Of a stretch of DNA of 64,000 bases, positions 1-64,000 are shown one piece after another. Origin of the DNA: Bacteroidetes bacterium GWF2_35_48 (GTDB lineage: Bacteria; Bacteroidota; Bacteroidia; Bacteroidales; GWF2-35-48); the NCBI GenBank assembly GCA_001769125.1, contig MEOG01000064.1, forward strand, positions 1 through 64,000. The letters are read 5' to 3'. The notes under the pieces are model-generated. The model saw only the letters and a list, made by a program, of their open reading frames with translations. It had not been told where the DNA came from and did not search any database. A program made the position numbers and the translations under genes. Numbering within the stretch: the stretch's first letter is position 1; every line of letters begins with the position of its first letter.

Positions 1-280
1 ATACGATAATTTATTTAATTAACCAACTGATTATCAAATAGTTATGAACAAAATATTGTTCATTGTTATCATATATTAAAATTCAAAACAGTTTCTAATA
101 TTTTTTTAAAAATAAATTGAGACAGCGTATATTTATTATTAATGGAAATCTTTATTAATACAAATAATTTCGTATTGTTTATAAATTTTTAAAAAAACTG
201 GAAAAAAAATTAATAAAAATGTAACTTTTTATAAAAATACAATGTATACATTATATGTAAACGAATCGGGAGGAAAGCGT

Positions 281-907
281 ATGAATATCTTTAAATTTTT
301 ATATAGAAAATTAGTTTTAAAATACAGACCGTATTACTCACATTTAGATTACTTCCAAAATTTGAGTGATCAGATTACTATTGATTACCTAATAAGCAAC
401 TTATCATATTCCAGCAACTATTTTGAAACAAATCAAAACATCCAAATTAATGGAATTAATTTTAACTCTCGCTTGTGTGAAATAATTGATAAAAAAAAGA
501 AACCAAGCTACAAAACGCAGCATAAAAATATTAAAGAACTAGCAACGCTCTTTTATAGAAAAAAAATTGATGGGCATAAGGCAACAATGATGCTTGTTTT
601 ATTTGAAAGCAAACTAATTTTTGCAAGCTATATTTTTGATCATATTACAAGAAATAAATTAGAAAATATTCTTGATGTCATTTCTGTTAAATATTTGAAC
701 GAAATAAAAACGATTAGTTCTTCTTCTTTTATTTGCGATACTTTCGGAAATAAAATTCAGTACGTAGAAGGTATTGATTCAAGAATAAATTTTGCTTCCG
801 GGGACAGGGAAGTCTTTCATAAATTAGGCGAATTAAAACATGCGGAAACAATGGCTGCTATTAATAATGCAAAACTGGCATATTCAAATCTTATTAACAC
901 TTTTTGA
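281..907 (+). CDS. Hypothetical protein, 208 aa
   Basis: I do not recognise this protein. I chose the ATG at 281 (protein begins MNIFKFLYRK) over the in-frame ATG at 242 because a strong purine-rich ribosome site, GGGAGGAAAG, lies just in front of it. It is Lys/Asn/Ile-rich with no signal peptide, no clear membrane segment and no cysteine cluster. The C-terminal third (around KLGELKHAETMAAINNAK) looks helical. It stands alone between AT-rich spacers, and the next gene has its own promoter. Coding is supported by length and the ribosome site only. Confidence 0.6.
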   Translation: MNIFKFLYRKLVLKYRPYYSHLDYFQNLSDQITIDYLISNLSYSSNYFETNQNIQINGINFNSRLCEIIDKKKKPSYKTQHKNIKELATLFYRKKIDGHKATMMLVLFESKLIFASYIFDHITRNKLENILDVISVKYLNEIKTISSSSFICDTFGNKIQYVEGIDSRINFASGDREVFHKLGELKHAETMAAINNAKLAYSNLINTF

Positions 908-1143
908 TTTGTTCAACTTTGAGTCTACTCCTAAAACCCCATAAATTAAAAATGCCACAAACCTGCCTGTAATGTCATTTTGACGAAATGATACTTTTCG
1001 GAATGGATTCAACTTTATGTAGTTGTCATATAATGACTATTTTCAATAAAGATTAAAACGCCGATGTTAAAAAGGATGAAAGATTTCCCGAAAAAATTTC
1101 TTTCCCAATAATAAATAAACAAAAAGATATCACGTTTAATTTA

Positions 1144-1151
1144 TATCTTTG
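1144..1151 (+). promoter_or_regulatory. Bacteroidota -7 box (TATCTTTG) before the DUF4294 gene
   Basis: Exact match to the Bacteroidota -7 consensus TAnnTTTG. Transcription would begin near 1158, giving a leader of about 10 nt. This rules against the upstream TTG at 1149 and favours the ATG at 1167. No convincing -33 TTTG was seen. Confidence 0.6.
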
Positions 1152-1166
1152 CTATTACAGAAAGCA

Positions 1167-1757
1167 ATGAAAAAACTATTTGCGATATTTTTTTTAGGAT
1201 TAAATATTCTTTCCTATGCACAGGAAAAACCTGTTGCAAAAATGGGTATTTTCACAAAGACAATTGTCATTGAAGGTGACACCATTCCTTTAATCGAAAT
1301 CAGACAGGTATTAATTTTTCCGCAATTTGTTTTTAAAAACAAAAGACAGGCAGCAAAATACGACCGACTTATTTACAATGTAAAAAAAGTATATCCCTTT
1401 GCAAAACTTGCAGGAGCAAAAATTCGTGAAATAGAAACAAATCTGGGATATATAAAAACAGAATCCCTGCGAAAATTTTATGTTAGAGAAGAAGAAAAAA
1501 AACTGAAAGCAGATTTTGAGGAAGACCTAAAAAAGTTAACAATTACACAAGGAAAAATTCTTATAAAACTTATTGACCGGGAAACCGGAAACACAACCTA
1601 CCAGTTAGTGAAAGACCTGCGGGGATCTTTTTCTGCTTTTATATGGCAAACACTTGCAAGATTATTTGGTTCAGACCTGAAAGCAGAATACGACCCCTAT
1701 GGTGATGATAAAAAAATTGAAATGATAATTCAGCTTATTGAAAACGGACAGTTGTGA
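1167..1757 (+). CDS. DUF4294 family secreted protein
   Basis: A 196-aa protein starting MKKLFAIFFLGLNILSYAQ, a signal peptide cut near residue 19, so it is probably periplasmic or envelope-attached. The body matches my memory of the Bacteroidota-specific DUF4294 family: a short beta segment (GDTIPLIEIRQV), then the helical 'NKRQAAKYDRLIYNVKKVYPFAKLA' type region, then a charged helix and a C-terminal QLVKDLRGSF segment. The function of the family is not known to me. The ATG at 1167 is set by the promoter box at 1144-1151. It stands alone, followed by a repeat-rich spacer. Confidence 0.75.
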   Translation: MKKLFAIFFLGLNILSYAQEKPVAKMGIFTKTIVIEGDTIPLIEIRQVLIFPQFVFKNKRQAAKYDRLIYNVKKVYPFAKLAGAKIREIETNLGYIKTESLRKFYVREEEKKLKADFEEDLKKLTITQGKILIKLIDRETGNTTYQLVKDLRGSFSAFIWQTLARLFGSDLKAEYDPYGDDKKIEMIIQLIENGQL

Positions 1758-1825
1758 TGTCAATTACGAATTAAAAATTAAAAATTAAGAATAATGGAAA
1801 TTCAATAGATGTAATATAGGTATAC

Positions 1826-1965
1826 AATTGTTGATTCGATAGATGTTCAATTGTATTCCTATTGATTCCTATTTTGATGTTCAATAGTGCAACAATAGAT
1901 GTTCGGTAGATGCTCAATAGTTAACTCGATAGTGCTACAATTGTATTCCTATTAAAATTAACATT
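1826..1965. repeat. Decayed 11-bp tandem repeat array
   Basis: The spacer contains many 11-bp units of the form AATAGTGCAAC, AATAGATGTTC, GGTAGATGCTC, GATAGTGCTAC and AATTGTATTCC, with one 12-bp slip. The unit TCAATAGT is the reverse complement of the core of the array at 28255-28337, so both belong to one family. No gene is visible here. Confidence 0.6.
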
Positions 1966-2003
1966 ACAAAAGCCCAAAATATTAGCAAAAAAAAATCTTC
2001 CTG

Positions 2004-2660
2004 CTAACGACTTTCGATGATTGCCCTGATAAGATTTTCAACACCTTCAGCTACTTCTGCAATGGATGTTCCTATCATATAACAGGGACTTGTAAAAATT
2101 AAATTCTCTTTATCAATGGCGACACCCTTATAGTCTGTAATAATATGAAATGCTCCAAATTTCTGTATATCTGCGGCTGTTGCAGGATCACTCCCTATTG
2201 TAACTTTAACATTGCTTAAAATTTTTGCAATAATTACCGGCGCAATACATAATGCAGCTATTGGTTTTTTCAATGCATACATTTCACGAACAGCCTTTTC
2301 AACTTCGGGGTTTACTTTTGTTTTTTCTCCATCAAAAGCATAATTAGATAAGTTTTTAGCAGCTCCAAAACCACCTGGAAAAACAATTGCATCAAAATCT
2401 TTTGCGGAAAAATCTTTCAAATTTTTAATTTTCCCTCTCGCAATACGTGCCGATTCAACAAGGACATTGCGTGTTTCAGGCATCTCTTCGCCTGTAAGAT
2501 GATTCACTACATGTGCCTGATTGATGTCCGGAGCAAAAATTTCATAATTACTGCCATGCTTGCTTATTGCTAAAAGAGTTAATGTGGCTTCGTGAATTTC
2601 AGAGCCATCGTAAACACCGCATCCGGAAAGAACAACAGCAAAATTAAGTTGTTTACTCAT
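2004..2660 (-). CDS. elbB: ElbB-like isoprenoid biosynthesis glyoxalase (DJ-1/PfpI superfamily)
   Basis: A 218-aa cytosolic protein close to the usual ElbB/ES1 length of about 217. The start VVLSGCGVYDGSEIHEA, the FPGGFGAAKNL segment and the nucleophile elbow AALCIAP with Cys138 are typical of ElbB in the DJ-1/PfpI superfamily. Family members have weak glyoxalase III activity and are linked to isoprenoid synthesis, but their cellular role is still loosely defined. The gene begins 11 nt after the YebC-family gene on the same strand, so the two are probably co-transcribed. Confidence 0.88.
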   Translation of the reverse strand: MSKQLNFAVVLSGCGVYDGSEIHEATLTLLAISKHGSNYEIFAPDINQAHVVNHLTGEEMPETRNVLVESARIARGKIKNLKDFSAKDFDAIVFPGGFGAAKNLSNYAFDGEKTKVNPEVEKAVREMYALKKPIAALCIAPVIIAKILSNVKVTIGSDPATAADIQKFGAFHIITDYKGVAIDKENLIFTSPCYMIGTSIAEVAEGVENLIRAIIESR

Positions 2661-2671
2661 CGTATTTTATT

Positions 2672-3382
2672 TTACTTCATATTATGAAAAACATTGTTAA
2701 CATCCTCGTCTTCTTCCATTTTTTCAAGGAGTTTTTCAACTTCGGCTACTTGCTCAGGATTTAGTTCTTTGGTGTCATTTGGTATCCATTCAAATTCTGC
2801 GCTGATAAGTTCAAAAGAATGCTCTTCAAGATATTTCTGGATAGGTCCAAACGATTCAAATTCGCCATAGATAATAATAGCATCTTCCTCTGCAAAAATT
2901 TCCTGTACACCATAATCTATCATTTCGAGTTCCAATTCTTCAAGGTCTATCCCTTCTTTGGACTTCACTTTAAAATGACACTTGTGCTCAAACATAAAAG
3001 CTACACTTCCGGAATTTCCAAAGGATCCGCTATATTTTGAAAAATACATGCGAATATTCGCCACTGTCCGTGTAGTATTGTCTGTAGCTGTTTCAACCAG
3101 CACAGCTATCCCATGAGGAGCATATCCTTCATAAATTACTTCCTTGTAATCTGCCTGATCTTTGTTGGACGCTTTCTTAATAGCTCTTTCCACATTATCC
3201 TTAGGCATATTGGCAGCTTTCGCATTCTGAATAAGAACTCTAAGCCTTGGATTATTCGCAGGCTCCGGTCCTCCGGATTTTACTGCCATTGCAATTTCTT
3301 TTCCTAATCTTGTAAATACTTTTGCCATATTGCCCCATCTCTTGAGCTTTCTGGCTTTACGAAATTCAAATGCTCTTCCCAT
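2672..3382 (-). CDS. YebC/TACO1 family protein
   Basis: A 236-aa protein with the typical YebC start (MGRAFEFRKARKLKRWGNMAK), the conserved ARLGKEI/A-like segment here read as FTRLGKEIAMAVK, and the family motifs NMPKDNVERAIKKA and YEGYAPHGIAVLVE. The family is annotated as probable transcriptional regulator (PmpR) and more recently as a ribosome-associated factor that helps translate proline stretches. Length is close to the family norm of about 240. It is followed 11 nt later by the ElbB gene. No promoter box was seen in front of it; the upstream 360 nt is a MITE-like repeat. Confidence 0.93.
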   Translation of the reverse strand: MGRAFEFRKARKLKRWGNMAKVFTRLGKEIAMAVKSGGPEPANNPRLRVLIQNAKAANMPKDNVERAIKKASNKDQADYKEVIYEGYAPHGIAVLVETATDNTTRTVANIRMYFSKYSGSFGNSGSVAFMFEHKCHFKVKSKEGIDLEELELEMIDYGVQEIFAEEDAIIIYGEFESFGPIQKYLEEHSFELISAEFEWIPNDTKELNPEQVAEVEKLLEKMEEDEDVNNVFHNMK

Positions 3383-3413
3383 TTTATTTATTTATTTATA
3401 TTATTAATTTTGT

Positions 3414-3660
3414 TGCAGCCTGCCTGTCGGCAGCTACCGTGTGGACACATCTTTTTATATCTTGATTTTGTCACAAAATTTGCATTCTTCTATTTTATTG
3501 ATAGGTTTAGCATTGAAATTGTGCAAATTTTCCGCCAAAATCGTTTATGAGTTAGTTGTTTTTACCCCGAGCTATGCTCGGGGTTACAAACATTCGACTC
3601 CTCTGGAGTCGTTTTTTACAATTTGTGTCCACACAGTAGCTGTCGGCAGACAGGGTTGCA
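3414..3660. repeat. MITE-like element with imperfect terminal inverted repeats
   Basis: Arms of about 37 bp (3414-3450 and 3623-3660) are inverted copies with roughly 85% identity, including TGTGTCCACAC. The interior has two hairpins: ACCCCGAGC/GCTCGGGGT around TAT (3564-3584) and CGACTCC/GGAGTCG around TCT (3595-3611) followed by T6. No coding potential. It fills the spacer between the YebC-family gene and ppiB. Confidence 0.6.
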
Positions 3661-3741
3661 GGTTGCAAGGTAACCGGGGATTGAGTCGAAGTCAAGGTTG
3701 CAAGTTCTCTGCTTACCACTTACCACTTACCAACTTCCCAC

Positions 3742-4179
3742 TTACACTTCAATAATTTCAATTTTCAAAATTTTATCTCCGGCACTTATTTCATCAATAA
3801 GTTCGAGGCCTTCGTAAACTTTTCCGAAACAGGTATGATTTCTGTCAAGATGCTGCGTATTTCTACGGTTATGGCAAATGAAAAATTGCGAGCCACCCGT
3901 ATCTCTTCCTGCATGTGCCATTGATAATACACCCTTGTCGTGATATTGATTTTCGCCTGTAAGTTCGCATTTAATAGTATAGCCCGGACCGCCAACTCCT
4001 GTACCTTTAGGACATCCTCCCTGAATAACAAAATCAGGAATTACCCTATGAAATGTTAAGCCATTATAATAGCCCGATTTAGCAAGCTTAATAAAATTTT
4101 CTACGGTTCCCGGCGCATCTTTCTCGTAAAAATTTACTTTCATGATGCCTTTTTCGGTGTGAATTTCTGCTGTTTTCAT
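3742..4179 (-). CDS. ppiB: Cyclophilin-type peptidyl-prolyl cis-trans isomerase
   Basis: A 145-aa single-domain cytosolic cyclophilin without a signal peptide; such proteins catalyse cis-trans isomerisation of Xaa-Pro bonds. Core motifs are intact: [13 protein letters not shown] with the catalytic Arg, the GVLSMAHAG segment and GGSQFFI. Length fits short bacterial PpiB. The protein ends IEIIEV, as is common in this family. The gene stands alone on the minus strand, with a REP/MITE spacer downstream. Confidence 0.93.
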
Positions 4180-4251
4180 TTATCTATAATTAAAATAATA
4201 AAATGCAATATTACATTTTTTCCTGATAAACGAAAATGCAAAATAAAAAAA

Positions 4252-4282
4252 AAGGAGCTCCAAAAAATTTTGGAAACTCCTT
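4252..4282 (-). terminator. Intrinsic terminator after the 708-aa T9SS gene
   Basis: On the minus strand, AAGGAG..TCCAAAA pairs with TTTTGGA.CTCCTT and is followed by a run of T residues. It lies 25 nt past the stop of the gene at 4307-6433 and would close the sigma-factor operon. Confidence 0.7.
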
Positions 4283-4306
4283 CTCTCTCACACTACGGGG
4301 ATTGGG

Positions 4307-6433
4307 TTATTTTAAAATTCTTTTTACAATAATCGTTCCGTCGGTATTCGTTATCTTTAGAACATAAGCTCCATCAGCTAATCCGGTTACAGGGATTGAT
4401 AATGTCTTATTCACATTATTTGCATTAAAAACAAGACTTCCCTGAATTGTATATAAAGAAACTGAAACGGGTGCATTTTCACAATTCAAATATAAATAAT
4501 CCTTAACAGGATTCGGATATACAAGAATATTATCTGCTCTTACCTCATTGCATCCAGTCATGTTTAGCTCTTCTGGAGTTACTGTATAATTTGTATTCAG
4601 CACATACAGTGTTTTTGCTCCTCCGATACAATTAATCACAAGAACCATATTATATGTACCGGGAGCAGTAATGTTATAAGGAACAATAATTGTGTAAGCC
4701 TGCCCATTTACAGTAATAATCCACACTCCGGTAACAACGCCGTTGGAATCAGTTGATACGCTGTTAACCCATGCGCTGTCTATTGGTGCTGTTATTATAC
4801 AGGTATCAACCTGACTGCTTAATGTATCGGTTGGAATATTTGTTGAAGGGATACTGTCAAGGCTTGCGCATCCATAAGCAGTGAGACCATTTGCATCCGT
4901 TACTGTTACACAATAATAACCGGGACATAAATTTGTCAAATTCTGGGCTGCCACCCCATTACTCCATAAATAAGAGAAAGGCGCAGTTCCTCCATAAATA
5001 TTTGCATACGCATATCCATTACAAGTCGGCGGTACATTTTGTCCAATTCCGGTTAATACATCAACCCATAAAATTGTGTCATTAGGATTAATCGCACCCT
5101 CATAAATTATAAAACTTACTGTTGCCTGATTCATTAGAGAATCATTAACCACAACGGTATAAGTACCTGGACATAAATTTCCATTAAGGTCTGAAATAGA
5201 AACCGGAGTTGAACTGTTTGATGCGAAAACCTGATAAGAATATGGAGGGTAACCACCCACAACACTTAAATAAGCAGTGCCGTTACACATATTATAATCT
5301 GCATTCTCTGTTGAAACCGTTACTACCAGATTCGTGTCAGGGTTTGTTGAACTCCCGATTGCAAAAGTTAAAGTATAAGAATTCTGCATATTATCATAAA
5401 CAGTAACCGTATACATTCCCGGGCACAAGCTGTCTAATGTCAGAGAAGACAACATTGTGGTATAACTCATTCCTGAAAATTGAACAATAAAAGGCGCTGT
5501 TCCGTTATAGAAATATAATGTTGCTGCACCATTACAAGCATTTGAGGAAGAATTTACTGTAGAAACAGAAACTGTAAAGGATGGCGTGGAATCTAAAGGA
5601 TAAACATTAAAAGTCGCCGAATTTGAACAGTTAGCATTATCTGTAACTGTTACCGTATACAAACCGGGAAATAAACCATTCAGACCTTGTGTTGTTGCAC
5701 CATTGTTCCATTGATACGTAATAGGGAAAGTAGCATTTGTTACAGTTGTAGAAATCGCTCCGTTTGCTGTATTTGCATTCGTTGCCGGAGTAACTGAACC
5801 GCTGATAACGATATTGCAATTTGTATTATTTATAAACAAAGTATCGCAATAAGTGCTTGTGCAGTTATTTGCTGTTGCAATTGTAAGACATACATTGACA
5901 ATAGAATTTGTAAATGTAATTACAGGGTTTTGCTGATTTGAAGTCGTGCCATTACCAAAATTCCAGTAGTAATTCAAAGAATCTCCGGGATTTGAATTCT
6001 GGTTATAACCAAAAAAATAAACCTGACCTGATGAACCTGTCTGGTATGAAAAATAAGCCTGACAACCGGTTGTGCTATCCTGAACAACTGTAACCGTAAC
6101 ATCTGCCGTATCAATAACATTTGTTGTACCGCACACAGAAACTCCATACACAAAAACATCTGTGCCAACAAAACCCTGATTAGGCTGATAAATTATACTT
6201 TGTCCGGAAACAGTTACAGTGCCATGTTGTGGGGCTAAAAATGCTACTGCACCGGAATTATTTATTACAACACAGTAATTGGGGGAAAATCCAATATCAT
6301 TTGCCATGACATTAATGGTAACAGCAGTATTCGTAGTTGTTGAAGCATAATCCGATTGCGTGTATTGTTGTGCAAACAGATTTAATGAAGCACATAAAAA
6401 CGTTACTAAAAAAAATGTAAAGATTTTTCTCAT
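4307..6433 (-). CDS. Large T9SS-secreted protein: Ig-like, PKD and SprB-like repeats, type-A sorting domain
   Basis: A 708-aa protein with a signal peptide (MRKIFTFFLVTFLCASLNLFAQ). The order is: a cadherin/BIG-like domain (about 25-115, ending in DVFVYGVSV), a PKD domain (YYWNFGNGTTSNQQNPV, about 125-205), four SprB-like repeats with the PITYQWNNGATTQGL...GLYTVTVTDNANC pattern, and a C-terminal type-A T9SS sorting domain (about 636-708) beginning ILVYPNPVKDYLYL and ending VKRILK. It is expected to be exported by T9SS and anchored on the surface or released. It is the last gene of the minus-strand operon 11062-4307 and shares domain order with the gene at 6517-8856, pointing to duplication. 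A terminator follows. Confidence 0.88.
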   Translation of the reverse strand: MRKIFTFFLVTFLCASLNLFAQQYTQSDYASTTTNTAVTINVMANDIGFSPNYCVVINNSGAVAFLAPQHGTVTVSGQSIIYQPNQGFVGTDVFVYGVSVCGTTNVIDTADVTVTVVQDSTTGCQAYFSYQTGSSGQVYFFGYNQNSNPGDSLNYYWNFGNGTTSNQQNPVITFTNSIVNVCLTIATANNCTSTYCDTLFINNTNCNIVISGSVTPATNANTANGAISTTVTNATFPITYQWNNGATTQGLNGLFPGLYTVTVTDNANCSNSATFNVYPLDSTPSFTVSVSTVNSSSNACNGAATLYFYNGTAPFIVQFSGMSYTTMLSSLTLDSLCPGMYTVTVYDNMQNSYTLTFAIGSSTNPDTNLVVTVSTENADYNMCNGTAYLSVVGGYPPYSYQVFASNSSTPVSISDLNGNLCPGTYTVVVNDSLMNQATVSFIIYEGAINPNDTILWVDVLTGIGQNVPPTCNGYAYANIYGGTAPFSYLWSNGVAAQNLTNLCPGYYCVTVTDANGLTAYGCASLDSIPSTNIPTDTLSSQVDTCIITAPIDSAWVNSVSTDSNGVVTGVWIITVNGQAYTIIVPYNITAPGTYNMVLVINCIGGAKTLYVLNTNYTVTPEELNMTGCNEVRADNILVYPNPVKDYLYLNCENAPVSVSLYTIQGSLVFNANNVNKTLSIPVTGLADGAYVLKITNTDGTIIVKRILK

Positions 6434-6516
6434 AGCTTTATATAGTTTAATTAGACATTAGGGACATACATTAATATAGACATAGAAAAAAGAAAAAGGT
6501 TGCTTATAGAGGAAAA

Positions 6517-8856
6517 TTATTTGATAATTTTCTTCATAAAATTTCTTCCGTCTTTTGAATGAAGAGTAAAAAGATAGATGCCGGAAGGGTATTCAGAAAA
6601 ATCAATTGTTATGGTTTGTTTCCCTTTCTGAAATTCAGTTTCAAGTGAATTTATTTTTTCGCCTAAACAATTTGTTACAGTGATTGTAAAATAATCAGGA
6701 GATTCAATATTAAATGTTACATTCAGTAAATTGCTAACAGGAACAGGGAAAGCTTTCATATTCAAATCATCAGTTAAATCTACTGATGGAGAAAAAATAG
6801 ATGTAATACTTGTGCCTCCAATATTTATATGTAAATCGCTTCGGGAGTTCTGCTGATCCGTTAGCTGTACATTAAGCGGTAGTGTTTGCAATCCAGCTTT
6901 TTCAGTGTATAATTTGTAATTTTTCATCGCAAGATTATTAAACTTGACTTTCCCTTCAGCATCTGAAAGCTTGAATGTAATCGGATTATTATTTTCATCA
7001 AGAAGCAGTACAGGCATATTTCGTGCATTAGAAGATGTTTGCGGATTCTGCTGCTCTCCGGGAAGATTCCAGTTTAAATCATAAATTGTTTCTTCATAAG
7101 TTGAATCACAAGTATGAATAAGATGCGCTTCAATAGACCCATTTCCATAAAAATCAGGATTTGCAAAAGCATATTCAAGATGAATTTCCGGCGATACTTG
7201 CGAGTCAGAATTATATACTATAGCTTCATTCCAAAACATTTTATCTCCATAATAGGTAGGAAAATAGCGCTTGTTAAAATTCAAATCATAATCGTAAAAA
7301 GGAATAGCATAAATAAGATAATTTCTCACAGGAGCAATGAAACACCAAACTCCGCTTAGTACAGGCGATAGTGCAACAATTCCTTTCGCTCTGTAATACT
7401 CGTCAACATCAAAAACAATCACAACTCCCGAGGGCAATAAATCATTTCCTGCATATACAAGTCCACAGAAATTTTTTAATGTATTAGGAGTTACAGATAT
7501 ATTTATATCATAACACGATGCGCACTGTTCGCCATTTTCAAAAAAAGTATACAGACAAACATTATAAATACCGGTATCAGGAAAAACATGTTCAGGGTTC
7601 TGCAATGTAGAAGAATCGCCATCCCCGAATTTCCAAAGCCATGATATAGGACTCCCGGGAGTTTCATCTAAAAAATTTATCGTTAAATAATTTTGCCCGA
7701 TATTATTACTGAACTGCGACTGGCAGGTAACAGGACTTTCAACAACCAACAAATGGCAATAAGAAGAAGTGCAACTGTCTACTGTAAATATTTTCAGGCA
7801 CACCTGATACATTCCCGGAGTACTATAGGAATGAACAGGATTTTTAACATCTGAAGTATCGCCATCGCCAAAATCCCATTGCCAGGCAACAACATTTCCC
7901 ATAGAAAAATCTGAAAATATATAAGCCATACCACTGCTGTCTGCCGTATTTTTATGATACGAAAATGAAGCATGGCATAACGTCTGAGAAAAGCTATGGA
8001 AAGAATTATAAATATTTTCACAATGTGTACTAACACAATTCTGTGAAGAATGTACTGTTAGGCAAACATGATAAATTCCAGAGTCGGGAAACACATGATT
8101 CGGGTTTTGATTATATGAATAAAAATAATCGTCAAAGTCCCATTGCCAGTCTACAATATCTCCTACAGATGCATCCTGAAACTGGTAACAATTCTGACAA
8201 TTTGCGGGTTCGTATAAAAAATGCGCATCACAATTTGTATTTGCAATAATAATGCTGTCACAATAAGTGCTGCTGCATCCATTAGACGTTGTAATTGTAA
8301 GACATACATATCCTATACCGGAGTGGAAATAATGCAAAGGATTTTCAACATTACTGTAAGTAGAATCTCCAAAATCCCAGTGAAAAGTATTCGTATTTCC
8401 GGGAAACAGAAATGTATTAAAACCATGAAAAGAAACCTGATTTGTTTGCGGATTTACCTGAAATGTAAAACCGGCATTGCAAGCTACAGAGTCCGGTGGC
8501 AAAATATCAACATACACACGAGCTGTATCAATTGAAAAAGAAAGCTTGTCATATATTGCAATTCCATACACAAATTCATCCTTTCCGATATAATCAGGGT
8601 CGGGAGTGTACATAATGCTGTAATTATTCAAAATAACATAACTCCCGTTAGATGGTGGAATTAATATTACTCCCATGCTATCCTGATAATGCGTAGTCAT
8701 ATAATACGAAGTAGAATAGCCGTCATTGTTGCGAACATCAATAACAACAGGGGTATTTTCAACAGTAGTAATTTGGTCAGGCTGGGCAAACTGAGAGAAA
8801 GCTGATAATCCAATCAACAAGTTTAATACTAAAAATATGGGTTTTCTTAATATCAA
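6517..8856 (-). CDS. Large T9SS-secreted protein with four PKD domains and type-A sorting domain
   Basis: A 779-aa protein: signal peptide (ILRKPIFLVLNLLIGLSAFSQ), an N-terminal BIG/cadherin-like domain ending DEFVYGIA, four PKD domains marked by WDFGDSTYSN, WDFDDYFYS, WDFGDGDTSD and WKFGDGDSST, a carboxypeptidase-regulatory-like stretch with YFPTYYGDKMFWNEA (a motif also in the 970-aa protein at 13766), and a type-A sorting domain ending FMKKIIK. The only start that keeps the signal peptide is a TTG at 8856, and that TTG is also the end of a perfect TAGATTTG box. It lies 39 nt after the barrel-protein gene. PKD domains usually serve adhesion or polysaccharide contact. Confidence 0.87.
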   Translation of the reverse strand: MILRKPIFLVLNLLIGLSAFSQFAQPDQITTVENTPVVIDVRNNDGYSTSYYMTTHYQDSMGVILIPPSNGSYVILNNYSIMYTPDPDYIGKDEFVYGIAIYDKLSFSIDTARVYVDILPPDSVACNAGFTFQVNPQTNQVSFHGFNTFLFPGNTNTFHWDFGDSTYSNVENPLHYFHSGIGYVCLTITTSNGCSSTYCDSIIIANTNCDAHFLYEPANCQNCYQFQDASVGDIVDWQWDFDDYFYSYNQNPNHVFPDSGIYHVCLTVHSSQNCVSTHCENIYNSFHSFSQTLCHASFSYHKNTADSSGMAYIFSDFSMGNVVAWQWDFGDGDTSDVKNPVHSYSTPGMYQVCLKIFTVDSCTSSYCHLLVVESPVTCQSQFSNNIGQNYLTINFLDETPGSPISWLWKFGDGDSSTLQNPEHVFPDTGIYNVCLYTFFENGEQCASCYDINISVTPNTLKNFCGLVYAGNDLLPSGVVIVFDVDEYYRAKGIVALSPVLSGVWCFIAPVRNYLIYAIPFYDYDLNFNKRYFPTYYGDKMFWNEAIVYNSDSQVSPEIHLEYAFANPDFYGNGSIEAHLIHTCDSTYEETIYDLNWNLPGEQQNPQTSSNARNMPVLLLDENNNPITFKLSDAEGKVKFNNLAMKNYKLYTEKAGLQTLPLNVQLTDQQNSRSDLHINIGGTSITSIFSPSVDLTDDLNMKAFPVPVSNLLNVTFNIESPDYFTITVTNCLGEKINSLETEFQKGKQTITIDFSEYPSGIYLFTLHSKDGRNFMKKIIK

Positions 8857-8861
8857 ATCTA
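8854..8861 (-). promoter_or_regulatory. TAGATTTG box overlapping the TTG start
   Basis: On the minus strand the eight bases match TAnnTTTG exactly, but the last three are the TTG start codon of the 779-aa gene. Both cannot serve one transcript, so either the box is chance and the gene is read through from upstream, or the transcript is leaderless and starts inside the signal peptide. Confidence 0.3.
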
Positions 8862-8895
8862 TTTTAAATTATAATAAAAACCTCTAAAACCTTTA

Positions 8896-10509
8896 TTAAA
8901 ACTTATATTTTACTCCAAATTTTATACCTGCGCTTTGGAATTTATGTGACATATAATATTTATTTTCAAAAACTGAATTCAGGTTTTTCCGAAAATACGG
9001 TTCTCCAAATATAGTAAATTTAGTTGACAAATCCAAACCAACATTGAAACTCAACAACATAGAGAACATTATGTTATTAAAAGGCTGTTTTTCTTTTTCC
9101 AACACAACAAAACGAAGCCCGTCCTGATTGATTGTAGTTCCCCTTACATTTTGAAAAAAGCCTGTAGCAATTCCCCCTTTGAATGCAAAAGACAATTTAT
9201 TTTGTCTGAGTTCAAAACCAACCATTACTGGAATTTCAAAATAACTGTATTTATTTTTTACAGTGCTATATGTATTTGTAGTAATAGTATCGTATCCTTT
9301 CTGCAGCGTTGAATCTCTGTGATCTTGCCAGGTTTGGTTAATTATACCGGGTAACCAGATTGAATCGCCGTTCTGCAACAAAGAATCCATGTCCAAAAAC
9401 CACACAGTATCATTCACAAAAAAACCATTATTAAAATACTGATAATAATCAAATGAAAAAACATCCTTGAATTGCTGCTGCGCTTTTATTTTCTCTGTAA
9501 GCTCCGTATAAGCAACACCGCACTGGAACAGCCAGTTTTTCCAATAATAATTCAGATTTGCTCCAACAGAGTAGGAAAATGCAGGATCAGTCAGCGATTT
9601 CCTGTAATCCACAACATTATTAAACTCGGAATTTAAAGATTTAAAAATACCCTGATTGTATAATGGAGAAAAATACAATTCTGCTGCCCACGCTGATTTC
9701 AGAAACACAATGGGAGAACCTAAAACACTATATCCAATCGTATCGGGATACTGACGAATAAAAGGATCTGTTGTAATCAGAGGTTTTCGTGCTTTAAGAA
9801 AAGATAAGGGGAGTTTAATTTCTTCCTTATTTAGCACATCAGGATTTTCAGAATTTTGCTTTTGTTCGTTATATGTTATCAATGCTTTGTTTTCATCAGG
9901 GATGTTCTTTTTTTCTTCATTCTGTCTGAAAAAAACAGGTGCTCCTGTATTTGCTTTTAATTTTTTATCAGGAGTTTTATTTTCTTTATTTTTATTATTC
10001 AGTGAAGGTTGATTTTCCGATGCTTCGCCTTTTTTTGTATTCAGAAAATTTATTAACTCTTTGCTAAGCTTTTGAGCTTTTGGCTTTGACTGTTCGGTAT
10101 CATCAACCGGGTCGGTTTTTCTATCTACATCCAGTGCTATAAGATTTGATTCCGTTTGGGGATTTTTTTCAGCAGAAACCGATTCAATATTTTGGTTGGA
10201 TGTCTGATCCGAAAAAACATTTATTCCAATAACAGTGAGCAAAACAGCCGCAGCTCCTGTATAATATATATTGAACCTCGTGAGGGAGAATCGAAAAAAT
10301 AAAATCCACCATAGTTTGCGGGAAATATTTGACCATAATGCAGAGGAAGGATCAAGTTTATAATCAGAAAATTTTCCTTTAAAAAACCCACCCAACTGAT
10401 AGCGCCACAGCTTACTGTTAATGCCATTCCACACCCCCTTTGAAGGCTGCATTTCCTGCCCTTCAAAGGAATTTTTAAAAAGATCTTCTATGTTTAAATT
10501 TTCATTCAT
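8896..10509 (-). CDS. Membrane protein with N-terminal cytoplasmic part, one TM and a C-terminal outer-membrane barrel
   Basis: A 537-aa protein. Residues 1-80 are hydrophilic with two similar ALW/VWN..SRKLW motifs, 82-101 is a transmembrane helix (IYYTGAAAVLLTVIGINVF), about 102-260 is a Lys/Asn/Glu-rich linker, and about 265-537 is a PorT/OMP-like beta-barrel with alternating aromatic strands that ends FGVKYKF. Its start overlaps the end of the ECF sigma gene by 8 nt. In Bacteroidota, genes placed like this often encode the sigma factor's membrane partner. A possible anti-sigma role for the N-terminus is inference from position; no known anti-sigma motif was seen. Confidence 0.72.
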   Translation of the reverse strand: MNENLNIEDLFKNSFEGQEMQPSKGVWNGINSKLWRYQLGGFFKGKFSDYKLDPSSALWSNISRKLWWILFFRFSLTRFNIYYTGAAAVLLTVIGINVFSDQTSNQNIESVSAEKNPQTESNLIALDVDRKTDPVDDTEQSKPKAQKLSKELINFLNTKKGEASENQPSLNNKNKENKTPDKKLKANTGAPVFFRQNEEKKNIPDENKALITYNEQKQNSENPDVLNKEEIKLPLSFLKARKPLITTDPFIRQYPDTIGYSVLGSPIVFLKSAWAAELYFSPLYNQGIFKSLNSEFNNVVDYRKSLTDPAFSYSVGANLNYYWKNWLFQCGVAYTELTEKIKAQQQFKDVFSFDYYQYFNNGFFVNDTVWFLDMDSLLQNGDSIWLPGIINQTWQDHRDSTLQKGYDTITTNTYSTVKNKYSYFEIPVMVGFELRQNKLSFAFKGGIATGFFQNVRGTTINQDGLRFVVLEKEKQPFNNIMFSMLLSFNVGLDLSTKFTIFGEPYFRKNLNSVFENKYYMSHKFQSAGIKFGVKYKF

Positions 10510-11062
10510 GCTCCAGTTGAAGCTTTGTTTTAGATAATTCTGCCAATTTTTTTTGTATTAATGCTTTTGCTCTTGAATACTGTGATTTGGACGTTCCAAT
10601 GTCAATATCAAGAATTTCTGCTATTTCTTTATGCTTATAGCCTTCAATAGCATAAAGGTTAAAAATAAGCCTGAAACCATCGGGTAAACTATTAATAACT
10701 TTCAATAATTCCTCTTTTGAAAATTCTGCTGTTTCAATAGTATTTTCATCTACTTCGCTTTTTTTAATATCATCAATATCTAGATGATAATAATGTTTCA
10801 GGTTTGCCCTATAATTAGAAATAGCCGTATTGATAATGATACGCTTCATCCAGCCTTCAAAAGAACCTGTTCTGTTATACTGCCTGATATTGAGAAAAAC
10901 CTTCACAAAAGCATCCTGCAATACATCTTCAGCCTCTGCCCTATGGCTGGCATACCGGACGCAAATACCTAAAAATGTTGCAGCATATTTATCATACAAC
11001 ATTTTCTGGGCTTTCCTATCCATGCGAATACATCCCTCAATTATATGCTCCAGGTCGGCCAT
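10502..11062 (-). CDS. ECF RNA polymerase sigma-70 factor
   Basis: A 186-aa sigma factor with two domains: sigma-2 (about 10-95, with YASHRAEAEDVLQDAFVKVF and GSFEGWMKRIIINTA) and sigma-4 (about 120-172, LPDGFRLIFNLYAIEGYKHKEIAEILD then a recognition helix with GTSKSQYSRAKALIQKKL). It would direct RNA polymerase to a small regulon, perhaps including the two T9SS cargo genes behind it. It heads a minus-strand operon; its stop overlaps the next start by 8 nt, so translation is probably coupled. No clear TAnnTTTG box was found close upstream. Confidence 0.93.
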   Translation of the reverse strand: MADLEHIIEGCIRMDRKAQKMLYDKYAATFLGICVRYASHRAEAEDVLQDAFVKVFLNIRQYNRTGSFEGWMKRIIINTAISNYRANLKHYYHLDIDDIKKSEVDENTIETAEFSKEELLKVINSLPDGFRLIFNLYAIEGYKHKEIAEILDIDIGTSKSQYSRAKALIQKKLAELSKTKLQLEHE

Positions 11063-11214
11063 GCCAGTTTTCAGATTAAAGACTTACAATATTAAAAAAA
11101 GGTTGCATTGATACAAAATTTAAAATGGTTTTTAACAATAATTGGTGGAGGCACTCTTTACAAACGAACACAAACTTGGGAGGGTAATGTTGCTTTATGT
11201 TTTACAAATATTTT

Positions 11215-11282
11215 GCGGCTCTGCCGCTGCATAACAAATTTAGCAGCAGAGCTGCGATAACGTTTGTAGCAGCGATAGCTGC
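11215..11282. repeat. Cluster of three REP-like hairpins
   Basis: Three small hairpins follow each other every 26-28 bp: GCGGC-TCT-GCCGC (11215-11227), GCAGC-AGA-GCTGC (11243-11255) and GCAGC-GATA-GCTGC (11269-11282). The surrounding spacer 11063-11383 (321 bp, between the divergent-looking upstream end of the sigma gene and the 3' end of EF-G) holds no gene. Confidence 0.6.
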
Positions 11283-11383
11283 GTTGTTTACAAAGGTACA
11301 GCGCACCAGAATATTATTATTTTGATTTCAATCCTAATTTTTCATAAAAACAGAAAAATGAGATATACAAAATAGCCTAATTA

Positions 11384-13459
11384 CTACTTCTGCAATTTCT
11401 TTTTTTCCTGAATTTTTTTCAGGATTTCTTCCTGAACAGCTTTTGTTACGGCCATGTACTGAAAAAATTCCATTGAATAATTTGCCCTACCACTTGACAT
11501 ATTGCGAAGTTGCGTTGCATATCCGAACATTTCCATCAAAGGAACAAAACCGTTAATTTTCTGTGAACCCTTTCTATGCCTGCGCATAGATTCTATTTTA
11601 CCTCTGCGTCTGTTCAGATTCCCAACAATGTCGCCAATATAATCGTCCGGGGTATTAATTTCAATTTTCATTACAGGTTCAAGAAGCTGAGGCAATGCTT
11701 TCATAAAGGCTTGTTTAAAACAAATAGAAGCGCATGTTTGAAAAGCCATATCCGAAGAATCTACAGGATGATAATTACCATCATGCAAAACAACTTTCAC
11801 ATCAACAACCGGAAAGCCGGCTAAAACGCCCAGATGTATTGTCTTTTGAATCCCTTTGTTTACCGAAACAATAAATTCAGACGGAATAGCGCCCCCTTTG
11901 ATTTTATCAACAAATTCATAACCTTTACCCGTATTTGGCTCAAGTCTGATACAAATCTGCGCATACTGTCCTTTTCCTCCCGATTGTTTTGCATATTTAT
12001 AATCACTTTCCACTTCTGTAGTAATTGTTTCTCTGTATGAAACAGAAGGCTCCCCTACTTCAACTTCAACGCCAAACTCATGTTTCAGCCTGTCTATTAT
12101 AATTTCAAGATGCAACTCTCCCATTCCTGCAATTACAGTTTCCAATGTTTCCTCATCAAATCGAACATTAAAGGATGGATCTTCATTTGAAAGCTTATGC
12201 AATGCTTCACCCAATTTACTCTGGTCTTTTTGTTTAGGAGGCGCAACTTTCAACTCAATTACAGGTGGTGGAATATGAATGTTTTCGAGAAACAAGGGTT
12301 GTTCGCTGTCGCACAGGGTATCGCCTGTTTTAGTAAATTTCATTCCTATCAGAGCAACGATATCACCAGGTCCAGCCTCATAAATCTCGACTCTTTCCTT
12401 GGCATGAATTTTAAAAATTCTGCCTATTCTTTCATATTTTCCTTTGGTAGAATTAAATATTTGCATGCCGCTTTTTAACAGACCGGAATACAATCTTATA
12501 AAAGTCTGCTGCCCGACAAAAGGATCATGAATAACTTTAAAGGCAAGAGCAGCAAAAGGGTCTTTAACAGAAGGATTTCGGGTTCTTGTTTTTTCAGGAT
12601 CATCAATATCTATACCCACAACAGCACCCACATCTAAAGGAGAAGGCAGATAGTCAACAACTGCATCAAGCAATTGCTGAATTCCTTTGTTTTTATATGC
12701 AGCACCACAAAATACAGGTGTAATCATCATCTTAAGTGTAGCCTCACGCGCAATTCTTTTTATTTCAGAACCAGATACCTCTTTTTCTTCAATAAATGCA
12801 GTCATGATTTCATCATCAAAATCGGCCAGTCTTTCCAGAATTGCATTTCTGATTTCCTTGCTTTTCTGAATTAAATTATCTGGAATATTTATTTCAATAA
12901 GTTCTTCTGGGGTATACGAATATGCTTTTTGAGAAATAACATCCACAAAGCCTGAAAAATGTTCTTCTTCTCCAATCGGAATATGAAAAGGAACAGCTTT
13001 CGCTTCGAGATTTTTATTCAATTGTGAAACTACTTCAAAAAAATCAGCGCCGGTACGATCCATTTTATTAATAAAAGCAATACGCGGAACTTTATACCTG
13101 TCTGCCTGATTCCATACAGTTTCTGACTGTGGTTCTACACCGCCTACAGCGCAAAAAACGGCAACCATTCCATCTATAACACGCAAAGAGCGCTCAACTT
13201 CAATCGTAAAATCAACGTGTCCGGGTGTATCAATAATGTTGATATGAGAATCGTTCCACATACAGGAAATCGCAGCAGAAGCAATAGTAATGCCCCTTTC
13301 CTGCTCCTGCTTCATAAAATCCATGGTTGCCTGACCATCGTGAACTTCTCCTAATTTTCTGGTAACGCCTGTGAAAAAAAGAATCCGCTCTGTTACTGTT
13401 GTCTTGCCTGCGTCTATATGCGCAGCGATTCCTATATTTCTTAATTTCTTTAAAGTCAT
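11384..13459 (-). CDS. fusA: Translation elongation factor G
   Basis: A 691-aa GTPase that drives ribosomal translocation. All G motifs are present: AHIDAGKTT near residue 13, RGITIASAA, DTPGHVDFT and NKMD. Domain II (VGQQTFIRLYSGLLKSG), domain III-IV (ETVIAGMGELHLEI, GGKGQYAQI) and domain V (GRRRGKIESM-like NLNRRRGKIESM) follow, with full family length. It is not next to rpsG, rpsL or tuf, so it may be a second EF-G copy rather than the str-operon gene; that is inference from context. It stands alone on the minus strand. Confidence 0.96.
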   Translation of the reverse strand: MTLKKLRNIGIAAHIDAGKTTVTERILFFTGVTRKLGEVHDGQATMDFMKQEQERGITIASAAISCMWNDSHINIIDTPGHVDFTIEVERSLRVIDGMVAVFCAVGGVEPQSETVWNQADRYKVPRIAFINKMDRTGADFFEVVSQLNKNLEAKAVPFHIPIGEEEHFSGFVDVISQKAYSYTPEELIEINIPDNLIQKSKEIRNAILERLADFDDEIMTAFIEEKEVSGSEIKRIAREATLKMMITPVFCGAAYKNKGIQQLLDAVVDYLPSPLDVGAVVGIDIDDPEKTRTRNPSVKDPFAALAFKVIHDPFVGQQTFIRLYSGLLKSGMQIFNSTKGKYERIGRIFKIHAKERVEIYEAGPGDIVALIGMKFTKTGDTLCDSEQPLFLENIHIPPPVIELKVAPPKQKDQSKLGEALHKLSNEDPSFNVRFDEETLETVIAGMGELHLEIIIDRLKHEFGVEVEVGEPSVSYRETITTEVESDYKYAKQSGGKGQYAQICIRLEPNTGKGYEFVDKIKGGAIPSEFIVSVNKGIQKTIHLGVLAGFPVVDVKVVLHDGNYHPVDSSDMAFQTCASICFKQAFMKALPQLLEPVMKIEINTPDDYIGDIVGNLNRRRGKIESMRRHRKGSQKINGFVPLMEMFGYATQLRNMSSGRANYSMEFFQYMAVTKAVQEEILKKIQEKKKLQK

Positions 13460-13696
13460 TTTTTCTAAAATAAAATAATAATTACAATTACAATTACAGC
13501 GACTGTTCTGGCTAATGCTAAATAAAGTTGTTGTATATAATGATTTGTAGCGGTATTAAAAAACAAATTTTTATCTGGAGGATAAGATATTTACTTTGAA
13601 ACCCAACAAAAGTTTGCGAAAATAAGACAAATTTTAATGAAATGAAAAGCTTTTTACTTTTTAGAATGAAAAAAGTAAAAAAATAATTATAAAAAA

Positions 13697-13727
13697 TTGT
13701 ACAGGCAATGCTATTTTTTTATATTTG
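13697..13727 (+). promoter_or_regulatory. Promoter: TTG and TATATTTG with a 20-bp gap
   Basis: TATATTTG at 13720-13727 matches the Bacteroidota -7 box exactly, and TTG at 13697-13699 sits 20 bp before it, the usual place of the -33 element. It lies about 40 nt in front of the ATG at 13766. Confidence 0.7.
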
Positions 13728-13765
13728 TATGTTAACCAAGCATAAATTACAAAAACCCAAATATT

Positions 13766-16678
13766 ATGAAAAACAAGTTTTTTATTTACCTGCAAGCGAT
13801 TAGCAAGATTATTTCAGGTTTGAATAAGAACCTTTTGTTCAGACTCATTCTGACAAATGTTGTAATCTTCATTTTATTGCTGAGCAGCCACAGCAATTTA
13901 TCTGCGCAAATGACAAAATGGACATTCTACCAGAAAAGCCAGAAACAGGTTTTCAGAGAAGATACCGTAAATATTTTCGACAGTGTTTACTGGGATAATA
14001 ATATACGCCATTTTTACAAATACAACTATCATGTAACAGAAGAGTTTAAAGGTTTTCCTTATGATCCTGTCATTAAAATTGTCGAAGATAAAATAGGGAA
14101 CATCTGGTTTCAATGTAATAATGTTTATGGAAGTAATGTTATCGGAAATAATAATGGCCGCTTTTATGTTTTGAACTATTTCAATTCCGGAATCAGTAAT
14201 GTTTTTGATGTGGCATGCGACAGCTCAAACTTATGGTTAACGCATAATAACATGTTATTCAAATACACAAACAATATCGCGAATAATACAGGCTTAATAG
14301 GGTTAAGTAACTACAATAGATTAACGGTAGCAAATAATGGTAAATTATATGTTACGAATTCATCCTTTATCAAACAATATTATAATGGTTCATGTACTGA
14401 TATTCCTGGTCCGACTAATTTTATTCCACCCGACAACTTTTTTACCACATCGGATATTCTTAGTATTTGTTCTGATAATAATAACAACCTTTGGGTTTGG
14501 GCTTATTTATCGTCAATGCAAATGATGGAAATGGTATTAAGCAAATATAGTAATGGCAATTGGGCAAACGAATATCCTTCAATAAATAATACATTGTACA
14601 AAAGCCATTTTAGTAATGTGATGTATTTTTCAGGTTCGCTTCAGGAATACAATGGTTCCGGTTGGACTGAATATACAACGCCAAGCGGTAATATTTCAAG
14701 CATAACAAAAGATAGTACGGGAAGATTTTGGATTGGAACAGCTAACAACGAGGGGGTATTTGTTAAAAACGGCAGTATCTGGAATAACTACAACTATCAG
14801 AATTCTGCGCTTCCCGAAGCGAAAGTGAAATATATTTTTACAGATTATTCTAATCAGGTTCATGTTGCAACAGACAGCGGACTGTATGTTTTTAACGGAA
14901 GTAATTTCGATGCATTTTATCCTGCCATAAATGGGTTATTTAATGATGATGCGCATTTTGCGACATTTGATCCGCAGAATAAACTTTGGATTGGTTCTTT
15001 AAATTCATTTTCGCATCAAAATAATAATGGTTGGAAAAATTTTACTTCTAAAATGAACAACAATGTTCAAGTTATTAAAGATATTGCCTTTGCGCAAAAC
15101 GGAACAGCATGGATGCAGGGTGCCTGGTCCAATCTTATATCTTACGATGGGACGAATCTTACTGTATATACACCCGATGATTCGACCTTATTAATGAGTG
15201 ACAGTAAAACCATTTGTATAGATCATGAAGACAATGTCTGGCTTGCATCAAAAAACAATGGAGTCGTAAAATTTGACGGCGCAAACTGGCACTATTTTAA
15301 TGGAACTACAACTCCTGTTTTGAATTTAGTAAAACCTTCCGATATGTTAAGCAAAGATTCTGCTATATGGATGATAAGCCAATCCGGAAGATTATATCGT
15401 TATCAATCTAATGAGTGGAGTACTTTAACCTTTCTGCCTTTGACCTGGCCTACGTACATTTATCCTCTTATGGATATTGATAAGCGTGGAAATATATGGG
15501 TTACAACAGTCAATAACGGACTCGCTGAATACAATACCACAACAGATGTTTGGACCTATCATCAGCCCTCAACAAATTTAAAATTTTTAAAAATTGCTAT
15601 AGATAAATATGGAAACAAATGGGCTGCCGGAGATACTTTTTTAACACGATACGACGGCTACCAATGGAAGTATTTTTTCAAAAACAATTCGCCCATTCCT
15701 AAAGCATACATCAGCTCCCTTCAAAATAAATGTATTAACGACACAGTTAATATAGTTGCTGCTTATCTTTATGAAGGAGTAATTACTCTAAACACAGGCA
15801 TTTCAAGAGTTGAAGCTACTTTACGCGGTAATGTGAAACTGAATTCAGCACCCGTTGATCATGGTTATGTTTTACTTTATAAAAAAACAGCCAATTCTAT
15901 TTCAATACCCGTTGACAGCGTTACAATAAGCAGCAACGGAAATTTCTTATTCACTAAAATTGATACCGGTTTATATTACATTCACGCATTTCCTTCGTCC
16001 GACTATTTCCCTGAAACATTTCCAACCTATTACGGAGACCAATGTTATTGGGCTGATGCTACACCAGTGTATATTGACTATACAGAATTATACGATTCAC
16101 TCGATATAAATATTGTTAGTCCTTCGTTTCAAACAGGAGCAAACTATTTAAGCGGAAAGATAATAAGCGCAGGCTCATCTTCTCCTGTTACTAATGCCGA
16201 TGTTCTCCTGAAATTAGTACCTGATAGCATTATAAGGCTTACTTGCACAAACGATACCGGATATTATGTTTTTGAAAACATTCCGCAAGGGCAATACAAT
16301 ATACTTGTGGATATCCCCTGTCTTCCTATGGATTCAGTATACTTCGTAGATTTTTCATCGAAACTTGTCTGTGATAATCTTGATTATTTTGTTTCTGACA
16401 CAAGCATTTTTATTGATAATACAACATCTTTAAAAAACAATAAAAATGATTTTCTGTTTAAGATATTCCCAAATCCTGCGAGCGGGCATATAAATTTTAT
16501 TAGTGATAAAGTGCCCGATAGAATAATAATTTACGATATGATGGGAAGAGTTGTTTTCTTATCTCGTGAAAAAATAGTATCAGGACGTATTAATACAGAA
16601 TGTTTTTCAAAGGGTATTTATCTTATGAAAGTAAGGACTGGAGAGTCCGAACAAAAATATAAATTTGAAAAGGAATAA
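13766..16678 (+). CDS. T9SS-secreted beta-propeller (two-component-regulator-propeller-like) protein
   Basis: A 970-aa protein with a long N-terminal membrane/signal segment ending SNLSAQ (about residue 48). Residues about 90-660 hold propeller-like repeats of the type found in hybrid sensor kinases (NIWFQCNNVYG, RFWIGTANNEGVFV, KLWIGSLNSF, NVWLASKNNGVVKFDG, NIWVTTVNNGLAEYN). Then come carboxypeptidase-regulatory-like modules (LRGNVKLNSAPVDHGYV; FPTYYGDQCYWADA) and a type-A T9SS sorting domain starting FKIFPNPASG. No kinase or DNA-binding part follows, so the propeller is secreted rather than signalling. It has its own promoter at 13697-13727. Confidence 0.85.
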   Translation: MKNKFFIYLQAISKIISGLNKNLLFRLILTNVVIFILLLSSHSNLSAQMTKWTFYQKSQKQVFREDTVNIFDSVYWDNNIRHFYKYNYHVTEEFKGFPYDPVIKIVEDKIGNIWFQCNNVYGSNVIGNNNGRFYVLNYFNSGISNVFDVACDSSNLWLTHNNMLFKYTNNIANNTGLIGLSNYNRLTVANNGKLYVTNSSFIKQYYNGSCTDIPGPTNFIPPDNFFTTSDILSICSDNNNNLWVWAYLSSMQMMEMVLSKYSNGNWANEYPSINNTLYKSHFSNVMYFSGSLQEYNGSGWTEYTTPSGNISSITKDSTGRFWIGTANNEGVFVKNGSIWNNYNYQNSALPEAKVKYIFTDYSNQVHVATDSGLYVFNGSNFDAFYPAINGLFNDDAHFATFDPQNKLWIGSLNSFSHQNNNGWKNFTSKMNNNVQVIKDIAFAQNGTAWMQGAWSNLISYDGTNLTVYTPDDSTLLMSDSKTICIDHEDNVWLASKNNGVVKFDGANWHYFNGTTTPVLNLVKPSDMLSKDSAIWMISQSGRLYRYQSNEWSTLTFLPLTWPTYIYPLMDIDKRGNIWVTTVNNGLAEYNTTTDVWTYHQPSTNLKFLKIAIDKYGNKWAAGDTFLTRYDGYQWKYFFKNNSPIPKAYISSLQNKCINDTVNIVAAYLYEGVITLNTGISRVEATLRGNVKLNSAPVDHGYVLLYKKTANSISIPVDSVTISSNGNFLFTKIDTGLYYIHAFPSSDYFPETFPTYYGDQCYWADATPVYIDYTELYDSLDINIVSPSFQTGANYLSGKIISAGSSSPVTNADVLLKLVPDSIIRLTCTNDTGYYVFENIPQGQYNILVDIPCLPMDSVYFVDFSSKLVCDNLDYFVSDTSIFIDNTTSLKNNKNDFLFKIFPNPASGHINFISDKVPDRIIIYDMMGRVVFLSREKIVSGRINTECFSKGIYLMKVRTGESEQKYKFEKE

Positions 16679-16840
16679 ATTCTGAGCTATCAAGATCAAC
16701 AATTCACACATATTTTTTTTCAGATATATTTCAAAAGACATATAAAATATATTAAATTTATTTTTTGAGTTTCCTTAGAAAAGTCAAATTATTAAAAAAA
16801 AAAGTTTTCGGAGTGGACTCTTTTTTTAACCCATACAATT

Positions 16841-19816
16841 ATGAAAAAGTTTTTATTGTTATCAATTGCTGCACTATTTCTATTTTCTGCAAATAAAACA
16901 AGCGCTCAAATTTTTACTACTAATTGGGATGAACAAAATGGGATTCCGTATCATCAATCTTTTGATATGAATACAGGGTTTCATTCATTTACAACAGATG
17001 AAGAAGGACGTTCTGCATTTCTATTAAAACAGGACAATCTCATTCGTGTTTTTCAAAATGGAAATAAAATTAAAGATATTGAAATAGTATCCGGCGCAAA
17101 AGATTTCTGTTTTTATCAGGATAATTTTTTCATATTATATCAAAATTTTATTGCACAAATTTCCATGTACAATAATACAGTTGAATATTACAAAATATCA
17201 GGAAAAGATTTTGAAAAAATAAGTGTTTCAGAAAACTTAATGTATTTATACAGCAGCAGCCAGAAAACAAGTGTTTACAACGCAAAAAATAAATCCGAAT
17301 TTTTATTTATTAAAGAAAAAATCCTTTTCTCGAATCATACAGAAATATTTTCAGAGAAAATATCAAATCACAATTTTACGCTTCAATTTAACAAGATAAA
17401 AAAGAATTTTCACACGGTAAAAAAACTTGCATCTGCTGTTGTAGCAGGCTATTCTAACAATAAAATTTATCTCGATGTTCAATATATTGTTCACGAAATT
17501 CCGCTTAAAGCTGAAAGAGAAATTTGGATTATCCCAACAAGTATCAACGGTTTTTCAGAAAATATCAGCATTGTAAAAATTCCTGACTGCTATTACATAT
17601 ATGTTAAAAATGATATTCTTGTCAATGAAAATGGTTGTTTTTACTCACTAACCACACCTTTCGGAATAGAAATCCACGAAATAAATGAAACAACAAATAT
17701 TCTTTTGCCTGCTCAATACGAGGGAGTGCATTTCAATAATTTACTACTTGAATCAAAAGAGGGAGATGTATCAGGAAGCAATAGCAATAAAGCGCCCATA
17801 ACACGTGCAGAAATTATTGCTTATGCAGAACCTTACGAAACGCACGTTTGGACATGCAGTGCCAGCAATATTAAAGATTACTTGTGCAACGGGAAACAAG
17901 TATTAACGCCATCATGGGTAACAGTAGGAACACACCATGCGCTTCCCTACATGTGGGGAGGCTGGTCGAATCTTACGCAATTCAATCAGGGATTGCTGAA
18001 TAATGTATCTGCCGGCGATTGCAATACTACTGGCGGTGGCGCAGGGGCTTCCTGTGCTGTAGGTGTTGATTGCTCCGGTTTTGTTTCCCGCGCATGGAAT
18101 TTATCAAGCAAATATGGCACATCCACACTGCCCAATATATCTACCGCTTATGCCAGTTTTACTCAATTGCTTCCGGGAGATATTGTGAATTATGCAGGTC
18201 ATCACGTCCGCCTTATTCATACATTAAATGCAAACGGATCATTTTATATAATTGAATCTTCTGCATCGGCAACAGACTGGAGAGTCGGCTATTGCACATA
18301 TACGGTTGCAAACCTGCAATCTTCATATATTCCCCGCTATTACAATGATGTGATAAATACGATTCCCGATACCGTTCCTCCTGTTACAACGATGGTAACA
18401 TCCAATTGGCATACAGAAGATTTTGATGTGAATTTTACTGATACAGATAGTTCAGGAATTCAATCATTATACTGGCTTCCGACAGGTTTAAGCGAAAGCA
18501 CATGGACAACCAATCAGCAATTGGGCTTTATGTATAATAATTTCAATGATACAATTAACCCTGACTGGACACTTGTTGAACCAAGCTGGAGCTTTATTAA
18601 TGGAGCAATAAATCAAAGCAATGAATCGCTTACGCAAAACAATGCATACACGCAACTTGAGCAAGACAGTACTTCTTCCTATCTTTTCAATTGGAAAATG
18701 AAATTATCGGGAAGCGAAACAGATCGCAGGGCTGGAATTTATATCTTCGCAGACAGTGCTACAGCTTTGCAACGCAACAATTCCTATATGATATATTACA
18801 GGGCAGACCTTGACCTTTGCCAGATATATAAATCAACCAATAATACAATTACTCTTATGGAAGAAGACCCTTGTGTTATTGATGAAAATAATTGGTTCGA
18901 CTGCAAGGTTACTTACAATCCTGTAAACGGAATTATTACAGCATATCTTAATAATGAACCTATTTCATCATGGACAGACCCTGAACCTTTAAAAAGTGGA
19001 AAATATTTATCGCTGCGTACCGGATCCTGCAATGCTTTATTCGATGAATTCAGAGTTTACAGAAGCAGACAAAATCTTATGACCGTAACAACCGGAATAA
19101 ACGGAATGATACAATCTGAAAATCCTGATCCTGCTACACCAGCATGCAACATTCACTCGATTGCCATTGACCTTGCTGATAATTTCAGAATTACAAATTT
19201 TTTAACAAATATTGATTTGACTGCCCCTAATGAAGTAAATGAAATTTCTGATTTGAATATTTCGGATGTTGATACAATTGTCGTTGCCGTAGAGCCCTCG
19301 TGCTATTGGAGTCCTTCGTCAGATATTAACAGCGGAATAATCGGATACAGATTTGCACTTGGAACTGCTCCCGGTTTCAGCAATATTTACAACTGGTCTT
19401 TTACTGCAGATACGCAAGCCACTTGTTCCTCAGTAAACCTTTTAGAAAATCAGGTATATTATTTTTCAGTTAAGGCAGTAAATAATGCAGGACTTGAATC
19501 GCAGGCAAGCAGTTCAGATGGATTTGTGTTTGTTACGAATACTTCAGAAAAACGAAACAATAACATAACAGATATTGTCATATATCCGAATCCGGCATCA
19601 GACAAGATATATTTTATAACATCCGATAAAACAGTAAAAAGCTTTAGCCTTTCAGATATCAGAGGGAAAATCCTAAAACAATCGGAACTTAACGACAGCA
19701 AATTTTCAATCGCAGTTCATGATATTTCGGATGGAATTTATTTTCTAAATTTCTTTGATGAAAACAAGCAAGTAGTAAAGACGGAGAAAGTAATTATCAA
19801 AGCAAATTATGAATAA
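16841..19816 (+). CDS. T9SS-secreted protein with NlpC/P60-like peptidase domain
   Basis: A 991-aa protein with a clean signal peptide (MKKFLLLSIAALFLFSANKTSAQ). The first 300 residues are beta-rich and unrecognised. About 330-500 is an NlpC/P60-like domain: GVDCSGFVSRAW with Cys411 and LPGDIVNYAGHHVRLIH with His454/455, as expected for a Cys-His peptidase or amidase. Next is a lectin/laminin-G-like region (about 560-750), a fibronectin-like region (about 800-900), and a type-A sorting domain starting IVIYPNPASDKIYF. It could cut peptidoglycan or other peptides outside the cell. No promoter box was seen; it starts 162 nt after the propeller gene. Confidence 0.82.
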   Translation: MKKFLLLSIAALFLFSANKTSAQIFTTNWDEQNGIPYHQSFDMNTGFHSFTTDEEGRSAFLLKQDNLIRVFQNGNKIKDIEIVSGAKDFCFYQDNFFILYQNFIAQISMYNNTVEYYKISGKDFEKISVSENLMYLYSSSQKTSVYNAKNKSEFLFIKEKILFSNHTEIFSEKISNHNFTLQFNKIKKNFHTVKKLASAVVAGYSNNKIYLDVQYIVHEIPLKAEREIWIIPTSINGFSENISIVKIPDCYYIYVKNDILVNENGCFYSLTTPFGIEIHEINETTNILLPAQYEGVHFNNLLLESKEGDVSGSNSNKAPITRAEIIAYAEPYETHVWTCSASNIKDYLCNGKQVLTPSWVTVGTHHALPYMWGGWSNLTQFNQGLLNNVSAGDCNTTGGGAGASCAVGVDCSGFVSRAWNLSSKYGTSTLPNISTAYASFTQLLPGDIVNYAGHHVRLIHTLNANGSFYIIESSASATDWRVGYCTYTVANLQSSYIPRYYNDVINTIPDTVPPVTTMVTSNWHTEDFDVNFTDTDSSGIQSLYWLPTGLSESTWTTNQQLGFMYNNFNDTINPDWTLVEPSWSFINGAINQSNESLTQNNAYTQLEQDSTSSYLFNWKMKLSGSETDRRAGIYIFADSATALQRNNSYMIYYRADLDLCQIYKSTNNTITLMEEDPCVIDENNWFDCKVTYNPVNGIITAYLNNEPISSWTDPEPLKSGKYLSLRTGSCNALFDEFRVYRSRQNLMTVTTGINGMIQSENPDPATPACNIHSIAIDLADNFRITNFLTNIDLTAPNEVNEISDLNISDVDTIVVAVEPSCYWSPSSDINSGIIGYRFALGTAPGFSNIYNWSFTADTQATCSSVNLLENQVYYFSVKAVNNAGLESQASSSDGFVFVTNTSEKRNNNITDIVIYPNPASDKIYFITSDKTVKSFSLSDIRGKILKQSELNDSKFSIAVHDISDGIYFLNFFDENKQVVKTEKVIIKANYE

Positions 19817-19868
19817 TGCGAATTAGTGCTTGCAAGAAAACGTTGATATGCTTTAGCAGTGATTGAAA

Positions 19869-19990
19869 CTTGCAACCTTGACTTCGACACTTCGGCAAAC
19901 TCACTTCGACCAGCTCAGCGCATCGCAGTGCAACGCTCCGCTCAGTCTACGGTCAAACCTGCAACCTGATAAGTTGAGCGAAGCCGAAAC
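19869..19990. repeat. REP-like repeat spacer
   Basis: The spacer 19817-20039 carries the dispersed CTTCGAC / GAGCGAAGCCGAA words seen elsewhere. Twenty bases at 19869-19888 are the exact reverse complement of 3685-3704 near ppiB. No gene is visible. Confidence 0.55.
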
Positions 19991-20039
19991 TTGCAACTCT
20001 ACCAACCTGCAACAATAAAATAGAATAAAAAAAAACACC

Positions 20040-23000
20040 ATGTCAAACCTTCAATTATACAAAGCATCTGCCGGTTCAGGAAAAACATTTAAACTGACAG
20101 AAGAGTATCTTAAATTAATTTTTAAAGAGCCATCAAATTATAAGCACATTTTGGCTGTTACGTTTACAAACAAGGCTTCCGGCGAAATGAAAGGGCGAAT
20201 AGTGAAAGAGATCTTCAAACTGTCAACTGATTCAGAATCGCCCTATATGCCTACATTATGCAAGTTTATTGCTGTGTCGGAAAAAGAAATTCAGACCCGC
20301 GCAAATTTATTATTGAATAGAATTTTACACGACTACTCCCGCTTTTCCGTTGGAACAATAGATAGTTTTTTTCAACGTATCATCCGTTCGTTTGTTAAAG
20401 AAACCGGTATTCAGGCAGGATTTTCTCTTGAGATGGATGATCGTAAAATTCTTGAAATTGTTTGCGACCAATTGCTGGTAGATATTGAAAATAATAAAGA
20501 TCTTAGAAATTGGATTTTTCGTTTTGCTGAAGACAAAGTAGAGAGCGGGAAAGGATGGAATCTGACAAGCGATCTTCAGAATCTTGGCAAAGAAGTTTTT
20601 AAAGAAATTTATAAATTATTTGACAAGGAATTGATAGAAAAAATTCAAGATAAAAACTTTCTTTCTTCCTATTTGAAGGCACTTGATAAAATAATTTCTG
20701 ATTTTGAGCTGGCTCTCATGAATATTGGTTATTCGGCTCTTACATTAATGAAAAATCATAGTCTTGATGTTGAAGATTTCAGTTATGGAAAAACAGGAGT
20801 AGCCGGCTATTTTTTAAAGCTTTCTGAAAAACGAATCAGTCCTCCCGGAAAAAGAGCTGCTGATGCATTAAACAATCCCGATGTATGGGCAAAAAAAACA
20901 TCTAAAAAAATAGAATCTATTAAAAATGTATATCATGCAGGACTAAATACGTTTCTTGAAGAAGCGATAAATTATCATGAATCAAATCATCGAAATTATA
21001 TTACCGCGCAACTGATCTTGAAAAATATGTATGCGCTTGGCATATTAACTGATATTTCAAAAAAAATAAAAGAATATTGCAATGAACAGAATTTGTTTTT
21101 ACTATCGGATGCGCCTAAATTGCTGAAAGGGGTCATTTCTGAAAGTGAAGTGCCTTTTGTTTATGAGAAAACAGGCTATCTGTACAGGCATTTTATGATT
21201 GATGAATTTCAGGATACAAGCGCAATGCAATGGGGAAATTTCAAACCCTTAGTAAAAATGAGCCTTTCTGAAGGTGGTAAAAGTTTGATCGTGGGAGATG
21301 TGAAACAATCTATTTACAGATGGAGAAATGGCGACTGGAAATTACTTGCAGAGCAATTGCCCTCTGATATTGCTCCTTATGCGACTGATGAAATTTCTTT
21401 GAGCGTGAACTGGAGAAGTAAAAAAAATATTATTGGTTTTAATAATACTTTTTTTTCAGCAGCTTCATCTTTATTGCAGGATTTTTTGAATGAAAAAATA
21501 ATTGATAGTCTTGGTAAAAAAATTACGCTTTTTGAAGATCGGATTTTAAATGCGTACAATAATGCCGCACAACAATTTTCAACTCGCAATGATGTTGATG
21601 GAGGAGAAATTAAGGTTTCTTTTATTGAAAGAAATGAAGAAGATGACTGGAAAGAAGCAGCAAAGGACAAGCTTTCTGAAATAATTGAATCGTTGCAAGA
21701 TAATGACGTTGCGCTGAAAGATATCGTAATTTTAGTTCGATCAAAAAAAGAAGGAAAAGAAATTGCCGATAAATTAATTGAAATAAAATCAAATGCTGTT
21801 TCTGAAAAATATTCGTATGATTTTATTTCGAGCGAGGCACTTTACATAAGCAATAACCCCGCGATAAAATTTATTCTGCATGTGTTAAATTATCTCATTG
21901 CTCCCGATGATGGCATTAACAAAGCCGTTATTGTAAATGAACTTCTCAATTATATTCATCCCACGGATTCTTTATCGCAAGCTTGTTTTCATAAATACAA
22001 ATCTTCCGACCTTTTTTCATTTCTTCCTGAAAAATATCAAACAGCGCTACAGGAGCTTGAGCAGAAATCTTTATTTGAACTTGTAGAAGATATAATATTC
22101 AAATTTGATTTAAATAAAACAGAGGAATTTGTTCCGTATCTTCAGGCTTTTCAAGATCACGTGATGGCTTTTGTAACAAAGGAAACATCAGATATCAGCT
22201 CATTCATTCATTGGTGGGAAGAAGAAGGTAGCGGAAAAACAATTAGTTTATCGGAGCAGCAGAATGCCATAAAAATAATGACCATTCATAAATCAAAAGG
22301 TCTGGAATTTAAAGCGGTTATTGTCCCTTTCTGCAACTGGAGCCTTGATCATGAGCAGTGGACCAATAATATTTTGTGGTGTTCCCCGACCCTGGCACCT
22401 TTTAATGATTTATCATTAATCCCCGTTAAATATACTTCAAGGCTTGCGGAGACACATTTTTTCATGGAATACTTTTCTGAAAAAATGCAGGCATTGATTG
22501 ACAATCTGAATTTATTATACGTTGCATTTACCCGCGCTGAATCCTTTCTATATATTTTATCTCCTATGCCCAAAGATGACAAGATGACTACAGCCGGGGA
22601 TCTGCTTTTTAAAATTATTTCAGGCAACAATTCTGAAAGTTTTGTAACTGAAAAACAAAACAGCAATCTTCATTTTATTTCATTGAAAAATTATTTTGAT
22701 TCTGAAAATTTTATTTTTCATGTTCAGGATAAATTTATGAAAAAAAATATTGTTTCAGAGCTTCCAACCCCGCTGTTGATGAAAGATTATCCTGTTTATT
22801 CAATCGAAGACCGAATGCTTCTGCGAAAACGTTCCAATCATATTTTTGATGATAACGAAGGTTTGAATTACGGAACAATCCTTCATGCTATTTTTGAAAA
22901 TATTATTACAGCAAACGATGTAGATAAAGCTCTTAATAAAAAAATGTTTGAAGCATATTTCAGTAAACAAGATTTACCTGAGCTTAATAAAAAAATCCTG

Positions 23001-23282
23001 GAATTACTCAACAACCCTTCTGTTTGTAATTGGTTTGACGGGTCAATGCATGTAGTAACAGAAAAAGAAATTCTTTATAAAGAGGGAAAAACAAAACGTC
23101 CCGACAGAATCATGATACAAAATAAAAATGCAATAATTGTGGATTATAAAACAGGAAAACCCCATACCTCGCATCAGGAGCAGATTCTGCAATATGTATC
23201 CTTATTAAAAGATATGAACTTTGAAAAAGTGAATGCCTTTCTCTGGTATCTTGGCGATAATAATGTGATTGAGGTTTGTTGA
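20040..23282 (+). CDS. AddA/RecB-like UvrD-family helicase with C-terminal nuclease
   Basis: A 1080-aa superfamily 1A helicase-nuclease for double-strand break processing. Walker A is KASAGSGKTFKLTEEYL (residues 9-25), motif Ia is AVTFTNKASGEMKGRI, Walker B is MIDEFQDTSAMQW (D388, E389), motif III is GDVKQSIYRWRNGD, motif V is IMTIHKSKGLEFKAVIVPF and motif VI is LLYVAFTRAE. The C-terminus holds a PD-(D/E)xK nuclease with Asp1022 and Asp1035-Tyr-Lys1037 (IIVDYKTGKP). In Bacteroidota this protein normally pairs with an AddB-like PD-(D/E)xK partner, which is not next to it here. Confidence 0.93.
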   Translation: MSNLQLYKASAGSGKTFKLTEEYLKLIFKEPSNYKHILAVTFTNKASGEMKGRIVKEIFKLSTDSESPYMPTLCKFIAVSEKEIQTRANLLLNRILHDYSRFSVGTIDSFFQRIIRSFVKETGIQAGFSLEMDDRKILEIVCDQLLVDIENNKDLRNWIFRFAEDKVESGKGWNLTSDLQNLGKEVFKEIYKLFDKELIEKIQDKNFLSSYLKALDKIISDFELALMNIGYSALTLMKNHSLDVEDFSYGKTGVAGYFLKLSEKRISPPGKRAADALNNPDVWAKKTSKKIESIKNVYHAGLNTFLEEAINYHESNHRNYITAQLILKNMYALGILTDISKKIKEYCNEQNLFLLSDAPKLLKGVISESEVPFVYEKTGYLYRHFMIDEFQDTSAMQWGNFKPLVKMSLSEGGKSLIVGDVKQSIYRWRNGDWKLLAEQLPSDIAPYATDEISLSVNWRSKKNIIGFNNTFFSAASSLLQDFLNEKIIDSLGKKITLFEDRILNAYNNAAQQFSTRNDVDGGEIKVSFIERNEEDDWKEAAKDKLSEIIESLQDNDVALKDIVILVRSKKEGKEIADKLIEIKSNAVSEKYSYDFISSEALYISNNPAIKFILHVLNYLIAPDDGINKAVIVNELLNYIHPTDSLSQACFHKYKSSDLFSFLPEKYQTALQELEQKSLFELVEDIIFKFDLNKTEEFVPYLQAFQDHVMAFVTKETSDISSFIHWWEEEGSGKTISLSEQQNAIKIMTIHKSKGLEFKAVIVPFCNWSLDHEQWTNNILWCSPTLAPFNDLSLIPVKYTSRLAETHFFMEYFSEKMQALIDNLNLLYVAFTRAESFLYILSPMPKDDKMTTAGDLLFKIISGNNSESFVTEKQNSNLHFISLKNYFDSENFIFHVQDKFMKKNIVSELPTPLLMKDYPVYSIEDRMLLRKRSNHIFDDNEGLNYGTILHAIFENIITANDVDKALNKKMFEAYFSKQDLPELNKKILELLNNPSVCNWFDGSMHVVTEKEILYKEGKTKRPDRIMIQNKNAIIVDYKTGKPHTSHQEQILQYVSLLKDMNFEKVNAFLWYLGDNNVIEVC

Positions 23283-23303
23283 TTTTTATATGTAATTTTA
23301 TTT

Positions 23304-23311
23304 TAATTTTG
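23304..23311 (+). promoter_or_regulatory. TAATTTTG promoter box
   Basis: Exact TAnnTTTG match, 31 nt before the ATG of the small ORF at 23343. Confidence 0.45.
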
Positions 23312-23342
23312 TAAGTTTTAAAATCATATTTATATTTTATTA

Positions 23343-23486
23343 ATGCAGAAAATTTATTTTAATAACCGAATTATTACGCTTTGCAACATTGAAGAAATCA
23401 AAGACAAAATAGAATCAAAGAACACGCATCCTCATTTAAAAAAAAAACAAATTTCTGATGTAAACTTCAAACGCTTTAAAATTTAA
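23343..23486 (+). CDS. Small ORF, 47 aa; possibly the N-terminal remnant of a NUDIX-type protein
   Basis: A 47-aa ORF starting MQKIYFNNRIITLCNIEEIK behind a perfect promoter box. The opening (IYFNNRIITL) resembles the first beta strand of small Bacteroidota NUDIX hydrolases as I remember them, but the NUDIX box itself is absent and the rest is Lys-rich. It lies between the AddA-like gene and the recombinase, where integration could have cut a host gene. It may equally be a short real protein or not translated. Confidence 0.3.
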   Translation: MQKIYFNNRIITLCNIEEIKDKIESKNTHPHLKKKQISDVNFKRFKI

Positions 23487-23489
23487 CTT

Positions 23490-23497
23490 TAATTTTG
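23490..23497 (+). promoter_or_regulatory. TAATTTTG promoter box of a possible small RNA
   Basis: A second exact TAnnTTTG match directly after the small ORF. The next 135 nt contain no ORF and end in an intrinsic terminator. Confidence 0.4.
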
Positions 23498-23504
23498 TAG
23501 GTAA

Positions 23505-23633
23505 AATAACAACAGATAAATAAGTTAAAAATATAAGAAATCCTGAATTTATAAGTGTTTTCAAAATAGATTTTTCTATATTTTACCCAACAAATAAAAA
23601 ACCCGCTCAATCTTTTTATTGAAGCGGGTTTTC
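23505..23633 (+). ncRNA. Candidate small RNA of about 130 nt
   Basis: Inferred only from layout: a -7 box at 23490-23497, no open reading frame, and a strong terminator at 23598-23633. No known RNA family is recognised. Confidence 0.25.
23598..23633 (+). terminator. Intrinsic terminator
   Basis: AACCCGCT-CAA pairs with TTG-AAGCGGGTT (one bulge) and ends in TTTT; the A run on the left makes it usable in both directions. It separates the chromosomal part from the recombinase gene. Confidence 0.8.
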
Positions 23634-23810
23634 TATGCTTATCAGTGACTCCAGAGGGATCACAAAATATACCTTGATTTTCTTTTAAATGTTTTCAATT
23701 TAAACCTAATCAGCATTTTACATTTTTTGTTTCCCACCAAATTTGCTCCTTGTTGATAAATAAAACATGAATTGTTTTACCTATTGTTTTACCTGTTTAA
23801 TCTTTTTTAT

Positions 23811-23818
23811 TACCTTTG
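23811..23818 (+). promoter_or_regulatory. TACCTTTG promoter box before the recombinase
   Basis: Exact -7 match, 16 nt before the ATG at 23835. It shows that the longer reading frame from 23772 is not the real start. Confidence 0.65.
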
Positions 23819-23834
23819 TGGAAAACAAAAGCAA

Positions 23835-25085
23835 ATGCCAACAACAAAATTAATATTATTTGAACATAAAGCAAAAAAAAATAAAGAAGCCCCTATTTAC
23901 CTGCGCTTGATAAAAGACAGAAAACCAAAGTATGTTTCTTTAAAGCTTTATGTACTCCCCAAATACTGGGATGCTGAAGGGGAAAAAGTAAAACCCGGCC
24001 ACCCAAATTCTGTCAGGATGAATGCATATTTGGTGGAAAGAACCAATGATGCAATGAAATCCTTGCTTGATATTGAAATAGATGACCCAAACGCCCCGGC
24101 CATTGCATTAAAACAATCAGTCATGGGTGTTGCCCCGGTAGATTTTTTCACTTATGCATTTCGCTTTATAAAACAATATGAGAGCAAAGGGAAAATCGGA
24201 ACATATCGCAGGTTTAAAGCAGTTCTCACCAAATTGCAAACATATACTGGCTCCAAAGAATTTAACTTTAATCAGCTTAATTTAAAATTTTTACAGGAAT
24301 ATGAAAACCACATGCGGGGTATTTTAAAGAATCAGCCAAACACGATAGTAAGCAATTTTAAAGCCATTCGCCGGATTATAAACGAAGCTATTAAAGAAAA
24401 CTATATCCTGCCAAAGCGCAACCCGTTTGCAAATTATAAGCTGTTTTGGGAGCCATCCGAAAGGGTTTTTCTAACAGAGGAAGAAATTGAAGCACTTGCA
24501 AATTTAAAACTCAATCCCAGTTCCATGAAGTACCACCACCGCAACATGTATATTTTTGCCTGTCATGCTGGGGGTATTCGTATTTCTGATTTAATACAGC
24601 TAAAATGGGAAAATTTCACCGGCGATCATATTCTGTTAAGCACAAAAAAAACCGGCTCTGTAATCTCTGTAAAACTGCCTAAAAAAGCCCTTGAAATTAT
24701 TCAGCAATATTATTCAGAAGATGTGCCGAAAGATGATTTTATTTTTCCATTCCTGGACAAAACCGATAAACTGAAAGACCCTAAAATTCTTCATGCCCGG
24801 ATTTCTTCTATAACTACCTACACAAACACAGATTTGCGAGACCTTGCTAAAGATGCCAAAATTGACAAGCATTTACATTTTCACACATCCCGCCACACAT
24901 GGGCAACCCGTGCACTTCGCAAGGGAATGAGAATTGAATATGTATCAAAGCTCATGGGGCATAATTCCATCCGTACCACACAAGTTTATGCAAAAATTGT
25001 GAATGCTGATCTGGACAAAGCAATGGAGGTTTTTGATGAAGTACCACCGGTAAAGAAAAAGGCTAAGAAAAGTTCAAAAAAATAA
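23835..25085 (+). CDS. Tyrosine recombinase/integrase
   Basis: A 416-aa recombinase of the Bacteroidota phage/transposon type: an arm-binding domain (1-100, MPTTKLILFEHKAKKNKEAPIYLR split by family pattern), a SAM-like core-binding domain (about 103-205) and a catalytic domain (about 210-395). Catalytic residues can be read directly: Arg249 (HAGGIRI), Lys271-272, His350 and Arg353 (HFHTSRHTWAT), His376 (LMGHNS) and Tyr385 (TTQVYAKI). It integrates or excises a mobile element. The tail is Lys-rich (KKKAKKSSKK). No att core was found, so the element's ends are unknown. The start follows the promoter at 23811-23818. Confidence 0.94.
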   Translation: MPTTKLILFEHKAKKNKEAPIYLRLIKDRKPKYVSLKLYVLPKYWDAEGEKVKPGHPNSVRMNAYLVERTNDAMKSLLDIEIDDPNAPAIALKQSVMGVAPVDFFTYAFRFIKQYESKGKIGTYRRFKAVLTKLQTYTGSKEFNFNQLNLKFLQEYENHMRGILKNQPNTIVSNFKAIRRIINEAIKENYILPKRNPFANYKLFWEPSERVFLTEEEIEALANLKLNPSSMKYHHRNMYIFACHAGGIRISDLIQLKWENFTGDHILLSTKKTGSVISVKLPKKALEIIQQYYSEDVPKDDFIFPFLDKTDKLKDPKILHARISSITTYTNTDLRDLAKDAKIDKHLHFHTSRHTWATRALRKGMRIEYVSKLMGHNSIRTTQVYAKIVNADLDKAMEVFDEVPPVKKKAKKSSKK

Positions 25086-25333
25086 TTTGACACGGTTTTG
25101 TCACAACTTATCAACGCCTTGTCGCAACCACTCCACCGCTTTTCCAGCAACCAATAACAAATGTCCACTGATTATTCAAAAATACGACACCGTTTGTTCG
25201 CTTATTCTACTGCGCTTCTCCAAACCCTATTACTCGAACTGTTTTTTGCATAAACTCAATGTAAAAGGCAATATCTTTCATGTTATCATTCACTTTTTAT
25301 CCTCAATTCTCATTAGATTTCTTTTCAAAATCG

Positions 25334-25341
25334 TATTTTTG
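25334..25341 (+). promoter_or_regulatory. TATTTTTG promoter box before the sensor kinase
   Basis: Exact TAnnTTTG match, 14 nt before the ATG at 25356. The rest of the 270-nt spacer holds nothing that I recognise. Confidence 0.6.
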
Positions 25342-25355
25342 TAAAAATAAGTTCA

Positions 25356-27458
25356 ATGACTAAAAACAAATTCATACTTTTTTTCTGTATTATTATTTTC
25401 TTTGGTTTTCGAATTGAAGCTTCTGGTCAGAGTAATATTGACAGCCTTTTGGTGAAACTTAAATCAGAAAAACATGATACTTCTAAAATTAATATTTTAG
25501 CAGCTCTCTGTGAAAAATTATCAGTTAATAATTTTGAAAAGGCTATATTATATGGGCAAGAAGGCTTACAACTTGCAATAAAAATAAACTATAAAAATGG
25601 TATCGCAAAATGCTTTTTCGGTCTTGCTGGTATCTCTAAAAATAAAGGAGATTATAAGATTGCTATTGATTACTATAATAAATCCTTAAAAATTAAAGAA
25701 GAACTCAGGGACAAAAAAGGAGTCTCTGATTGTTACAACAATATTGGTGCTGTGCAATATTTTAAGGGTAATTGCGATAGTGCAATTCAATATTTCCAAA
25801 AATCTTTAATAATTTCCGAACAGCTTAATGACAATAGAATAAAGGCTCAATGTTACAACAATATTGGTAGCATACTCTGTATTCAGGGAAACTCAGATAA
25901 AGCTCTTGAATATTATCTTAAATCTTTAAAAATAAATGAAGGGATAGGTAATAAAATAGAAATGTCTAAATGTTATAATAATATCGGGAATATTCTTTTT
26001 CGTCAGGTTAGTTATGATAAAGCTCTGGAATATTATTATAAATCTTTAAAAATAAAAATTGAACTGACTGACAAAATTGGAATGTCCAATTGTTATAATA
26101 ATATTGGTTTAGTTCATAAAAATCAAGGTAACTATGATAAGGCCATTGAATCTTTTCGCCTATCTCTAAAAATTCACGAAGGTTTAGGGGATAAAAAGGG
26201 AATGTCTAACTGCTATAATAATATTGGTAATGTATTCTCTGATCAAGGTAAGTTTGCTCTGTCTAATGAAAATTATTTGAAATCTTTAAAAATTTCTGAA
26301 GAACTTGGTGACAAAAAAGAAATTGCTGGTGTATTAAGTAACATTGCCGGTTTAAATCATAGTCTGAAAAATTATAATAGTTCAATAAAATATGCTGAAA
26401 TGGGATTGAAAATAGCTAAAGAAGCTGGTGTATTGGAACAACAAAAAACTGCTTATGAATATTTATCTTCCTCTTACGATAGCCTTGGCAACTACAAAAA
26501 AGCATATGAAAACTACAAACTTCTCAAACAAATATATGATAGTTTGTTCAATGTGGAAAAGCATAAACAACTTGTTGAAATGGAAACCAAATATCAAACC
26601 GAAAAAAAAGAAAAAGAAATAGAATTACTAAATATCAAATCAAAAAATCAGGTATTATTAATTAATCAGGAAAAAAATAAAAAACGGAACCTAATAATTA
26701 TCTTTTTTGCTTTATTCGTTCTTATTGTTACGTCTGCATTATTGTTTTATTATCGGTACAAGCATAAACAAAAAATTCTTATTGCTGAAGCGATGGCTGA
26801 ACAACAAAAATTACGTTTTAAAGAAGTAATTGAAGCTCAGGAAATGGAACGCAAAAGAATAGCCGAAGATCTTCACGACAGCCTTGGCCACATGCTTGCA
26901 ACAGCCAAATTAAACATGTCTGAATTGAAAGATGTTGTTTGTTTTAATGATTCGGAAGACGAATCAATTTTGAAAAACACTCTTGAACTTATTGACGATT
27001 CTTGTAAAGAAGTCCGAAGTATTTCTCATAATATTATGCCAGTTGTTTTAACTCGATTGGGCATTGCTGCTTCGGTTAATGAATTAGTTTCAAAAATCAA
27101 TAATGCCCATAAACTCCAAATTGATTGTCACATTGATGGTTTCGATAAACGTTTGACCGAATCGGTTGAAATTGCTGTTTACAGGATTATACAGGAAATA
27201 TTAAGCAATATTATCAAACATGCGGATGCTTCATTGGTGAGTTTAGTTTTTTTGAACAAAAATAACCAGTTATCGCTTTGCATTAAAGACAATGGTAAAG
27301 GTATGAATGTTATGGAAATTGAAAAAAGCAAAGGTGCAGGTTGGAAAAATATTTATTCACGTGTCACAATGCTAAATGGGTCAGTTGATCTAATTTCACA
27401 AATAGGTGAAGGTACTGAGATAAGTATTCTTATCTCGCTTAATTCAAAGGTCAATTAA
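25356..27458 (+). CDS. TPR-containing sensor histidine kinase (NarX/HisKA_3 type)
   Basis: A 700-aa kinase. A signal peptide (ending ASGQ) is followed by six to seven tetratricopeptide repeats (about 35-390; the repeated YNNIG...G.Y.KALEYY.KSLKI pattern), a coiled-coil, one transmembrane helix (about 444-466), a HisKA_3 box with the phosphoacceptor His507 (ERKRIAEDLHDSLGHML), and a HATPase_c domain with the N box EILSNIIKHAD and G box DNGKGM. The TPR sensor sits in the periplasm. The response regulator gene starts 9 nt after the stop, so this is a complete two-component operon. Inputs are unknown. Confidence 0.93.
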   Translation: MTKNKFILFFCIIIFFGFRIEASGQSNIDSLLVKLKSEKHDTSKINILAALCEKLSVNNFEKAILYGQEGLQLAIKINYKNGIAKCFFGLAGISKNKGDYKIAIDYYNKSLKIKEELRDKKGVSDCYNNIGAVQYFKGNCDSAIQYFQKSLIISEQLNDNRIKAQCYNNIGSILCIQGNSDKALEYYLKSLKINEGIGNKIEMSKCYNNIGNILFRQVSYDKALEYYYKSLKIKIELTDKIGMSNCYNNIGLVHKNQGNYDKAIESFRLSLKIHEGLGDKKGMSNCYNNIGNVFSDQGKFALSNENYLKSLKISEELGDKKEIAGVLSNIAGLNHSLKNYNSSIKYAEMGLKIAKEAGVLEQQKTAYEYLSSSYDSLGNYKKAYENYKLLKQIYDSLFNVEKHKQLVEMETKYQTEKKEKEIELLNIKSKNQVLLINQEKNKKRNLIIIFFALFVLIVTSALLFYYRYKHKQKILIAEAMAEQQKLRFKEVIEAQEMERKRIAEDLHDSLGHMLATAKLNMSELKDVVCFNDSEDESILKNTLELIDDSCKEVRSISHNIMPVVLTRLGIAASVNELVSKINNAHKLQIDCHIDGFDKRLTESVEIAVYRIIQEILSNIIKHADASLVSLVFLNKNNQLSLCIKDNGKGMNVMEIEKSKGAGWKNIYSRVTMLNGSVDLISQIGEGTEISILISLNSKVN

Positions 27459-27467
27459 ATTCAAAAG

Positions 27468-28127
27468 ATGAACGAAAAAGATAATTCACTTATAAATATT
27501 CTTGTGGTTGACGATCACCAGATATTTATTGATGGCATTAAATTGGTATTACGCAAGGCTGGCAATATCAAAGTAGTTGCTCAGGCACTTTCAGGCAAAC
27601 AAGCTATTGAAATTGTAAGCCAGCAGCAAATAGATTTGGTTTTAACCGACATTCAAATGCCTGAAATGTCGGGCACTGAATTAATCAAATGGATAAAAAA
27701 AGAGTTTCCCCAGATAAAAATATTAGTATTAACTTCTTATAACGAAAGAAATACTATTAGTGAAATAATTGATTCCGAAGCCGAAGGTTATATTTTGAAA
27801 AATGTTGATAAACACGAATTGATTGCTGCTATTAACAAAATTTATGCTGGTGGTGTTTATTTCTGCAACGAAGCTGTATCAATAATGTTGGATAATATGA
27901 AGCCTGAAAAAAAACAGGCAGGGCTGCAGGTAAAAGAACTTACCATAAGAGAGGTGGAAATATTACAACTAATTTGTCAGGAATATTCAAATGTCGAAAT
28001 TGCTGCTAAATTGTTTATAAGTCCGCTCACCGTCGAAACCCATCGTAAACATATTTTTCATAAAACCAATTCAAAAACAATCGTGGGACTCATCAAATTT
28101 GCAATCTTTAATAATATTGTATCCTGA
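27468..28127 (+). CDS. NarL/LuxR-type response regulator
   Basis: A 219-aa regulator. The receiver domain (10-130) has the acidic pair Asp15-Asp16 (VVDDHQIF), phosphoacceptor Asp61 (VLTDIQMPEMSG), Thr of VLTSYNE and Lys of YILKNVDK. The C-terminal GerE HTH (about 155-215) reads LTIREVEILQLICQEYSN then SPLTVETHRKHIFHKTNSK. It is the partner of the TPR kinase just upstream. A palindrome-bearing promoter block found twice downstream (28371-28430 and 29085-29157) could be its target; that is inference. Confidence 0.95.
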   Translation: MNEKDNSLINILVVDDHQIFIDGIKLVLRKAGNIKVVAQALSGKQAIEIVSQQQIDLVLTDIQMPEMSGTELIKWIKKEFPQIKILVLTSYNERNTISEIIDSEAEGYILKNVDKHELIAAINKIYAGGVYFCNEAVSIMLDNMKPEKKQAGLQVKELTIREVEILQLICQEYSNVEIAAKLFISPLTVETHRKHIFHKTNSKTIVGLIKFAIFNNIVS

Positions 28128-28146
28128 TTTTCTCCTTTTTTTTTAT

Positions 28147-28337
28147 TCGTAATTCATAATTCGTAATTCGTAATTACCGCCTATTGCCTTCTGCCTCTTT
28201 TTGATCTTCCGATTACCGATCACCGATTACTAATTACCGTTTACCGCTTTCCAACGAACGACTATCGAATGATCACCGTATGACTATTGAATGACAACTG
28301 AATGACCATTGAATGACTAATGACCGACAACTGTCAA
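28147..28337. repeat. Short tandem repeats: 7-bp and 11-bp arrays
   Basis: Within this 320-nt spacer (28128-28450) there are 7-bp units (GTAATTC-type, 28148-28175; CGATTAC-type, 28208-28245), then about seven 11-bp units of the type ATGACTATTGA, ATGACAACTGA, ATGACCATTGA, ATGACTAATGA (28255-28337). A shorter run with the same units is at 29028-29058. No gene is visible. Confidence 0.65.
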
Positions 28338-28370
28338 CTGCCTCCCTCTTCGCTCCTCATCCCCTCTGTC

Positions 28371-28430
28371 AGGTATAAATAAAAACCTTGTTGGCGGGTA
28401 TTTATTTTGACTTTTCCCCCTATATCTTTG
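28371..28430 (+). promoter_or_regulatory. Promoter block A: AGGTATA / ACCTTG..GGGTATTT / TTTTG / TATCTTTG
   Basis: TATCTTTG at 28423-28430 is an exact -7 box. It is preceded by AGGTATA, ACCTTGTTGGCGGGTATTT and TTTTG in the same order and with the same spacing (within 1 bp) as in block B at 29097-29157. This is probably a shared regulator site plus promoter. Confidence 0.55.
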
Positions 28431-28450
28431 TTTAAAAAAAAGAGTATCTA

Positions 28451-28546
28451 ATGTATAAACCAAAAACTATCGGCTGTGGCTGTTGTCAACTAGCTTATAC
28501 CTATCCATTACTTTTTGCTGGTTACCACCTAATGTCAATAGAATAA
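28451..28546 (+). CDS. Short leader ORF, 31 aa, Cys-rich
   Basis: A 31-aa ORF with the segment TIGCGCCQLAYTYPLLFAGY. It starts 20 nt after the promoter box, and its TAA (28544-28546) is only 2 nt before the ATG of the receiver gene, a layout that fits translational coupling or a regulatory leader peptide. It may also be chance; no homologue is recognised. Confidence 0.3.
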   Translation: MYKPKTIGCGCCQLAYTYPLLFAGYHLMSIE

Positions 28547-28548
28547 CA

Positions 28549-28956
28549 ATGAATAACAATACCCTCATAAAAATAATAATCGTTAACAATCACCCTCTTT
28601 TTAGAGAGGGACTGAAATTAGTTTTCCGCAAAGCAAATCATATCAGACTTGTTGCACAGACTGATACAATTGAACAAGCTTTGATGTTTTTAAAGCAGCA
28701 GGCGGTTGATTTGATTATTACGGATTTGAATGCTTCTCAGGTCTCCACAAACGATATTATTGTAACAATCAAACAGGAATTTCCGCATATTAAAATATTA
28801 GTGCAAACATCATACAGTGACAGCGAAATATTAAACCGTATTATTAATTCCAAAGCCGATGGTTATATTTTTAAAAATGCAGGGAAACACGAACTACTTG
28901 CCGCCATTGATAAAATCACTGCTGGCGGTACTTATTATTGCGATGCATTATCTTGA
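28549..28956 (+). CDS. Receiver-only protein with degenerate acidic pair
   Basis: A 135-aa receiver domain without an output domain, clearly paralogous to residues 10-135 of the NarL-type regulator at 27468 (LVFRKANHIRLVAQ vs LVLRKAGNIKVVAQ; KHELLAAIDKI vs KHELIAAINKI). The Mg2+-binding Asp-Asp pair is Asn13-Asn14 (IIVNNHPLF). Asp59, Thr87 and Lys109 remain, while MPEMSG has become ASQVST. Phosphorylation is therefore doubtful. It ends CDALS exactly where the paralogue continues into its linker and HTH. It may be a pseudo-receiver with a protein-binding role or a decaying gene. Confidence 0.75.
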   Translation: MNNNTLIKIIIVNNHPLFREGLKLVFRKANHIRLVAQTDTIEQALMFLKQQAVDLIITDLNASQVSTNDIIVTIKQEFPHIKILVQTSYSDSEILNRIINSKADGYIFKNAGKHELLAAIDKITAGGTYYCDALS

Positions 28957-29084
28957 AAGCCTTACTGCAAACATCATACTATCGGCAATTGAGTACTGAC
29001 CGATTATTGGTTACCTATCTCCATGGAATGACAACTGTTTGACTATTGAATGACTACCTTCCCTATCCTAAATCGCACCTCTGC

Positions 29085-29157
29085 ATACCTGCTGGCAGGT
29101 ATATAAAAAAACCTTGATTCAGGGTATTTCCTTTGCCATTACATCACTGTAATTTTG
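29085..29157 (+). promoter_or_regulatory. Promoter block B with 18-bp palindrome
   Basis: ATACCTGC-TG-GCAGGTAT (29085-29102) is a perfect inverted repeat. ACCTTGATTCAGGGT (a second dyad), TTTG (29132-29135) and the exact -7 box TAATTTTG (29150-29157) follow. The arrangement matches block A. It precedes the T9SS gene at 29185. Confidence 0.55.
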
Positions 29158-29184
29158 TTTATACATTTAATATATAATATTCCG

Positions 29185-30741
29185 ATGTCAGTCTTTTATG
29201 TTGTATTAAAAAATATAGTAGTTTTAATTTTTCTGCTCTTATTTATTTTTCATCCTGTATCAGCTGTCCCTTCATTTGTCAATTCCGGTGCAGGCTGTAA
29301 AATTTCCAGTTCTGCATACTTTATAATAAAAGAGAATTGTAAAAATTCAAATTCCGGAACATTTACCAATAATGGAAATATTAAAATTACTGGCAATATT
29401 GATAATTCTGCAACATGGTCATCGGGTAATAATTCTAATATTAAATTTAACGGTACGGTATCTCAGCAAATTTCTACCACCTCTACATTAATATTTTATA
29501 ATACGGAAATAGATAACGGTGCCGGTGTTTCGTTGACTTCCGGCGATATTCAGGTTAACGGGGTTTTAACTTTTACAAACGGTGGCATAACCACAAGTTC
29601 CAATAAAGTAATTATTGAAAATAATAATACATTCGCAATTATCGGTCATGATGTCACAAAGTACATTAATGGTATTTTAAAACGAAAAGTAGCTGCTACA
29701 GGTTCTTATGATTTTCCTATTGGCACATTTTCTTATTATGAATTGGCTAATGTAAATTTGGTAAGTGGCTCTACGGTTACATATCTCACCGCAACTTTTA
29801 CAACCGATAATACAGGTACAGATATTAGCGGGCTTGGCATAACAGTTTTTGGTACACCTGTAACCGATAGGCTCAATTATGGTTGGTGGTCTATAACCCC
29901 TGCTTCAGGAACAGCTACCAATTACGATGTGACTCTAACTTCACGGGGGCAGACTAATGGTGGAGCATCGGCAACTCAACACTGCATATTAAAAGGTACA
30001 GGTAGCTCTGAGTCTTGGCAATCTTTGGGAACTCACGATAATAGTACACAATCAGGAACTGGTAGCAATCCTGTTATAGCCAAAAGAACCGCCCTCAGCG
30101 GCTTCTCCGATTTTTGTATAGCCCGCTCCACTTCAGCTCCTTTACCTATTGAACTGCTAAGTTTTACTGCTTCATGTAATTCCCCAATTACCCAATCCTT
30201 AAATTCCCCTTCCGTACAATCTATTTTACTGGAATGGTCAACCGCCTCTGAAACCAACAATAATTATTTTTCTATTGAGAGAAGTACTGATGCTCAAAAT
30301 TGGGAAACAATTGCGGATGTTGACGGAGCAGGTAACAGCAACCAGTCTTTATATTATTTCTATACGGATTATGATATTTCAAATGAAGGTCTACATTATT
30401 ATTGTCTTATAAATATTGATTACGACGGAACCAAAAAATATAACAATATTATTGTCGCCAATTGTAAAAACAACGATTTTGGGGTTATTTCCATTTATCC
30501 TAATCCTGTTACTAATGGTCAGTTATATTATCAGATTTGTTCTTCAGAAAATACTGATGTGGAAAGTTCTATTACCGATGTTTTAGGCAGGATTCTTTTT
30601 CAAAATAAATTCTCAATCGATAAAGGTATAAATCAATTAACCATTGACCTTTCGCATTTAAGCAATTCTTTATATTTTTTTAAAGTCGCAACAACAAACG
30701 GGCTTTATAAAGATTGTAAACAAATTATAATTGATAAATAA
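29185..30741 (+). CDS. T9SS-secreted beta-rich protein, type-A sorting domain
   Basis: A 518-aa protein. I start it at ATG 29185 (MSVFYVVLKNIVVLIFLLLF...SAVPSF), after the promoter block; the longer frame from 29155 begins inside the -7 box. The N-terminal half is a repetitive beta-helix-like region (TFTNNGNIKITGNIDNSATWSSG) as in surface adhesins; the middle contains PLPIELLSFTASCN, the common linker before sorting domains; a further domain (EWSTASETNNNYFSIERS) and the type-A sorting domain (ISIYPNPVTNGQLYY to the end) follow. Export by T9SS is expected; the substrate is unknown. Confidence 0.85.
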   Translation: MSVFYVVLKNIVVLIFLLLFIFHPVSAVPSFVNSGAGCKISSSAYFIIKENCKNSNSGTFTNNGNIKITGNIDNSATWSSGNNSNIKFNGTVSQQISTTSTLIFYNTEIDNGAGVSLTSGDIQVNGVLTFTNGGITTSSNKVIIENNNTFAIIGHDVTKYINGILKRKVAATGSYDFPIGTFSYYELANVNLVSGSTVTYLTATFTTDNTGTDISGLGITVFGTPVTDRLNYGWWSITPASGTATNYDVTLTSRGQTNGGASATQHCILKGTGSSESWQSLGTHDNSTQSGTGSNPVIAKRTALSGFSDFCIARSTSAPLPIELLSFTASCNSPITQSLNSPSVQSILLEWSTASETNNNYFSIERSTDAQNWETIADVDGAGNSNQSLYYFYTDYDISNEGLHYYCLINIDYDGTKKYNNIIVANCKNNDFGVISIYPNPVTNGQLYYQICSSENTDVESSITDVLGRILFQNKFSIDKGINQLTIDLSHLSNSLYFFKVATTNGLYKDCKQIIIDK

Positions 30742-30905
30742 AATCCGGTATTTGAGTTTGTCAAAATCACCGGATTCAATCTAAATAAAAATTGAATGTG
30801 CTTTGAATATAAAATTCTTTTATTTAAAACAAAAAATAAGTCTTGGGTTTGCTTCTTATCCCTGTAGCAGTATCTGGCTTGTTTTAAAATTAAAATTTTT
30901 AACAG

Positions 30906-31187
30906 ATGAAAAATGAAGTTTCAGACGAGGTAAGTGTTGAGGTAAGCATAAATGACCAGCAAGTCAACAATTTGGATATTTCTTTAAATATCATAGAATC
31001 AGATATGGTTTCTTTAACAATCACTGATGCTTTGTATGGTACCACAATGATTACAAGATTATTTTTCATGGGAAAAGGGATAAACAGGATTATTATTGAC
31101 ATGTCTAGTTTAGATTCCCCTGAATATTTTCTTCTCCTTACCTCTGGCAATGGGGACATTCTTTATAATAGACAATTTGTAAATTAA
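30906..31187 (+). CDS. Small protein resembling a stand-alone T9SS sorting domain
   Basis: A 93-aa protein without a signal peptide. Its residues 37-93 follow the sorting-domain pattern of the gene just upstream: SLTITDALYGTTMITRLFF, GKGINRIIIDMSSLDSP, YFLLLTSGNGDILYNRQFV align with SSITDVLGRILFQNKF, DKGINQLTIDLSHLSNS, YFFKVATTNGLYKDCKQII. There is no YPNP opening and no cargo. It may be a decayed duplicate or a cytosolic mimic of a sorting domain. It lies between the T9SS gene and a broken LuxR HTH. Confidence 0.6.
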   Translation: MKNEVSDEVSVEVSINDQQVNNLDISLNIIESDMVSLTITDALYGTTMITRLFFMGKGINRIIIDMSSLDSPEYFLLLTSGNGDILYNRQFVN

Positions 31188-31192
31188 TATTA

Positions 31193-31392
31193 ATGAAGCG
31201 GCAAATGTACATTACTAAAAGAGAATCCGAGGTATTGAGCTATTTAGGTGAAGGTAAAACTGGTGAAATCGCAAAAAAATGAACATCACAAAACGAACAG
31301 TTGAAACATATAAACTGAATATGTATAAAAAAACTAATACTCATAATGCTGTTAGCTTGGTTCTATCCGCACTGAAAAAATATATTCAATAG
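31193..31392 (+). pseudogene. LuxR/GerE HTH domain broken by a -1 shift at an A7 run
   Basis: The first frame reads ITKRESEVLSYLGEGKTGEIAKK and meets TGA at 31280-31282. The -1 frame begins at 31279 and continues MNITKRTVETYKLNMYKKTN to TAG at 31390-31392. Together they give a complete GerE helix-turn-helix. The join lies on GC-AAAAAAA-TGA (31273-31279), which is either one lost A or a classic A_AAA_AAA -1 slippery site. No receiver precedes it; it may once have belonged to the receiver-only protein at 28549. Confidence 0.7.
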
Positions 31393-31447
31393 GATAAAGA
31401 ACATTATGATAAAGAACAATTGTACAAACGAATAAAGAATATATAAA

Positions 31448-31603
31448 ATGAAAAAGAAAGAACTTATATTATTACTGATTTTTGTTGCAATTGCTTTTTT
31501 GACTATTGTATTCAATGAATTTTTTTTTAAACATCAAGCAATTGTACAGAAACAGAAAATGCATTATACAACAAACGCTGATTACCTTAAATGGAAACCA
31601 TGA
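31448..31603 (+). CDS. Small single-pass membrane protein, 51 aa
   Basis: A 51-aa ORF: a KKKE start, one hydrophobic helix (ELILLLIFVAIAFLTIVFNEFFF) and a basic/polar tail (KHQAIVQKQKMHYTTNADYLKWKP). The next gene starts 8 nt after its stop, which supports real translation. Function unknown. Confidence 0.45.
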   Translation: MKKKELILLLIFVAIAFLTIVFNEFFFKHQAIVQKQKMHYTTNADYLKWKP

Positions 31604-31611
31604 AATAATTT

Positions 31612-31824
31612 ATGAAAACTAAACAACAGGAAAATAAATTTTTCGACGAATACATTTTGTGTCCGAAATGCCATTCATCAGAAAAAACAAAAGTATTGCA
31701 TACAGGTAATATATGGATTTTTTTTCATAAATGTTTACAATGCGGGAATGTTATTTCACAAGGGAATGTAAAGCGTTTGTCGGTAAATAAATTACCTGTT
31801 AAGGAATTTCAATCAATGTTATAA
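31612..31824 (+). CDS. Small zinc-ribbon protein, 70 aa
   Basis: A 70-aa protein with two CxxC knuckles, YILCPKCHSS (about 16-25) and FHKCLQCGNVI (about 38-48), as in zinc ribbons of 23-residue spacing. There is no signal peptide. It starts 8 nt after the small membrane protein, so the two are probably co-transcribed. The partner could be nucleic acid or protein; I cannot say more. Confidence 0.55.
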   Translation: MKTKQQENKFFDEYILCPKCHSSEKTKVLHTGNIWIFFHKCLQCGNVISQGNVKRLSVNKLPVKEFQSML

Positions 31825-31883
31825 GTATAGCAAACACGCATCAATAAATTTTGAGAATATCAATTATGTAAAGATTTAAAAAT

Positions 31884-33194
31884 ATGAAAAATATGAAATC
31901 AAATTGTTTTGTTCTGTTTATAATTTTAACTTTATACTTACTTAAAGTTTCAACCTGCCTCGCTCAGGGTGTTGCCATCAACCCCACGGGTGCTGACCCC
32001 GATCCTTCTGCAATGCTCGATGTAAAAAGCACTACAAGCGGAATGCTCATTCCCCGAATGACCACTGCACAACGCAACAACATCGCCACCGCATGTTCCT
32101 GTACACCCGCAGAAGGTTTGTTGATTTTTAATACATCTTCACAATGTTTTGAGGCCTATTATGCATCTGGTTCCACTTGGGTCAGTGTTGCATGTATAGG
32201 TTGCCAGTTGCCCGGTTCATTTTCGGCAAGTGCAGCCTCCAGCATACAGCAGACAAGCTTCAGTGCCAATTGGACGGCTTCGACGGGTGCCACATCCTAC
32301 TACCTTGATGTATCAACAAATAGCAGCTTTTCATCATTTGTGTCAGGTTATGAAAACCTGAATGTTGGAAATGTTACCACCTACAATGTTGCATCCAACT
32401 TGACTTGTAACACGGCGTATTACTATCGCATACGGGCCACAAACACCTGTGGTACAAGTTCCAATACAGGGACTATTAATCTCACTACATCCTCTTGCTT
32501 TACCTGCGGGAATCCTTTCACAGATACCCGCGATGGTCAAAGTTATAATACCGTTCTGATAGGTTCACAGTGCTGGATGGCTCAAAATCTCAATTATGGG
32601 ACTTATGTTGCAATACACGGGGGGGCACAGGTAGCAGGTGAAAAATACTGTCAGAATCTTAGCGGGGTGAATGATGCCTCTTGCCCAATGGGAGCTTTAT
32701 ATGAATGGGCTACCATGATGAATGGATCTGCCAGTTGCGATGGTACGGGTGTTCCACCCAACGATAAATGTTCAACTCCCGTACAGGGTTTATGCCCTGC
32801 TGGTTGGCATATTCCGTCACATTATGAATGGACAACATTGGAAAAAAATGCAGGTTCCAACCCGGGAGCATTCCCTTATGATGAAACAACCAGTGGCTGG
32901 TTAGGTACAAACGAAGGTGGAAATATTAAAGTAACACCCGTTTGCGGAACGCTTCCATGTTGGAATAGCCCAAACACAGGGGGTGCAAATACAATAGGTT
33001 TCTCTGCTCTGCCGAATGGGCAATCGTGGACAGGGGCATTTGCAGATGCGGGTAACTGGGGTCGGTTTTGGACATCTTTTGAATTTGATGCAACGAATGC
33101 CTGGTCTCGGATGACAGGGAATACCATTACTGTTATATATAGGACAGGTGACAATAAATTGTATGGTGCCTCAGTAAGGTGCGTAAAGGATTGA
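31884..33194 (+). CDS. FISUMP-domain secreted protein 1 (FN3 + FISUMP)
   Basis: A 436-aa protein, first of four tandem paralogues. It has a signal peptide ending CLAQG, then an N-terminal module common in Bacteroidota surface proteins (VAINPTGADPDPSAMLDVKSTTSGMLIPRMTTAQR split by residues 30-65), an FN3-like domain (about 115-205; SFSANWTASTGATSYYLDVS), and a Fibrobacter-succinogenes-major-paralogous (FISUMP) domain (about 210-436; RDGQSYNTVLIGSQCWMAQN...CPAGWHIPSHYEW...VRCVKD). Paired cysteines suggest disulfides. Unlike its neighbours it has no T9SS sorting tail, so the export route after Sec is unclear. It has the shortest domain set of the four. Confidence 0.85.
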   Translation: MKNMKSNCFVLFIILTLYLLKVSTCLAQGVAINPTGADPDPSAMLDVKSTTSGMLIPRMTTAQRNNIATACSCTPAEGLLIFNTSSQCFEAYYASGSTWVSVACIGCQLPGSFSASAASSIQQTSFSANWTASTGATSYYLDVSTNSSFSSFVSGYENLNVGNVTTYNVASNLTCNTAYYYRIRATNTCGTSSNTGTINLTTSSCFTCGNPFTDTRDGQSYNTVLIGSQCWMAQNLNYGTYVAIHGGAQVAGEKYCQNLSGVNDASCPMGALYEWATMMNGSASCDGTGVPPNDKCSTPVQGLCPAGWHIPSHYEWTTLEKNAGSNPGAFPYDETTSGWLGTNEGGNIKVTPVCGTLPCWNSPNTGGANTIGFSALPNGQSWTGAFADAGNWGRFWTSFEFDATNAWSRMTGNTITVIYRTGDNKLYGASVRCVKD

Positions 33195-33303
33195 AAAAAT
33201 ACGAAAATAGTTGATCTTATCTGCTATACGAATACATTGATCTGTTTTGCATAATGAAATTTTTTAGCATCTGATAAAATAAATTCAAGAGAAATTAATA
33301 ACA

Positions 33304-34773
33304 ATGAAAATAAATTTAATTCGGTATTGTAAGTATATCCTGAGTGAAAAGGTCTCATTCCTGTATATCACTTATACAATCGTGAAAATGATAAAAAGAT
33401 TATTGCTGTACATTGATTCTTTTATATTATTAAAACGATGTTCCGTTTATTCAATATTGATTTTTCGGTTTTATTTATTACTGGTTTCTTTTTCCTTTTA
33501 TTTGCTGTCTTTATTGCCTAATAGCTGTATGGCACAGGGTGTAGGTATTAATATCAATGGTAATCCTGCCGACAGTTCGGCAGGGCTTGATGTGAACTTT
33601 ACCAACAAAGGCTTACTCGTTCCCCGTATGTCCACATCTGAACGAAATGCTATCAACAATCCAGTCAACAGCTTATTGATATTCAATACTACTACTCAAT
33701 GCTTCGAGGCTTACTACACTTCTGGCTCTGATGCTATCTGGGCAACTGTTGCTTGTATTGGTTGTTTATTACCCGGCTATTTTTCTGCTTTTGCTGCCAA
33801 TAATATTGCAGCAACAGGCTTTTCAGCTAACTGGTCTATTGCAGCAGGCGCCACTGGTTATTTTATTGATGTTTCAACCGATAGTATTTTTTCTGGTTTT
33901 GTTGCAGGTTACAATAACCTCGATGTTGGCAATATAAATACTTTTAATGTATCAAACAGCATAACCTGCGACACCACTTATTACTACCGTGTTCGGGCGT
34001 ATAACCCCTGCGGTACATCAGCAAATTCAACTACTATTTCCGTTACTACGGTATGTACCTTTTTATGTGGCAGCCCGTTCACCGATTCACGCGACGGTCA
34101 GGTTTATAACACTGTGCAGATTGGTTCACAATGCTGGTTGGCGCAGAATCTTAATTATGGTACATATAGTCCGGTACACAGTGGGTCACAGCTTCCCGAT
34201 CAAAAATATTGTACCAATCTTAGCGGGTTAAATGATGCTTCCTGCCCGATGGGTGGTTTATATGAGTGGGATAATATGATGAGCGGGGCTGCAGGTTGTA
34301 ATGGGTTTGGTGCAATACAACCAGGCTGTGCCTCGCCGGTACAGGGCATTTGTCCTGTGGGTTGGCATGTCCCGTCGCATTTTGAGTGGACTTTATTAGA
34401 GAAAAATGTAGGCATTAATCCCAGTGCTTTTACTTATAATGCGAGTCTGTTAGGTGGTGGTGCTTGTCTTGGTACAGATGAAGGCGGTAATCTGAAAGTA
34501 ATATCTGTTTGCGGTACGCTACCCTGTTGGAACAGTCCTAACATCGGCGCAACCAATACCAGTGGGTTCAGTGCACTTCCAGGTGGTAGGGGTAATGCGG
34601 GAGCGTTCTTTGCTGTTGGAGAATACGGTTACTGGTGGTCAGCTACGGATATTAATGAATGGTTTTGCCCATCTTGTGCCTGGTTGCGACAACTGGAATC
34701 TGGTGATGACAAGGTATGCCGGGGCGGTGACTTAAAAATCAGAAGTTATAGCGTTCGTTGCGTTAAAGATTGA
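33304..34773 (+). CDS. FISUMP-domain secreted protein 2 (FN3 + FISUMP)
   Basis: A 489-aa paralogue. The N-terminus is long and has several possible starts; a start at the Met near residue 29 would leave a long hydrophobic segment ending NSCMAQG. It then has GVGININGNPADSSAGLDVNF and ..LLVPRMSTSERNA, one FN3-like domain (SANWSIAAGATGYFIDVS) and the FISUMP domain (RDGQVYNTVQIGSQCWLAQN to SVRCVKD). There is no sorting tail. It follows the first paralogue by 110 nt in the same direction. Confidence 0.83.
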   Translation: MKINLIRYCKYILSEKVSFLYITYTIVKMIKRLLLYIDSFILLKRCSVYSILIFRFYLLLVSFSFYLLSLLPNSCMAQGVGININGNPADSSAGLDVNFTNKGLLVPRMSTSERNAINNPVNSLLIFNTTTQCFEAYYTSGSDAIWATVACIGCLLPGYFSAFAANNIAATGFSANWSIAAGATGYFIDVSTDSIFSGFVAGYNNLDVGNINTFNVSNSITCDTTYYYRVRAYNPCGTSANSTTISVTTVCTFLCGSPFTDSRDGQVYNTVQIGSQCWLAQNLNYGTYSPVHSGSQLPDQKYCTNLSGLNDASCPMGGLYEWDNMMSGAAGCNGFGAIQPGCASPVQGICPVGWHVPSHFEWTLLEKNVGINPSAFTYNASLLGGGACLGTDEGGNLKVISVCGTLPCWNSPNIGATNTSGFSALPGGRGNAGAFFAVGEYGYWWSATDINEWFCPSCAWLRQLESGDDKVCRGGDLKIRSYSVRCVKD

Positions 34774-34836
34774 AATAATTGTAACCTTTTTCTATGATGT
34801 TTTTATACTAATAATTCTAAATAGTTATCAAAATAA

Positions 34837-36369
34837 ATGAATGTTAGATTCCTGCTTATAATTACAGTTGTAACATTAAATATTAGACTTACAACTTTAA
34901 ATTGCCTTGCCCAGGGTATAGGTATCAATACCAGCGGCAATCCTGCTGATAGTTCTGCAATACTGGATGTGAACTTCAATAACAAGGGTATGCTCATTCC
35001 CCGTTTGACCACAACCGAGCGCAATGCTATCAGCAACCCCGCCAATAGTTTATTGATTTTTAATACCACCATACAGTGCTTCCAAGCTTATTATGCAGCA
35101 GGTGCTATCTGGGTGAGTATTTCATGTATAGATAATCAGTTGCCGGGCTCTTTACCTGATTCAGCAGGGTATATTTCAGGCTCAAATTTTATTTGCTGTC
35201 CCTTAAATGGAATTTCTTATTTTGTGCCTCCAATCCAAAATGCCACTGGTTACGTTTGGTTATATTCTGGTACTGGTGTGACTATAAGCAGTTTTACCAA
35301 TCCTGTTCTGCTTAATTTTTCTGCAAGTGCTACTTCCGGTGTTCTTACCGTAATGGGAACAAATACTGCAGGCTTTGGTCCGGTTTCAGCAAGCTATGCA
35401 ATAACCGTAAATCATTTGCCTGCGGCTCCGGAATCAGGAATACATATTCCATCGGACGGGCAAATAATTTGGAACTGGAGTGCTGTTTCGGGAGCTGTCG
35501 GGTATAAATACAATACAAATAATAATTATAATACCGCAATTGACAACGGCGCAAGTATCTCCTGTACACAAACGGGACTACTCTGTAATAATTCATATTC
35601 CTTATATGTATGGGCTTATAACTTATGCGGGCATTCTGCTGCAACTATCCTGTCACAAAGCACAACAGCATCTTGTTGCAGTCCTTTGGTTGATTCGCGT
35701 GACGGTCAAAATTATAATATTGTCAAGATCGGGTCTCAGTGTTGGATGGCGCAGAACTTAAATTATGGCACATTTGTGCCTATTTCCGTTGGAGGGCAAG
35801 ACCCTCCTGGTATCCAAAAATATTGTCAGAGTCAATTCGATGTTGATAATTCAGCTTGCCTTTTTGGTGGTTTATACGAATGGGCTGAAATGTTGAATGG
35901 TTCATCAGGGTGCAATGGTACAGGTGTCCCGCCTGATGATAATTGTTCAATTCCGGTACAGGGTATTTGCCCCGTTGGTTGGCATATACCTTCCCACTAT
36001 GAATGGACCACTTTAGAAAAAAATGCAGGCTCTGATCCGGCAGCTTTCCCTTATGATACAACGACTAACAATTTGTATTTAGGTGTAGATGAAGGAGGGA
36101 ATCTTAAAGAAGCGGGTTTAACACATTGGGTGGATCCGAATCTTGGGGCTACTAACTCAAGCGGGTTTTCTGCCATTCCTGGTAGTATGGGGTCATGGAA
36201 TGGGCAGTTTATCTTAGGGGGTTATGGAAGGAGCGGTTACTGGTGGTCTTCTACAGATTCAGGGACATATTCAGCTTGGCTCAGGTCTATGAATTATGAC
36301 AAGGCAAAAGTAATTCGTAGCAAGATGAGTAAAACTTACGCTTTAAGTGTCAGGTGCGTGAAAAATTAA
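34837..36369 (+). CDS. FISUMP-domain secreted protein 3 (one PKD-like + FN3-like + FISUMP)
   Basis: A 510-aa paralogue: signal peptide ending NCLAQG, the common GIGINTSGNPADSSAILDVNF module, one PKD-like module (FICCPLNGISYFVPPIQNA...YVWLYSGTGVTI), a degenerate FN3-like stretch (GQIIWNWSAVSGAVGYKYNT) and the FISUMP domain ending SVRCVKN. The PKD-like module is absent from the two upstream copies. No sorting tail. Confidence 0.84.
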   Translation: MNVRFLLIITVVTLNIRLTTLNCLAQGIGINTSGNPADSSAILDVNFNNKGMLIPRLTTTERNAISNPANSLLIFNTTIQCFQAYYAAGAIWVSISCIDNQLPGSLPDSAGYISGSNFICCPLNGISYFVPPIQNATGYVWLYSGTGVTISSFTNPVLLNFSASATSGVLTVMGTNTAGFGPVSASYAITVNHLPAAPESGIHIPSDGQIIWNWSAVSGAVGYKYNTNNNYNTAIDNGASISCTQTGLLCNNSYSLYVWAYNLCGHSAATILSQSTTASCCSPLVDSRDGQNYNIVKIGSQCWMAQNLNYGTFVPISVGGQDPPGIQKYCQSQFDVDNSACLFGGLYEWAEMLNGSSGCNGTGVPPDDNCSIPVQGICPVGWHIPSHYEWTTLEKNAGSDPAAFPYDTTTNNLYLGVDEGGNLKEAGLTHWVDPNLGATNSSGFSAIPGSMGSWNGQFILGGYGRSGYWWSSTDSGTYSAWLRSMNYDKAKVIRSKMSKTYALSVRCVKN

Positions 36370-36470
36370 AAAAGAATTTAAAGTGTTTTAATAAATGGAA
36401 ATATTAATGAATAATATCATTTTAAAAAAGTTTTCCTGTAACGTATTAATTAAATTACTACCAAAATAAA

Positions 36471-38330
36471 ATGAAATTAAAATCCTTGCTTTATATAATT
36501 GCTGTAGTAATTTTAAACATTAAACTTATTACTATAAACTGCCAGGCACAGGGAGTAGGGATAAATATTGCCGGTAACCCTGCTGATAGTTCAGCAGGTC
36601 TTGATGTAAGTTCCGTGAACAGGGGGTTGCTTATTCCCCGCCTGACTACCGCACAGCGCAATGCTATTATAAATCCATCAAATAGCTTAATTATATTTAA
36701 TACAACAACTCAATGCTTCGAAACATATTTATCGACTGGTGCCTCTTGGGTTCATATTGCTTGTATTGCTTGCCAGTTACCCGGTTCTTTACCTGGTGCG
36801 GCAGGTGTAATTTCAGGCACAACATATATTTGCAGTCCTCAAAATAGTATTTCTTATTCGGTTCCCTTAGTTACGAATGCTGATAGTTATTTATGGTTAT
36901 TTACCGGTTCAGGTTTTACTATAACAGCCGGTGTGGGCACAAATACAATTACTGCTGATTTTTCTGCATCGGCTACTTCTGGATCATTAATTGTATATGG
37001 CATCAATGCTTGCGGGAATGGTGGTATTTCTTCTATGGGATTTTCAATAATAGTCAATCCGGTTCTTGCTGCTGCTGGTTCGATAAATGGTATGGACTCT
37101 GTTTGCCAGAGTCAGAATGGGGTTGTATATTCCGTGCCTTCCATCGTCAATGCCACAAGTTATTTCTGGTCATATTCAGGTACAGGCGCAACAATTAACG
37201 GTTCAGCCGATTCTGTTACTATTAGTTTTTCTGCAAGTGCAACATCTGGCATTCTCACTGTAAGAGGGATCAATGCCTGCGGCGATAGCGGAATAGTTTC
37301 GGACGACTTTGCGTTAACTATTAATCCTTTGCCTGCTGTCCCGGTTGTTGGTAATGCTACTAATATAACCGAAACGTCTTTTTCCGCTAACTGGGCTTCG
37401 GCTTCAGGTGCTACAACTTATTATCTGGATGCTGCCACTGATAATTTTCCGTCATTTCCATCTTATGTTGTAGGCTTTAACAATCTTGAGCTAGGTAATG
37501 TAACCTCCTTTAGCGTTTCAACTGGCATAACTTGCGGAACAACTTACTACTATCGTGTGAGGGCTTCTAATTCATGCGGAACAAGTATCAATTCAGGAGT
37601 TGTTTCTGTAAACACTGTTGCCTGCTACATCTGTGGAAGCCCTCTAACCGATTCACGCGATGGTCAAATTTATAATACAGTCTTGATCGGCTCCCAATGC
37701 TGGATGGCACAAAATCTAAATTATGGCACCTTTGTTGGAGTTGACGTTGGAGCACAAAACCCTGCAGGTACACAGAAATATTGTCCAAACAGTGGTGGGT
37801 TTAATGACCCGACTTGTCCTTTTGGTGGTTTGTATGAATGGGCAGAGATGATGAATGGTTCTGTTTCCTGTAATGGTGCAGGTGCACCGCCCACTGATAA
37901 ATGTTCTTCTCCGGTTCAGGGAATATGTCCAAATGGATGGCATATACCTTCCCATTATGAATGGACAACATTGGAAAAAAATGTTGGCAGCAATCCTGGT
38001 GCCTTTCCTTATAATATTACCACAACAGATTTTTCATTAGGTACAGATGAAGGCGGAAACCTGAAAGTAACACCCATTTGCGGAACACAACCCTGTTGGA
38101 ACAGTCCTAACACGGGAGCAACCAACTCCAGCGGGTTCACTGCCCTTCCGTCTGGTATCGATGTTGGTGCCGGTTTCGGCGATTACAATATAAGGGGTGA
38201 CTGGTGGTCATCAACAGAGTTCAATACAACAACCGCTTGGTATCGGCGTGTAGATTACGGCAACAGCAAAGTATGGCGAAGTAAATTTACTAAAACATTC
38301 GGACTTGCTGTTAGGTGCATAAAGGACTGA
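36471..38330 (+). CDS. FISUMP-domain secreted protein 4 (two PKD-like + FN3 + FISUMP)
   Basis: A 619-aa paralogue and the longest. After the signal peptide (ending NCQAQG) and the shared N-terminal module there are two PKD-like modules (YICSPQNSISYSVPLVTNAD; VCQSQNGVVYSVPSIVNAT), an FN3 domain (SFSANWASASGATTYYLDA) and the FISUMP domain (RDGQIYNTVLIGSQCWMAQN to AVRCIKD). The four tandem genes thus carry 0, 0, 1 and 2 PKD-like modules, a sign of stepwise domain duplication. Confidence 0.85.
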   Translation: MKLKSLLYIIAVVILNIKLITINCQAQGVGINIAGNPADSSAGLDVSSVNRGLLIPRLTTAQRNAIINPSNSLIIFNTTTQCFETYLSTGASWVHIACIACQLPGSLPGAAGVISGTTYICSPQNSISYSVPLVTNADSYLWLFTGSGFTITAGVGTNTITADFSASATSGSLIVYGINACGNGGISSMGFSIIVNPVLAAAGSINGMDSVCQSQNGVVYSVPSIVNATSYFWSYSGTGATINGSADSVTISFSASATSGILTVRGINACGDSGIVSDDFALTINPLPAVPVVGNATNITETSFSANWASASGATTYYLDAATDNFPSFPSYVVGFNNLELGNVTSFSVSTGITCGTTYYYRVRASNSCGTSINSGVVSVNTVACYICGSPLTDSRDGQIYNTVLIGSQCWMAQNLNYGTFVGVDVGAQNPAGTQKYCPNSGGFNDPTCPFGGLYEWAEMMNGSVSCNGAGAPPTDKCSSPVQGICPNGWHIPSHYEWTTLEKNVGSNPGAFPYNITTTDFSLGTDEGGNLKVTPICGTQPCWNSPNTGATNSSGFTALPSGIDVGAGFGDYNIRGDWWSSTEFNTTTAWYRRVDYGNSKVWRSKFTKTFGLAVRCIKD

Positions 38331-38385
38331 AAAACTTTAAGTAATGCAATATACGATTAGATGAATATATAATTCTGACAAAATA

Positions 38386-41040
38386 ATGAATAAGAAAATT
38401 ATACAGAACATAAAATATAAAGCACAATTTGTTAGGTATAAACCAATGCCCATAATACAAAATGTAATGTGGTACTTGTCATTTTTGGGTCTGTCTAAAC
38501 GGTTTAGTTATTGCTTATTTATTTTTTCATTTATGTTAAATACAGTCAATGTTTTTGCTCAAACTTCTATGTGGAATAACGACAGCTCAAAAACACATAT
38601 TCAATCAGGTACAATTATTGTCATTCCCGGAAATTTGATTAATCTCCATAGTGGTACTTTTAATAATTCAGGGGCAATAAATCTTCACGGTAATTGGTTC
38701 AATAATTCAGGAAATGCAACATTTACCAATTCAAGTCCGGGTACCGTTTTTTTGCTTGGTGATACGCAAATAATCGGAGGCATAAATCCCACTCTGTTTT
38801 ATAACCTAAATCTGCAGGGAACCGGTGTAAAAAAATTGAATATTAACAGCATGGCAGAGGGGAAATTGTCATTAAACGACAGGGAATTAAACACTCAAAA
38901 TTATTCTATGTCTGTGTTATCTGCTGATACGTCTGCTATCATGCGGACGACAGGCTACGTCAGCAGTACTGGCTCGGGTTGCCTTGCACGGGTGACAAAT
39001 ACCTCTCTGCCATATTTATTTCCTGTCGGTTCATCTTTTGGTACATTTCGTTACAGGCCCGTTACAATAACTCCGACATCAGTAAATTTAAATATGTTTT
39101 CAGTAAGAATGGCAAATGTAGATGCTTCTGCCGAGGGTTTTGACTTGGGCGTAACAGACGGGATAGTATCAGATATTAATAATAAATTTTTCCACCGGAT
39201 AAACCGAACGCTTGGTGCCGATGGAGCTAAAATTTGTATTTATTATGATAACGCTACTGATAGTATTTTTTCCGGTTTATCCCACTGGCAAAATACACCA
39301 GATAGGTGGGAGGATGTAGGAACTGTGACCGCAGTTTATAATACATCTCCTGCTTTCAGCAGCTTATCCGTTTCTAACTGGTACGATTTTACCGGAGAGC
39401 CCTTTGCCTTGTATGGTTCTTCCTGCGTGCCATCATCTGTTCCGGTATCCCTTACGGTTAATCCGGCTTCGGGCTGTGTTGGTGAGCCGCATACTTTGCA
39501 GGTGCAAGGTGGTTTATTGGGGACAGGGGCTTCATGGTATTGGTTCGAAGGTGGTTGTGGCGATACGCTACTTGGAATAACTGCAAGCGATTCTATAAGT
39601 ATTTTTCCTGTTGGGACAATAACTTATTTTGTCAGGGCTGAAGGTGCTTGCGGAATAACACCATGTGTCAGCATTTTGGTAAAACCGTCCCCACTTGCGC
39701 CTGTGAGTATTGGTATTTCTGCATCCGATACAATAATATGTAATGGCTCATTGGTTTCCTTTTCTGCCTTGTATGCAAACGGTGGAATGAACCCCTTTTT
39801 TCAGTGGTATCTGAATGGGAATCCTGTAGGTGCAGATAGTTCTGAATATAACCTCACAAATTTAAATAATGACGATACTGTTTACTGCATTCTCATATCT
39901 TCTGCCGAATGTGTAACGGGGAATCCGGCAACCTCCGGCACAATTGTAATGTCAGTAAACCCCACCTACATCATATCAGGCATTGTCGGGATATGCGAGG
40001 GTAATTTTTATAATTTCGGAGATACTATTTTAACTACTGCGGGAATTTATACTCATACATTCGCTTCTGTAAAGGGCTGCGATTCTATTATCACCTTAAC
40101 CCTGAATGTAAATCAGGCCTATGTCATACCAAGCGCAGTTGAGATATGTCAAGGCGACAGCATATTCTTAAACGGTAGTTGGCAACTTACATCTGGCAAC
40201 TATTCCGACTCGTTGCATACAATCTATGGTTGTGATAGCATAATTACTACAAATTTAACTGTTACGCCTGCTTTATTGGTGAGCGTAGTCATTTCTGCAA
40301 CCGACACAATTATTTGTGCAGGGACTAATGATTCAATAATGATTTCAGGGACAAATGGAGGAACCAGTCCTGCATATCAGTGGTTTATTAATGGCTTATT
40401 TGCAGGGTCAGGTAATTTTTTATCACAAAATTCATTTTCTGATAGCGACAGTATATTTTGTATAATGACATCAAGCCTCACATCTTGTGTAACCAACAAC
40501 CCCGCAACATCAAACAATGTTTCTTTAAAAGTAAATCCCATGCCTGTAATTTTTATAAATAAAACAAACGAAAGTTGCTTGGGAGCAAATGATGGTAGTA
40601 TTGATTTATCTGTTTCAGATGGGACACCTCCATATTCTTATATATGGAGTAGTGGTCAAACTATTGAAGACATTAATTCTTTGGTATCTGAGACATATTC
40701 TGTACAGGTAACCGATGGCAATTCGTGTATATCTCAAGGGAGCTGTGAAATTGCCGCAGCTTCGGCAACTTGTATTTATGTGCCTAATATTTTTTCTCCA
40801 AATGGTGATGGGAAAAACGATAAGCTTTATGTTAGAGGTGGAGGTATCAGGTATCTGGAATTTTCAATTTACGACCGATGGGGTAATAAAGTATTTGAAA
40901 CAAATGACCAAAACATAGGTTGGGACGGGTGTTACAAAGACTCACCAATGAATGCCGCTGTTTTTGTATATTATGTAAAAGTGGAAATAATAACTGGCAA
41001 CACAATTGAAGTAAAAGGGAATGTTACCCTTGTACGTTAG
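38386..41040 (+). CDS. Type-B T9SS cargo (CHU_C gliding-associated C-terminal domain)
   Basis: An 884-aa protein. Signal peptide ends VNVFAQT (about residue 58; a start at an internal Met is possible). Then comes a beta-helix-like region (GTFNNSGAINLHGNWFNNSG), several Ig/PKD-like domains with repeated CEGNFYNFGDTILTTAGIYTHTF-like and CQGDSIFLNGSW segments, an SprB-like repeat (DGTPPYSYIWSSGQTIEDI), and a CHU_C/type-B sorting domain (FSPNGDGKNDKLYVRG...IYDRWGNKVFET...VFVYYVKVE). Type-B cargo such as SprB needs a PorP/SprF-like partner, and one is encoded two genes downstream at 43031. Confidence 0.88.
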   Translation: MNKKIIQNIKYKAQFVRYKPMPIIQNVMWYLSFLGLSKRFSYCLFIFSFMLNTVNVFAQTSMWNNDSSKTHIQSGTIIVIPGNLINLHSGTFNNSGAINLHGNWFNNSGNATFTNSSPGTVFLLGDTQIIGGINPTLFYNLNLQGTGVKKLNINSMAEGKLSLNDRELNTQNYSMSVLSADTSAIMRTTGYVSSTGSGCLARVTNTSLPYLFPVGSSFGTFRYRPVTITPTSVNLNMFSVRMANVDASAEGFDLGVTDGIVSDINNKFFHRINRTLGADGAKICIYYDNATDSIFSGLSHWQNTPDRWEDVGTVTAVYNTSPAFSSLSVSNWYDFTGEPFALYGSSCVPSSVPVSLTVNPASGCVGEPHTLQVQGGLLGTGASWYWFEGGCGDTLLGITASDSISIFPVGTITYFVRAEGACGITPCVSILVKPSPLAPVSIGISASDTIICNGSLVSFSALYANGGMNPFFQWYLNGNPVGADSSEYNLTNLNNDDTVYCILISSAECVTGNPATSGTIVMSVNPTYIISGIVGICEGNFYNFGDTILTTAGIYTHTFASVKGCDSIITLTLNVNQAYVIPSAVEICQGDSIFLNGSWQLTSGNYSDSLHTIYGCDSIITTNLTVTPALLVSVVISATDTIICAGTNDSIMISGTNGGTSPAYQWFINGLFAGSGNFLSQNSFSDSDSIFCIMTSSLTSCVTNNPATSNNVSLKVNPMPVIFINKTNESCLGANDGSIDLSVSDGTPPYSYIWSSGQTIEDINSLVSETYSVQVTDGNSCISQGSCEIAAASATCIYVPNIFSPNGDGKNDKLYVRGGGIRYLEFSIYDRWGNKVFETNDQNIGWDGCYKDSPMNAAVFVYYVKVEIITGNTIEVKGNVTLVR

Positions 41041-41139
41041 CATATTCTCACAGGTCTGTAAGCGCTCTTATGTGCTGCAATACCTGTCTGGTTTTTAAAA
41101 GAAAAATTAATATAAATTATAAACCTAAATTGTTTAATT

Positions 41140-43020
41140 ATGAAATCAAAAGTATTATTGACAGTAACATCGGCAAGTATCAAATGTTTCGCAAAGATGC
41201 CAGTTTCGATAAATTTGTTTTGTAAAAAGAAATCATCATTCATTTTATTTTGTTTGTTTCTTTCGTTTAATATGTTTGCATCTTCTGGCGGTCCCGATGC
41301 ATTCGGATATACTTGGAAAGACAGCAATGAACCGGGTGGCCCTGTTTACAACTGGGCTGATATTTCCTTAACAGGCATTCCTGTTTTAGGCTTAGGCGAC
41401 GATAATTATAAGGGCATTTATTCTGCCAATTTTTCTTTTTATTGGTACACTGTAAAAGACATGTGGATTGGTTCAAACGGTTATATTTGCTTTGGTCATG
41501 GTATCAATATTGGGGCAACTTTTCCTTCAATTCCCGATTCCACGGATAATAAGCATAATTTTATTTGCGGTTTATTAGCTGACTTAACCTTTATCGGTGA
41601 TGGGAATCCGGCAAAATGTTATTATCAATCATCAGGCGACTCTGTAATTGTTTCTTATGTGAATGTACCTTTTTATTCTTCAACCTATCCCTATTGGACA
41701 GGCAGTAATACTTTTCAAATAATTGTTTGCAGATCCGACAAGTCTATTACAATAAATTTTCAAAGTACATCTGGTACAACTTTATATACTGATATAAGAA
41801 CAGGTATTGAAAACGTAACAGGAGGCATGGGCTTGCAACCTTTTTATGGTTCATATCCTTCAGCAAATTATACAATAAAATATTATTATCCTCCGGTTCC
41901 TTCTTATTTTATTGTCGATGGAAGTGTCATCTGGAACACAAATCCTGGAAGTAATGGTCTTTTCCTTCCCTACCCGACAAATTTTTCACTGAGTGCAAAT
42001 ATTGCAAATACCGGAAATTTAGATATTTCTCCTCCAATTACTGCAACCGGTAATGTGAAAAATATGGTTGGTATTTCATTTGTTAATACCTCCAAGAATT
42101 TTTCAAATGCAATTTTAATAGATCAGGATAGGACTATTAATTACCCTGATTCGTTCATTCCAAATTCTCCCGGAACTTATCGTTATATAACTACTTTGTC
42201 GGGCATATCTAATGATGGAATTCATTCAAACGACTCATTAGTACAGGAACTTGTCGCTATTGATACCTCGTCAAATATAATGACTCTGAATTTTACCGAT
42301 AATTTTACATCTCAAAGTATTTCTTGGGCAAGCGGAACTGGTGGTCTGGGTGTATACTATATACCCCCTGTTTATCCTGTTAAAATTATTAATACAAGAT
42401 ATTTTATAAAAGAGAACCCTTATGGAGCATCCTTTGCTGCAAAAATTTACGATGATGATGGTGCAGATGGTGCTCCAGGAACTTTGCTCGATTCTATTTT
42501 GGTTTCTGGTTCAGATATATTGATTGGCAGTTATTCAACAATTAATCCCACTCACGATATAATTATAAATAGCGGGGGTGTTTATGTGGCGTGGGAAATG
42601 AATGGACAGGGAATCGCTTTAGCTGTTGATGAAACCCCTCCATTCTCATATAGAACTTTTGAATTTGGCAGTAATATATGGTCAGAATACAGGGATAATG
42701 AAATTCACGATTTTATGATTACTCTTAATATTCAGAAATACCATGACCCGGTAAGTGTACAGGATTTTTCGTATAAAGCACCTGACTGTTTAAATATATA
42801 CCCAAACCCTTGTAACAAGCTGGCTGTTGTAGAATTTTCAAACCCCGGACATTCTAGCTACCTCCTTAAAATTACAGATATGAAAGGAAATATTATTAAT
42901 ATCAAAAATGGTATTACTTCCGAAGAATTTACTATTGACAGAGATTTCATGAGTACGGGTATCTATTTTATTGAGTTAATAGGAGACAAATACTATAAAG
43001 GGAAATTAGTTGTAGAATAA
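41140..43020 (+). CDS. T9SS-secreted protein, type-A sorting domain
   Basis: A 626-aa protein. A signal sequence near residues 30-48 (SFILFCLFLSFNMFA) is followed by a domain starting SSGGPDAFGYTWKDSNEPGG with WIGSNGYICFG, a pattern found in nidogen-like or NHL-linked secreted proteins of Bacteroidota. The middle (about 260-430) is beta-rich and unassigned. The end is a type-A sorting domain (LNIYPNPCNKLAVVEF...YYKGKLVVE). It lies between the type-B cargo and PorP/SprF genes; the latter begins 10 nt after its stop, so all three are likely one operon. Confidence 0.84.
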   Translation: MKSKVLLTVTSASIKCFAKMPVSINLFCKKKSSFILFCLFLSFNMFASSGGPDAFGYTWKDSNEPGGPVYNWADISLTGIPVLGLGDDNYKGIYSANFSFYWYTVKDMWIGSNGYICFGHGINIGATFPSIPDSTDNKHNFICGLLADLTFIGDGNPAKCYYQSSGDSVIVSYVNVPFYSSTYPYWTGSNTFQIIVCRSDKSITINFQSTSGTTLYTDIRTGIENVTGGMGLQPFYGSYPSANYTIKYYYPPVPSYFIVDGSVIWNTNPGSNGLFLPYPTNFSLSANIANTGNLDISPPITATGNVKNMVGISFVNTSKNFSNAILIDQDRTINYPDSFIPNSPGTYRYITTLSGISNDGIHSNDSLVQELVAIDTSSNIMTLNFTDNFTSQSISWASGTGGLGVYYIPPVYPVKIINTRYFIKENPYGASFAAKIYDDDGADGAPGTLLDSILVSGSDILIGSYSTINPTHDIIINSGGVYVAWEMNGQGIALAVDETPPFSYRTFEFGSNIWSEYRDNEIHDFMITLNIQKYHDPVSVQDFSYKAPDCLNIYPNPCNKLAVVEFSNPGHSSYLLKITDMKGNIINIKNGITSEEFTIDRDFMSTGIYFIELIGDKYYKGKLVVE

Positions 43021-43030
43021 ATTAAAAAAT

Positions 43031-44149
43031 ATGAAAAGCCTGAACTCGAAAACTTGTAATGAGTTATGCACCACATTGAAGTTATCGAACTGTCGTACAA
43101 TAATTATCATTCTCACAGTTCTTACTTTAAACCTTAGGTTTGAAACTTTAAACTGTTTCGCTCAGGATATTCATTTTTCACAGTATTATGCGAATCCATT
43201 AAACATAAATCCTGCATCAGCCGGATCTTTTAATGAAAATGCAAGAATATTACTTACATATAAAGATCAATGGGGTCAATTGGAAAATCCTTATAAAACC
43301 TATGCCTTTTCGGCTGATGCAGGTTTTCTTAGAAATAAATTAAAAACTGGTTATTTAGGTGGTGGCATAAACTTATTGCATGATATTGCGGGTATAACAA
43401 AACTATCCACTACTGTAATAAACCTTTCGGTTTCCTATCATGTGAAATTATCTAGGTTAAATATGCTCACAGCCGGGATACAAGGTGGAATCATTCAAAA
43501 TAATATAAATTCCACTGACATGCAATGGGATAACCAGTATGATGGTAATGGCTTTAATCCGGCTTTAGCTTCTGGAGAAAATATCAACTACGATGGTTTT
43601 TTATTGGGGGATGCAAGTATAGGGTTGCTTTGGAAATATCAATCAGAAAAAGTGAAAATCTTAATTTCAAATGAAGGTATCAAAACCGAAATCGGGGTTG
43701 CTGCTTTTCATGTAAACAAACCTGAATATTCATTTTTCAATGCATCAAAAGACAACCTTTATACTCGTTTTGTAGCTCATGGTAAAGCGTCTGTAGAAAT
43801 TTCAAATACAAATTTTGCTGTCGTTCCAACATTCACTTTTATGAGACAATCGGTATCTGGTGAATTAATATTAGGTTCTTATTTTAGGTTTATGGTAAAA
43901 GATAATTCTGCGAACAAAGGATTTTTATATTCAACAGCCCTGTCGGTAGGGACACATTACAGGTGGGGCGATGCTTGGATTTTTTCTGTTCTATTTGAAT
44001 CAAAGCACTGGGCATTAGGTTTAAGCTACGACATGAACACATCTTCTTTAAAATATGCCACCAACAAAGACGGTGGAATTGAAGTAACCTTGCGCTTTAC
44101 TACCCCTAATCCATTTGAATACAGGAATAGAGGGAATAGTTTATTATAG
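43031..44149 (+). CDS. PorP/SprF family T9SS outer-membrane protein
   Basis: A 372-aa protein with a signal segment ending NCFAQ and the family signature right after it: DIHFSQYYANPLNINPASAG. Barrel-like strands follow (FSADAGFLRNKLKTGYLGGGINLLHD; HYRWGDAWIFSVLFE), ending in GGIEVTLRF near the C-terminus. PorP/SprF proteins sit in the outer membrane and serve secretion or attachment of type-B T9SS cargo, which fits the CHU_C protein at 38386. Confidence 0.92.
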   Translation: MKSLNSKTCNELCTTLKLSNCRTIIIILTVLTLNLRFETLNCFAQDIHFSQYYANPLNINPASAGSFNENARILLTYKDQWGQLENPYKTYAFSADAGFLRNKLKTGYLGGGINLLHDIAGITKLSTTVINLSVSYHVKLSRLNMLTAGIQGGIIQNNINSTDMQWDNQYDGNGFNPALASGENINYDGFLLGDASIGLLWKYQSEKVKILISNEGIKTEIGVAAFHVNKPEYSFFNASKDNLYTRFVAHGKASVEISNTNFAVVPTFTFMRQSVSGELILGSYFRFMVKDNSANKGFLYSTALSVGTHYRWGDAWIFSVLFESKHWALGLSYDMNTSSLKYATNKDGGIEVTLRFTTPNPFEYRNRGNSLL

Positions 44150-44326
44150 TAGTCTATGAAGTGCTTTATTCCTTGGTCCCCATTTTTATTATGCTTGTCG
44201 TTTTATTTCATGTTAGTGTGCTGTATTTTATTTGTATTTCATTTTATTTTTTTAATTTGATTTTATTTGGAAATTTTGTATGCTTAACCGCCCTTCACAT
44301 ATATTAATCTGTTTACTTATTAAATT

Positions 44327-45448
44327 ATGGTATCCTTTGAAGTCCTTAGTGCTGTTGATTTTGTCATATTTAAGCAGGTCGTCAGGGGTGCTTTTAATCC
44401 GGTATTTGCTACAAAAATTGCTCTTAAATCTGCTCTTAATCTGGTTCGCACTGCGAATACCCATGTTGTTTGTTCCGCTCAAACTAAAGAAGAAATTCTG
44501 AATTCAGTCACAAAACTAGATTTAACCCATTTTGGTTATCATACTGCCAATGATATTGAAATTTCATATACATTCAATACTGAGCAGAAATTACATCAGG
44601 CAATCATTAAGCCTCGTATAATCTATCCTTTAAGCGAAGATATATCCTTGCCGGAACCACTCGACTATAAAACAAAATCGTATCTCAATTTTTTTGCAGA
44701 CGAGTTCGAACGTATTAAAATTCGTGCTGAAAAAATCCTCGCATCAACTTCAACACAAAAAGAAACTGCATTTATAGCATCTCGCAATTTGCAGCTTTTA
44801 CGTAAACTCAATCACGATTCACAGGTACATTTCAATTATATTTGCTCACGATCTGACTTACAAGCTACTTCGTCAGATTTATTTATAATCTATGTTCTGA
44901 ATCTTTTCATAATACGTAGCATCGTTTTTTACTCAAAATTTTTCAAACCATTTCTCAATGAAAAAACAACTTCCGAAGATGTACTTCGATTAACATTTAA
45001 GAAAAAAATCCCATGGATATTAAAACATCCCTGGCTATTTATTGAACACCCTCTGCTATACGAAATCATAACTGAAAACAATGTATGTTCACCGTCTTGT
45101 GAAATCAATCCAGAATATCAAAAGCTCAATAGCTTAAACACGCTTAAAATTCCGGAACCTTTGCTTAAAGAAGTATTGGGTATAATTCAGTTCAAAAACT
45201 CTATAAAATTAAACGGCAATACCAATATTTTAGCTGATGCATTTTATCAAATGCTGAATAAAAACATTGAAAACGGCTTGCCTTACATGGACAGTAATTC
45301 CGCAGCAATAAGCAAACTACTTTCATTTTTTGTTATAGACAAAAACAACGAACCCTTAAATCCGAATTCTATCTGCACCATGCTAAAACCCTCTAATTTT
45401 AATAAGCGTCCACATAAAGACGACGAAAAAAAGGTTAATCTTTTATAG
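44327..45448 (+). CDS. Unknown protein, 373 aa, possible regulator or replication factor
   Basis: I do not recognise this family with confidence. It is a soluble, helical, Lys/Asn-rich protein with no signal peptide. The C-terminal 60 residues (AISKLLSFFVIDKNNEPLNPNSI..KRPHKDDEKK) look like a small winged-helix or HTH-like DNA-binding end, loosely like regulators of Bacteroides transposons. A frame-shifted ORF at 44280-44501 covers the start but looks like a shadow. It directly precedes the GGGAAC array and the HTH/primase genes, so a role in replication or control of the element is plausible. Confidence 0.6.
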   Translation: MVSFEVLSAVDFVIFKQVVRGAFNPVFATKIALKSALNLVRTANTHVVCSAQTKEEILNSVTKLDLTHFGYHTANDIEISYTFNTEQKLHQAIIKPRIIYPLSEDISLPEPLDYKTKSYLNFFADEFERIKIRAEKILASTSTQKETAFIASRNLQLLRKLNHDSQVHFNYICSRSDLQATSSDLFIIYVLNLFIIRSIVFYSKFFKPFLNEKTTSEDVLRLTFKKKIPWILKHPWLFIEHPLLYEIITENNVCSPSCEINPEYQKLNSLNTLKIPEPLLKEVLGIIQFKNSIKLNGNTNILADAFYQMLNKNIENGLPYMDSNSAAISKLLSFFVIDKNNEPLNPNSICTMLKPSNFNKRPHKDDEKKVNLL

Positions 45449-45484
45449 ATTTAATTCTTTTTCTTCATTTTTCACATTATAAAA

Positions 45485-45738
45485 GTTCCCTGTTTTTAGG
45501 GGAATTTTTCAGGGAACTCATGGGAACTTGCTTTTCTCCATTTTTCAATCTGTTAAGCAATAATCTGTTTTTCAATCTTGTAAAATAAAAAAAGTTCCCG
45601 GGAACTTTTTAATACTTTTAGGGAACCCCTGATGGCACAATGTTTGTATTAATTTTTATAACTATAATATTTTCAGATAAATATATATTTCCCTGTTTGT
45701 TCTCTCAATAAAAAAAGTTCCCGGACGTGTTCGGGAAC
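45485..45738. repeat. Array of eight GGGAAC/GTTCCC motifs
   Basis: GTTCCC at 45485, 45594 and 45717, and GGGAAC at 45512, 45522, 45600, 45621 and 45733. Some form dyads: GTTCCCGGGAAC (45594-45605) is a perfect 12-bp palindrome, and 45485/45512 and 45717/45733 are hairpin arms. The 445-nt spacer 45449-45893 has no gene. The density suggests protein-binding sites (iterons, operators) or RNA hairpins. Confidence 0.65.
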
Positions 45739-45746
45739 TTTTTTTT
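45710..45746. terminator. Strong bidirectional intrinsic terminator
   Basis: A7-GTTCCCG pairs with CGGGAAC-T7 across an 8-nt loop, with T and A runs on both sides. It contains two of the GGGAAC motifs. Confidence 0.75.
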
Positions 45747-45830
45747 TCACCGGTCACCCAAAATCTTTATATTCTTTTGTTTCTGGTTTTCCGTTGCAAC
45801 GAATTGCCATTATGTACCTGCCATTTGTAA

Positions 45831-45850
45831 CAACATTCCATGGAATGTTG
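45831..45850. promoter_or_regulatory. Perfect 20-bp palindrome, likely operator
   Basis: CAACATTCCA followed by TGGAATGTTG, a perfect dyad 43 nt before the HTH gene. A shorter perfect dyad, CGTTGCAACG, is at 45792-45801. Both would suit binding of a dimeric regulator. Confidence 0.5.
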
Positions 45851-45893
45851 CATTGGTTCCGGTGCCATTGTTTAACCGTTAATAAAAAATAAA

Positions 45894-46193
45894 ATGGAAG
45901 TTGTAACAATTCAATCCGAAGTTTTCCAGCAGCTTTTATCAAAGCTCGACAATCTGGAATCATATTTCAAGCATGTAGTAAAGCAACAACCTTTATCCGA
46001 GCAATGGCTCGATATTGAGGAAACATGCCAGTTGCTTAAAATCTCCAAACGCACCTTGCAGGGCTACCGTGATCAGGGCATTATTACTTATTCGCAGGTT
46101 GGCGGTAAAATCTACGTTAGTGCCTCTGCAATCGAAGAACATCTGCGAAACCACACACGCAAGGCTTTTAAGAAACCAAAAATTTCAATCTGA
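45894..46193 (+). CDS. Excisionase-like HTH protein (MerR/HTH_17 type)
   Basis: A 99-aa protein: an N-terminal helix (about 1-30) and a winged HTH of the excisionase type (WLDIEETCQLLKISKRTLQGYRDQGIITYSQVGGKIYVSASAIEEHL, about 38-85 by pattern), then a basic tail (RKAFKKPKISI). Such proteins are common in Bacteroidota mobile elements directly in front of the primase gene and may act as excisionase or regulator. The 20-bp palindrome upstream would suit self-control. Confidence 0.85.
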   Translation: MEVVTIQSEVFQQLLSKLDNLESYFKHVVKQQPLSEQWLDIEETCQLLKISKRTLQGYRDQGIITYSQVGGKIYVSASAIEEHLRNHTRKAFKKPKISI

Positions 46194-46235
46194 CCAGCTT
46201 GCTTTTTTGTTTTGCCATATCATTCTAATTATCTG

Positions 46236-46277
46236 CACCCCTCTGTTTTCTTGTTTCGCAAGTTTACAGTAGGGGTG
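46236..46277 (+). promoter_or_regulatory. Hairpin in the leader of the primase gene
   Basis: CACCCCT-CTGT pairs with ACAG-T-AGGGGTG around a loop of about 19 nt. It ends 18 nt before the primase ATG and could affect its translation. Confidence 0.45.
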
Positions 46278-46295
46278 TTTTAAAATCACAAGCCT

Positions 46296-48473
46296 ATGAA
46301 AGTTTCTGTTTTCAATAATTTCAACAAAGTTTCAGATAACCTCGAAATAACGGTTATTCTGGAACAACTTAAAAGCGATAAATATAAAAACCGCATTCTG
46401 CAACTTCGCACATTGCTTGTTGCCGAAAATGAAAGCGAATATAACAAACAGAAAAAATCTCTTCCTGCATTCACTCCATGCGGTTTGTTTGAAGGTGGTC
46501 GCAAAATGGAATTTCTCAAAGAATATTCCGGGCTTCTCATTCTTGATATTGATAAGCTGAGCAGCAGTCAGCTTTCAAATATCAAACAAACGGCTCAGGG
46601 AATCGCTTTTACTTATTGTGTATTTACAAGCCCATCCGGGAACGGCCTGAAAATTCTGGTTAAAATAAATTCCTCACAGGATCACCACAAGCTTGTTTTT
46701 AACCAGGTGAAAAAATATTATGAATCTGTACTCAATGTAAACATTGACCCATCAGGCAAGGACATAACCCGCTTGTGTTTTTTTTCATGGGACCCGAATA
46801 TATACATTAACAACAATGCGCAGGTATTCCGCACTACAGCAAAGCAGGTATCAGAACAAATCGAAGAAATCATTCAGCAAATTGAACAGCATCAGATTGA
46901 TATTACCAGCGAATATAAAGATTGGCTCAGTATCGGCTTTGCCCTCATTGATGCGCTGGGCGCAGGAGCACAGCAACCGTTCCACCGCATCAGTCGGTTT
47001 TATCACAAATACAATTCTGAAGAATGCAACAAACAATTCGACAAATGTTTAAATTCGAATAATTCCGGCACTACCGTAAAATCATTTTTCCATTTCGCAA
47101 AACAACACGGCATTTGTATGAATCCCAATACACAGTCTTTACAGCGTACAAACACTACCTTTACACCTGTCCGCGAAGCTGTCACCCTGAGCGAAGTCGA
47201 AGGGTCAATTCAGCTTCAACAGCCGCTTGATAACAGTAAAGACATGCCAGTGGCACGTCTCGAAAGTGTAAAAGAAAAAACAGAGCCAACCGACGCAATC
47301 GCTGGCAAACAAACCGATGAAAAGCCGAAATCAAAAAAGTCAGGCACAAACAAATTTCATTTAGTCCGTGATTACCTTTTAGAAAATTTCGATATCAGGT
47401 ATAACAACGTGTCAACAAATTTTGAATACAAGGAAAAAGACCAGCAATTTTATGAGCCAATGAATGAGAACGATATTTTTATAAAAATGCAGTTAGATGG
47501 TTTAAGTTTTTCCCTTTCAAATCTGGTTGCATTCCTTAAATCCTCAATGGTGCATAGATACAACCCTTTTATACAATATTTTGAATCCCTGCCGCTCTGG
47601 GATGGCAAAACTGATTTTATTCAGGAATTGGTTTCTTTTGTGAATTTAAAGCCTGAATTATGCGACAGGTTCGATAAACACTTTAAAAAATGGTTGGTTC
47701 GGGTTGTGAAATGCGCTTTGGTAGATTCTTATTTTAACAAACAGGCTTTTATTTTAGTGCATGACAAGCAAAATTCAGGTAAATCAACATTTTGCCGCTT
47801 TCTTTGCCCGCCCTCACTGAAAAATTATATTGCCGAAAACCTAAGTATTGACAAGGATTCCCGCATTTTACTTACAACAAACCTTTTAATCAACCTCGAC
47901 GAGCTTTCTACACTGTCAAAAGTCGAGATCAACTCTCTGAAATCCTTGTTTTCAAAAGACAAGATAAATGACCGTTTGCCATACGACAGAAAAAATTCAA
48001 TCATTCCACGCAGGGCCTCATTTATAGGCTCAACGAATCAGGCAGAGTTTTTAAACGATGAATCAGGCTCAGTCCGTTGGTTATGTTTTGAAATCCGCTC
48101 AATAGATTGGTCATACAAAGAAAAAGTGAATATTGATAATGTCTGGGCGCAGGCTTATACACTTTACAAATCCGGTTTTCATTGCGATTTAACACCCGAA
48201 GAAATAAAAGAAAACGAAGAATACAACAGGCAATTTAATATTACAACAACCGAATTTGAATTGATACATAAATACCTTTCTCCGGGAACCCGTGAAAATC
48301 ACGGTTGTTTTATGACTGCTACAGACATACTTTTGTATATAGCTGAACAAACAGGCGGTAAAGTAAAACTGAATAACATCAATGTAGGCCGTGCACTTAA
48401 AATGCTTTCATTTGCCAGAGACAAGAACTACCCCGATAAAAACTATGGCTATTTCGTTTTTAAGAAAATATAG
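46296..48473 (+). CDS. Mobile-element primase-helicase (BT4734-like, PriCT_2, VapE)
   Basis: A 725-aa replication protein. A BT4734-like primase domain spans about 40-180 (CGLFEGGRKMEFLKEYSGLLILDIDK; FTSPSGNGLKILVKI), a PriCT_2 domain about 205-275 (WLSIGFALIDALG), a linker about 276-345, and a VapE-type SF3-like ATPase about 420-650 with Walker A QNSGKSTF (G495, K496, S497) and Walker B LLINLDELS (D535, E536), plus IGSTNQAEFLNDESGSVRW. It would prime and unwind the element's DNA. The linker contains residues 297-306 encoded by a dispersed genomic repeat (TLSEVEGS). It is flanked by two motif arrays. Confidence 0.9.
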   Translation: MKVSVFNNFNKVSDNLEITVILEQLKSDKYKNRILQLRTLLVAENESEYNKQKKSLPAFTPCGLFEGGRKMEFLKEYSGLLILDIDKLSSSQLSNIKQTAQGIAFTYCVFTSPSGNGLKILVKINSSQDHHKLVFNQVKKYYESVLNVNIDPSGKDITRLCFFSWDPNIYINNNAQVFRTTAKQVSEQIEEIIQQIEQHQIDITSEYKDWLSIGFALIDALGAGAQQPFHRISRFYHKYNSEECNKQFDKCLNSNNSGTTVKSFFHFAKQHGICMNPNTQSLQRTNTTFTPVREAVTLSEVEGSIQLQQPLDNSKDMPVARLESVKEKTEPTDAIAGKQTDEKPKSKKSGTNKFHLVRDYLLENFDIRYNNVSTNFEYKEKDQQFYEPMNENDIFIKMQLDGLSFSLSNLVAFLKSSMVHRYNPFIQYFESLPLWDGKTDFIQELVSFVNLKPELCDRFDKHFKKWLVRVVKCALVDSYFNKQAFILVHDKQNSGKSTFCRFLCPPSLKNYIAENLSIDKDSRILLTTNLLINLDELSTLSKVEINSLKSLFSKDKINDRLPYDRKNSIIPRRASFIGSTNQAEFLNDESGSVRWLCFEIRSIDWSYKEKVNIDNVWAQAYTLYKSGFHCDLTPEEIKENEEYNRQFNITTTEFELIHKYLSPGTRENHGCFMTATDILLYIAEQTGGKVKLNNINVGRALKMLSFARDKNYPDKNYGYFVFKKI
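47185..47204. repeat. Dispersed GAGCGAAGTCGAAG-type repeat inside the primase gene
   Basis: CCCT and AGGG flank GAGCGAAGTCGA. Related words occur at 48519-48534 and in the 19869-19990 spacer. Here it is translated in frame as LSEVEG without breaking the protein. Confidence 0.6.
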
Positions 48474-48487
48474 AAAAACGCCAAAAC

Positions 48488-48690
48488 ATCTTACCATCTT
48501 ACCCCATACCTCCGGTAACTGAGCGTAGTCGAAGTTTACAGGAGGGGTAAGATCATTTTTTACATCTTACCCCAATCTTACATCTTACCTTAAAATTATA
48601 CCCCTATCTGGTGTAAGATGTAACTTCAAAAAACATCCTACAACATATTACAACACCAGTAAAATTAGGCAAGGGGTAAGATGGTAAGAT
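48488..48690. repeat. Array of nine GTAAGAT/ATCTTAC motifs with 18-bp terminal inverted repeat
   Basis: ATCTTAC at 48488, 48496, 48564, 48575 and 48582, and GTAAGAT at 48547, 48613, 48676 and 48684. The outermost pairs form a perfect 18-bp inverted repeat (48488-48505 and 48673-48690). It directly follows the primase gene in the 456-nt gene-free stretch 48474-48929, which otherwise holds only the next promoter. Confidence 0.7.
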
Positions 48691-48896
48691 TAAAACGCAT
48701 TTTCGATATATTTTAATTATTTTTCTCTTTCATGGTAGATGATGGTTAAAAAACTACTTCATTAATTTTCACTAATTTTCTTTCTCCCCCGGATTGTATT
48801 GACTTTCTGACTTCCGTAAATCTTTTTATGTAGCTGCCATTTTACTATTTCTCTGTTTTTCTCTTAAATATCTCATTATTTCTTTCTAAAAAATAT

Positions 48897-48904
48897 TAGT
48901 TTTG
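48897..48904 (+). promoter_or_regulatory. TAGTTTTG promoter box before the nuclease gene
   Basis: Exact TAnnTTTG match, 25 nt before the ATG at 48930. Confidence 0.6.
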
Positions 48905-48929
48905 TAGAGATTAAAAACAAGAACTTTTG

Positions 48930-50099
48930 ATGCAGAATTCAGTATATTTTGACTTTATAAAAGAATTAAAGGGTTCTATCCTTCATAGTCGCTACATGGC
49001 GGCAAGGTTAGTAAACCGTGAATTGCTTCTTTTATACTTTCACACTGGAAAACAATTATCAGAAAAAATCGAATCCGAAAAATGGGGCGCAAAGGTACTG
49101 GAAACAATATCAAATGACCTACAGAATGAATTATCTGGACTTCGGGGTTTCTCTGTTACCAGCTTAAAAAAAATGCGTCAATTCTACCAGACTTACGCCT
49201 TTCTGGAATATAGACCGTCAGCAACGGCCCAATTACCACAGAAAAATGAAATTGGACCGTTATCAACGGCCCAATTAAAATTGTCCGTTAAAAATCTTCA
49301 AAATGTAGTAAAACAAAGCAATTACCCTTTTGGTTCGCCAAATTCACAACAAATAGATTCTCTTGCCTCTGCTTCATTTATTGATACCTTTTTAAGCCTT
49401 CCATTTTCTCATCACATCCTGCTTCTTAACAAAGTACGTAATTGGGATGCATTAAGTTTTTACATGAATAAAGCAGTCGAAAACCAATGGACAGTTGATT
49501 TTCTCACACATCATATTGATGCGGATTCATTTCAGAAAGCAGGACAAATTCAGTCAAACTTTGAAAAAACATTACCTGCAAAATTAAATCCAAATGTATT
49601 ACAAGCATTTCGTGATGAATATTTACTCGATTTTCTGAATATACAGCCTATTGATGAAGAAGACGAACTGGTTCTCGAAAATGAAATTATTCTGAACATC
49701 AAAAAATTTATTATGTCCCTGGGCAGAGAGTTCACATATATGGGCAATCAATATCGCTTAATTGTGGACGAAAAAGAATACTTTGTTGATTTACTTTTCT
49801 ATCATAGGAGTTTACAAGCATTAGTGGCTTTTGAATTAAAAACAGGGGCTTTCAAACCGGAATATGCAGGGAAGCTAAATTTTTATCTGAGTGCTTTGGA
49901 CGAGTATATTAAACTGCCACACGAAAACCCATCTGTTGGTATTATCCTTTGTAAAGAGAAAAAGACCACCACTGTTGAATTTTCTTTTCGCTCAATTGAT
50001 AAACCTATGGGTGTGGCCACTTATAAACTTAGCAAAGAACTACCAGAGGTATATAAAAAATATTTACCCGATCCTGATGTTCTAAGAAAAATGATATAA
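48930..50099 (+). CDS. DUF1016/YhcG-family PDDEXK nuclease
   Basis: A 389-aa protein; I start it at ATG 48930, not the TTG 3 nt earlier. The N-terminal DUF1016_N domain (about 10-100; SRYMAARLVNRELLLLYFHTG, GFSVTSLKKMRQFYQTY) is followed by a variable linker (about 95-150) with a repeated TAQL segment, then the C-terminal nuclease domain (about 150-380; LPFSHHILLLNKV). Nuclease residues are Asp287 (YFVDLLFYH) and Glu302-x-Lys304 (AFELKTG). The family is common in defence islands and mobile elements, but its target is not established to my knowledge. It has its own promoter. Confidence 0.88.
   Translation: MQNSVYFDFIKELKGSILHSRYMAARLVNRELLLLYFHTGKQLSEKIESEKWGAKVLETISNDLQNELSGLRGFSVTSLKKMRQFYQTYAFLEYRPSATAQLPQKNEIGPLSTAQLKLSVKNLQNVVKQSNYPFGSPNSQQIDSLASASFIDTFLSLPFSHHILLLNKVRNWDALSFYMNKAVENQWTVDFLTHHIDADSFQKAGQIQSNFEKTLPAKLNPNVLQAFRDEYLLDFLNIQPIDEEDELVLENEIILNIKKFIMSLGREFTYMGNQYRLIVDEKEYFVDLLFYHRSLQALVAFELKTGAFKPEYAGKLNFYLSALDEYIKLPHENPSVGIILCKEKKTTTVEFSFRSIDKPMGVATYKLSKELPEVYKKYLPDPDVLRKMI
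49213..49277. repeat. In-frame dyad repeat in the DUF1016 linker
   Basis: Two 23-bp copies (49213-49235 and 49255-49277) differ at two positions and are 42 bp (14 codons) apart. The second lies in a dyad ATTGG.CCGTT-ATC-AACGG.CCAAT. They encode the repeated TAQL segments. Confidence 0.7.
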
Positions 50100-50131
50100 T
50101 AGTTTGAAAATAACTTAAAATAAACAGTTTT

Positions 50132-50938
50132 ATGATTCGTAATAATATAAAGTTTTCAAGCATTGATGGCACCCAGCTTGAAGGTGATTTTTATAATGCA
50201 GATAAAAAGGGAGAATTATCTGTTTTATTTGTGCATGGTATTACATCAGATAGGAAAGAAGACAACTTGTTTGTCGATATCGCAATGGAGCTTTTAAATT
50301 TGAATATTTCTTCATTTTCATTTGATTTGAGAGCTCATGGTAAAAGTCAAAGGCAACAGAATGAATTAACTTTATCTGGTTGTATAAATGATATTATTTC
50401 AGCAACTAATCTTCTATTAAAAGAAACAAATACAGAGAAATTAATAATTATTGCTGCAAGTTTCGGTGGTGGTATTAGTATTAATGCAAGTAGTTTCTTT
50501 TCAAATAAAATGAAAAGTCTAATTTTATTAAATCCACGACTTGACTATAAACCTTGGGCTATAGATCATGAATTCTGGGATAAAGACCAGCTTTCTGATA
50601 TTGGGAAAAATAAAATGAATACCGAAAAATATATTATAAGAAATGATTTTAAAATAGGTATGGCTTTATTTAATGAGCTACTTTGTTTTGAACCTGCATC
50701 AGTTTTAAAACAATTGAATATACCAGTTCTTTTTATTCATGGTGATCAAGACTCAATAGTTCCCATCAATATTTCAAGAGAACATTTTAATGATAATGGT
50801 AATGGAAAATTAATTGAAGTTAGCGGTGCAGATCATGGGTTTGTTTTACCAGATGATGAAAACGCAACAAATCCTCAAAATATAGAATACCGGAATTTTG
50901 TAATTAATTCTATTGTAAATTGGATTAAGAATGTTTAA
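50132..50938 (+). CDS. Alpha/beta hydrolase
   Basis: A 268-aa cytosolic alpha/beta hydrolase. The oxyanion HG is in LFVHGITSDRKE (about 33-43), the nucleophile elbow is AASFGGG with Ser110 (Ala in place of the first Gly of GxSxG), the acid is Asp207 (IHGDQDSIVP), and the base is His235 (GADHGF). It resembles serine aminopeptidase/acylesterase-like members and may remove an acyl group. It is the first gene of a five-gene operon and overlaps the acyltransferase gene by 8 nt, so the two may act on the same acyl modification. Confidence 0.88.
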   Translation: MIRNNIKFSSIDGTQLEGDFYNADKKGELSVLFVHGITSDRKEDNLFVDIAMELLNLNISSFSFDLRAHGKSQRQQNELTLSGCINDIISATNLLLKETNTEKLIIIAASFGGGISINASSFFSNKMKSLILLNPRLDYKPWAIDHEFWDKDQLSDIGKNKMNTEKYIIRNDFKIGMALFNELLCFEPASVLKQLNIPVLFIHGDQDSIVPINISREHFNDNGNGKLIEVSGADHGFVLPDDENATNPQNIEYRNFVINSIVNWIKNV

Positions 50939-51590
50939 CACAATCAGAAATATATTTTCACCATACTATTTATATAAGGGTTGTAATATTTCAAAAACAG
51001 CAAAAATATTCCCTTATTGTATAATAGGTCTGCCTCCGCATCCTGAAGATATGCAATATCTCAAAGAACCATTAATTACTAAAATTGGGAATAATGTTTA
51101 TTTAAGTCCCTTCTGTGTAATTTATAAAGGAGCTATTCTAAAAGATGATGTTTATTTAGATCCTTATGTCAGGGTTGGTTCAAGTTCAACTATTGGAGAG
51201 AAAACAAGATTGTTATATGGTGCAAGAATTCATGACAATGTAAGCATCGGGAGTAATTGTCAAATAGGTGGCAATTGCTCTGATGATGTAATAATAGGAA
51301 ATAATGTTACTCATTTTGGCAGAATTACGCATAAATATAATAATCCGAAAGCTGACTGGGCTACAACGGTTGAAAAATCTCCTGTTATTGAAAATAATGC
51401 TATAATTGGTGCAAATGCAATAATAATAGGTCATGTTACAATTGGTGCAAATTCGTACATTGGAGCAGGTGAAATCATTAGGAATACAATACCAGCAAAT
51501 CACATTTTTTATAAAAATAAATTATATAGTTCATCTGAGTGGAAGGGTAGCCTTTCAAAAAATAAATTTTTCAAGGATGAGAACATTTAA
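50931..51590 (+). CDS. Left-handed beta-helix (hexapeptide) acyltransferase
   Basis: A 219-aa transferase of the LpxA/DapH-like hexapeptide family. Repeats with I/V-G-x-N-x spacing run from about 40 to 190 (KIGNNVYLSPFCVIYKGAIL; IGSNCQIGGNCSDDVIIGNN; VTIGANSYIGAGEIIRNTI). Such enzymes transfer acetyl or other acyl groups to sugars or amino acids. The N-terminus (FSPYYLYKGCNISKTAKIFPYC) fits sugar-acetyltransferase-like members. It overlaps the gene before by 8 nt and the gene after by 14 nt. Acceptor unknown; the glycosyltransferase downstream suggests a sugar. Confidence 0.87.
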   Translation: MFNTIRNIFSPYYLYKGCNISKTAKIFPYCIIGLPPHPEDMQYLKEPLITKIGNNVYLSPFCVIYKGAILKDDVYLDPYVRVGSSSTIGEKTRLLYGARIHDNVSIGSNCQIGGNCSDDVIIGNNVTHFGRITHKYNNPKADWATTVEKSPVIENNAIIGANAIIIGHVTIGANSYIGAGEIIRNTIPANHIFYKNKLYSSSEWKGSLSKNKFFKDENI

Positions 51591-52701
51591 AGTTTTTTTT
51601 GTTTATGCTTTTACTTCAAAAGAGAATTATTATAGTCGAAGCGACATAATTTCTGTAATTGAAGAAGTTTGTGAGATTGCACAGAGTGATTCAAAAAATA
51701 AAAATATTAAAGTAGTACCGGATTTTTATTTTAATGAATTTGGTAACAACCTTCAAATTGAAATCGAATATAGAATAAAAAATACAGATTTGTGTATTAT
51801 AGATATTTCAGAGAACAATCCGAATGTTTTTTACGAATATGGCATTGCAAGAGGTGTTAATTGCCCAATAATTGTATTAAAAAGTAAAAAATCAAAAAAC
51901 GATTATTCAATTCCCTCCGATATTGTTGGAACTCATGTCCTGTTTTATGAAAACATAAAAGATATTATTGGCCGTTTATCTAATAGAATAAGTAACGTTA
52001 TTAGTGAAATCAAACATACAGAACAAAACTACTTAGACTTAGCCAGAAAAACATGGAATTTTGGGAGAGATATTTATCCAAGTCATATTTATATTATTGC
52101 AGCATCAAGCGAAACGCCATCAAAATTTAAAGAATTTAATTCACCCGATCATATATATTTAGATAATTTGTGTGATAAAGATTCTATTCTTGAAATTTCT
52201 GTTCTTCTTGGTAAACTATATCCTCAATCTGAAATAAAAATTTTGTCTATTGACAACCTTCCACCTTCCATAATAGAAGAAAATTTAGTTTTGATAGGCG
52301 GAATAGGAACACAAAATACACCTAATAATGAAATTGCTAAAAAAATAATAAAAACGTTAAGAATTGATATTTCCTATTTAGATGAAACAATGGTTTACAA
52401 TGGTGAAGAATTCCACTCTCAAAAAGGGAATGATGACTTTTTATCATTGGATCATGCTTTTTTTGGTCGTTTTGATAATCCATTAAATCCGAACAAAAGA
52501 GTCTTTTTTGCGCAAGGCATACATACATTTGGTGTATTAGGTGCTATAAGAGCATTTTCTTTACATCCTACTGCAATTAATAATCATAAATTGATTGACA
52601 ACATTGTTTCAAATAATGGCAATATAAGCGCAAAATTTCCAATTAATATTATTCAATGCCGTGTTATTGTCCCACCCTTAACAGAAGAATTTCTATATTA
52701 A
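51577..52701 (+). CDS. TIR/nucleoside-deoxyribosyltransferase-like protein with an unassigned C-terminal domain
   Basis: A 374-aa protein; ATG 51577 (MRTFKVFFVYAF) is chosen because the longer frame from 51433 lies inside the acyltransferase gene. Residues 1-145 look like the TIR / nucleoside 2-deoxyribosyltransferase-like fold: FFVYAFTSKE opening, then CIIDISENNPNVFYEYGIARG with Glu87 at the usual catalytic place, then CPIIVLK. Residues about 165-374 form a second domain that I cannot assign, marked by ENLVLIGGIGTQNTPNNEI (237-253), RFDNPLNPNKRVFFAQGIHTFGVLGAIRAF (298-327). NAD or nucleotide cleavage is a possible activity. The gene is embedded in an operon of sugar- and peptide-modifying enzymes, which is unusual. 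Confidence 0.72.
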   Translation: MRTFKVFFVYAFTSKENYYSRSDIISVIEEVCEIAQSDSKNKNIKVVPDFYFNEFGNNLQIEIEYRIKNTDLCIIDISENNPNVFYEYGIARGVNCPIIVLKSKKSKNDYSIPSDIVGTHVLFYENIKDIIGRLSNRISNVISEIKHTEQNYLDLARKTWNFGRDIYPSHIYIIAASSETPSKFKEFNSPDHIYLDNLCDKDSILEISVLLGKLYPQSEIKILSIDNLPPSIIEENLVLIGGIGTQNTPNNEIAKKIIKTLRIDISYLDETMVYNGEEFHSQKGNDDFLSLDHAFFGRFDNPLNPNKRVFFAQGIHTFGVLGAIRAFSLHPTAINNHKLIDNIVSNNGNISAKFPINIIQCRVIVPPLTEEFLY

Positions 52702-52710
52702 TTGAGTCCG

Positions 52711-53565
52711 ATGTTTGCAAGCATTATTACCTGCGTTTATAATCAAGATTTCAATATATTCCAAGAATGTTTTGATTCTATATGCAATATAAAATTTACT
52801 GATGATTTCGAGTGGATCATAGTGGACGATGGTTCTGATATCTGTTTTTTTAATGGTTATCTTGATATTATTAATAAATATAATAAACCATTAAATATTA
52901 CAATTAAAAGACTGGAAAATAATAGCGGGTTATCTATTGCCAGAAATGAAGCTATAAATCTTTCTAATGGAGAATGGGTCATTTCCTTAGACTCTGATGA
53001 TAAATTAGAACCTCATTTAATACAGGAGCTGAAAAATTTGAATAAGCACGTAAATATAGCTGCATTTGAAGTTAATTATTTTAATTCCAATTCATCGGAG
53101 TATCGTAAACTAAATAAATTTAAACAATGGTTTGAAGAATTTGGGCTTACTGATTTAGACCCGTTTCTTTGGTTTGATTTTTATTACCACGGAATAATTG
53201 CGAAGAAGAATATTATTGAAAAAATTGGATGCTACGATAATTTCTTAAAAGTCGGTGAAGATCAAGATATACTAATAAAGGTAGTGCATTCCATGAAAAA
53301 AGAGAATGTTGCATTTATTGAAAAACTTGGTTATCACTATAGAAATAATGAAAACGGTGTATGCAAAAAAAATTGGGATGAAGTTTTGCTGGGTTATACT
53401 TCGTCAATGTTAAAATCCATGAAAAGATTAAATCAATTATTCATTGAATGCCGGTTTGGCGGAACAATAACAATTGATGAATCAATTATTGATATTTACG
53501 AATATAAACATGCACAACACGGTTGGCTTAATTGGTATAATTACAAGGATATTAAAAAAATTTAG
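52711..53565 (+). CDS. Family 2 glycosyltransferase
   Basis: A 284-aa GT-A fold glycosyltransferase. Motifs: SIITCVYNQD at the start, WIIVDDGSD (about 35-43), GLSIARNEA (73-81) and the metal-binding DSDD (94-97). The later YHYRNNENG segment and a Glu-Asp pair (KVGEDQDILIKV) are also typical. I start at ATG 52711 because it lies 9 nt after the previous stop; a TTG at 52702 would add three residues. No membrane segment, so it probably acts in the cytosol on a carrier or protein. Only 3 nt separate it from the radical SAM gene. Confidence 0.92.
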   Translation: MFASIITCVYNQDFNIFQECFDSICNIKFTDDFEWIIVDDGSDICFFNGYLDIINKYNKPLNITIKRLENNSGLSIARNEAINLSNGEWVISLDSDDKLEPHLIQELKNLNKHVNIAAFEVNYFNSNSSEYRKLNKFKQWFEEFGLTDLDPFLWFDFYYHGIIAKKNIIEKIGCYDNFLKVGEDQDILIKVVHSMKKENVAFIEKLGYHYRNNENGVCKKNWDEVLLGYTSSMLKSMKRLNQLFIECRFGGTITIDESIIDIYEYKHAQHGWLNWYNYKDIKKI

Positions 53566-53568
53566 AAT

Positions 53569-54648
53569 ATGGAGTATGTGCTTTTCCTTACTTATAATTG
53601 TAATTTAAAATGTAAGTATTGTTTTGCAAATGAAATAGTAAATAATAAAAATTACGAGCTAGTCATAAGTGATAGTCAATTAAATTCTACGATAGAATAT
53701 ATTAGAAGGGATATTGATAGAAGAAAAGCGATTCAAAATTTTATTGTTTTTTATGGTGGGGAACCAACTCTTGTTCCCCACATTATCGAAGAAATAATCA
53801 ATAGAACAAATGACCTGAAAATAAAATATATTCTGTACACAAATGGTGTTTTAATAAACAAATTACCACTCACAATAATAAAATTTGTTAATACAGTATT
53901 AATATCCATTGATGGTGAAAAAGCAACTCAGGATTTTTTTAGAGGAATAGGTACTTTTGACCAGATTATTTTCAATGCTAAAATTCTTAAAGAGAATAAT
54001 AAAAACATAATTGCCAGATTGACTTATGATGAAGGTTCAGATATTTACAAAGCCGTTATTGTGTTAGAGAATAAGTTTGATGCTCTATATTGGCAAATTG
54101 TAAGTAAGTCAAAATTTAATGATTCAAATCAATTCTTGAAAAATTACTCTGAACAAATTCAAAATTTATTAACACACTGGATAAATAAGTTAGAACAAGG
54201 TATTGTTATAAATATTATACCCTTTCAGATAGTGTTAGAAGTAATAATAAAAAAAGAAAAGAATAACTTTTTCAAATGTGGTTGTGGTCATGATCTTCAA
54301 GCAATAGATATTTCTGGTAATGTTTATCTTTGTGATGAATATATTGGTAATAAGGACCGGATTATTGGAAATACAAATTCAGAGGATTACATTGCTTTAG
54401 ATAATAAAATTTCTATTAATATTTTTGGGGATTGTAGGACTTGTCAATATTTGCATATTTGTTCGGGCAGATGTCGGAAATGTTTAGAATATAACTCTAA
54501 AGAACAAATAAAGACCTATTGCGAAATGACAAAAATATTAATAGATGCTATTTATTACAGGTATAATGATATCGTTTCTGCTTGCAGTTCTTTTAATTTA
54601 GATAGAATATTTTATAAAGGCGAATATTTGACAGAATTAATTCCTTAA
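53569..54648 (+). CDS. Radical SAM/SPASM enzyme, possibly peptide-modifying
   Basis: A 359-aa enzyme. The first Fe-S cluster motif is CxxxCxxC at Cys11, Cys15, Cys18 (YNCNLKCKYCFANE), with GGEP at 63-66 and SIDG at about 113-116. The C-terminal SPASM-like part has Cys237, 239, 255, 289, 292, 298, 302, 305 and 318 (KCGCGHD; YLCDEY; CRTCQYLHICSGRCRKC), enough for two auxiliary clusters. It is reminiscent of the AF1577-type peptide-modifying family. No obvious Cys-rich precursor peptide is visible next to it. It is the last gene of the operon 50132-54648. Confidence 0.88.
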   Translation: MEYVLFLTYNCNLKCKYCFANEIVNNKNYELVISDSQLNSTIEYIRRDIDRRKAIQNFIVFYGGEPTLVPHIIEEIINRTNDLKIKYILYTNGVLINKLPLTIIKFVNTVLISIDGEKATQDFFRGIGTFDQIIFNAKILKENNKNIIARLTYDEGSDIYKAVIVLENKFDALYWQIVSKSKFNDSNQFLKNYSEQIQNLLTHWINKLEQGIVINIIPFQIVLEVIIKKEKNNFFKCGCGHDLQAIDISGNVYLCDEYIGNKDRIIGNTNSEDYIALDNKISINIFGDCRTCQYLHICSGRCRKCLEYNSKEQIKTYCEMTKILIDAIYYRYNDIVSACSSFNLDRIFYKGEYLTELIP

Positions 54649-54716
54649 AACAATCTTAATTAGAACAAGTGAAAAGGAAACACAACTAAACTTATTTTTC
54701 TTATTAATATTTTCAC

Positions 54717-55364
54717 ATGAATACAAACGCAGATACTTCTCTTGAATCTGAAGATGAATTTGAAGATGAAATTTTATTTAATGAACAACTTTATAAGGCG
54801 ATATCTCCAAAAATCAAACAATTTTTAGTAGAATATTATGGAGATAATTTTTATAACCTGAAACCCGAAACATATCTTGAAATTGAAACATTAATAGAAG
54901 ATGATATTCTTTTATTTGCTAGTGAAATACCTGATATTTTATACCGTAACAGAACTATTACTGATGAAGACAAATTTGATGAAGCCTTAGATAATTTTGT
55001 GCCTGATAATATACCGATTAATTGGCCTGTAATTGAAAATTGGTTTGATAGAGATTTTTCAAATGATGACGATGAAGATACCTTTTTAGAAGATAGTGAT
55101 CCGATTGACTTAACTGAAGATCAAAAAAAAGCAAAGGAAATAGTTGAACTAGCAAATGAAATGACCGATAACACACAGAGCTTTGCTCATTTTATGAAAT
55201 CCGGTTATGAAATTACAAATAAAAAAGTTCAGCTATTTTTAGAAAATATTGCATCATTTGAGTTGTCTATTCTTTCACCTGATGGTTTTATTGCTCTTCA
55301 AACACACTTGAATTTACTTGTATCAACACTGTTAGAAAATTTATATACAATAATGCCTGATTAA
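54717..55364 (+). CDS. Very acidic hypothetical protein, 215 aa
   Basis: Not recognised. About 50 of 215 residues are Asp or Glu against about 14 Lys/Arg, so the protein is strongly negative. Acidic runs lie at 10-18 (ESEDEFEDE) and 106-128 (NDDDEDTFLEDSD). No cysteine, no signal peptide; the C-terminal 90 residues are helical. It stands between the radical SAM operon (68 nt before) and the promoter of the subtilase. It could be a DNA-mimic or chaperone-like partner, or a substrate or regulator of the protease; none of this is shown by the sequence. Confidence 0.7.
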   Translation: MNTNADTSLESEDEFEDEILFNEQLYKAISPKIKQFLVEYYGDNFYNLKPETYLEIETLIEDDILLFASEIPDILYRNRTITDEDKFDEALDNFVPDNIPINWPVIENWFDRDFSNDDDEDTFLEDSDPIDLTEDQKKAKEIVELANEMTDNTQSFAHFMKSGYEITNKKVQLFLENIASFELSILSPDGFIALQTHLNLLVSTLLENLYTIMPD

Positions 55365-55371
55365 TAATATG

Positions 55372-55379
55372 TATATTTG
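55372..55379 (+). promoter_or_regulatory. TATATTTG promoter box before the subtilase
   Basis: Exact TAnnTTTG match 42 nt before ATG 55421; it shows that the protease has its own transcript. Confidence 0.6.
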
Positions 55380-55420
55380 TAATACCATATAAGATTTAGT
55401 GAAATATTAATAAAAAATTT

Positions 55421-57883
55421 ATGCCAGCACAAGAAAAAAACAATTCCCATCTTCATTTTAATAATCCGCAAGAAGGTGTTGTTGAGTACAAACAGAAAAC
55501 TAGGGTTGTAACTAGAGATGATGATGGTTTGCCCAAGTACTATCAACACATGAAAGATACTTTCAGGAATTGTACTGCAAATTTTAATAGCGATAAAAAC
55601 ACCCGACATCAAAATAGAAACAATACTTTACGCTTACCACAACATATAGATTACATTCTGATTAATTTTTTTGGTCCTTTCGATATCGAAAAATTTACAA
55701 ATCGTTACAAACAGAACTTTGGCCTAGTCCCCGTAAAATTTGAATTATTCAATTCATTGGGGCTTTTTGCAATTGATAACGATAACCTTTTTAATAACTT
55801 TTTTCGGGAATTGCAGACTTTTCAAAGAACTAACGATCACACAGGGAATCTGCCCTATAATGTTGACATTCGATACATAAAAGATTTTCGACTATTATCA
55901 GACTCAAACATAATTTCCTACAGGCAGCTTTACGATTCTGCATTTTTAAACCTTGTTGATGTTACTGAATTATTTCATGACCGCATCCACCCAATAGAAG
56001 AAAGTTTAAAAACATATCTTCACCGAAACAATATAACATTCATTCATAATCAGGAGAACAAGACAATTCAGATATGGGGTGCTTCACAGGCTCTGATAAA
56101 TGAAATAATTGCAAATTTTGATATTATTCATTCTGTAAATTCTTCTCTGGCTGGTGTTGTTGCGCCGGGGTCATTTAATACACCAATAAGAAGCTTTGGT
56201 TTTACCTTGGTGCCGCCCTCTCCAGATGCCCCAGTTATTGGCATTTTAGATTCAGGCATAAGTTCAAATACACCTTTAAATGCAATAGTTAAAAATGCCA
56301 ATAATGAATACGACCTGACAGGCACTGGTTCTTTAATTGATAATCTTTTCAATGGTTGCGGTCATGGAACTGGTGTTGCTGGTTTTGCTGCGCTTGGCTC
56401 TCAGCTTATCACAAACCATACAGGTAACAAACAGGCAGATGCATGGCTGTTATCAATAAAAATTTTAGATACTAATTCTCCCCGTGTTTCTGATTTAGAA
56501 ATTATAAACCTTATAAGGAAAGCTCATGAGGAATATGGTGTAAGAATTTTTGTCCTTACTGTCACAGAAAATGACTCTAAGGGCGATAATGAACCTATAT
56601 CGGCATTTGCTTTTAATTTGGATAAGCTGGCTTATGAATTGGATATTCTTATAATAATTTCAGCAGGTAATATTTCACAGGATTATTTTATTGATCAAAA
56701 TTCTGGTACTGCAAGAATAGCATACCCTGATGATTTTATTCAGCAATGGTCAAATATTAAATCTCCATCTGAAAGCATGAATAACTTGGCAATTGGTTCA
56801 TGTGCCGGTAATTTTGAAAACGAAATAAACACGGGCATTGCAGTTGATAATGATTTTCCGGCATTATATTCAACAAAGTTTAATTACGATTTTGAATCTG
56901 ATATTTTATCAAGTAAGCAATCAAACAAATACTTAAACAAACCGGATATTTTATATTATGGCGGCGATTGGGATAATAGCCTTGATTGTAGTATTACAGG
57001 ATTAAAGCATCTTTCAGCCAAAACAGGTGTTTATTATGATAAAAACACAGGGACTAGTTTTTCTGCTGGTCTTATAGCCAATATTGCAGCAAAAATAATT
57101 TATCGTTATCCGTCTCTGAGCATGCAATCTGTTAAAGCATTATTAATAAGTTCCGCATTTGTGCCAAAATTCAATTCTTTCTATAACAATTTTTCAGAAA
57201 AATTTGCACAACGCATTATTGGCAATGGTATTCCGGTAATTAACGAATGTTTACATTCTACTGATAATTCAGTAACAATAATTATCGAAGATGAAATTAG
57301 CCCTGATAGAATAAAATCTTACCCACTTCATATTCCGGAATATCTTTTATCAAAAACAACAAAAAGTACAGTTCTCGATATTAAAGCAACTCTTTGCTAC
57401 AGCTTTGAACCCTTGCTGAATAATCAAATGGCCTATTGCCCCATCCATATTGGGTTTGGCATTTTAAAAAATATGAATTTAAACGAGTGGACTACAAATA
57501 CAGAAGGGAAACAAATACCTCATGGCTTAAATGGAAATAGCGCAGAAAATATCAAAATTAAAAATGGTCAGGGATGGTCAGAGGATTATTATTTTAAATC
57601 AAAACTCCTCAGTAACGTACAAAAAATGGAGCTGGTTTATAATATTGAAAATATCTCTGGTAATGATAACACTTTCAAATTAGCCATAAATTGTAAACGT
57701 CATAAATTAATGAATGAAGAACAGAAAAATCACTTTAACAGGTCTTATAAATTTAGCATTACCATGAATTTTCAGGAAAGACCTGTGAAAAATCTTCTTG
57801 AAGGTAATTTATATTACGAACTTTTTGCAGTAAATACGCTGGAAGCAATTACAGACTTGGAAGCAGAATTAAATGTTGAATAG
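55421..57883 (+). CDS. S8 subtilisin-like protease, IetS-like
   Basis: An 820-aa cytosolic subtilase (no signal peptide). The N-terminal part (about 70-240) has an IDYILINFFGPFDIEKF segment and FELFNSLGLFAIDN, as remembered for the protease of the IetAS pair. The S8 domain (about 270-600) has a complete triad: Asp277 (VIGILDSGI), His315 (NGCGHGTGVAG) and Ser546 (NTGTSFSAG), with the oxyanion Asn417 (ISAGN). About 610-820 is a beta-rich C-terminal domain. An AAA ATPase gene ends 3 nt downstream on the other strand. IetAS-type pairs have been reported as antiphage; here the relation is by motif and neighbourhood only. Confidence 0.88.
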   Translation: MPAQEKNNSHLHFNNPQEGVVEYKQKTRVVTRDDDGLPKYYQHMKDTFRNCTANFNSDKNTRHQNRNNTLRLPQHIDYILINFFGPFDIEKFTNRYKQNFGLVPVKFELFNSLGLFAIDNDNLFNNFFRELQTFQRTNDHTGNLPYNVDIRYIKDFRLLSDSNIISYRQLYDSAFLNLVDVTELFHDRIHPIEESLKTYLHRNNITFIHNQENKTIQIWGASQALINEIIANFDIIHSVNSSLAGVVAPGSFNTPIRSFGFTLVPPSPDAPVIGILDSGISSNTPLNAIVKNANNEYDLTGTGSLIDNLFNGCGHGTGVAGFAALGSQLITNHTGNKQADAWLLSIKILDTNSPRVSDLEIINLIRKAHEEYGVRIFVLTVTENDSKGDNEPISAFAFNLDKLAYELDILIIISAGNISQDYFIDQNSGTARIAYPDDFIQQWSNIKSPSESMNNLAIGSCAGNFENEINTGIAVDNDFPALYSTKFNYDFESDILSSKQSNKYLNKPDILYYGGDWDNSLDCSITGLKHLSAKTGVYYDKNTGTSFSAGLIANIAAKIIYRYPSLSMQSVKALLISSAFVPKFNSFYNNFSEKFAQRIIGNGIPVINECLHSTDNSVTIIIEDEISPDRIKSYPLHIPEYLLSKTTKSTVLDIKATLCYSFEPLLNNQMAYCPIHIGFGILKNMNLNEWTTNTEGKQIPHGLNGNSAENIKIKNGQGWSEDYYFKSKLLSNVQKMELVYNIENISGNDNTFKLAINCKRHKLMNEEQKNHFNRSYKFSITMNFQERPVKNLLEGNLYYELFAVNTLEAITDLEAELNVE

Positions 57884-57886
57884 TAA

Positions 57887-58915
57887 TTAGCTGCGTATTA
57901 AATTCTTTTTTTCTTCAGTAACAAGTTCCTGCCATATTCCTGTACTTATGGTCGCAGTTATTGGTCTGAGATTTTCAGCATAACTAAGCAGTGTTCTTTT
58001 TAACGCAGTGATTAAGGTCTTTTGAATACTAAAATAAGATAATCCGAGGGATGATTTTATAATTTTCTGAGAGTTTCGTGTATTATCGAATTTAAAATTT
58101 CCTTTTTTTAACGTCAGTGCAATTAATTCTTTTATTTGAGATTCATTAGGTAGTTCAAGCTTTATAATAGCATCAAATCTTCTTACTAATGCTTCATCAA
58201 TCATTTCTTTTTGGTTTGTTGCGGCTATCACTAAATTTTCCTGTGGCAAATAATCAAAAAGTTGAAGAATGGTATTAACAACTCTTTTCATTTCACCGTG
58301 ATCTTGGCTGTAATCCCTGATTTTTCCTAAAGAATCAAACTCATCAATAAAAATTATTGTGTTTTCAGTAGTAGCTTTTCTGAATAATTTTGCAAGGTTT
58401 TTACTGGTTTCTCCTAGCTTTGAAGATACAATTGCGCCCAGATTTACAACTACCATCATTTTTTCCAGTTCCCCTGCAAGAACATAAGCGGCTAAAGTTT
58501 TTCCGCAACCTGATGGCCCGTGTAGTAATATTTTATTTGAAATAGGTAAATCAAACTGTTTGAGAATATTTATTGACTTATGCTCTTTTACAAAAAATTC
58601 AAGATTTTCTCTTACATCTGTTGAGCAAACAAGATTTGAAAATTTATAATCAGAAGTAAGTTTCTCTATAATAAATTCATTAATTTCTCTGTCTTCCTCA
58701 CGCAAAATATGTTTATTTGAACCAACTTTTACAAGGCCGCTGTTTTGTTGTTGCCTGATTGATTCTTTTATGAGTGATTGTAATTGCAAAGCGAAATTAA
58801 TTTTTTTGGACTTTTTTGAATGATCAATTAGTTCACTTAAAGCAAATAGCAATCTTTCCTGGTCATTTTCCAGACCATATTTTGCTATATCTCGTATGAA
58901 ATCAAATTGTGTCAT
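57887..58915 (-). CDS. AAA+ ATPase, IetA-like
   Basis: A 342-aa AAA ATPase. An N-terminal helical part (1-110) is followed by Walker A HGPSGCGKT (G133-T140), Walker B IIFIDEFDSLG (187-197), sensor 1 Asn234 (IAATNQ) and an Arg-finger-like RRFD (245-248). There is no membrane segment or protease domain, unlike FtsH. It is tail-to-tail with the subtilase (3 nt between stops) and has its own promoter at 58931-58938. With the protease it could form an ATP-dependent protease pair as proposed for IetAS, but such pairs are normally co-directional. Confidence 0.88.
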   Translation of the reverse strand: MTQFDFIRDIAKYGLENDQERLLFALSELIDHSKKSKKINFALQLQSLIKESIRQQQNSGLVKVGSNKHILREEDREINEFIIEKLTSDYKFSNLVCSTDVRENLEFFVKEHKSINILKQFDLPISNKILLHGPSGCGKTLAAYVLAGELEKMMVVVNLGAIVSSKLGETSKNLAKLFRKATTENTIIFIDEFDSLGKIRDYSQDHGEMKRVVNTILQLFDYLPQENLVIAATNQKEMIDEALVRRFDAIIKLELPNESQIKELIALTLKKGNFKFDNTRNSQKIIKSSLGLSYFSIQKTLITALKRTLLSYAENLRPITATISTGIWQELVTEEKKNLIRS

Positions 58916-58930
58916 TTTTTCGATTTTCTA

Positions 58931-58938
58931 CAAAGATA
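58931..58938 (-). promoter_or_regulatory. TATCTTTG promoter box of the AAA ATPase gene
   Basis: On the minus strand, an exact -7 box 16 nt before the ATG at 58915. Confidence 0.65.
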
Positions 58939-59382
58939 AAACAAAAAGATAAGAATTGTTCTTCCAAAAAATATTTTACAAACAACCATCGGTTAATTTC
59001 AGTAACAATCAATCATGTATAAGATAAATATTTTTCTAACCCTTCATGCAGCAAAAATCCCCGCCCTTTCCTTGAAATGAATCGGTCAGGGCTTGCATGG
59101 TCTTTTTGCTGCATTCCCCACGCCAACCCCTCTGTTGTTTTTATCGCTTTCACATTTTTTGCACAGCCCACATCGTGCATAGAGCATTGCAGTCCTCATG
59201 GCTTGCGGGCTTCATGCACTATGCACTTCACCGCAATCACTTTCCAGTCCTCATTCCATTCCGGGCTTCAAGTCATTGCTTTTTCCCAACACACAAAACA
59301 AAAAAACAGGCTGCCTCCAACCGCCTCCACCGGCATCCTTTGCGCCAGCAATAAAAAACAACCCCAAGCTATTTAACATAAA

Positions 59383-59453
59383 AGAAGCTATGGAACAATA
59401 GCCGTTTTCATCGGTATAAATGAATTTAATGGCTTTGTCCCATAGCAGCTTCT
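59383..59453. other. Stem-loop with nested stems
   Basis: AGAAGCT-ATGG (59383-59393) pairs with CCAT-AGC-AGCTTCT (59440-59453) with a 3-nt bulge; inside, ATAGCC faces GGCT. Paired, bulged, nested stems fit a structured RNA. Confidence 0.45.
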
Positions 59454-59995
59454 ATGTCTCCACTTCGTTACGGGATAAACCTAAATAGCCGCTCTGCCTA
59501 CGCTTTTTCGCATGTGAGTTAAAAGCTACCCTGCCCGGCTTCTGGTCTGTCATGTTTTTTGTACCAGCCCTGCGGAATCCATTTGCTTAAACAAAAAAAC
59601 ACGCCAGTCCCCTGACATTTACCAACGTTTTCGTTAATGAGTGTCCCAAGCGATCCACCGCACCTTGTTTTGTCATGGTTTTTGAGAGCTAATGTTCTCA
59701 CAAATGTTCAATTCTCTCCACTTCACTACATTCCGGAGCCACCGTTCCGGTGAATCCTTCATTTCGTTTCGTTCGTTCATCTCACAATTGTTCAAACCAC
59801 ACATCATTCAGTTGCCTCAATCCTTCATCAACTCAATGATTTTTGCTTACACTCAGTCAAAAACTCACGCCAAAACGCCTACAGCCACCAACCCCCACCC
59901 AACCACCCTTAAAGTCAGAAAACAAAAAAGAAAATTAAAAAATGGTCTGAGGAATCATTAATAAAACCTTATGCAAAGATAAGCCGCCAACGCCC

Positions 59996-60071
59996 TTGCA
60001 AGGTTATACAGAGTTTTTCAAAAAAAATCTCCAACCCTACGGGTAGTATTTTTTTTGAAAAAACCTTGCAA
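59996..60071. other. Very strong long hairpin
   Basis: Arms TTGCAAGGTT (59996-60005) and AACCTTGCAA (60062-60071), then a perfect 15-bp stem TTTTTCAAAAAAAAT / ATTTTTTTTGAAAAA (60014-60028 with 60048-60062), and at the tip ACCC-TAC-GGGT (60034-60044). One 8-nt bulge (60006-60013) lies only on the left. Confidence 0.7.
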
Positions 60072-60196
60072 TTCAGCAACCGCACGGCTTTTTGGATGCT
60101 TAAGGTTTTTTTAATGATATATTCTTTTTATGCGGCGGCGAGCGTGAAGCGAGCAGCTTTTCAGAAAATAATTATAAATAAATATCAACAGAGCCT

Positions 60197-60673
60197 ATGA
60201 AAACACAGTATTTTTCAGATTGCCGGACACTCGAAGAAGTGAAACGCAGGTACAAAGAATTAGCAATGTTACACCACCCAGACAAAGGCGGAAATACTGC
60301 AACCATGCAAGAAATTAACGCACAATATGAAAGCAGTATCCGAAATCCTGTTTTCTCTTTTGCTGAACAATCCGAAGAAGATCAGGAGGAATTTATTAAA
60401 TATCCTGAAATCATTAACCATCTGATCGGGCTTCATGGTCTTATTATTGAGCTTATCGGAAACTGGATTTGGTTATCTGGTAACACCTATCCGCACAGGT
60501 GCAAATTAAAAGAAATAGGTTTTTATTTTGCACCGAAAAAGGTCATGTGGTATTATCGCCCACCTGAATATAAAAGCATCAATAAAAGCCCAAAATCTAT
60601 TGATTCTATCCGGGCAAAATATGGCAGCGATACCATAAACCTCAAATCCGTAAAATTTGAGTTGCAAAATTGA
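60197..60673 (+). CDS. J-domain (DnaJ-like) protein
   Basis: A 158-aa protein with an N-terminal J domain: TLEEVKRRYKELAMLHHPDKGGNTATMQEINAQYE (about 10-46 by pattern), including HPD at 27-29, the residues that stimulate DnaK. There is no Gly/Phe or zinc region. The C-terminal 100 residues contain an IEKYPEI-like and WLSGNTYPHRCKLKEIGFYFAPKKVMWYY segment, as in small J proteins of Bacteroidota mobile elements. It may recruit host DnaK for replication or assembly of the element. A terminator follows directly. Confidence 0.88.
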   Translation: MKTQYFSDCRTLEEVKRRYKELAMLHHPDKGGNTATMQEINAQYESSIRNPVFSFAEQSEEDQEEFIKYPEIINHLIGLHGLIIELIGNWIWLSGNTYPHRCKLKEIGFYFAPKKVMWYYRPPEYKSINKSPKSIDSIRAKYGSDTINLKSVKFELQN

Positions 60674-60677
60674 GCAG

Positions 60678-60698
60678 AGGGACGAAAGTCCCTTTTTT
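60678..60698 (+). terminator. Intrinsic terminator after the J-protein gene
   Basis: AGGGAC-GAAA-GTCCCT followed by TTTTTT, with a stable GNRA-like tetraloop. Confidence 0.88.
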
Positions 60699-60784
60699 CA
60701 TTTCGGCAACTGAAAGCAGCAAAGTGAATAATTCATCATAAGCCCTGTATTTATAAGCATTGTAGAATTTTGTACTTGTATTGT

Positions 60785-60830
60785 GATGTACCTTTGTATT
60801 AAACTTTAAAACGTAAATTTATGGTACATC
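60785..60830 (+). promoter_or_regulatory. Promoter box TACCTTTG inside an 8-bp inverted repeat
   Basis: TACCTTTG (60789-60796) is an exact -7 box. GATGTACC (60785-60792) and GGTACATC (60823-60830) are perfect inverted copies that overlap the box on one side and the start codon region on the other. Confidence 0.55.
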
Positions 60831-61039
60831 CTTTTTTAAATTTCATTCTTGGAACAGTTGCAACAGCAGGAACTGTTTTTAGCCTTGACGGCGTAAATCC
60901 CAACAATTTTGGCAGTATTGAAGAACTGATAAAGTACATTATCAGCATCGTAGGCGGTATACTGGCGACAGTAATAATCAATTTGCTGAAGAAAAAATTT
61001 CCGGAGTGGTTCAGTAATCAGAAAAATATTTCCAAATGA
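60821..61039 (+). CDS. Small membrane protein, holin-like, 72 aa
   Basis: A 72-aa protein with two hydrophobic stretches (FLNFILGTVATAGTVFSL, about 5-22, and LIKYIISIVGGILATVIINLL, about 36-56) and a basic tail (KKKFPEWFSNQKNISK). Size and layout resemble small holins or toxin-like membrane proteins, but no family was recognised. It has its own promoter and sits between the J-protein gene and the DUF6266 genes. Confidence 0.55.
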   Translation: MVHPFLNFILGTVATAGTVFSLDGVNPNNFGSIEELIKYIISIVGGILATVIINLLKKKFPEWFSNQKNISK

Positions 61040-61151
61040 TTTTTCGCCGTATCAAATCCGTATTAAGTCCATATCAAGCCCACTAAACTGTGATAAAAAA
61101 TGGTCGGGAAAAATTCAAAATTTTAGTATTAACCCTTTAATCTTTTTTCTT

Positions 61152-61796
61152 ATGGCAATTGTTCAAAATCCAGTAACAGGCAGAACCCGTAAAAAATTTG
61201 GTTCAGCCGTTTTTTCCAAACAATTTGGGAAAAACACCATGCGCACCAAACCCATTGAAGTGCGTAACCCTAAAACGCAACTCCAGAAAGAGCAGCGTAG
61301 TAAATTCTCAATTATGGTCGCCCTTGCAAGGCTTTTCATGGGTTTTATCCGTGTCAGCTTCAAACAGGCAGCCACTGGTATGTCACAGTTTAACGTGTTT
61401 GTCCGTTCCAACATCAGCACCGCAATAACGGGCGTATTTCCAAACTATGCTGTTGACTTTGCAAGCCTTATCATTTCAAAAGGCACACTAACCGGCGCAG
61501 ATACCGGAGCTGCTATAGCTGTAGCTGGTCATATAGTAGATATTACCTGGGTAGATAATTCCGGTAATGGTGATGCGCTTGCAACTGATAAAGTAATGGC
61601 GCTCATTATTAATAACACAAAAAAAGCAATTATTCAAGACATGGTGACTAAAACCCGTGCTGATGTCAGTCTTTCATTAACCGTCCCTGCAACCTGGGTA
61701 GGTAATCAGGTGCATATTTTTATGGCATTTAAAACGCCTGCAGGTGATAGAATTTCTGACAGCAGCTTTCTTGCATCGGTGGCAGTCATTGCTTAA
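61152..61796 (+). CDS. DUF6266 family protein
   Basis: A 214-aa protein with the DUF6266-like start as I remember the family: MAIVQNPVTGRTRKKFGSAVFSKQFGKNTMRTKP split by residues, then NPKTQLQKEQRSKFSIMVALARLF and a second, beta-rich half (VDITWVDNSGNGDALATDKVMALIIN). The family is frequent in Bacteroidota mobile or prophage-like DNA; its function is unknown. A terminator follows and a related, longer protein is encoded next. Confidence 0.78.
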   Translation: MAIVQNPVTGRTRKKFGSAVFSKQFGKNTMRTKPIEVRNPKTQLQKEQRSKFSIMVALARLFMGFIRVSFKQAATGMSQFNVFVRSNISTAITGVFPNYAVDFASLIISKGTLTGADTGAAIAVAGHIVDITWVDNSGNGDALATDKVMALIINNTKKAIIQDMVTKTRADVSLSLTVPATWVGNQVHIFMAFKTPAGDRISDSSFLASVAVIA

Positions 61797-61826
61797 AGCT
61801 TTCATTTGGTTGGTGGTTTCTTTCTG

Positions 61827-61864
61827 AAGGCAGTTGTCGGAAAAGTCCTTCAACTGCCTTTTTT
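61827..61864 (+). terminator. Intrinsic terminator after the first DUF6266 gene
   Basis: AAGGCAGTTG pairs perfectly with CAACTGCCTT across a 14-nt loop and is followed by TTTTT. Confidence 0.88.
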
Positions 61865-61929
61865 AGTAACCTATCAAAACATCATTCAAATTCTAAAATC
61901 GTAAATCGTAATTCTAAAATTTAAAATTT

Positions 61930-63402
61930 ATGGCACGTATTAATCAAGGTTTTCTTGGCAATGCATCTGGTAAACTTGGAAATGTTGTTTTTGCTAAATG
62001 GCGTGATTTGCAAACTGCACATCAATATCAGCCCGATATCCATGATGCTAATTCACCAGCGCAGAAAAAACAACGTTCCCGGATGGTTACACTTCTGCAA
62101 TTCTTAAAACCCCTGAATAAGAATTTTATTAAATTCTTTAATTCTTCTATTGCTAAAGGCTCTACGCCTTGGGCTGTGGCTATCAAACAAAATATGTCCG
62201 GTGTCCCTGAATCCGGTTGTTTTCCTCTGAATAATCTCAGGCTTGGTAAACCAAATCTTCCGTCTTTTGAAATTATTGAAGCAACTTACAACCCATTTAT
62301 TGACCTTACAACTGTCCGTTATGTTCCTAATCTTCCGGTATCTTCTCAAAATCCTTTTCCTTATTTATGTTGTGCGGTGTTGGGTCAATATAAAACAACG
62401 GATGGTTCTATAAAATTTGACATACGGCATTTACTTTCAGAAAATCCTGTTGGTATTTTTCTATGTTCATACTATTCAGGTGGTCATGAACATGCTTTTG
62501 AAAACATCTGGAGCCATGGCAGGATGTGGTTCATTTATTATGACACTTTTGATATTGAAGGACACTATGACCCGATTCCTAATCTTTCTGAGCCAAGCGA
62601 TTTCACACCTGTTTCAATAGTCGAGGGCTTTAATGTTGATATTCCTGATGACCTTGTTCCACTTGATGCGTTTTCATGGAAATATGAAAAGAAAGCTGAT
62701 AAATGGTATCTCATTTTAAGTATTGATATCAAGAAAACAAAAATCAAAAAACCTGCTGATTATACTATTATCTTTTGGGGTGTTGCCCTTCGTGATTCTA
62801 AACATGAACAGTCTGAGCCAATGGAATGGAATCTTAAAAATACAACCAAAGAAATTGAATTAGGTGATAAAGGTTTTGATGGCAGTATTCTTGGTTTGTA
62901 TTCGCTTTTCACAACTGAAGGAGAACAGGTCAGCCGTTTCAACCGTTTTTATATCAGCAAAGATACTGACGACAAAGAACACCCATATTTTGACCAGCTT
63001 TTTGATTGCTGTTATGCTTTTCCTACTTCTTTTATTCTTGATGGTAACCAGTGCGGTTTCTGTGGCTCAATTGATGAACTATTTAGTGATATAATTGAGC
63101 TTTGGGAACAAGGCTATTTAGGTAATGATAGCGACATTGAACCACGAAATGAAGTTGCTTTGAAAATCCCGACTGATGCAAACGGGACTATTACTGTAAC
63201 TGGCTTTATTAGTCAGGAATTAAATGATTATATTTTTGATCGGGATAAAGTGGCCTTACTGGAAGTTGTTGCAAAATCTGGGTTCTCATTCAGCAAATGG
63301 GATGGTACTGATGCAGCAGATGTAAAAGACCTGGGCACAGGTAAATTTGAATTGGTAATGTCAAAGGAACGCAGTATCAGTGCTGTTTTCATTGCCATTT
63401 AA
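61930..63402 (+). CDS. Long DUF6266-like protein with C-terminal InlB-type repeat
   Basis: A 490-aa protein. The first 80 residues match the upstream DUF6266 protein in pattern (MARINQGFLGNASGKLGNVVFAKW; SPAQKKQRSRMVTLLQFLKPL). About 110-400 is a beta-rich region with IWSHGRMWFIYYDTFD; the last 70 residues (ALLEVVAKSGFSFSKWDGT...ERSISAVF) look like a divergent InlB B-repeat, a domain of surface and phage-like fibres. No signal peptide is seen, so export by a non-Sec route or release by lysis would be needed for a surface role. Confidence 0.68.
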   Translation: MARINQGFLGNASGKLGNVVFAKWRDLQTAHQYQPDIHDANSPAQKKQRSRMVTLLQFLKPLNKNFIKFFNSSIAKGSTPWAVAIKQNMSGVPESGCFPLNNLRLGKPNLPSFEIIEATYNPFIDLTTVRYVPNLPVSSQNPFPYLCCAVLGQYKTTDGSIKFDIRHLLSENPVGIFLCSYYSGGHEHAFENIWSHGRMWFIYYDTFDIEGHYDPIPNLSEPSDFTPVSIVEGFNVDIPDDLVPLDAFSWKYEKKADKWYLILSIDIKKTKIKKPADYTIIFWGVALRDSKHEQSEPMEWNLKNTTKEIELGDKGFDGSILGLYSLFTTEGEQVSRFNRFYISKDTDDKEHPYFDQLFDCCYAFPTSFILDGNQCGFCGSIDELFSDIIELWEQGYLGNDSDIEPRNEVALKIPTDANGTITVTGFISQELNDYIFDRDKVALLEVVAKSGFSFSKWDGTDAADVKDLGTGKFELVMSKERSISAVFIAI

Positions 63403-63441
63403 TTAATTGTTTTAATTGTTAAATCTGAAAAATCTGAAAAT

Positions 63442-63900
63442 ATGAATGAGAAAAAACAAATAATAGATTACAGCAAATTCAAATGCGAAATCTACAACCC
63501 TGATGGCAAATACCTGAAGGATGCCATATTTAATAAGGACAATAATTTTTATTGTTCCGGCCTCATCCCTGGTCAGAAATATTTTGTTGTATTCAGTTAT
63601 GATGGTATCTTTCTCCAATGCTTTTCTTTCACATGCGATATTGAGGGCAAAGTGGTTTATCTTTCACCGGCTCACATTGTTTTCAATCACTCTGTAGAAA
63701 TCTTATCAGGAAGTTTTCTAAACAATATAAAAGCAAAAATCAAGAAACGTCTTGAATATAACCTGCCTCAAACACGCTGGGCAAAGAAGGCACTCGATGC
63801 ATTTATTGATTCAACACATGAAGGGAGGAAGAAAATACTTTGCCCAAATCAGCCTATTGCATTTAAAGTAGGGAGAGATTTAACCGTCAGTACAAATTAA
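63442..63900 (+). CDS. Hypothetical protein, 152 aa
   Basis: Not recognised. The first half is beta-rich (CEIYNPDGKYLKDAIFNKDNNFYCSGLIPGQKYFVVFSYD), like a small carboxypeptidase-regulatory or FN3-like domain; the second half is basic and helical (NIKAKIKKRLEYNLPQTRWAKKALDAFID). No signal peptide. It starts 39 nt after the long DUF6266-like gene and could belong to the same transcript. Confidence 0.6.
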   Translation: MNEKKQIIDYSKFKCEIYNPDGKYLKDAIFNKDNNFYCSGLIPGQKYFVVFSYDGIFLQCFSFTCDIEGKVVYLSPAHIVFNHSVEILSGSFLNNIKAKIKKRLEYNLPQTRWAKKALDAFIDSTHEGRKKILCPNQPIAFKVGRDLTVSTN

Positions 63901-64000
63901 AAAGCATCTCCTTTTTGTCTTCATTGAATTTTACTACATTCATTTAATAGACAATGAGTTGCAATATAGTTCTTCGGTAAAACATTATGCAAACCCTTTA

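What the first reader, a model, noticed from the sequence alone, without database searches (positions are those of the whole stretch)
50132..54648. Five-gene operon joining a TIR-like protein to acyl-, glycosyl- and radical SAM enzymes
Sequence: five genes with overlaps of 8 and 14 nt and gaps of 9 and 3 nt, so tightly coupled: alpha/beta hydrolase, hexapeptide acyltransferase, TIR/deoxyribosyltransferase-like protein, GT2 glycosyltransferase, radical SAM/SPASM enzyme. Known: TIR-like domains in bacteria often cleave NAD or nucleotides in antiphage defence; radical SAM/SPASM enzymes often modify peptides. Inference: this may be an undescribed defence or small-molecule pathway, since it lies between a DUF1016 nuclease and a subtilase/AAA pair.
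Basis: partly seen in the sequence, partly recalled or inferred. Interest (0 to 1): 0.75.

Follow-up and report, generated by a model that had tools for sequence, protein, structure and literature searches.

The report
TIR-like protein in recurring biosynthetic cassette
Three of these five genes (an esterase-like enzyme, an acyl-transferring enzyme and a protein with a TIR-like nucleotide-cutting domain plus an unnamed second domain) recur side by side in unrelated Bacteroidota with changing partner enzymes, which suggests an undescribed cassette that makes a small molecule and may use it to control the TIR-like protein; its function is untested.

Summary
The five genes, overlaps and gaps are as described. 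The five-gene set was not found again, but its first three genes recur in the same order in two Bacteroidota genomes of other families: alpha/beta hydrolase, hexapeptide acyltransferase, and a protein with an unnamed C-terminal domain (CTD); identities 24-33%. Partner enzymes differ: GT2 plus radical SAM/SPASM here; an adenylation enzyme, carrier protein and IS-broken glycosyltransferase in G211; a related glycosyltransferase and an L-amino-acid-ligase remnant in G316. The third protein's N-terminus swaps: TIR/deoxyribosyltransferase-like with the catalytic-type Glu (window, G211) or a membrane helix (G316). More distant CTDs carry membrane helices beside a B12-radical SAM gene (G820) or lie divergent from a biosynthetic cluster (Streptomyces plasmid). 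I read it as a rare mobile cassette that makes a modified small molecule and pairs it with a CTD sensor whose output domain is exchangeable, as in Pycsar/CBASS effectors. The sensing step is inferred. Defence is suggested only here (low-GC block between DUF1016 and an IetAS-like pair); at the other two loci I recognised no defence genes in about 60 kb. No capsule or O-antigen assembly genes were recognised beside any copy.

The parts
50132..50938 (+). alpha/beta hydrolase (esterase-like), trio gene 1; Ser110, Asp207, His235 invariant in three loci
50931..51590 (+). left-handed beta-helix (hexapeptide) acyltransferase, trio gene 2; His134 invariant
51577..52701 (+). trio gene 3: TIR/deoxyribosyltransferase-like N-domain (residues 1-153, candidate catalytic Glu87) fused to the unnamed C-terminal domain (CTD)
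52036..52698 (+). CTD of gene 3 (residues 154-374), motifs NLVLIGG, NP.NP and HTFGVLGA; proposed sensor
52711..53565 (+). family 2 glycosyltransferase (locus-specific partner)
53569..54648 (+). radical SAM/SPASM enzyme (locus-specific partner)
48927..50099 (+). flank: DUF1016/YhcG PDDEXK nuclease (PADLOC PDC-S02), 32 nt upstream of the hydrolase
54717..55364 (+). flank: unknown acidic 215-aa protein; membership in the operon unclear
55421..57883 (+). flank: IetS-like subtilase
57887..58915 (-). flank: IetA-like AAA ATPase

Best explanation
A rare, horizontally mobile cassette in which enzymes make a modified small molecule and a linked two-domain protein responds to it. The esterase-like hydrolase, the acyltransferase, a glycosyltransferase and a locus-specific enzyme (radical SAM/SPASM here; adenylation enzyme plus carrier protein in G211; amino-acid ligase in G316) would build or trim an acylated or glycosylated metabolite. 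The CTD of the third protein would bind that molecule or its precursor and switch on the exchangeable N-terminal output: a TIR/DrHyd-like nucleotide or NAD glycohydrolase using Glu87 here and in G211, a membrane domain in G316 and G820, an HTH-like domain in Streptomyces. Shown: gene order, recurrence, domain swapping, conserved candidate catalytic residues, fold class of the TIR-like domain. Inferred: a single shared pathway, ligand binding by the CTD, enzyme activity, any role against phages.
For: Same three genes in the same order in G211 and G316; the hydrolase's best hit in each of those genomes is the cassette copy; acyltransferase subfamily at E<=1e-30 only in these three of 390 genomes. 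N-terminal swap: TIR-like (window, G211), one TM helix (G316), TM helices (G820), weak HTH-like (Streptomyces). CTD relatives lie beside small-molecule enzymes in all five contexts. TIR-like domain: VIA-align Z 13.5 to MilB, 13.3 to DNPH1, 11.4 to a plant TIR; Glu invariant in nine relatives. Low GC and placement in mobile cargo between DUF1016 and IetAS-like genes.
Against: Only three full cassettes found, so the domain-swap argument rests on few loci. No ligand pocket or CTD structure is available. G211 and G316 cassettes show no recognised defence neighbours in about 60 kb. The N-domain's closest structures are biosynthetic or housekeeping N-glycosidases rather than TIR NADases. The G316 ligase and the G211 glycosyltransferase genes are broken, so those copies may be inactive.
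Confidence: 0.4

Rival explanations
1. A specialised-metabolite cluster in which the TIR/NDT-like domain is a biosynthetic N-glycosidase, as MilB and BcmB are in mildiomycin and bacimethrin synthesis, releasing a base or ribose phosphate that is then acylated, glycosylated and modified by the radical SAM enzyme; the CTD is a further catalytic or scaffold domain and there is no immune role.
For: MilB is the top structural match (Z 13.5) and BcmB and NDT also rank high; the sequence profile finds DNPH1, NDT and CMP N-glycosidase; adenylation enzyme, carrier protein and amino-acid ligase are typical of natural-product synthesis; MilB acts in mildiomycin synthesis (PMC4081090).
Against: In G316 the N-domain is absent and replaced by a TM helix although hydrolase, acyltransferase and CTD remain, which is odd for an essential biosynthetic enzyme; that locus may be decayed.
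Confidence: 0.33
2. Surface-glycan decoration: GT2, acyltransferase and hydrolase add or remove acylated sugars on an envelope polymer, and the TIR-like protein is incidental.
For: GT2 and hexapeptide acyltransferases are common in envelope glycan loci; best GT2 matches include capsule and teichoic-type enzymes.
Against: I recognised no flippase, polymerase, export or nucleotide-sugar genes near any of the three copies; the trio always includes the CTD protein.
Confidence: 0.1
3. The trio is a unit, but GT2 and radical SAM are unrelated cargo that happens to be co-transcribed, so no common pathway of five genes exists.
For: GT2 and radical SAM were not found with the trio elsewhere; the G316 glycosyltransferase-like protein is unrelated in sequence to the window GT2; the region is mobile-element cargo.
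Against: Gaps of 9 and 3 nt and uniformly low GC in all five genes; the other two cassettes also carry a glycosyltransferase-like gene and an activating or ligating enzyme.
Confidence: 0.15

Closest known systems
Pycsar / CBASS effector logic (PycTIR and PycTM, TIR-STING, CAP12)
   Same: One conserved domain joined to exchangeable TIR-like or membrane outputs beside enzymes that could make a small molecule; weak CAP12/PycTIR match of the N-domain.
   Different: No cyclase or CD-NTase family among the proteins; the CTD matches no known ligand-binding family; the linked enzymes suggest a non-nucleotide or heavily modified molecule.
MilB / BcmB / DNPH1 / nucleoside deoxyribosyltransferase N-glycosidases
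   Same: Fold of residues 1-150 and the conserved catalytic-type Glu.
   Different: 10-23% identity; fused to the CTD; the deoxyribosyltransferase Pfam threshold is not reached by the window protein.
Swarozyc / DUF4062 TIR-like NADases (preprint PMC13174449)
   Same: Divergent TIR/NDT-like domain with auxiliary domain, conserved Glu, found in defence islands.
   Different: No DUF4062 match; different auxiliary domain; biosynthetic partner genes.
TIGR04084 (AF0577) and PapB radical SAM/SPASM families
   Same: Best family matches of the fifth gene (174 and 129 bits).
   Different: Both below their cut-offs (225 and 340 bits); no precursor peptide gene recognised in or next to the operon.

Membership tests
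TIR / DrHyd / NDT superfamily (N-domain of the third protein) | Rossmannoid alpha/beta fold of TIR and deoxyribosyltransferases | tested here: met
   VIA-align Z 10-13.5 over 106-135 residues to MilB, DNPH1, NDT and TIR structures; model fair for residues 1-150
TIR / DrHyd / NDT superfamily (N-domain of the third protein) | Conserved catalytic Glu | tested here: met
   Glu87 invariant in nine relatives and aligned with the YELG Glu of DNPH1
TIR NADase | Hydrolysis of NAD | not testable with these tools
   needs an enzyme assay
Pycsar / CBASS | Adjacent nucleotide cyclase or CD-NTase | tested here: not met
   No such family among the five proteins or the flanking ones scanned
Pycsar / CBASS | Ligand-sensing domain with swapped TIR or TM outputs | tested here: inconclusive
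   Swap seen, ligand binding untested
Viperin (pVip) | Score above the NCBIfam viperin cut-off | tested here: not met
   60 bits against 180; PADLOC match only over residues 5-122, the radical SAM core
TIGR04084 radical SAM/SPASM | Score above the curated cut-off | tested here: not met
   174 bits against 225
Capsule or O-antigen locus | Flippase, polymerase or several sugar-nucleotide genes nearby | tested here: not met
   None recognised around the three copies by reading ORFs and family scans
Defence-island association | Recurrent position next to known defence genes | tested here: inconclusive
   Met in the window; no recognised defence gene at G211 or G316 over about 60 kb, read by eye, not by a full PADLOC scan
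IetAS (flanking pair) | Score above the NCBIfam cut-offs for IteA and IteS | tested here: not met
   191/510 and 115/900 bits; PADLOC models match at E 8e-68 and 3e-45, so called IetAS-like only

The most novel reading that the evidence does not exclude
A new class of signal-gated immune system in which the signal is a specialised, acylated or glycosylated metabolite made by interchangeable enzymes rather than a cyclic nucleotide or ADP-ribose derivative, sensed by a previously unnamed domain that is fused to TIR-like, membrane or HTH outputs.
Probability: 0.17. Interest if true: 0.88.

Novelty: new variant of a known kind. Interest (0 to 1): 0.55.

Why it matters
If the CTD is a ligand sensor for a metabolite made by its neighbours, bacterial TIR-type effectors would be controlled by a kind of messenger not yet described, and the domain would be a handle for finding more such systems. 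If the TIR-like domain is instead biosynthetic, the cassette is a compact new route to a nucleotide-derived natural product. Either way the trio gives a small, testable unit.

Tried and rejected
Five-gene set elsewhere: not found; P0001 gave no match in plasmids or phages, and no relative of P0001, the CTD or the radical SAM protein was confirmed in viral contigs. Radical SAM as anchor: only generic 23-29% matches in plasmids. Genus and family: the one relative held lacks the radical SAM gene and the CTD. CTD structure: single-sequence model unusable (pLDDT 34); in the full-length model much of the CTD is below 50. Two-domain Foldseek hits (kainate receptors, periplasmic binding proteins; rmsd 15-22 A) rejected as artefacts of that poor model. 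The G078 'CTD' hit (L016) rejected: it overlaps an unrelated ORF. G297 hit rejected: seven stops inside. N-domain-only hits belong to a widespread family in other contexts and were used only for the domain profile. Repeats of 14-15 nt or more bracketing the island: none. Paper searches gave no description of this gene set.

Full report
Observation. The five genes exist with the coordinates and spacing given. Pfam and NCBIfam confirm hydrolase, hexapeptide acyltransferase, GT2 and radical SAM. The third protein has no Pfam family at E up to 0.5 as a whole. It has two parts: residues 1-153, a TIR/deoxyribosyltransferase-like domain, and residues 154-374, here called the CTD.

Setting. The operon lies in a cargo region between a T9SS-type PorP/SprF-like gene (43031; my reading) and ordinary chromosomal genes such as trmD and pyrG (67206 onward; my reading). 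Around it are an HTH_17 gene and a BT4734/PriCT-2/VapE-type primase-helicase, a DUF1016/YhcG nuclease (PADLOC candidate PDC-S02), and an IetS/IetA-like pair. Operon GC is 28.3%, third lowest of 119 windows of this size. This fits horizontal acquisition.

Recurrence. In 395 genomes of the class, a full-length relative of the third protein occurs once besides the window's own (G211, 27% identity, E 5e-42) and a CTD-only relative once more (G316). At both places the preceding genes are the same hydrolase and acyltransferase in the same order; identities to the window proteins are 24-33%. The hydrolase's best hit in G211 (E 2e-33) and in G316 (E 4e-25) is the cassette copy; the next hit in G316 is E 8e-6 and G211 has no other below 1e-3. 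The acyltransferase subfamily reaches E<=1e-30 only in these three of 390 genomes; since the profile was built from these three, this shows absence elsewhere rather than independent discovery. A CTD profile found no further close copy in 395 phylum genomes, 247 order genomes or about 150 relatives each of G316 and G211, apart from the distant G820 protein. The cassette is therefore rare and patchy.

Variable partners. G211 has an amino-acid-adenylation enzyme (TIGR01733 256 bits, below its cut-off of 317; DltA-like) and a small carrier protein directly after the CTD gene, and on the other strand a glycosyltransferase-like gene broken by an IS3-type element (IS type is my reading). G316 has a related glycosyltransferase-like gene (33% over 123 residues; weak TAGT, E 0.015) directly upstream of the hydrolase, and the remnant of an L-amino-acid-ligase-type ATP-grasp gene downstream. 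That glycosyltransferase-like protein has a relative in only one of 257 genomes, at the G211 cassette. The window's GT2 is unrelated to it in sequence. Each cassette thus combines the trio with a glycosyltransferase-type gene and an activating or modifying enzyme.

The CTD. Besides the three cassettes, the CTD profile matches a membrane protein in G820 (E 6e-5), followed by a B12-radical SAM gene, and the G316 protein finds a 354-aa protein on a Streptomyces conjugative plasmid (E 4e-5, 84% coverage), divergent from a cluster of AdoMet synthetase, F420-ligase-like, Gfo/Idh/MocA, sugar isomerase-like and shikimate-dehydrogenase-like genes. Both score 20-22 bits; the best of 4000 shuffles scored 8.6. 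N-termini are TIR-like (window, G211), one TM helix (G316), TM helices (G820) and a weak sigma-70 r4/HTH-like stretch (Streptomyces, E 0.05). One member weakly matches S_layer_C (E 0.02). I could not obtain a trustworthy CTD structure.

The TIR-like domain. The model is fair for residues 1-150. VIA-align ranks MilB (Z 13.5, 131 residues, 2.9 A) and DNPH1 (Z 13.3, 121 residues, 2.4 A) first, then plant TIR (11.4), NDT (11.1) and SPARTA TIR (11.0). A nine-sequence profile finds DNPH1, NDT, CMP N-glycosidase and, weakly, CAP12. Glu87 is invariant and aligns with the YELG Glu of DNPH1; the equivalent Glu is catalytic in MilB (PMC4081090). TIR, DrHyd and SLOG domains have been unified as one class whose members act as signal makers, effectors or sensors (PMC9503650). 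A relative, DUF4062, has been reported as an NADase in a phage-defence system (preprint PMC13174449). Fold alone does not decide between NAD and nucleotide substrates.

Interpretation. One conserved domain with interchangeable TIR-like and membrane outputs beside small-molecule enzymes is the pattern of Pycsar and CBASS effectors (own knowledge), so I favour sensor plus effector plus metabolite synthesis (0.40). The main rival is a biosynthetic role of the N-domain as in mildiomycin synthesis (0.33). Loss of the N-domain in G316 while the rest of the trio remains argues for a swappable output. Defence is an inference from the position in this window; at G211 and G316 I recognised no defence genes within the roughly 60 kb read at each, though without a full PADLOC scan of those flanks.

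Verdict.

Noticed in passing
window 55421-58915: An IetS-like subtilase and an IetA-like AAA ATPase lie tail to tail (convergent, 3 nt apart) rather than in one direction; both are below the NCBIfam cut-offs but match PADLOC models strongly.
   Followed up: partly
window 54717-55364: Acidic 215-aa protein between the operon and the IetS-like gene, with no family above chance and no plasmid relative at E 0.01.
   Followed up: partly
window 45894-48473: HTH_17 gene followed by a BT4734-N/PriCT-2/VapE primase-helicase, probably part of the mobile element that carries the cargo block.
   Followed up: partly
window 61152-63402: Two neighbouring proteins related to DUF6266 (E 2e-52 and 9e-4), the second with a Flg_new_2-like C-terminus.
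   Followed up: no
L022 7143-9700: In G211 a glycosyltransferase-like gene next to the cassette is interrupted by a transposase gene (IS3-type by eye).
   Followed up: partly
L031 3826-12705: Streptomyces sp. NBC_01601 conjugative plasmid: a CTD protein divergent from a cluster with AdoMet synthetase, F420-ligase-like, Gfo/Idh/MocA and shikimate-dehydrogenase-like genes; possibly an undescribed small-molecule cluster.
   Followed up: partly
L003 9644-13335: Spirosoma validum: a TIR/NDT-like protein next to a gene ending in a TIR-type domain and a further TIR-TPR gene; looks like a separate conflict locus (my reading).
   Followed up: no
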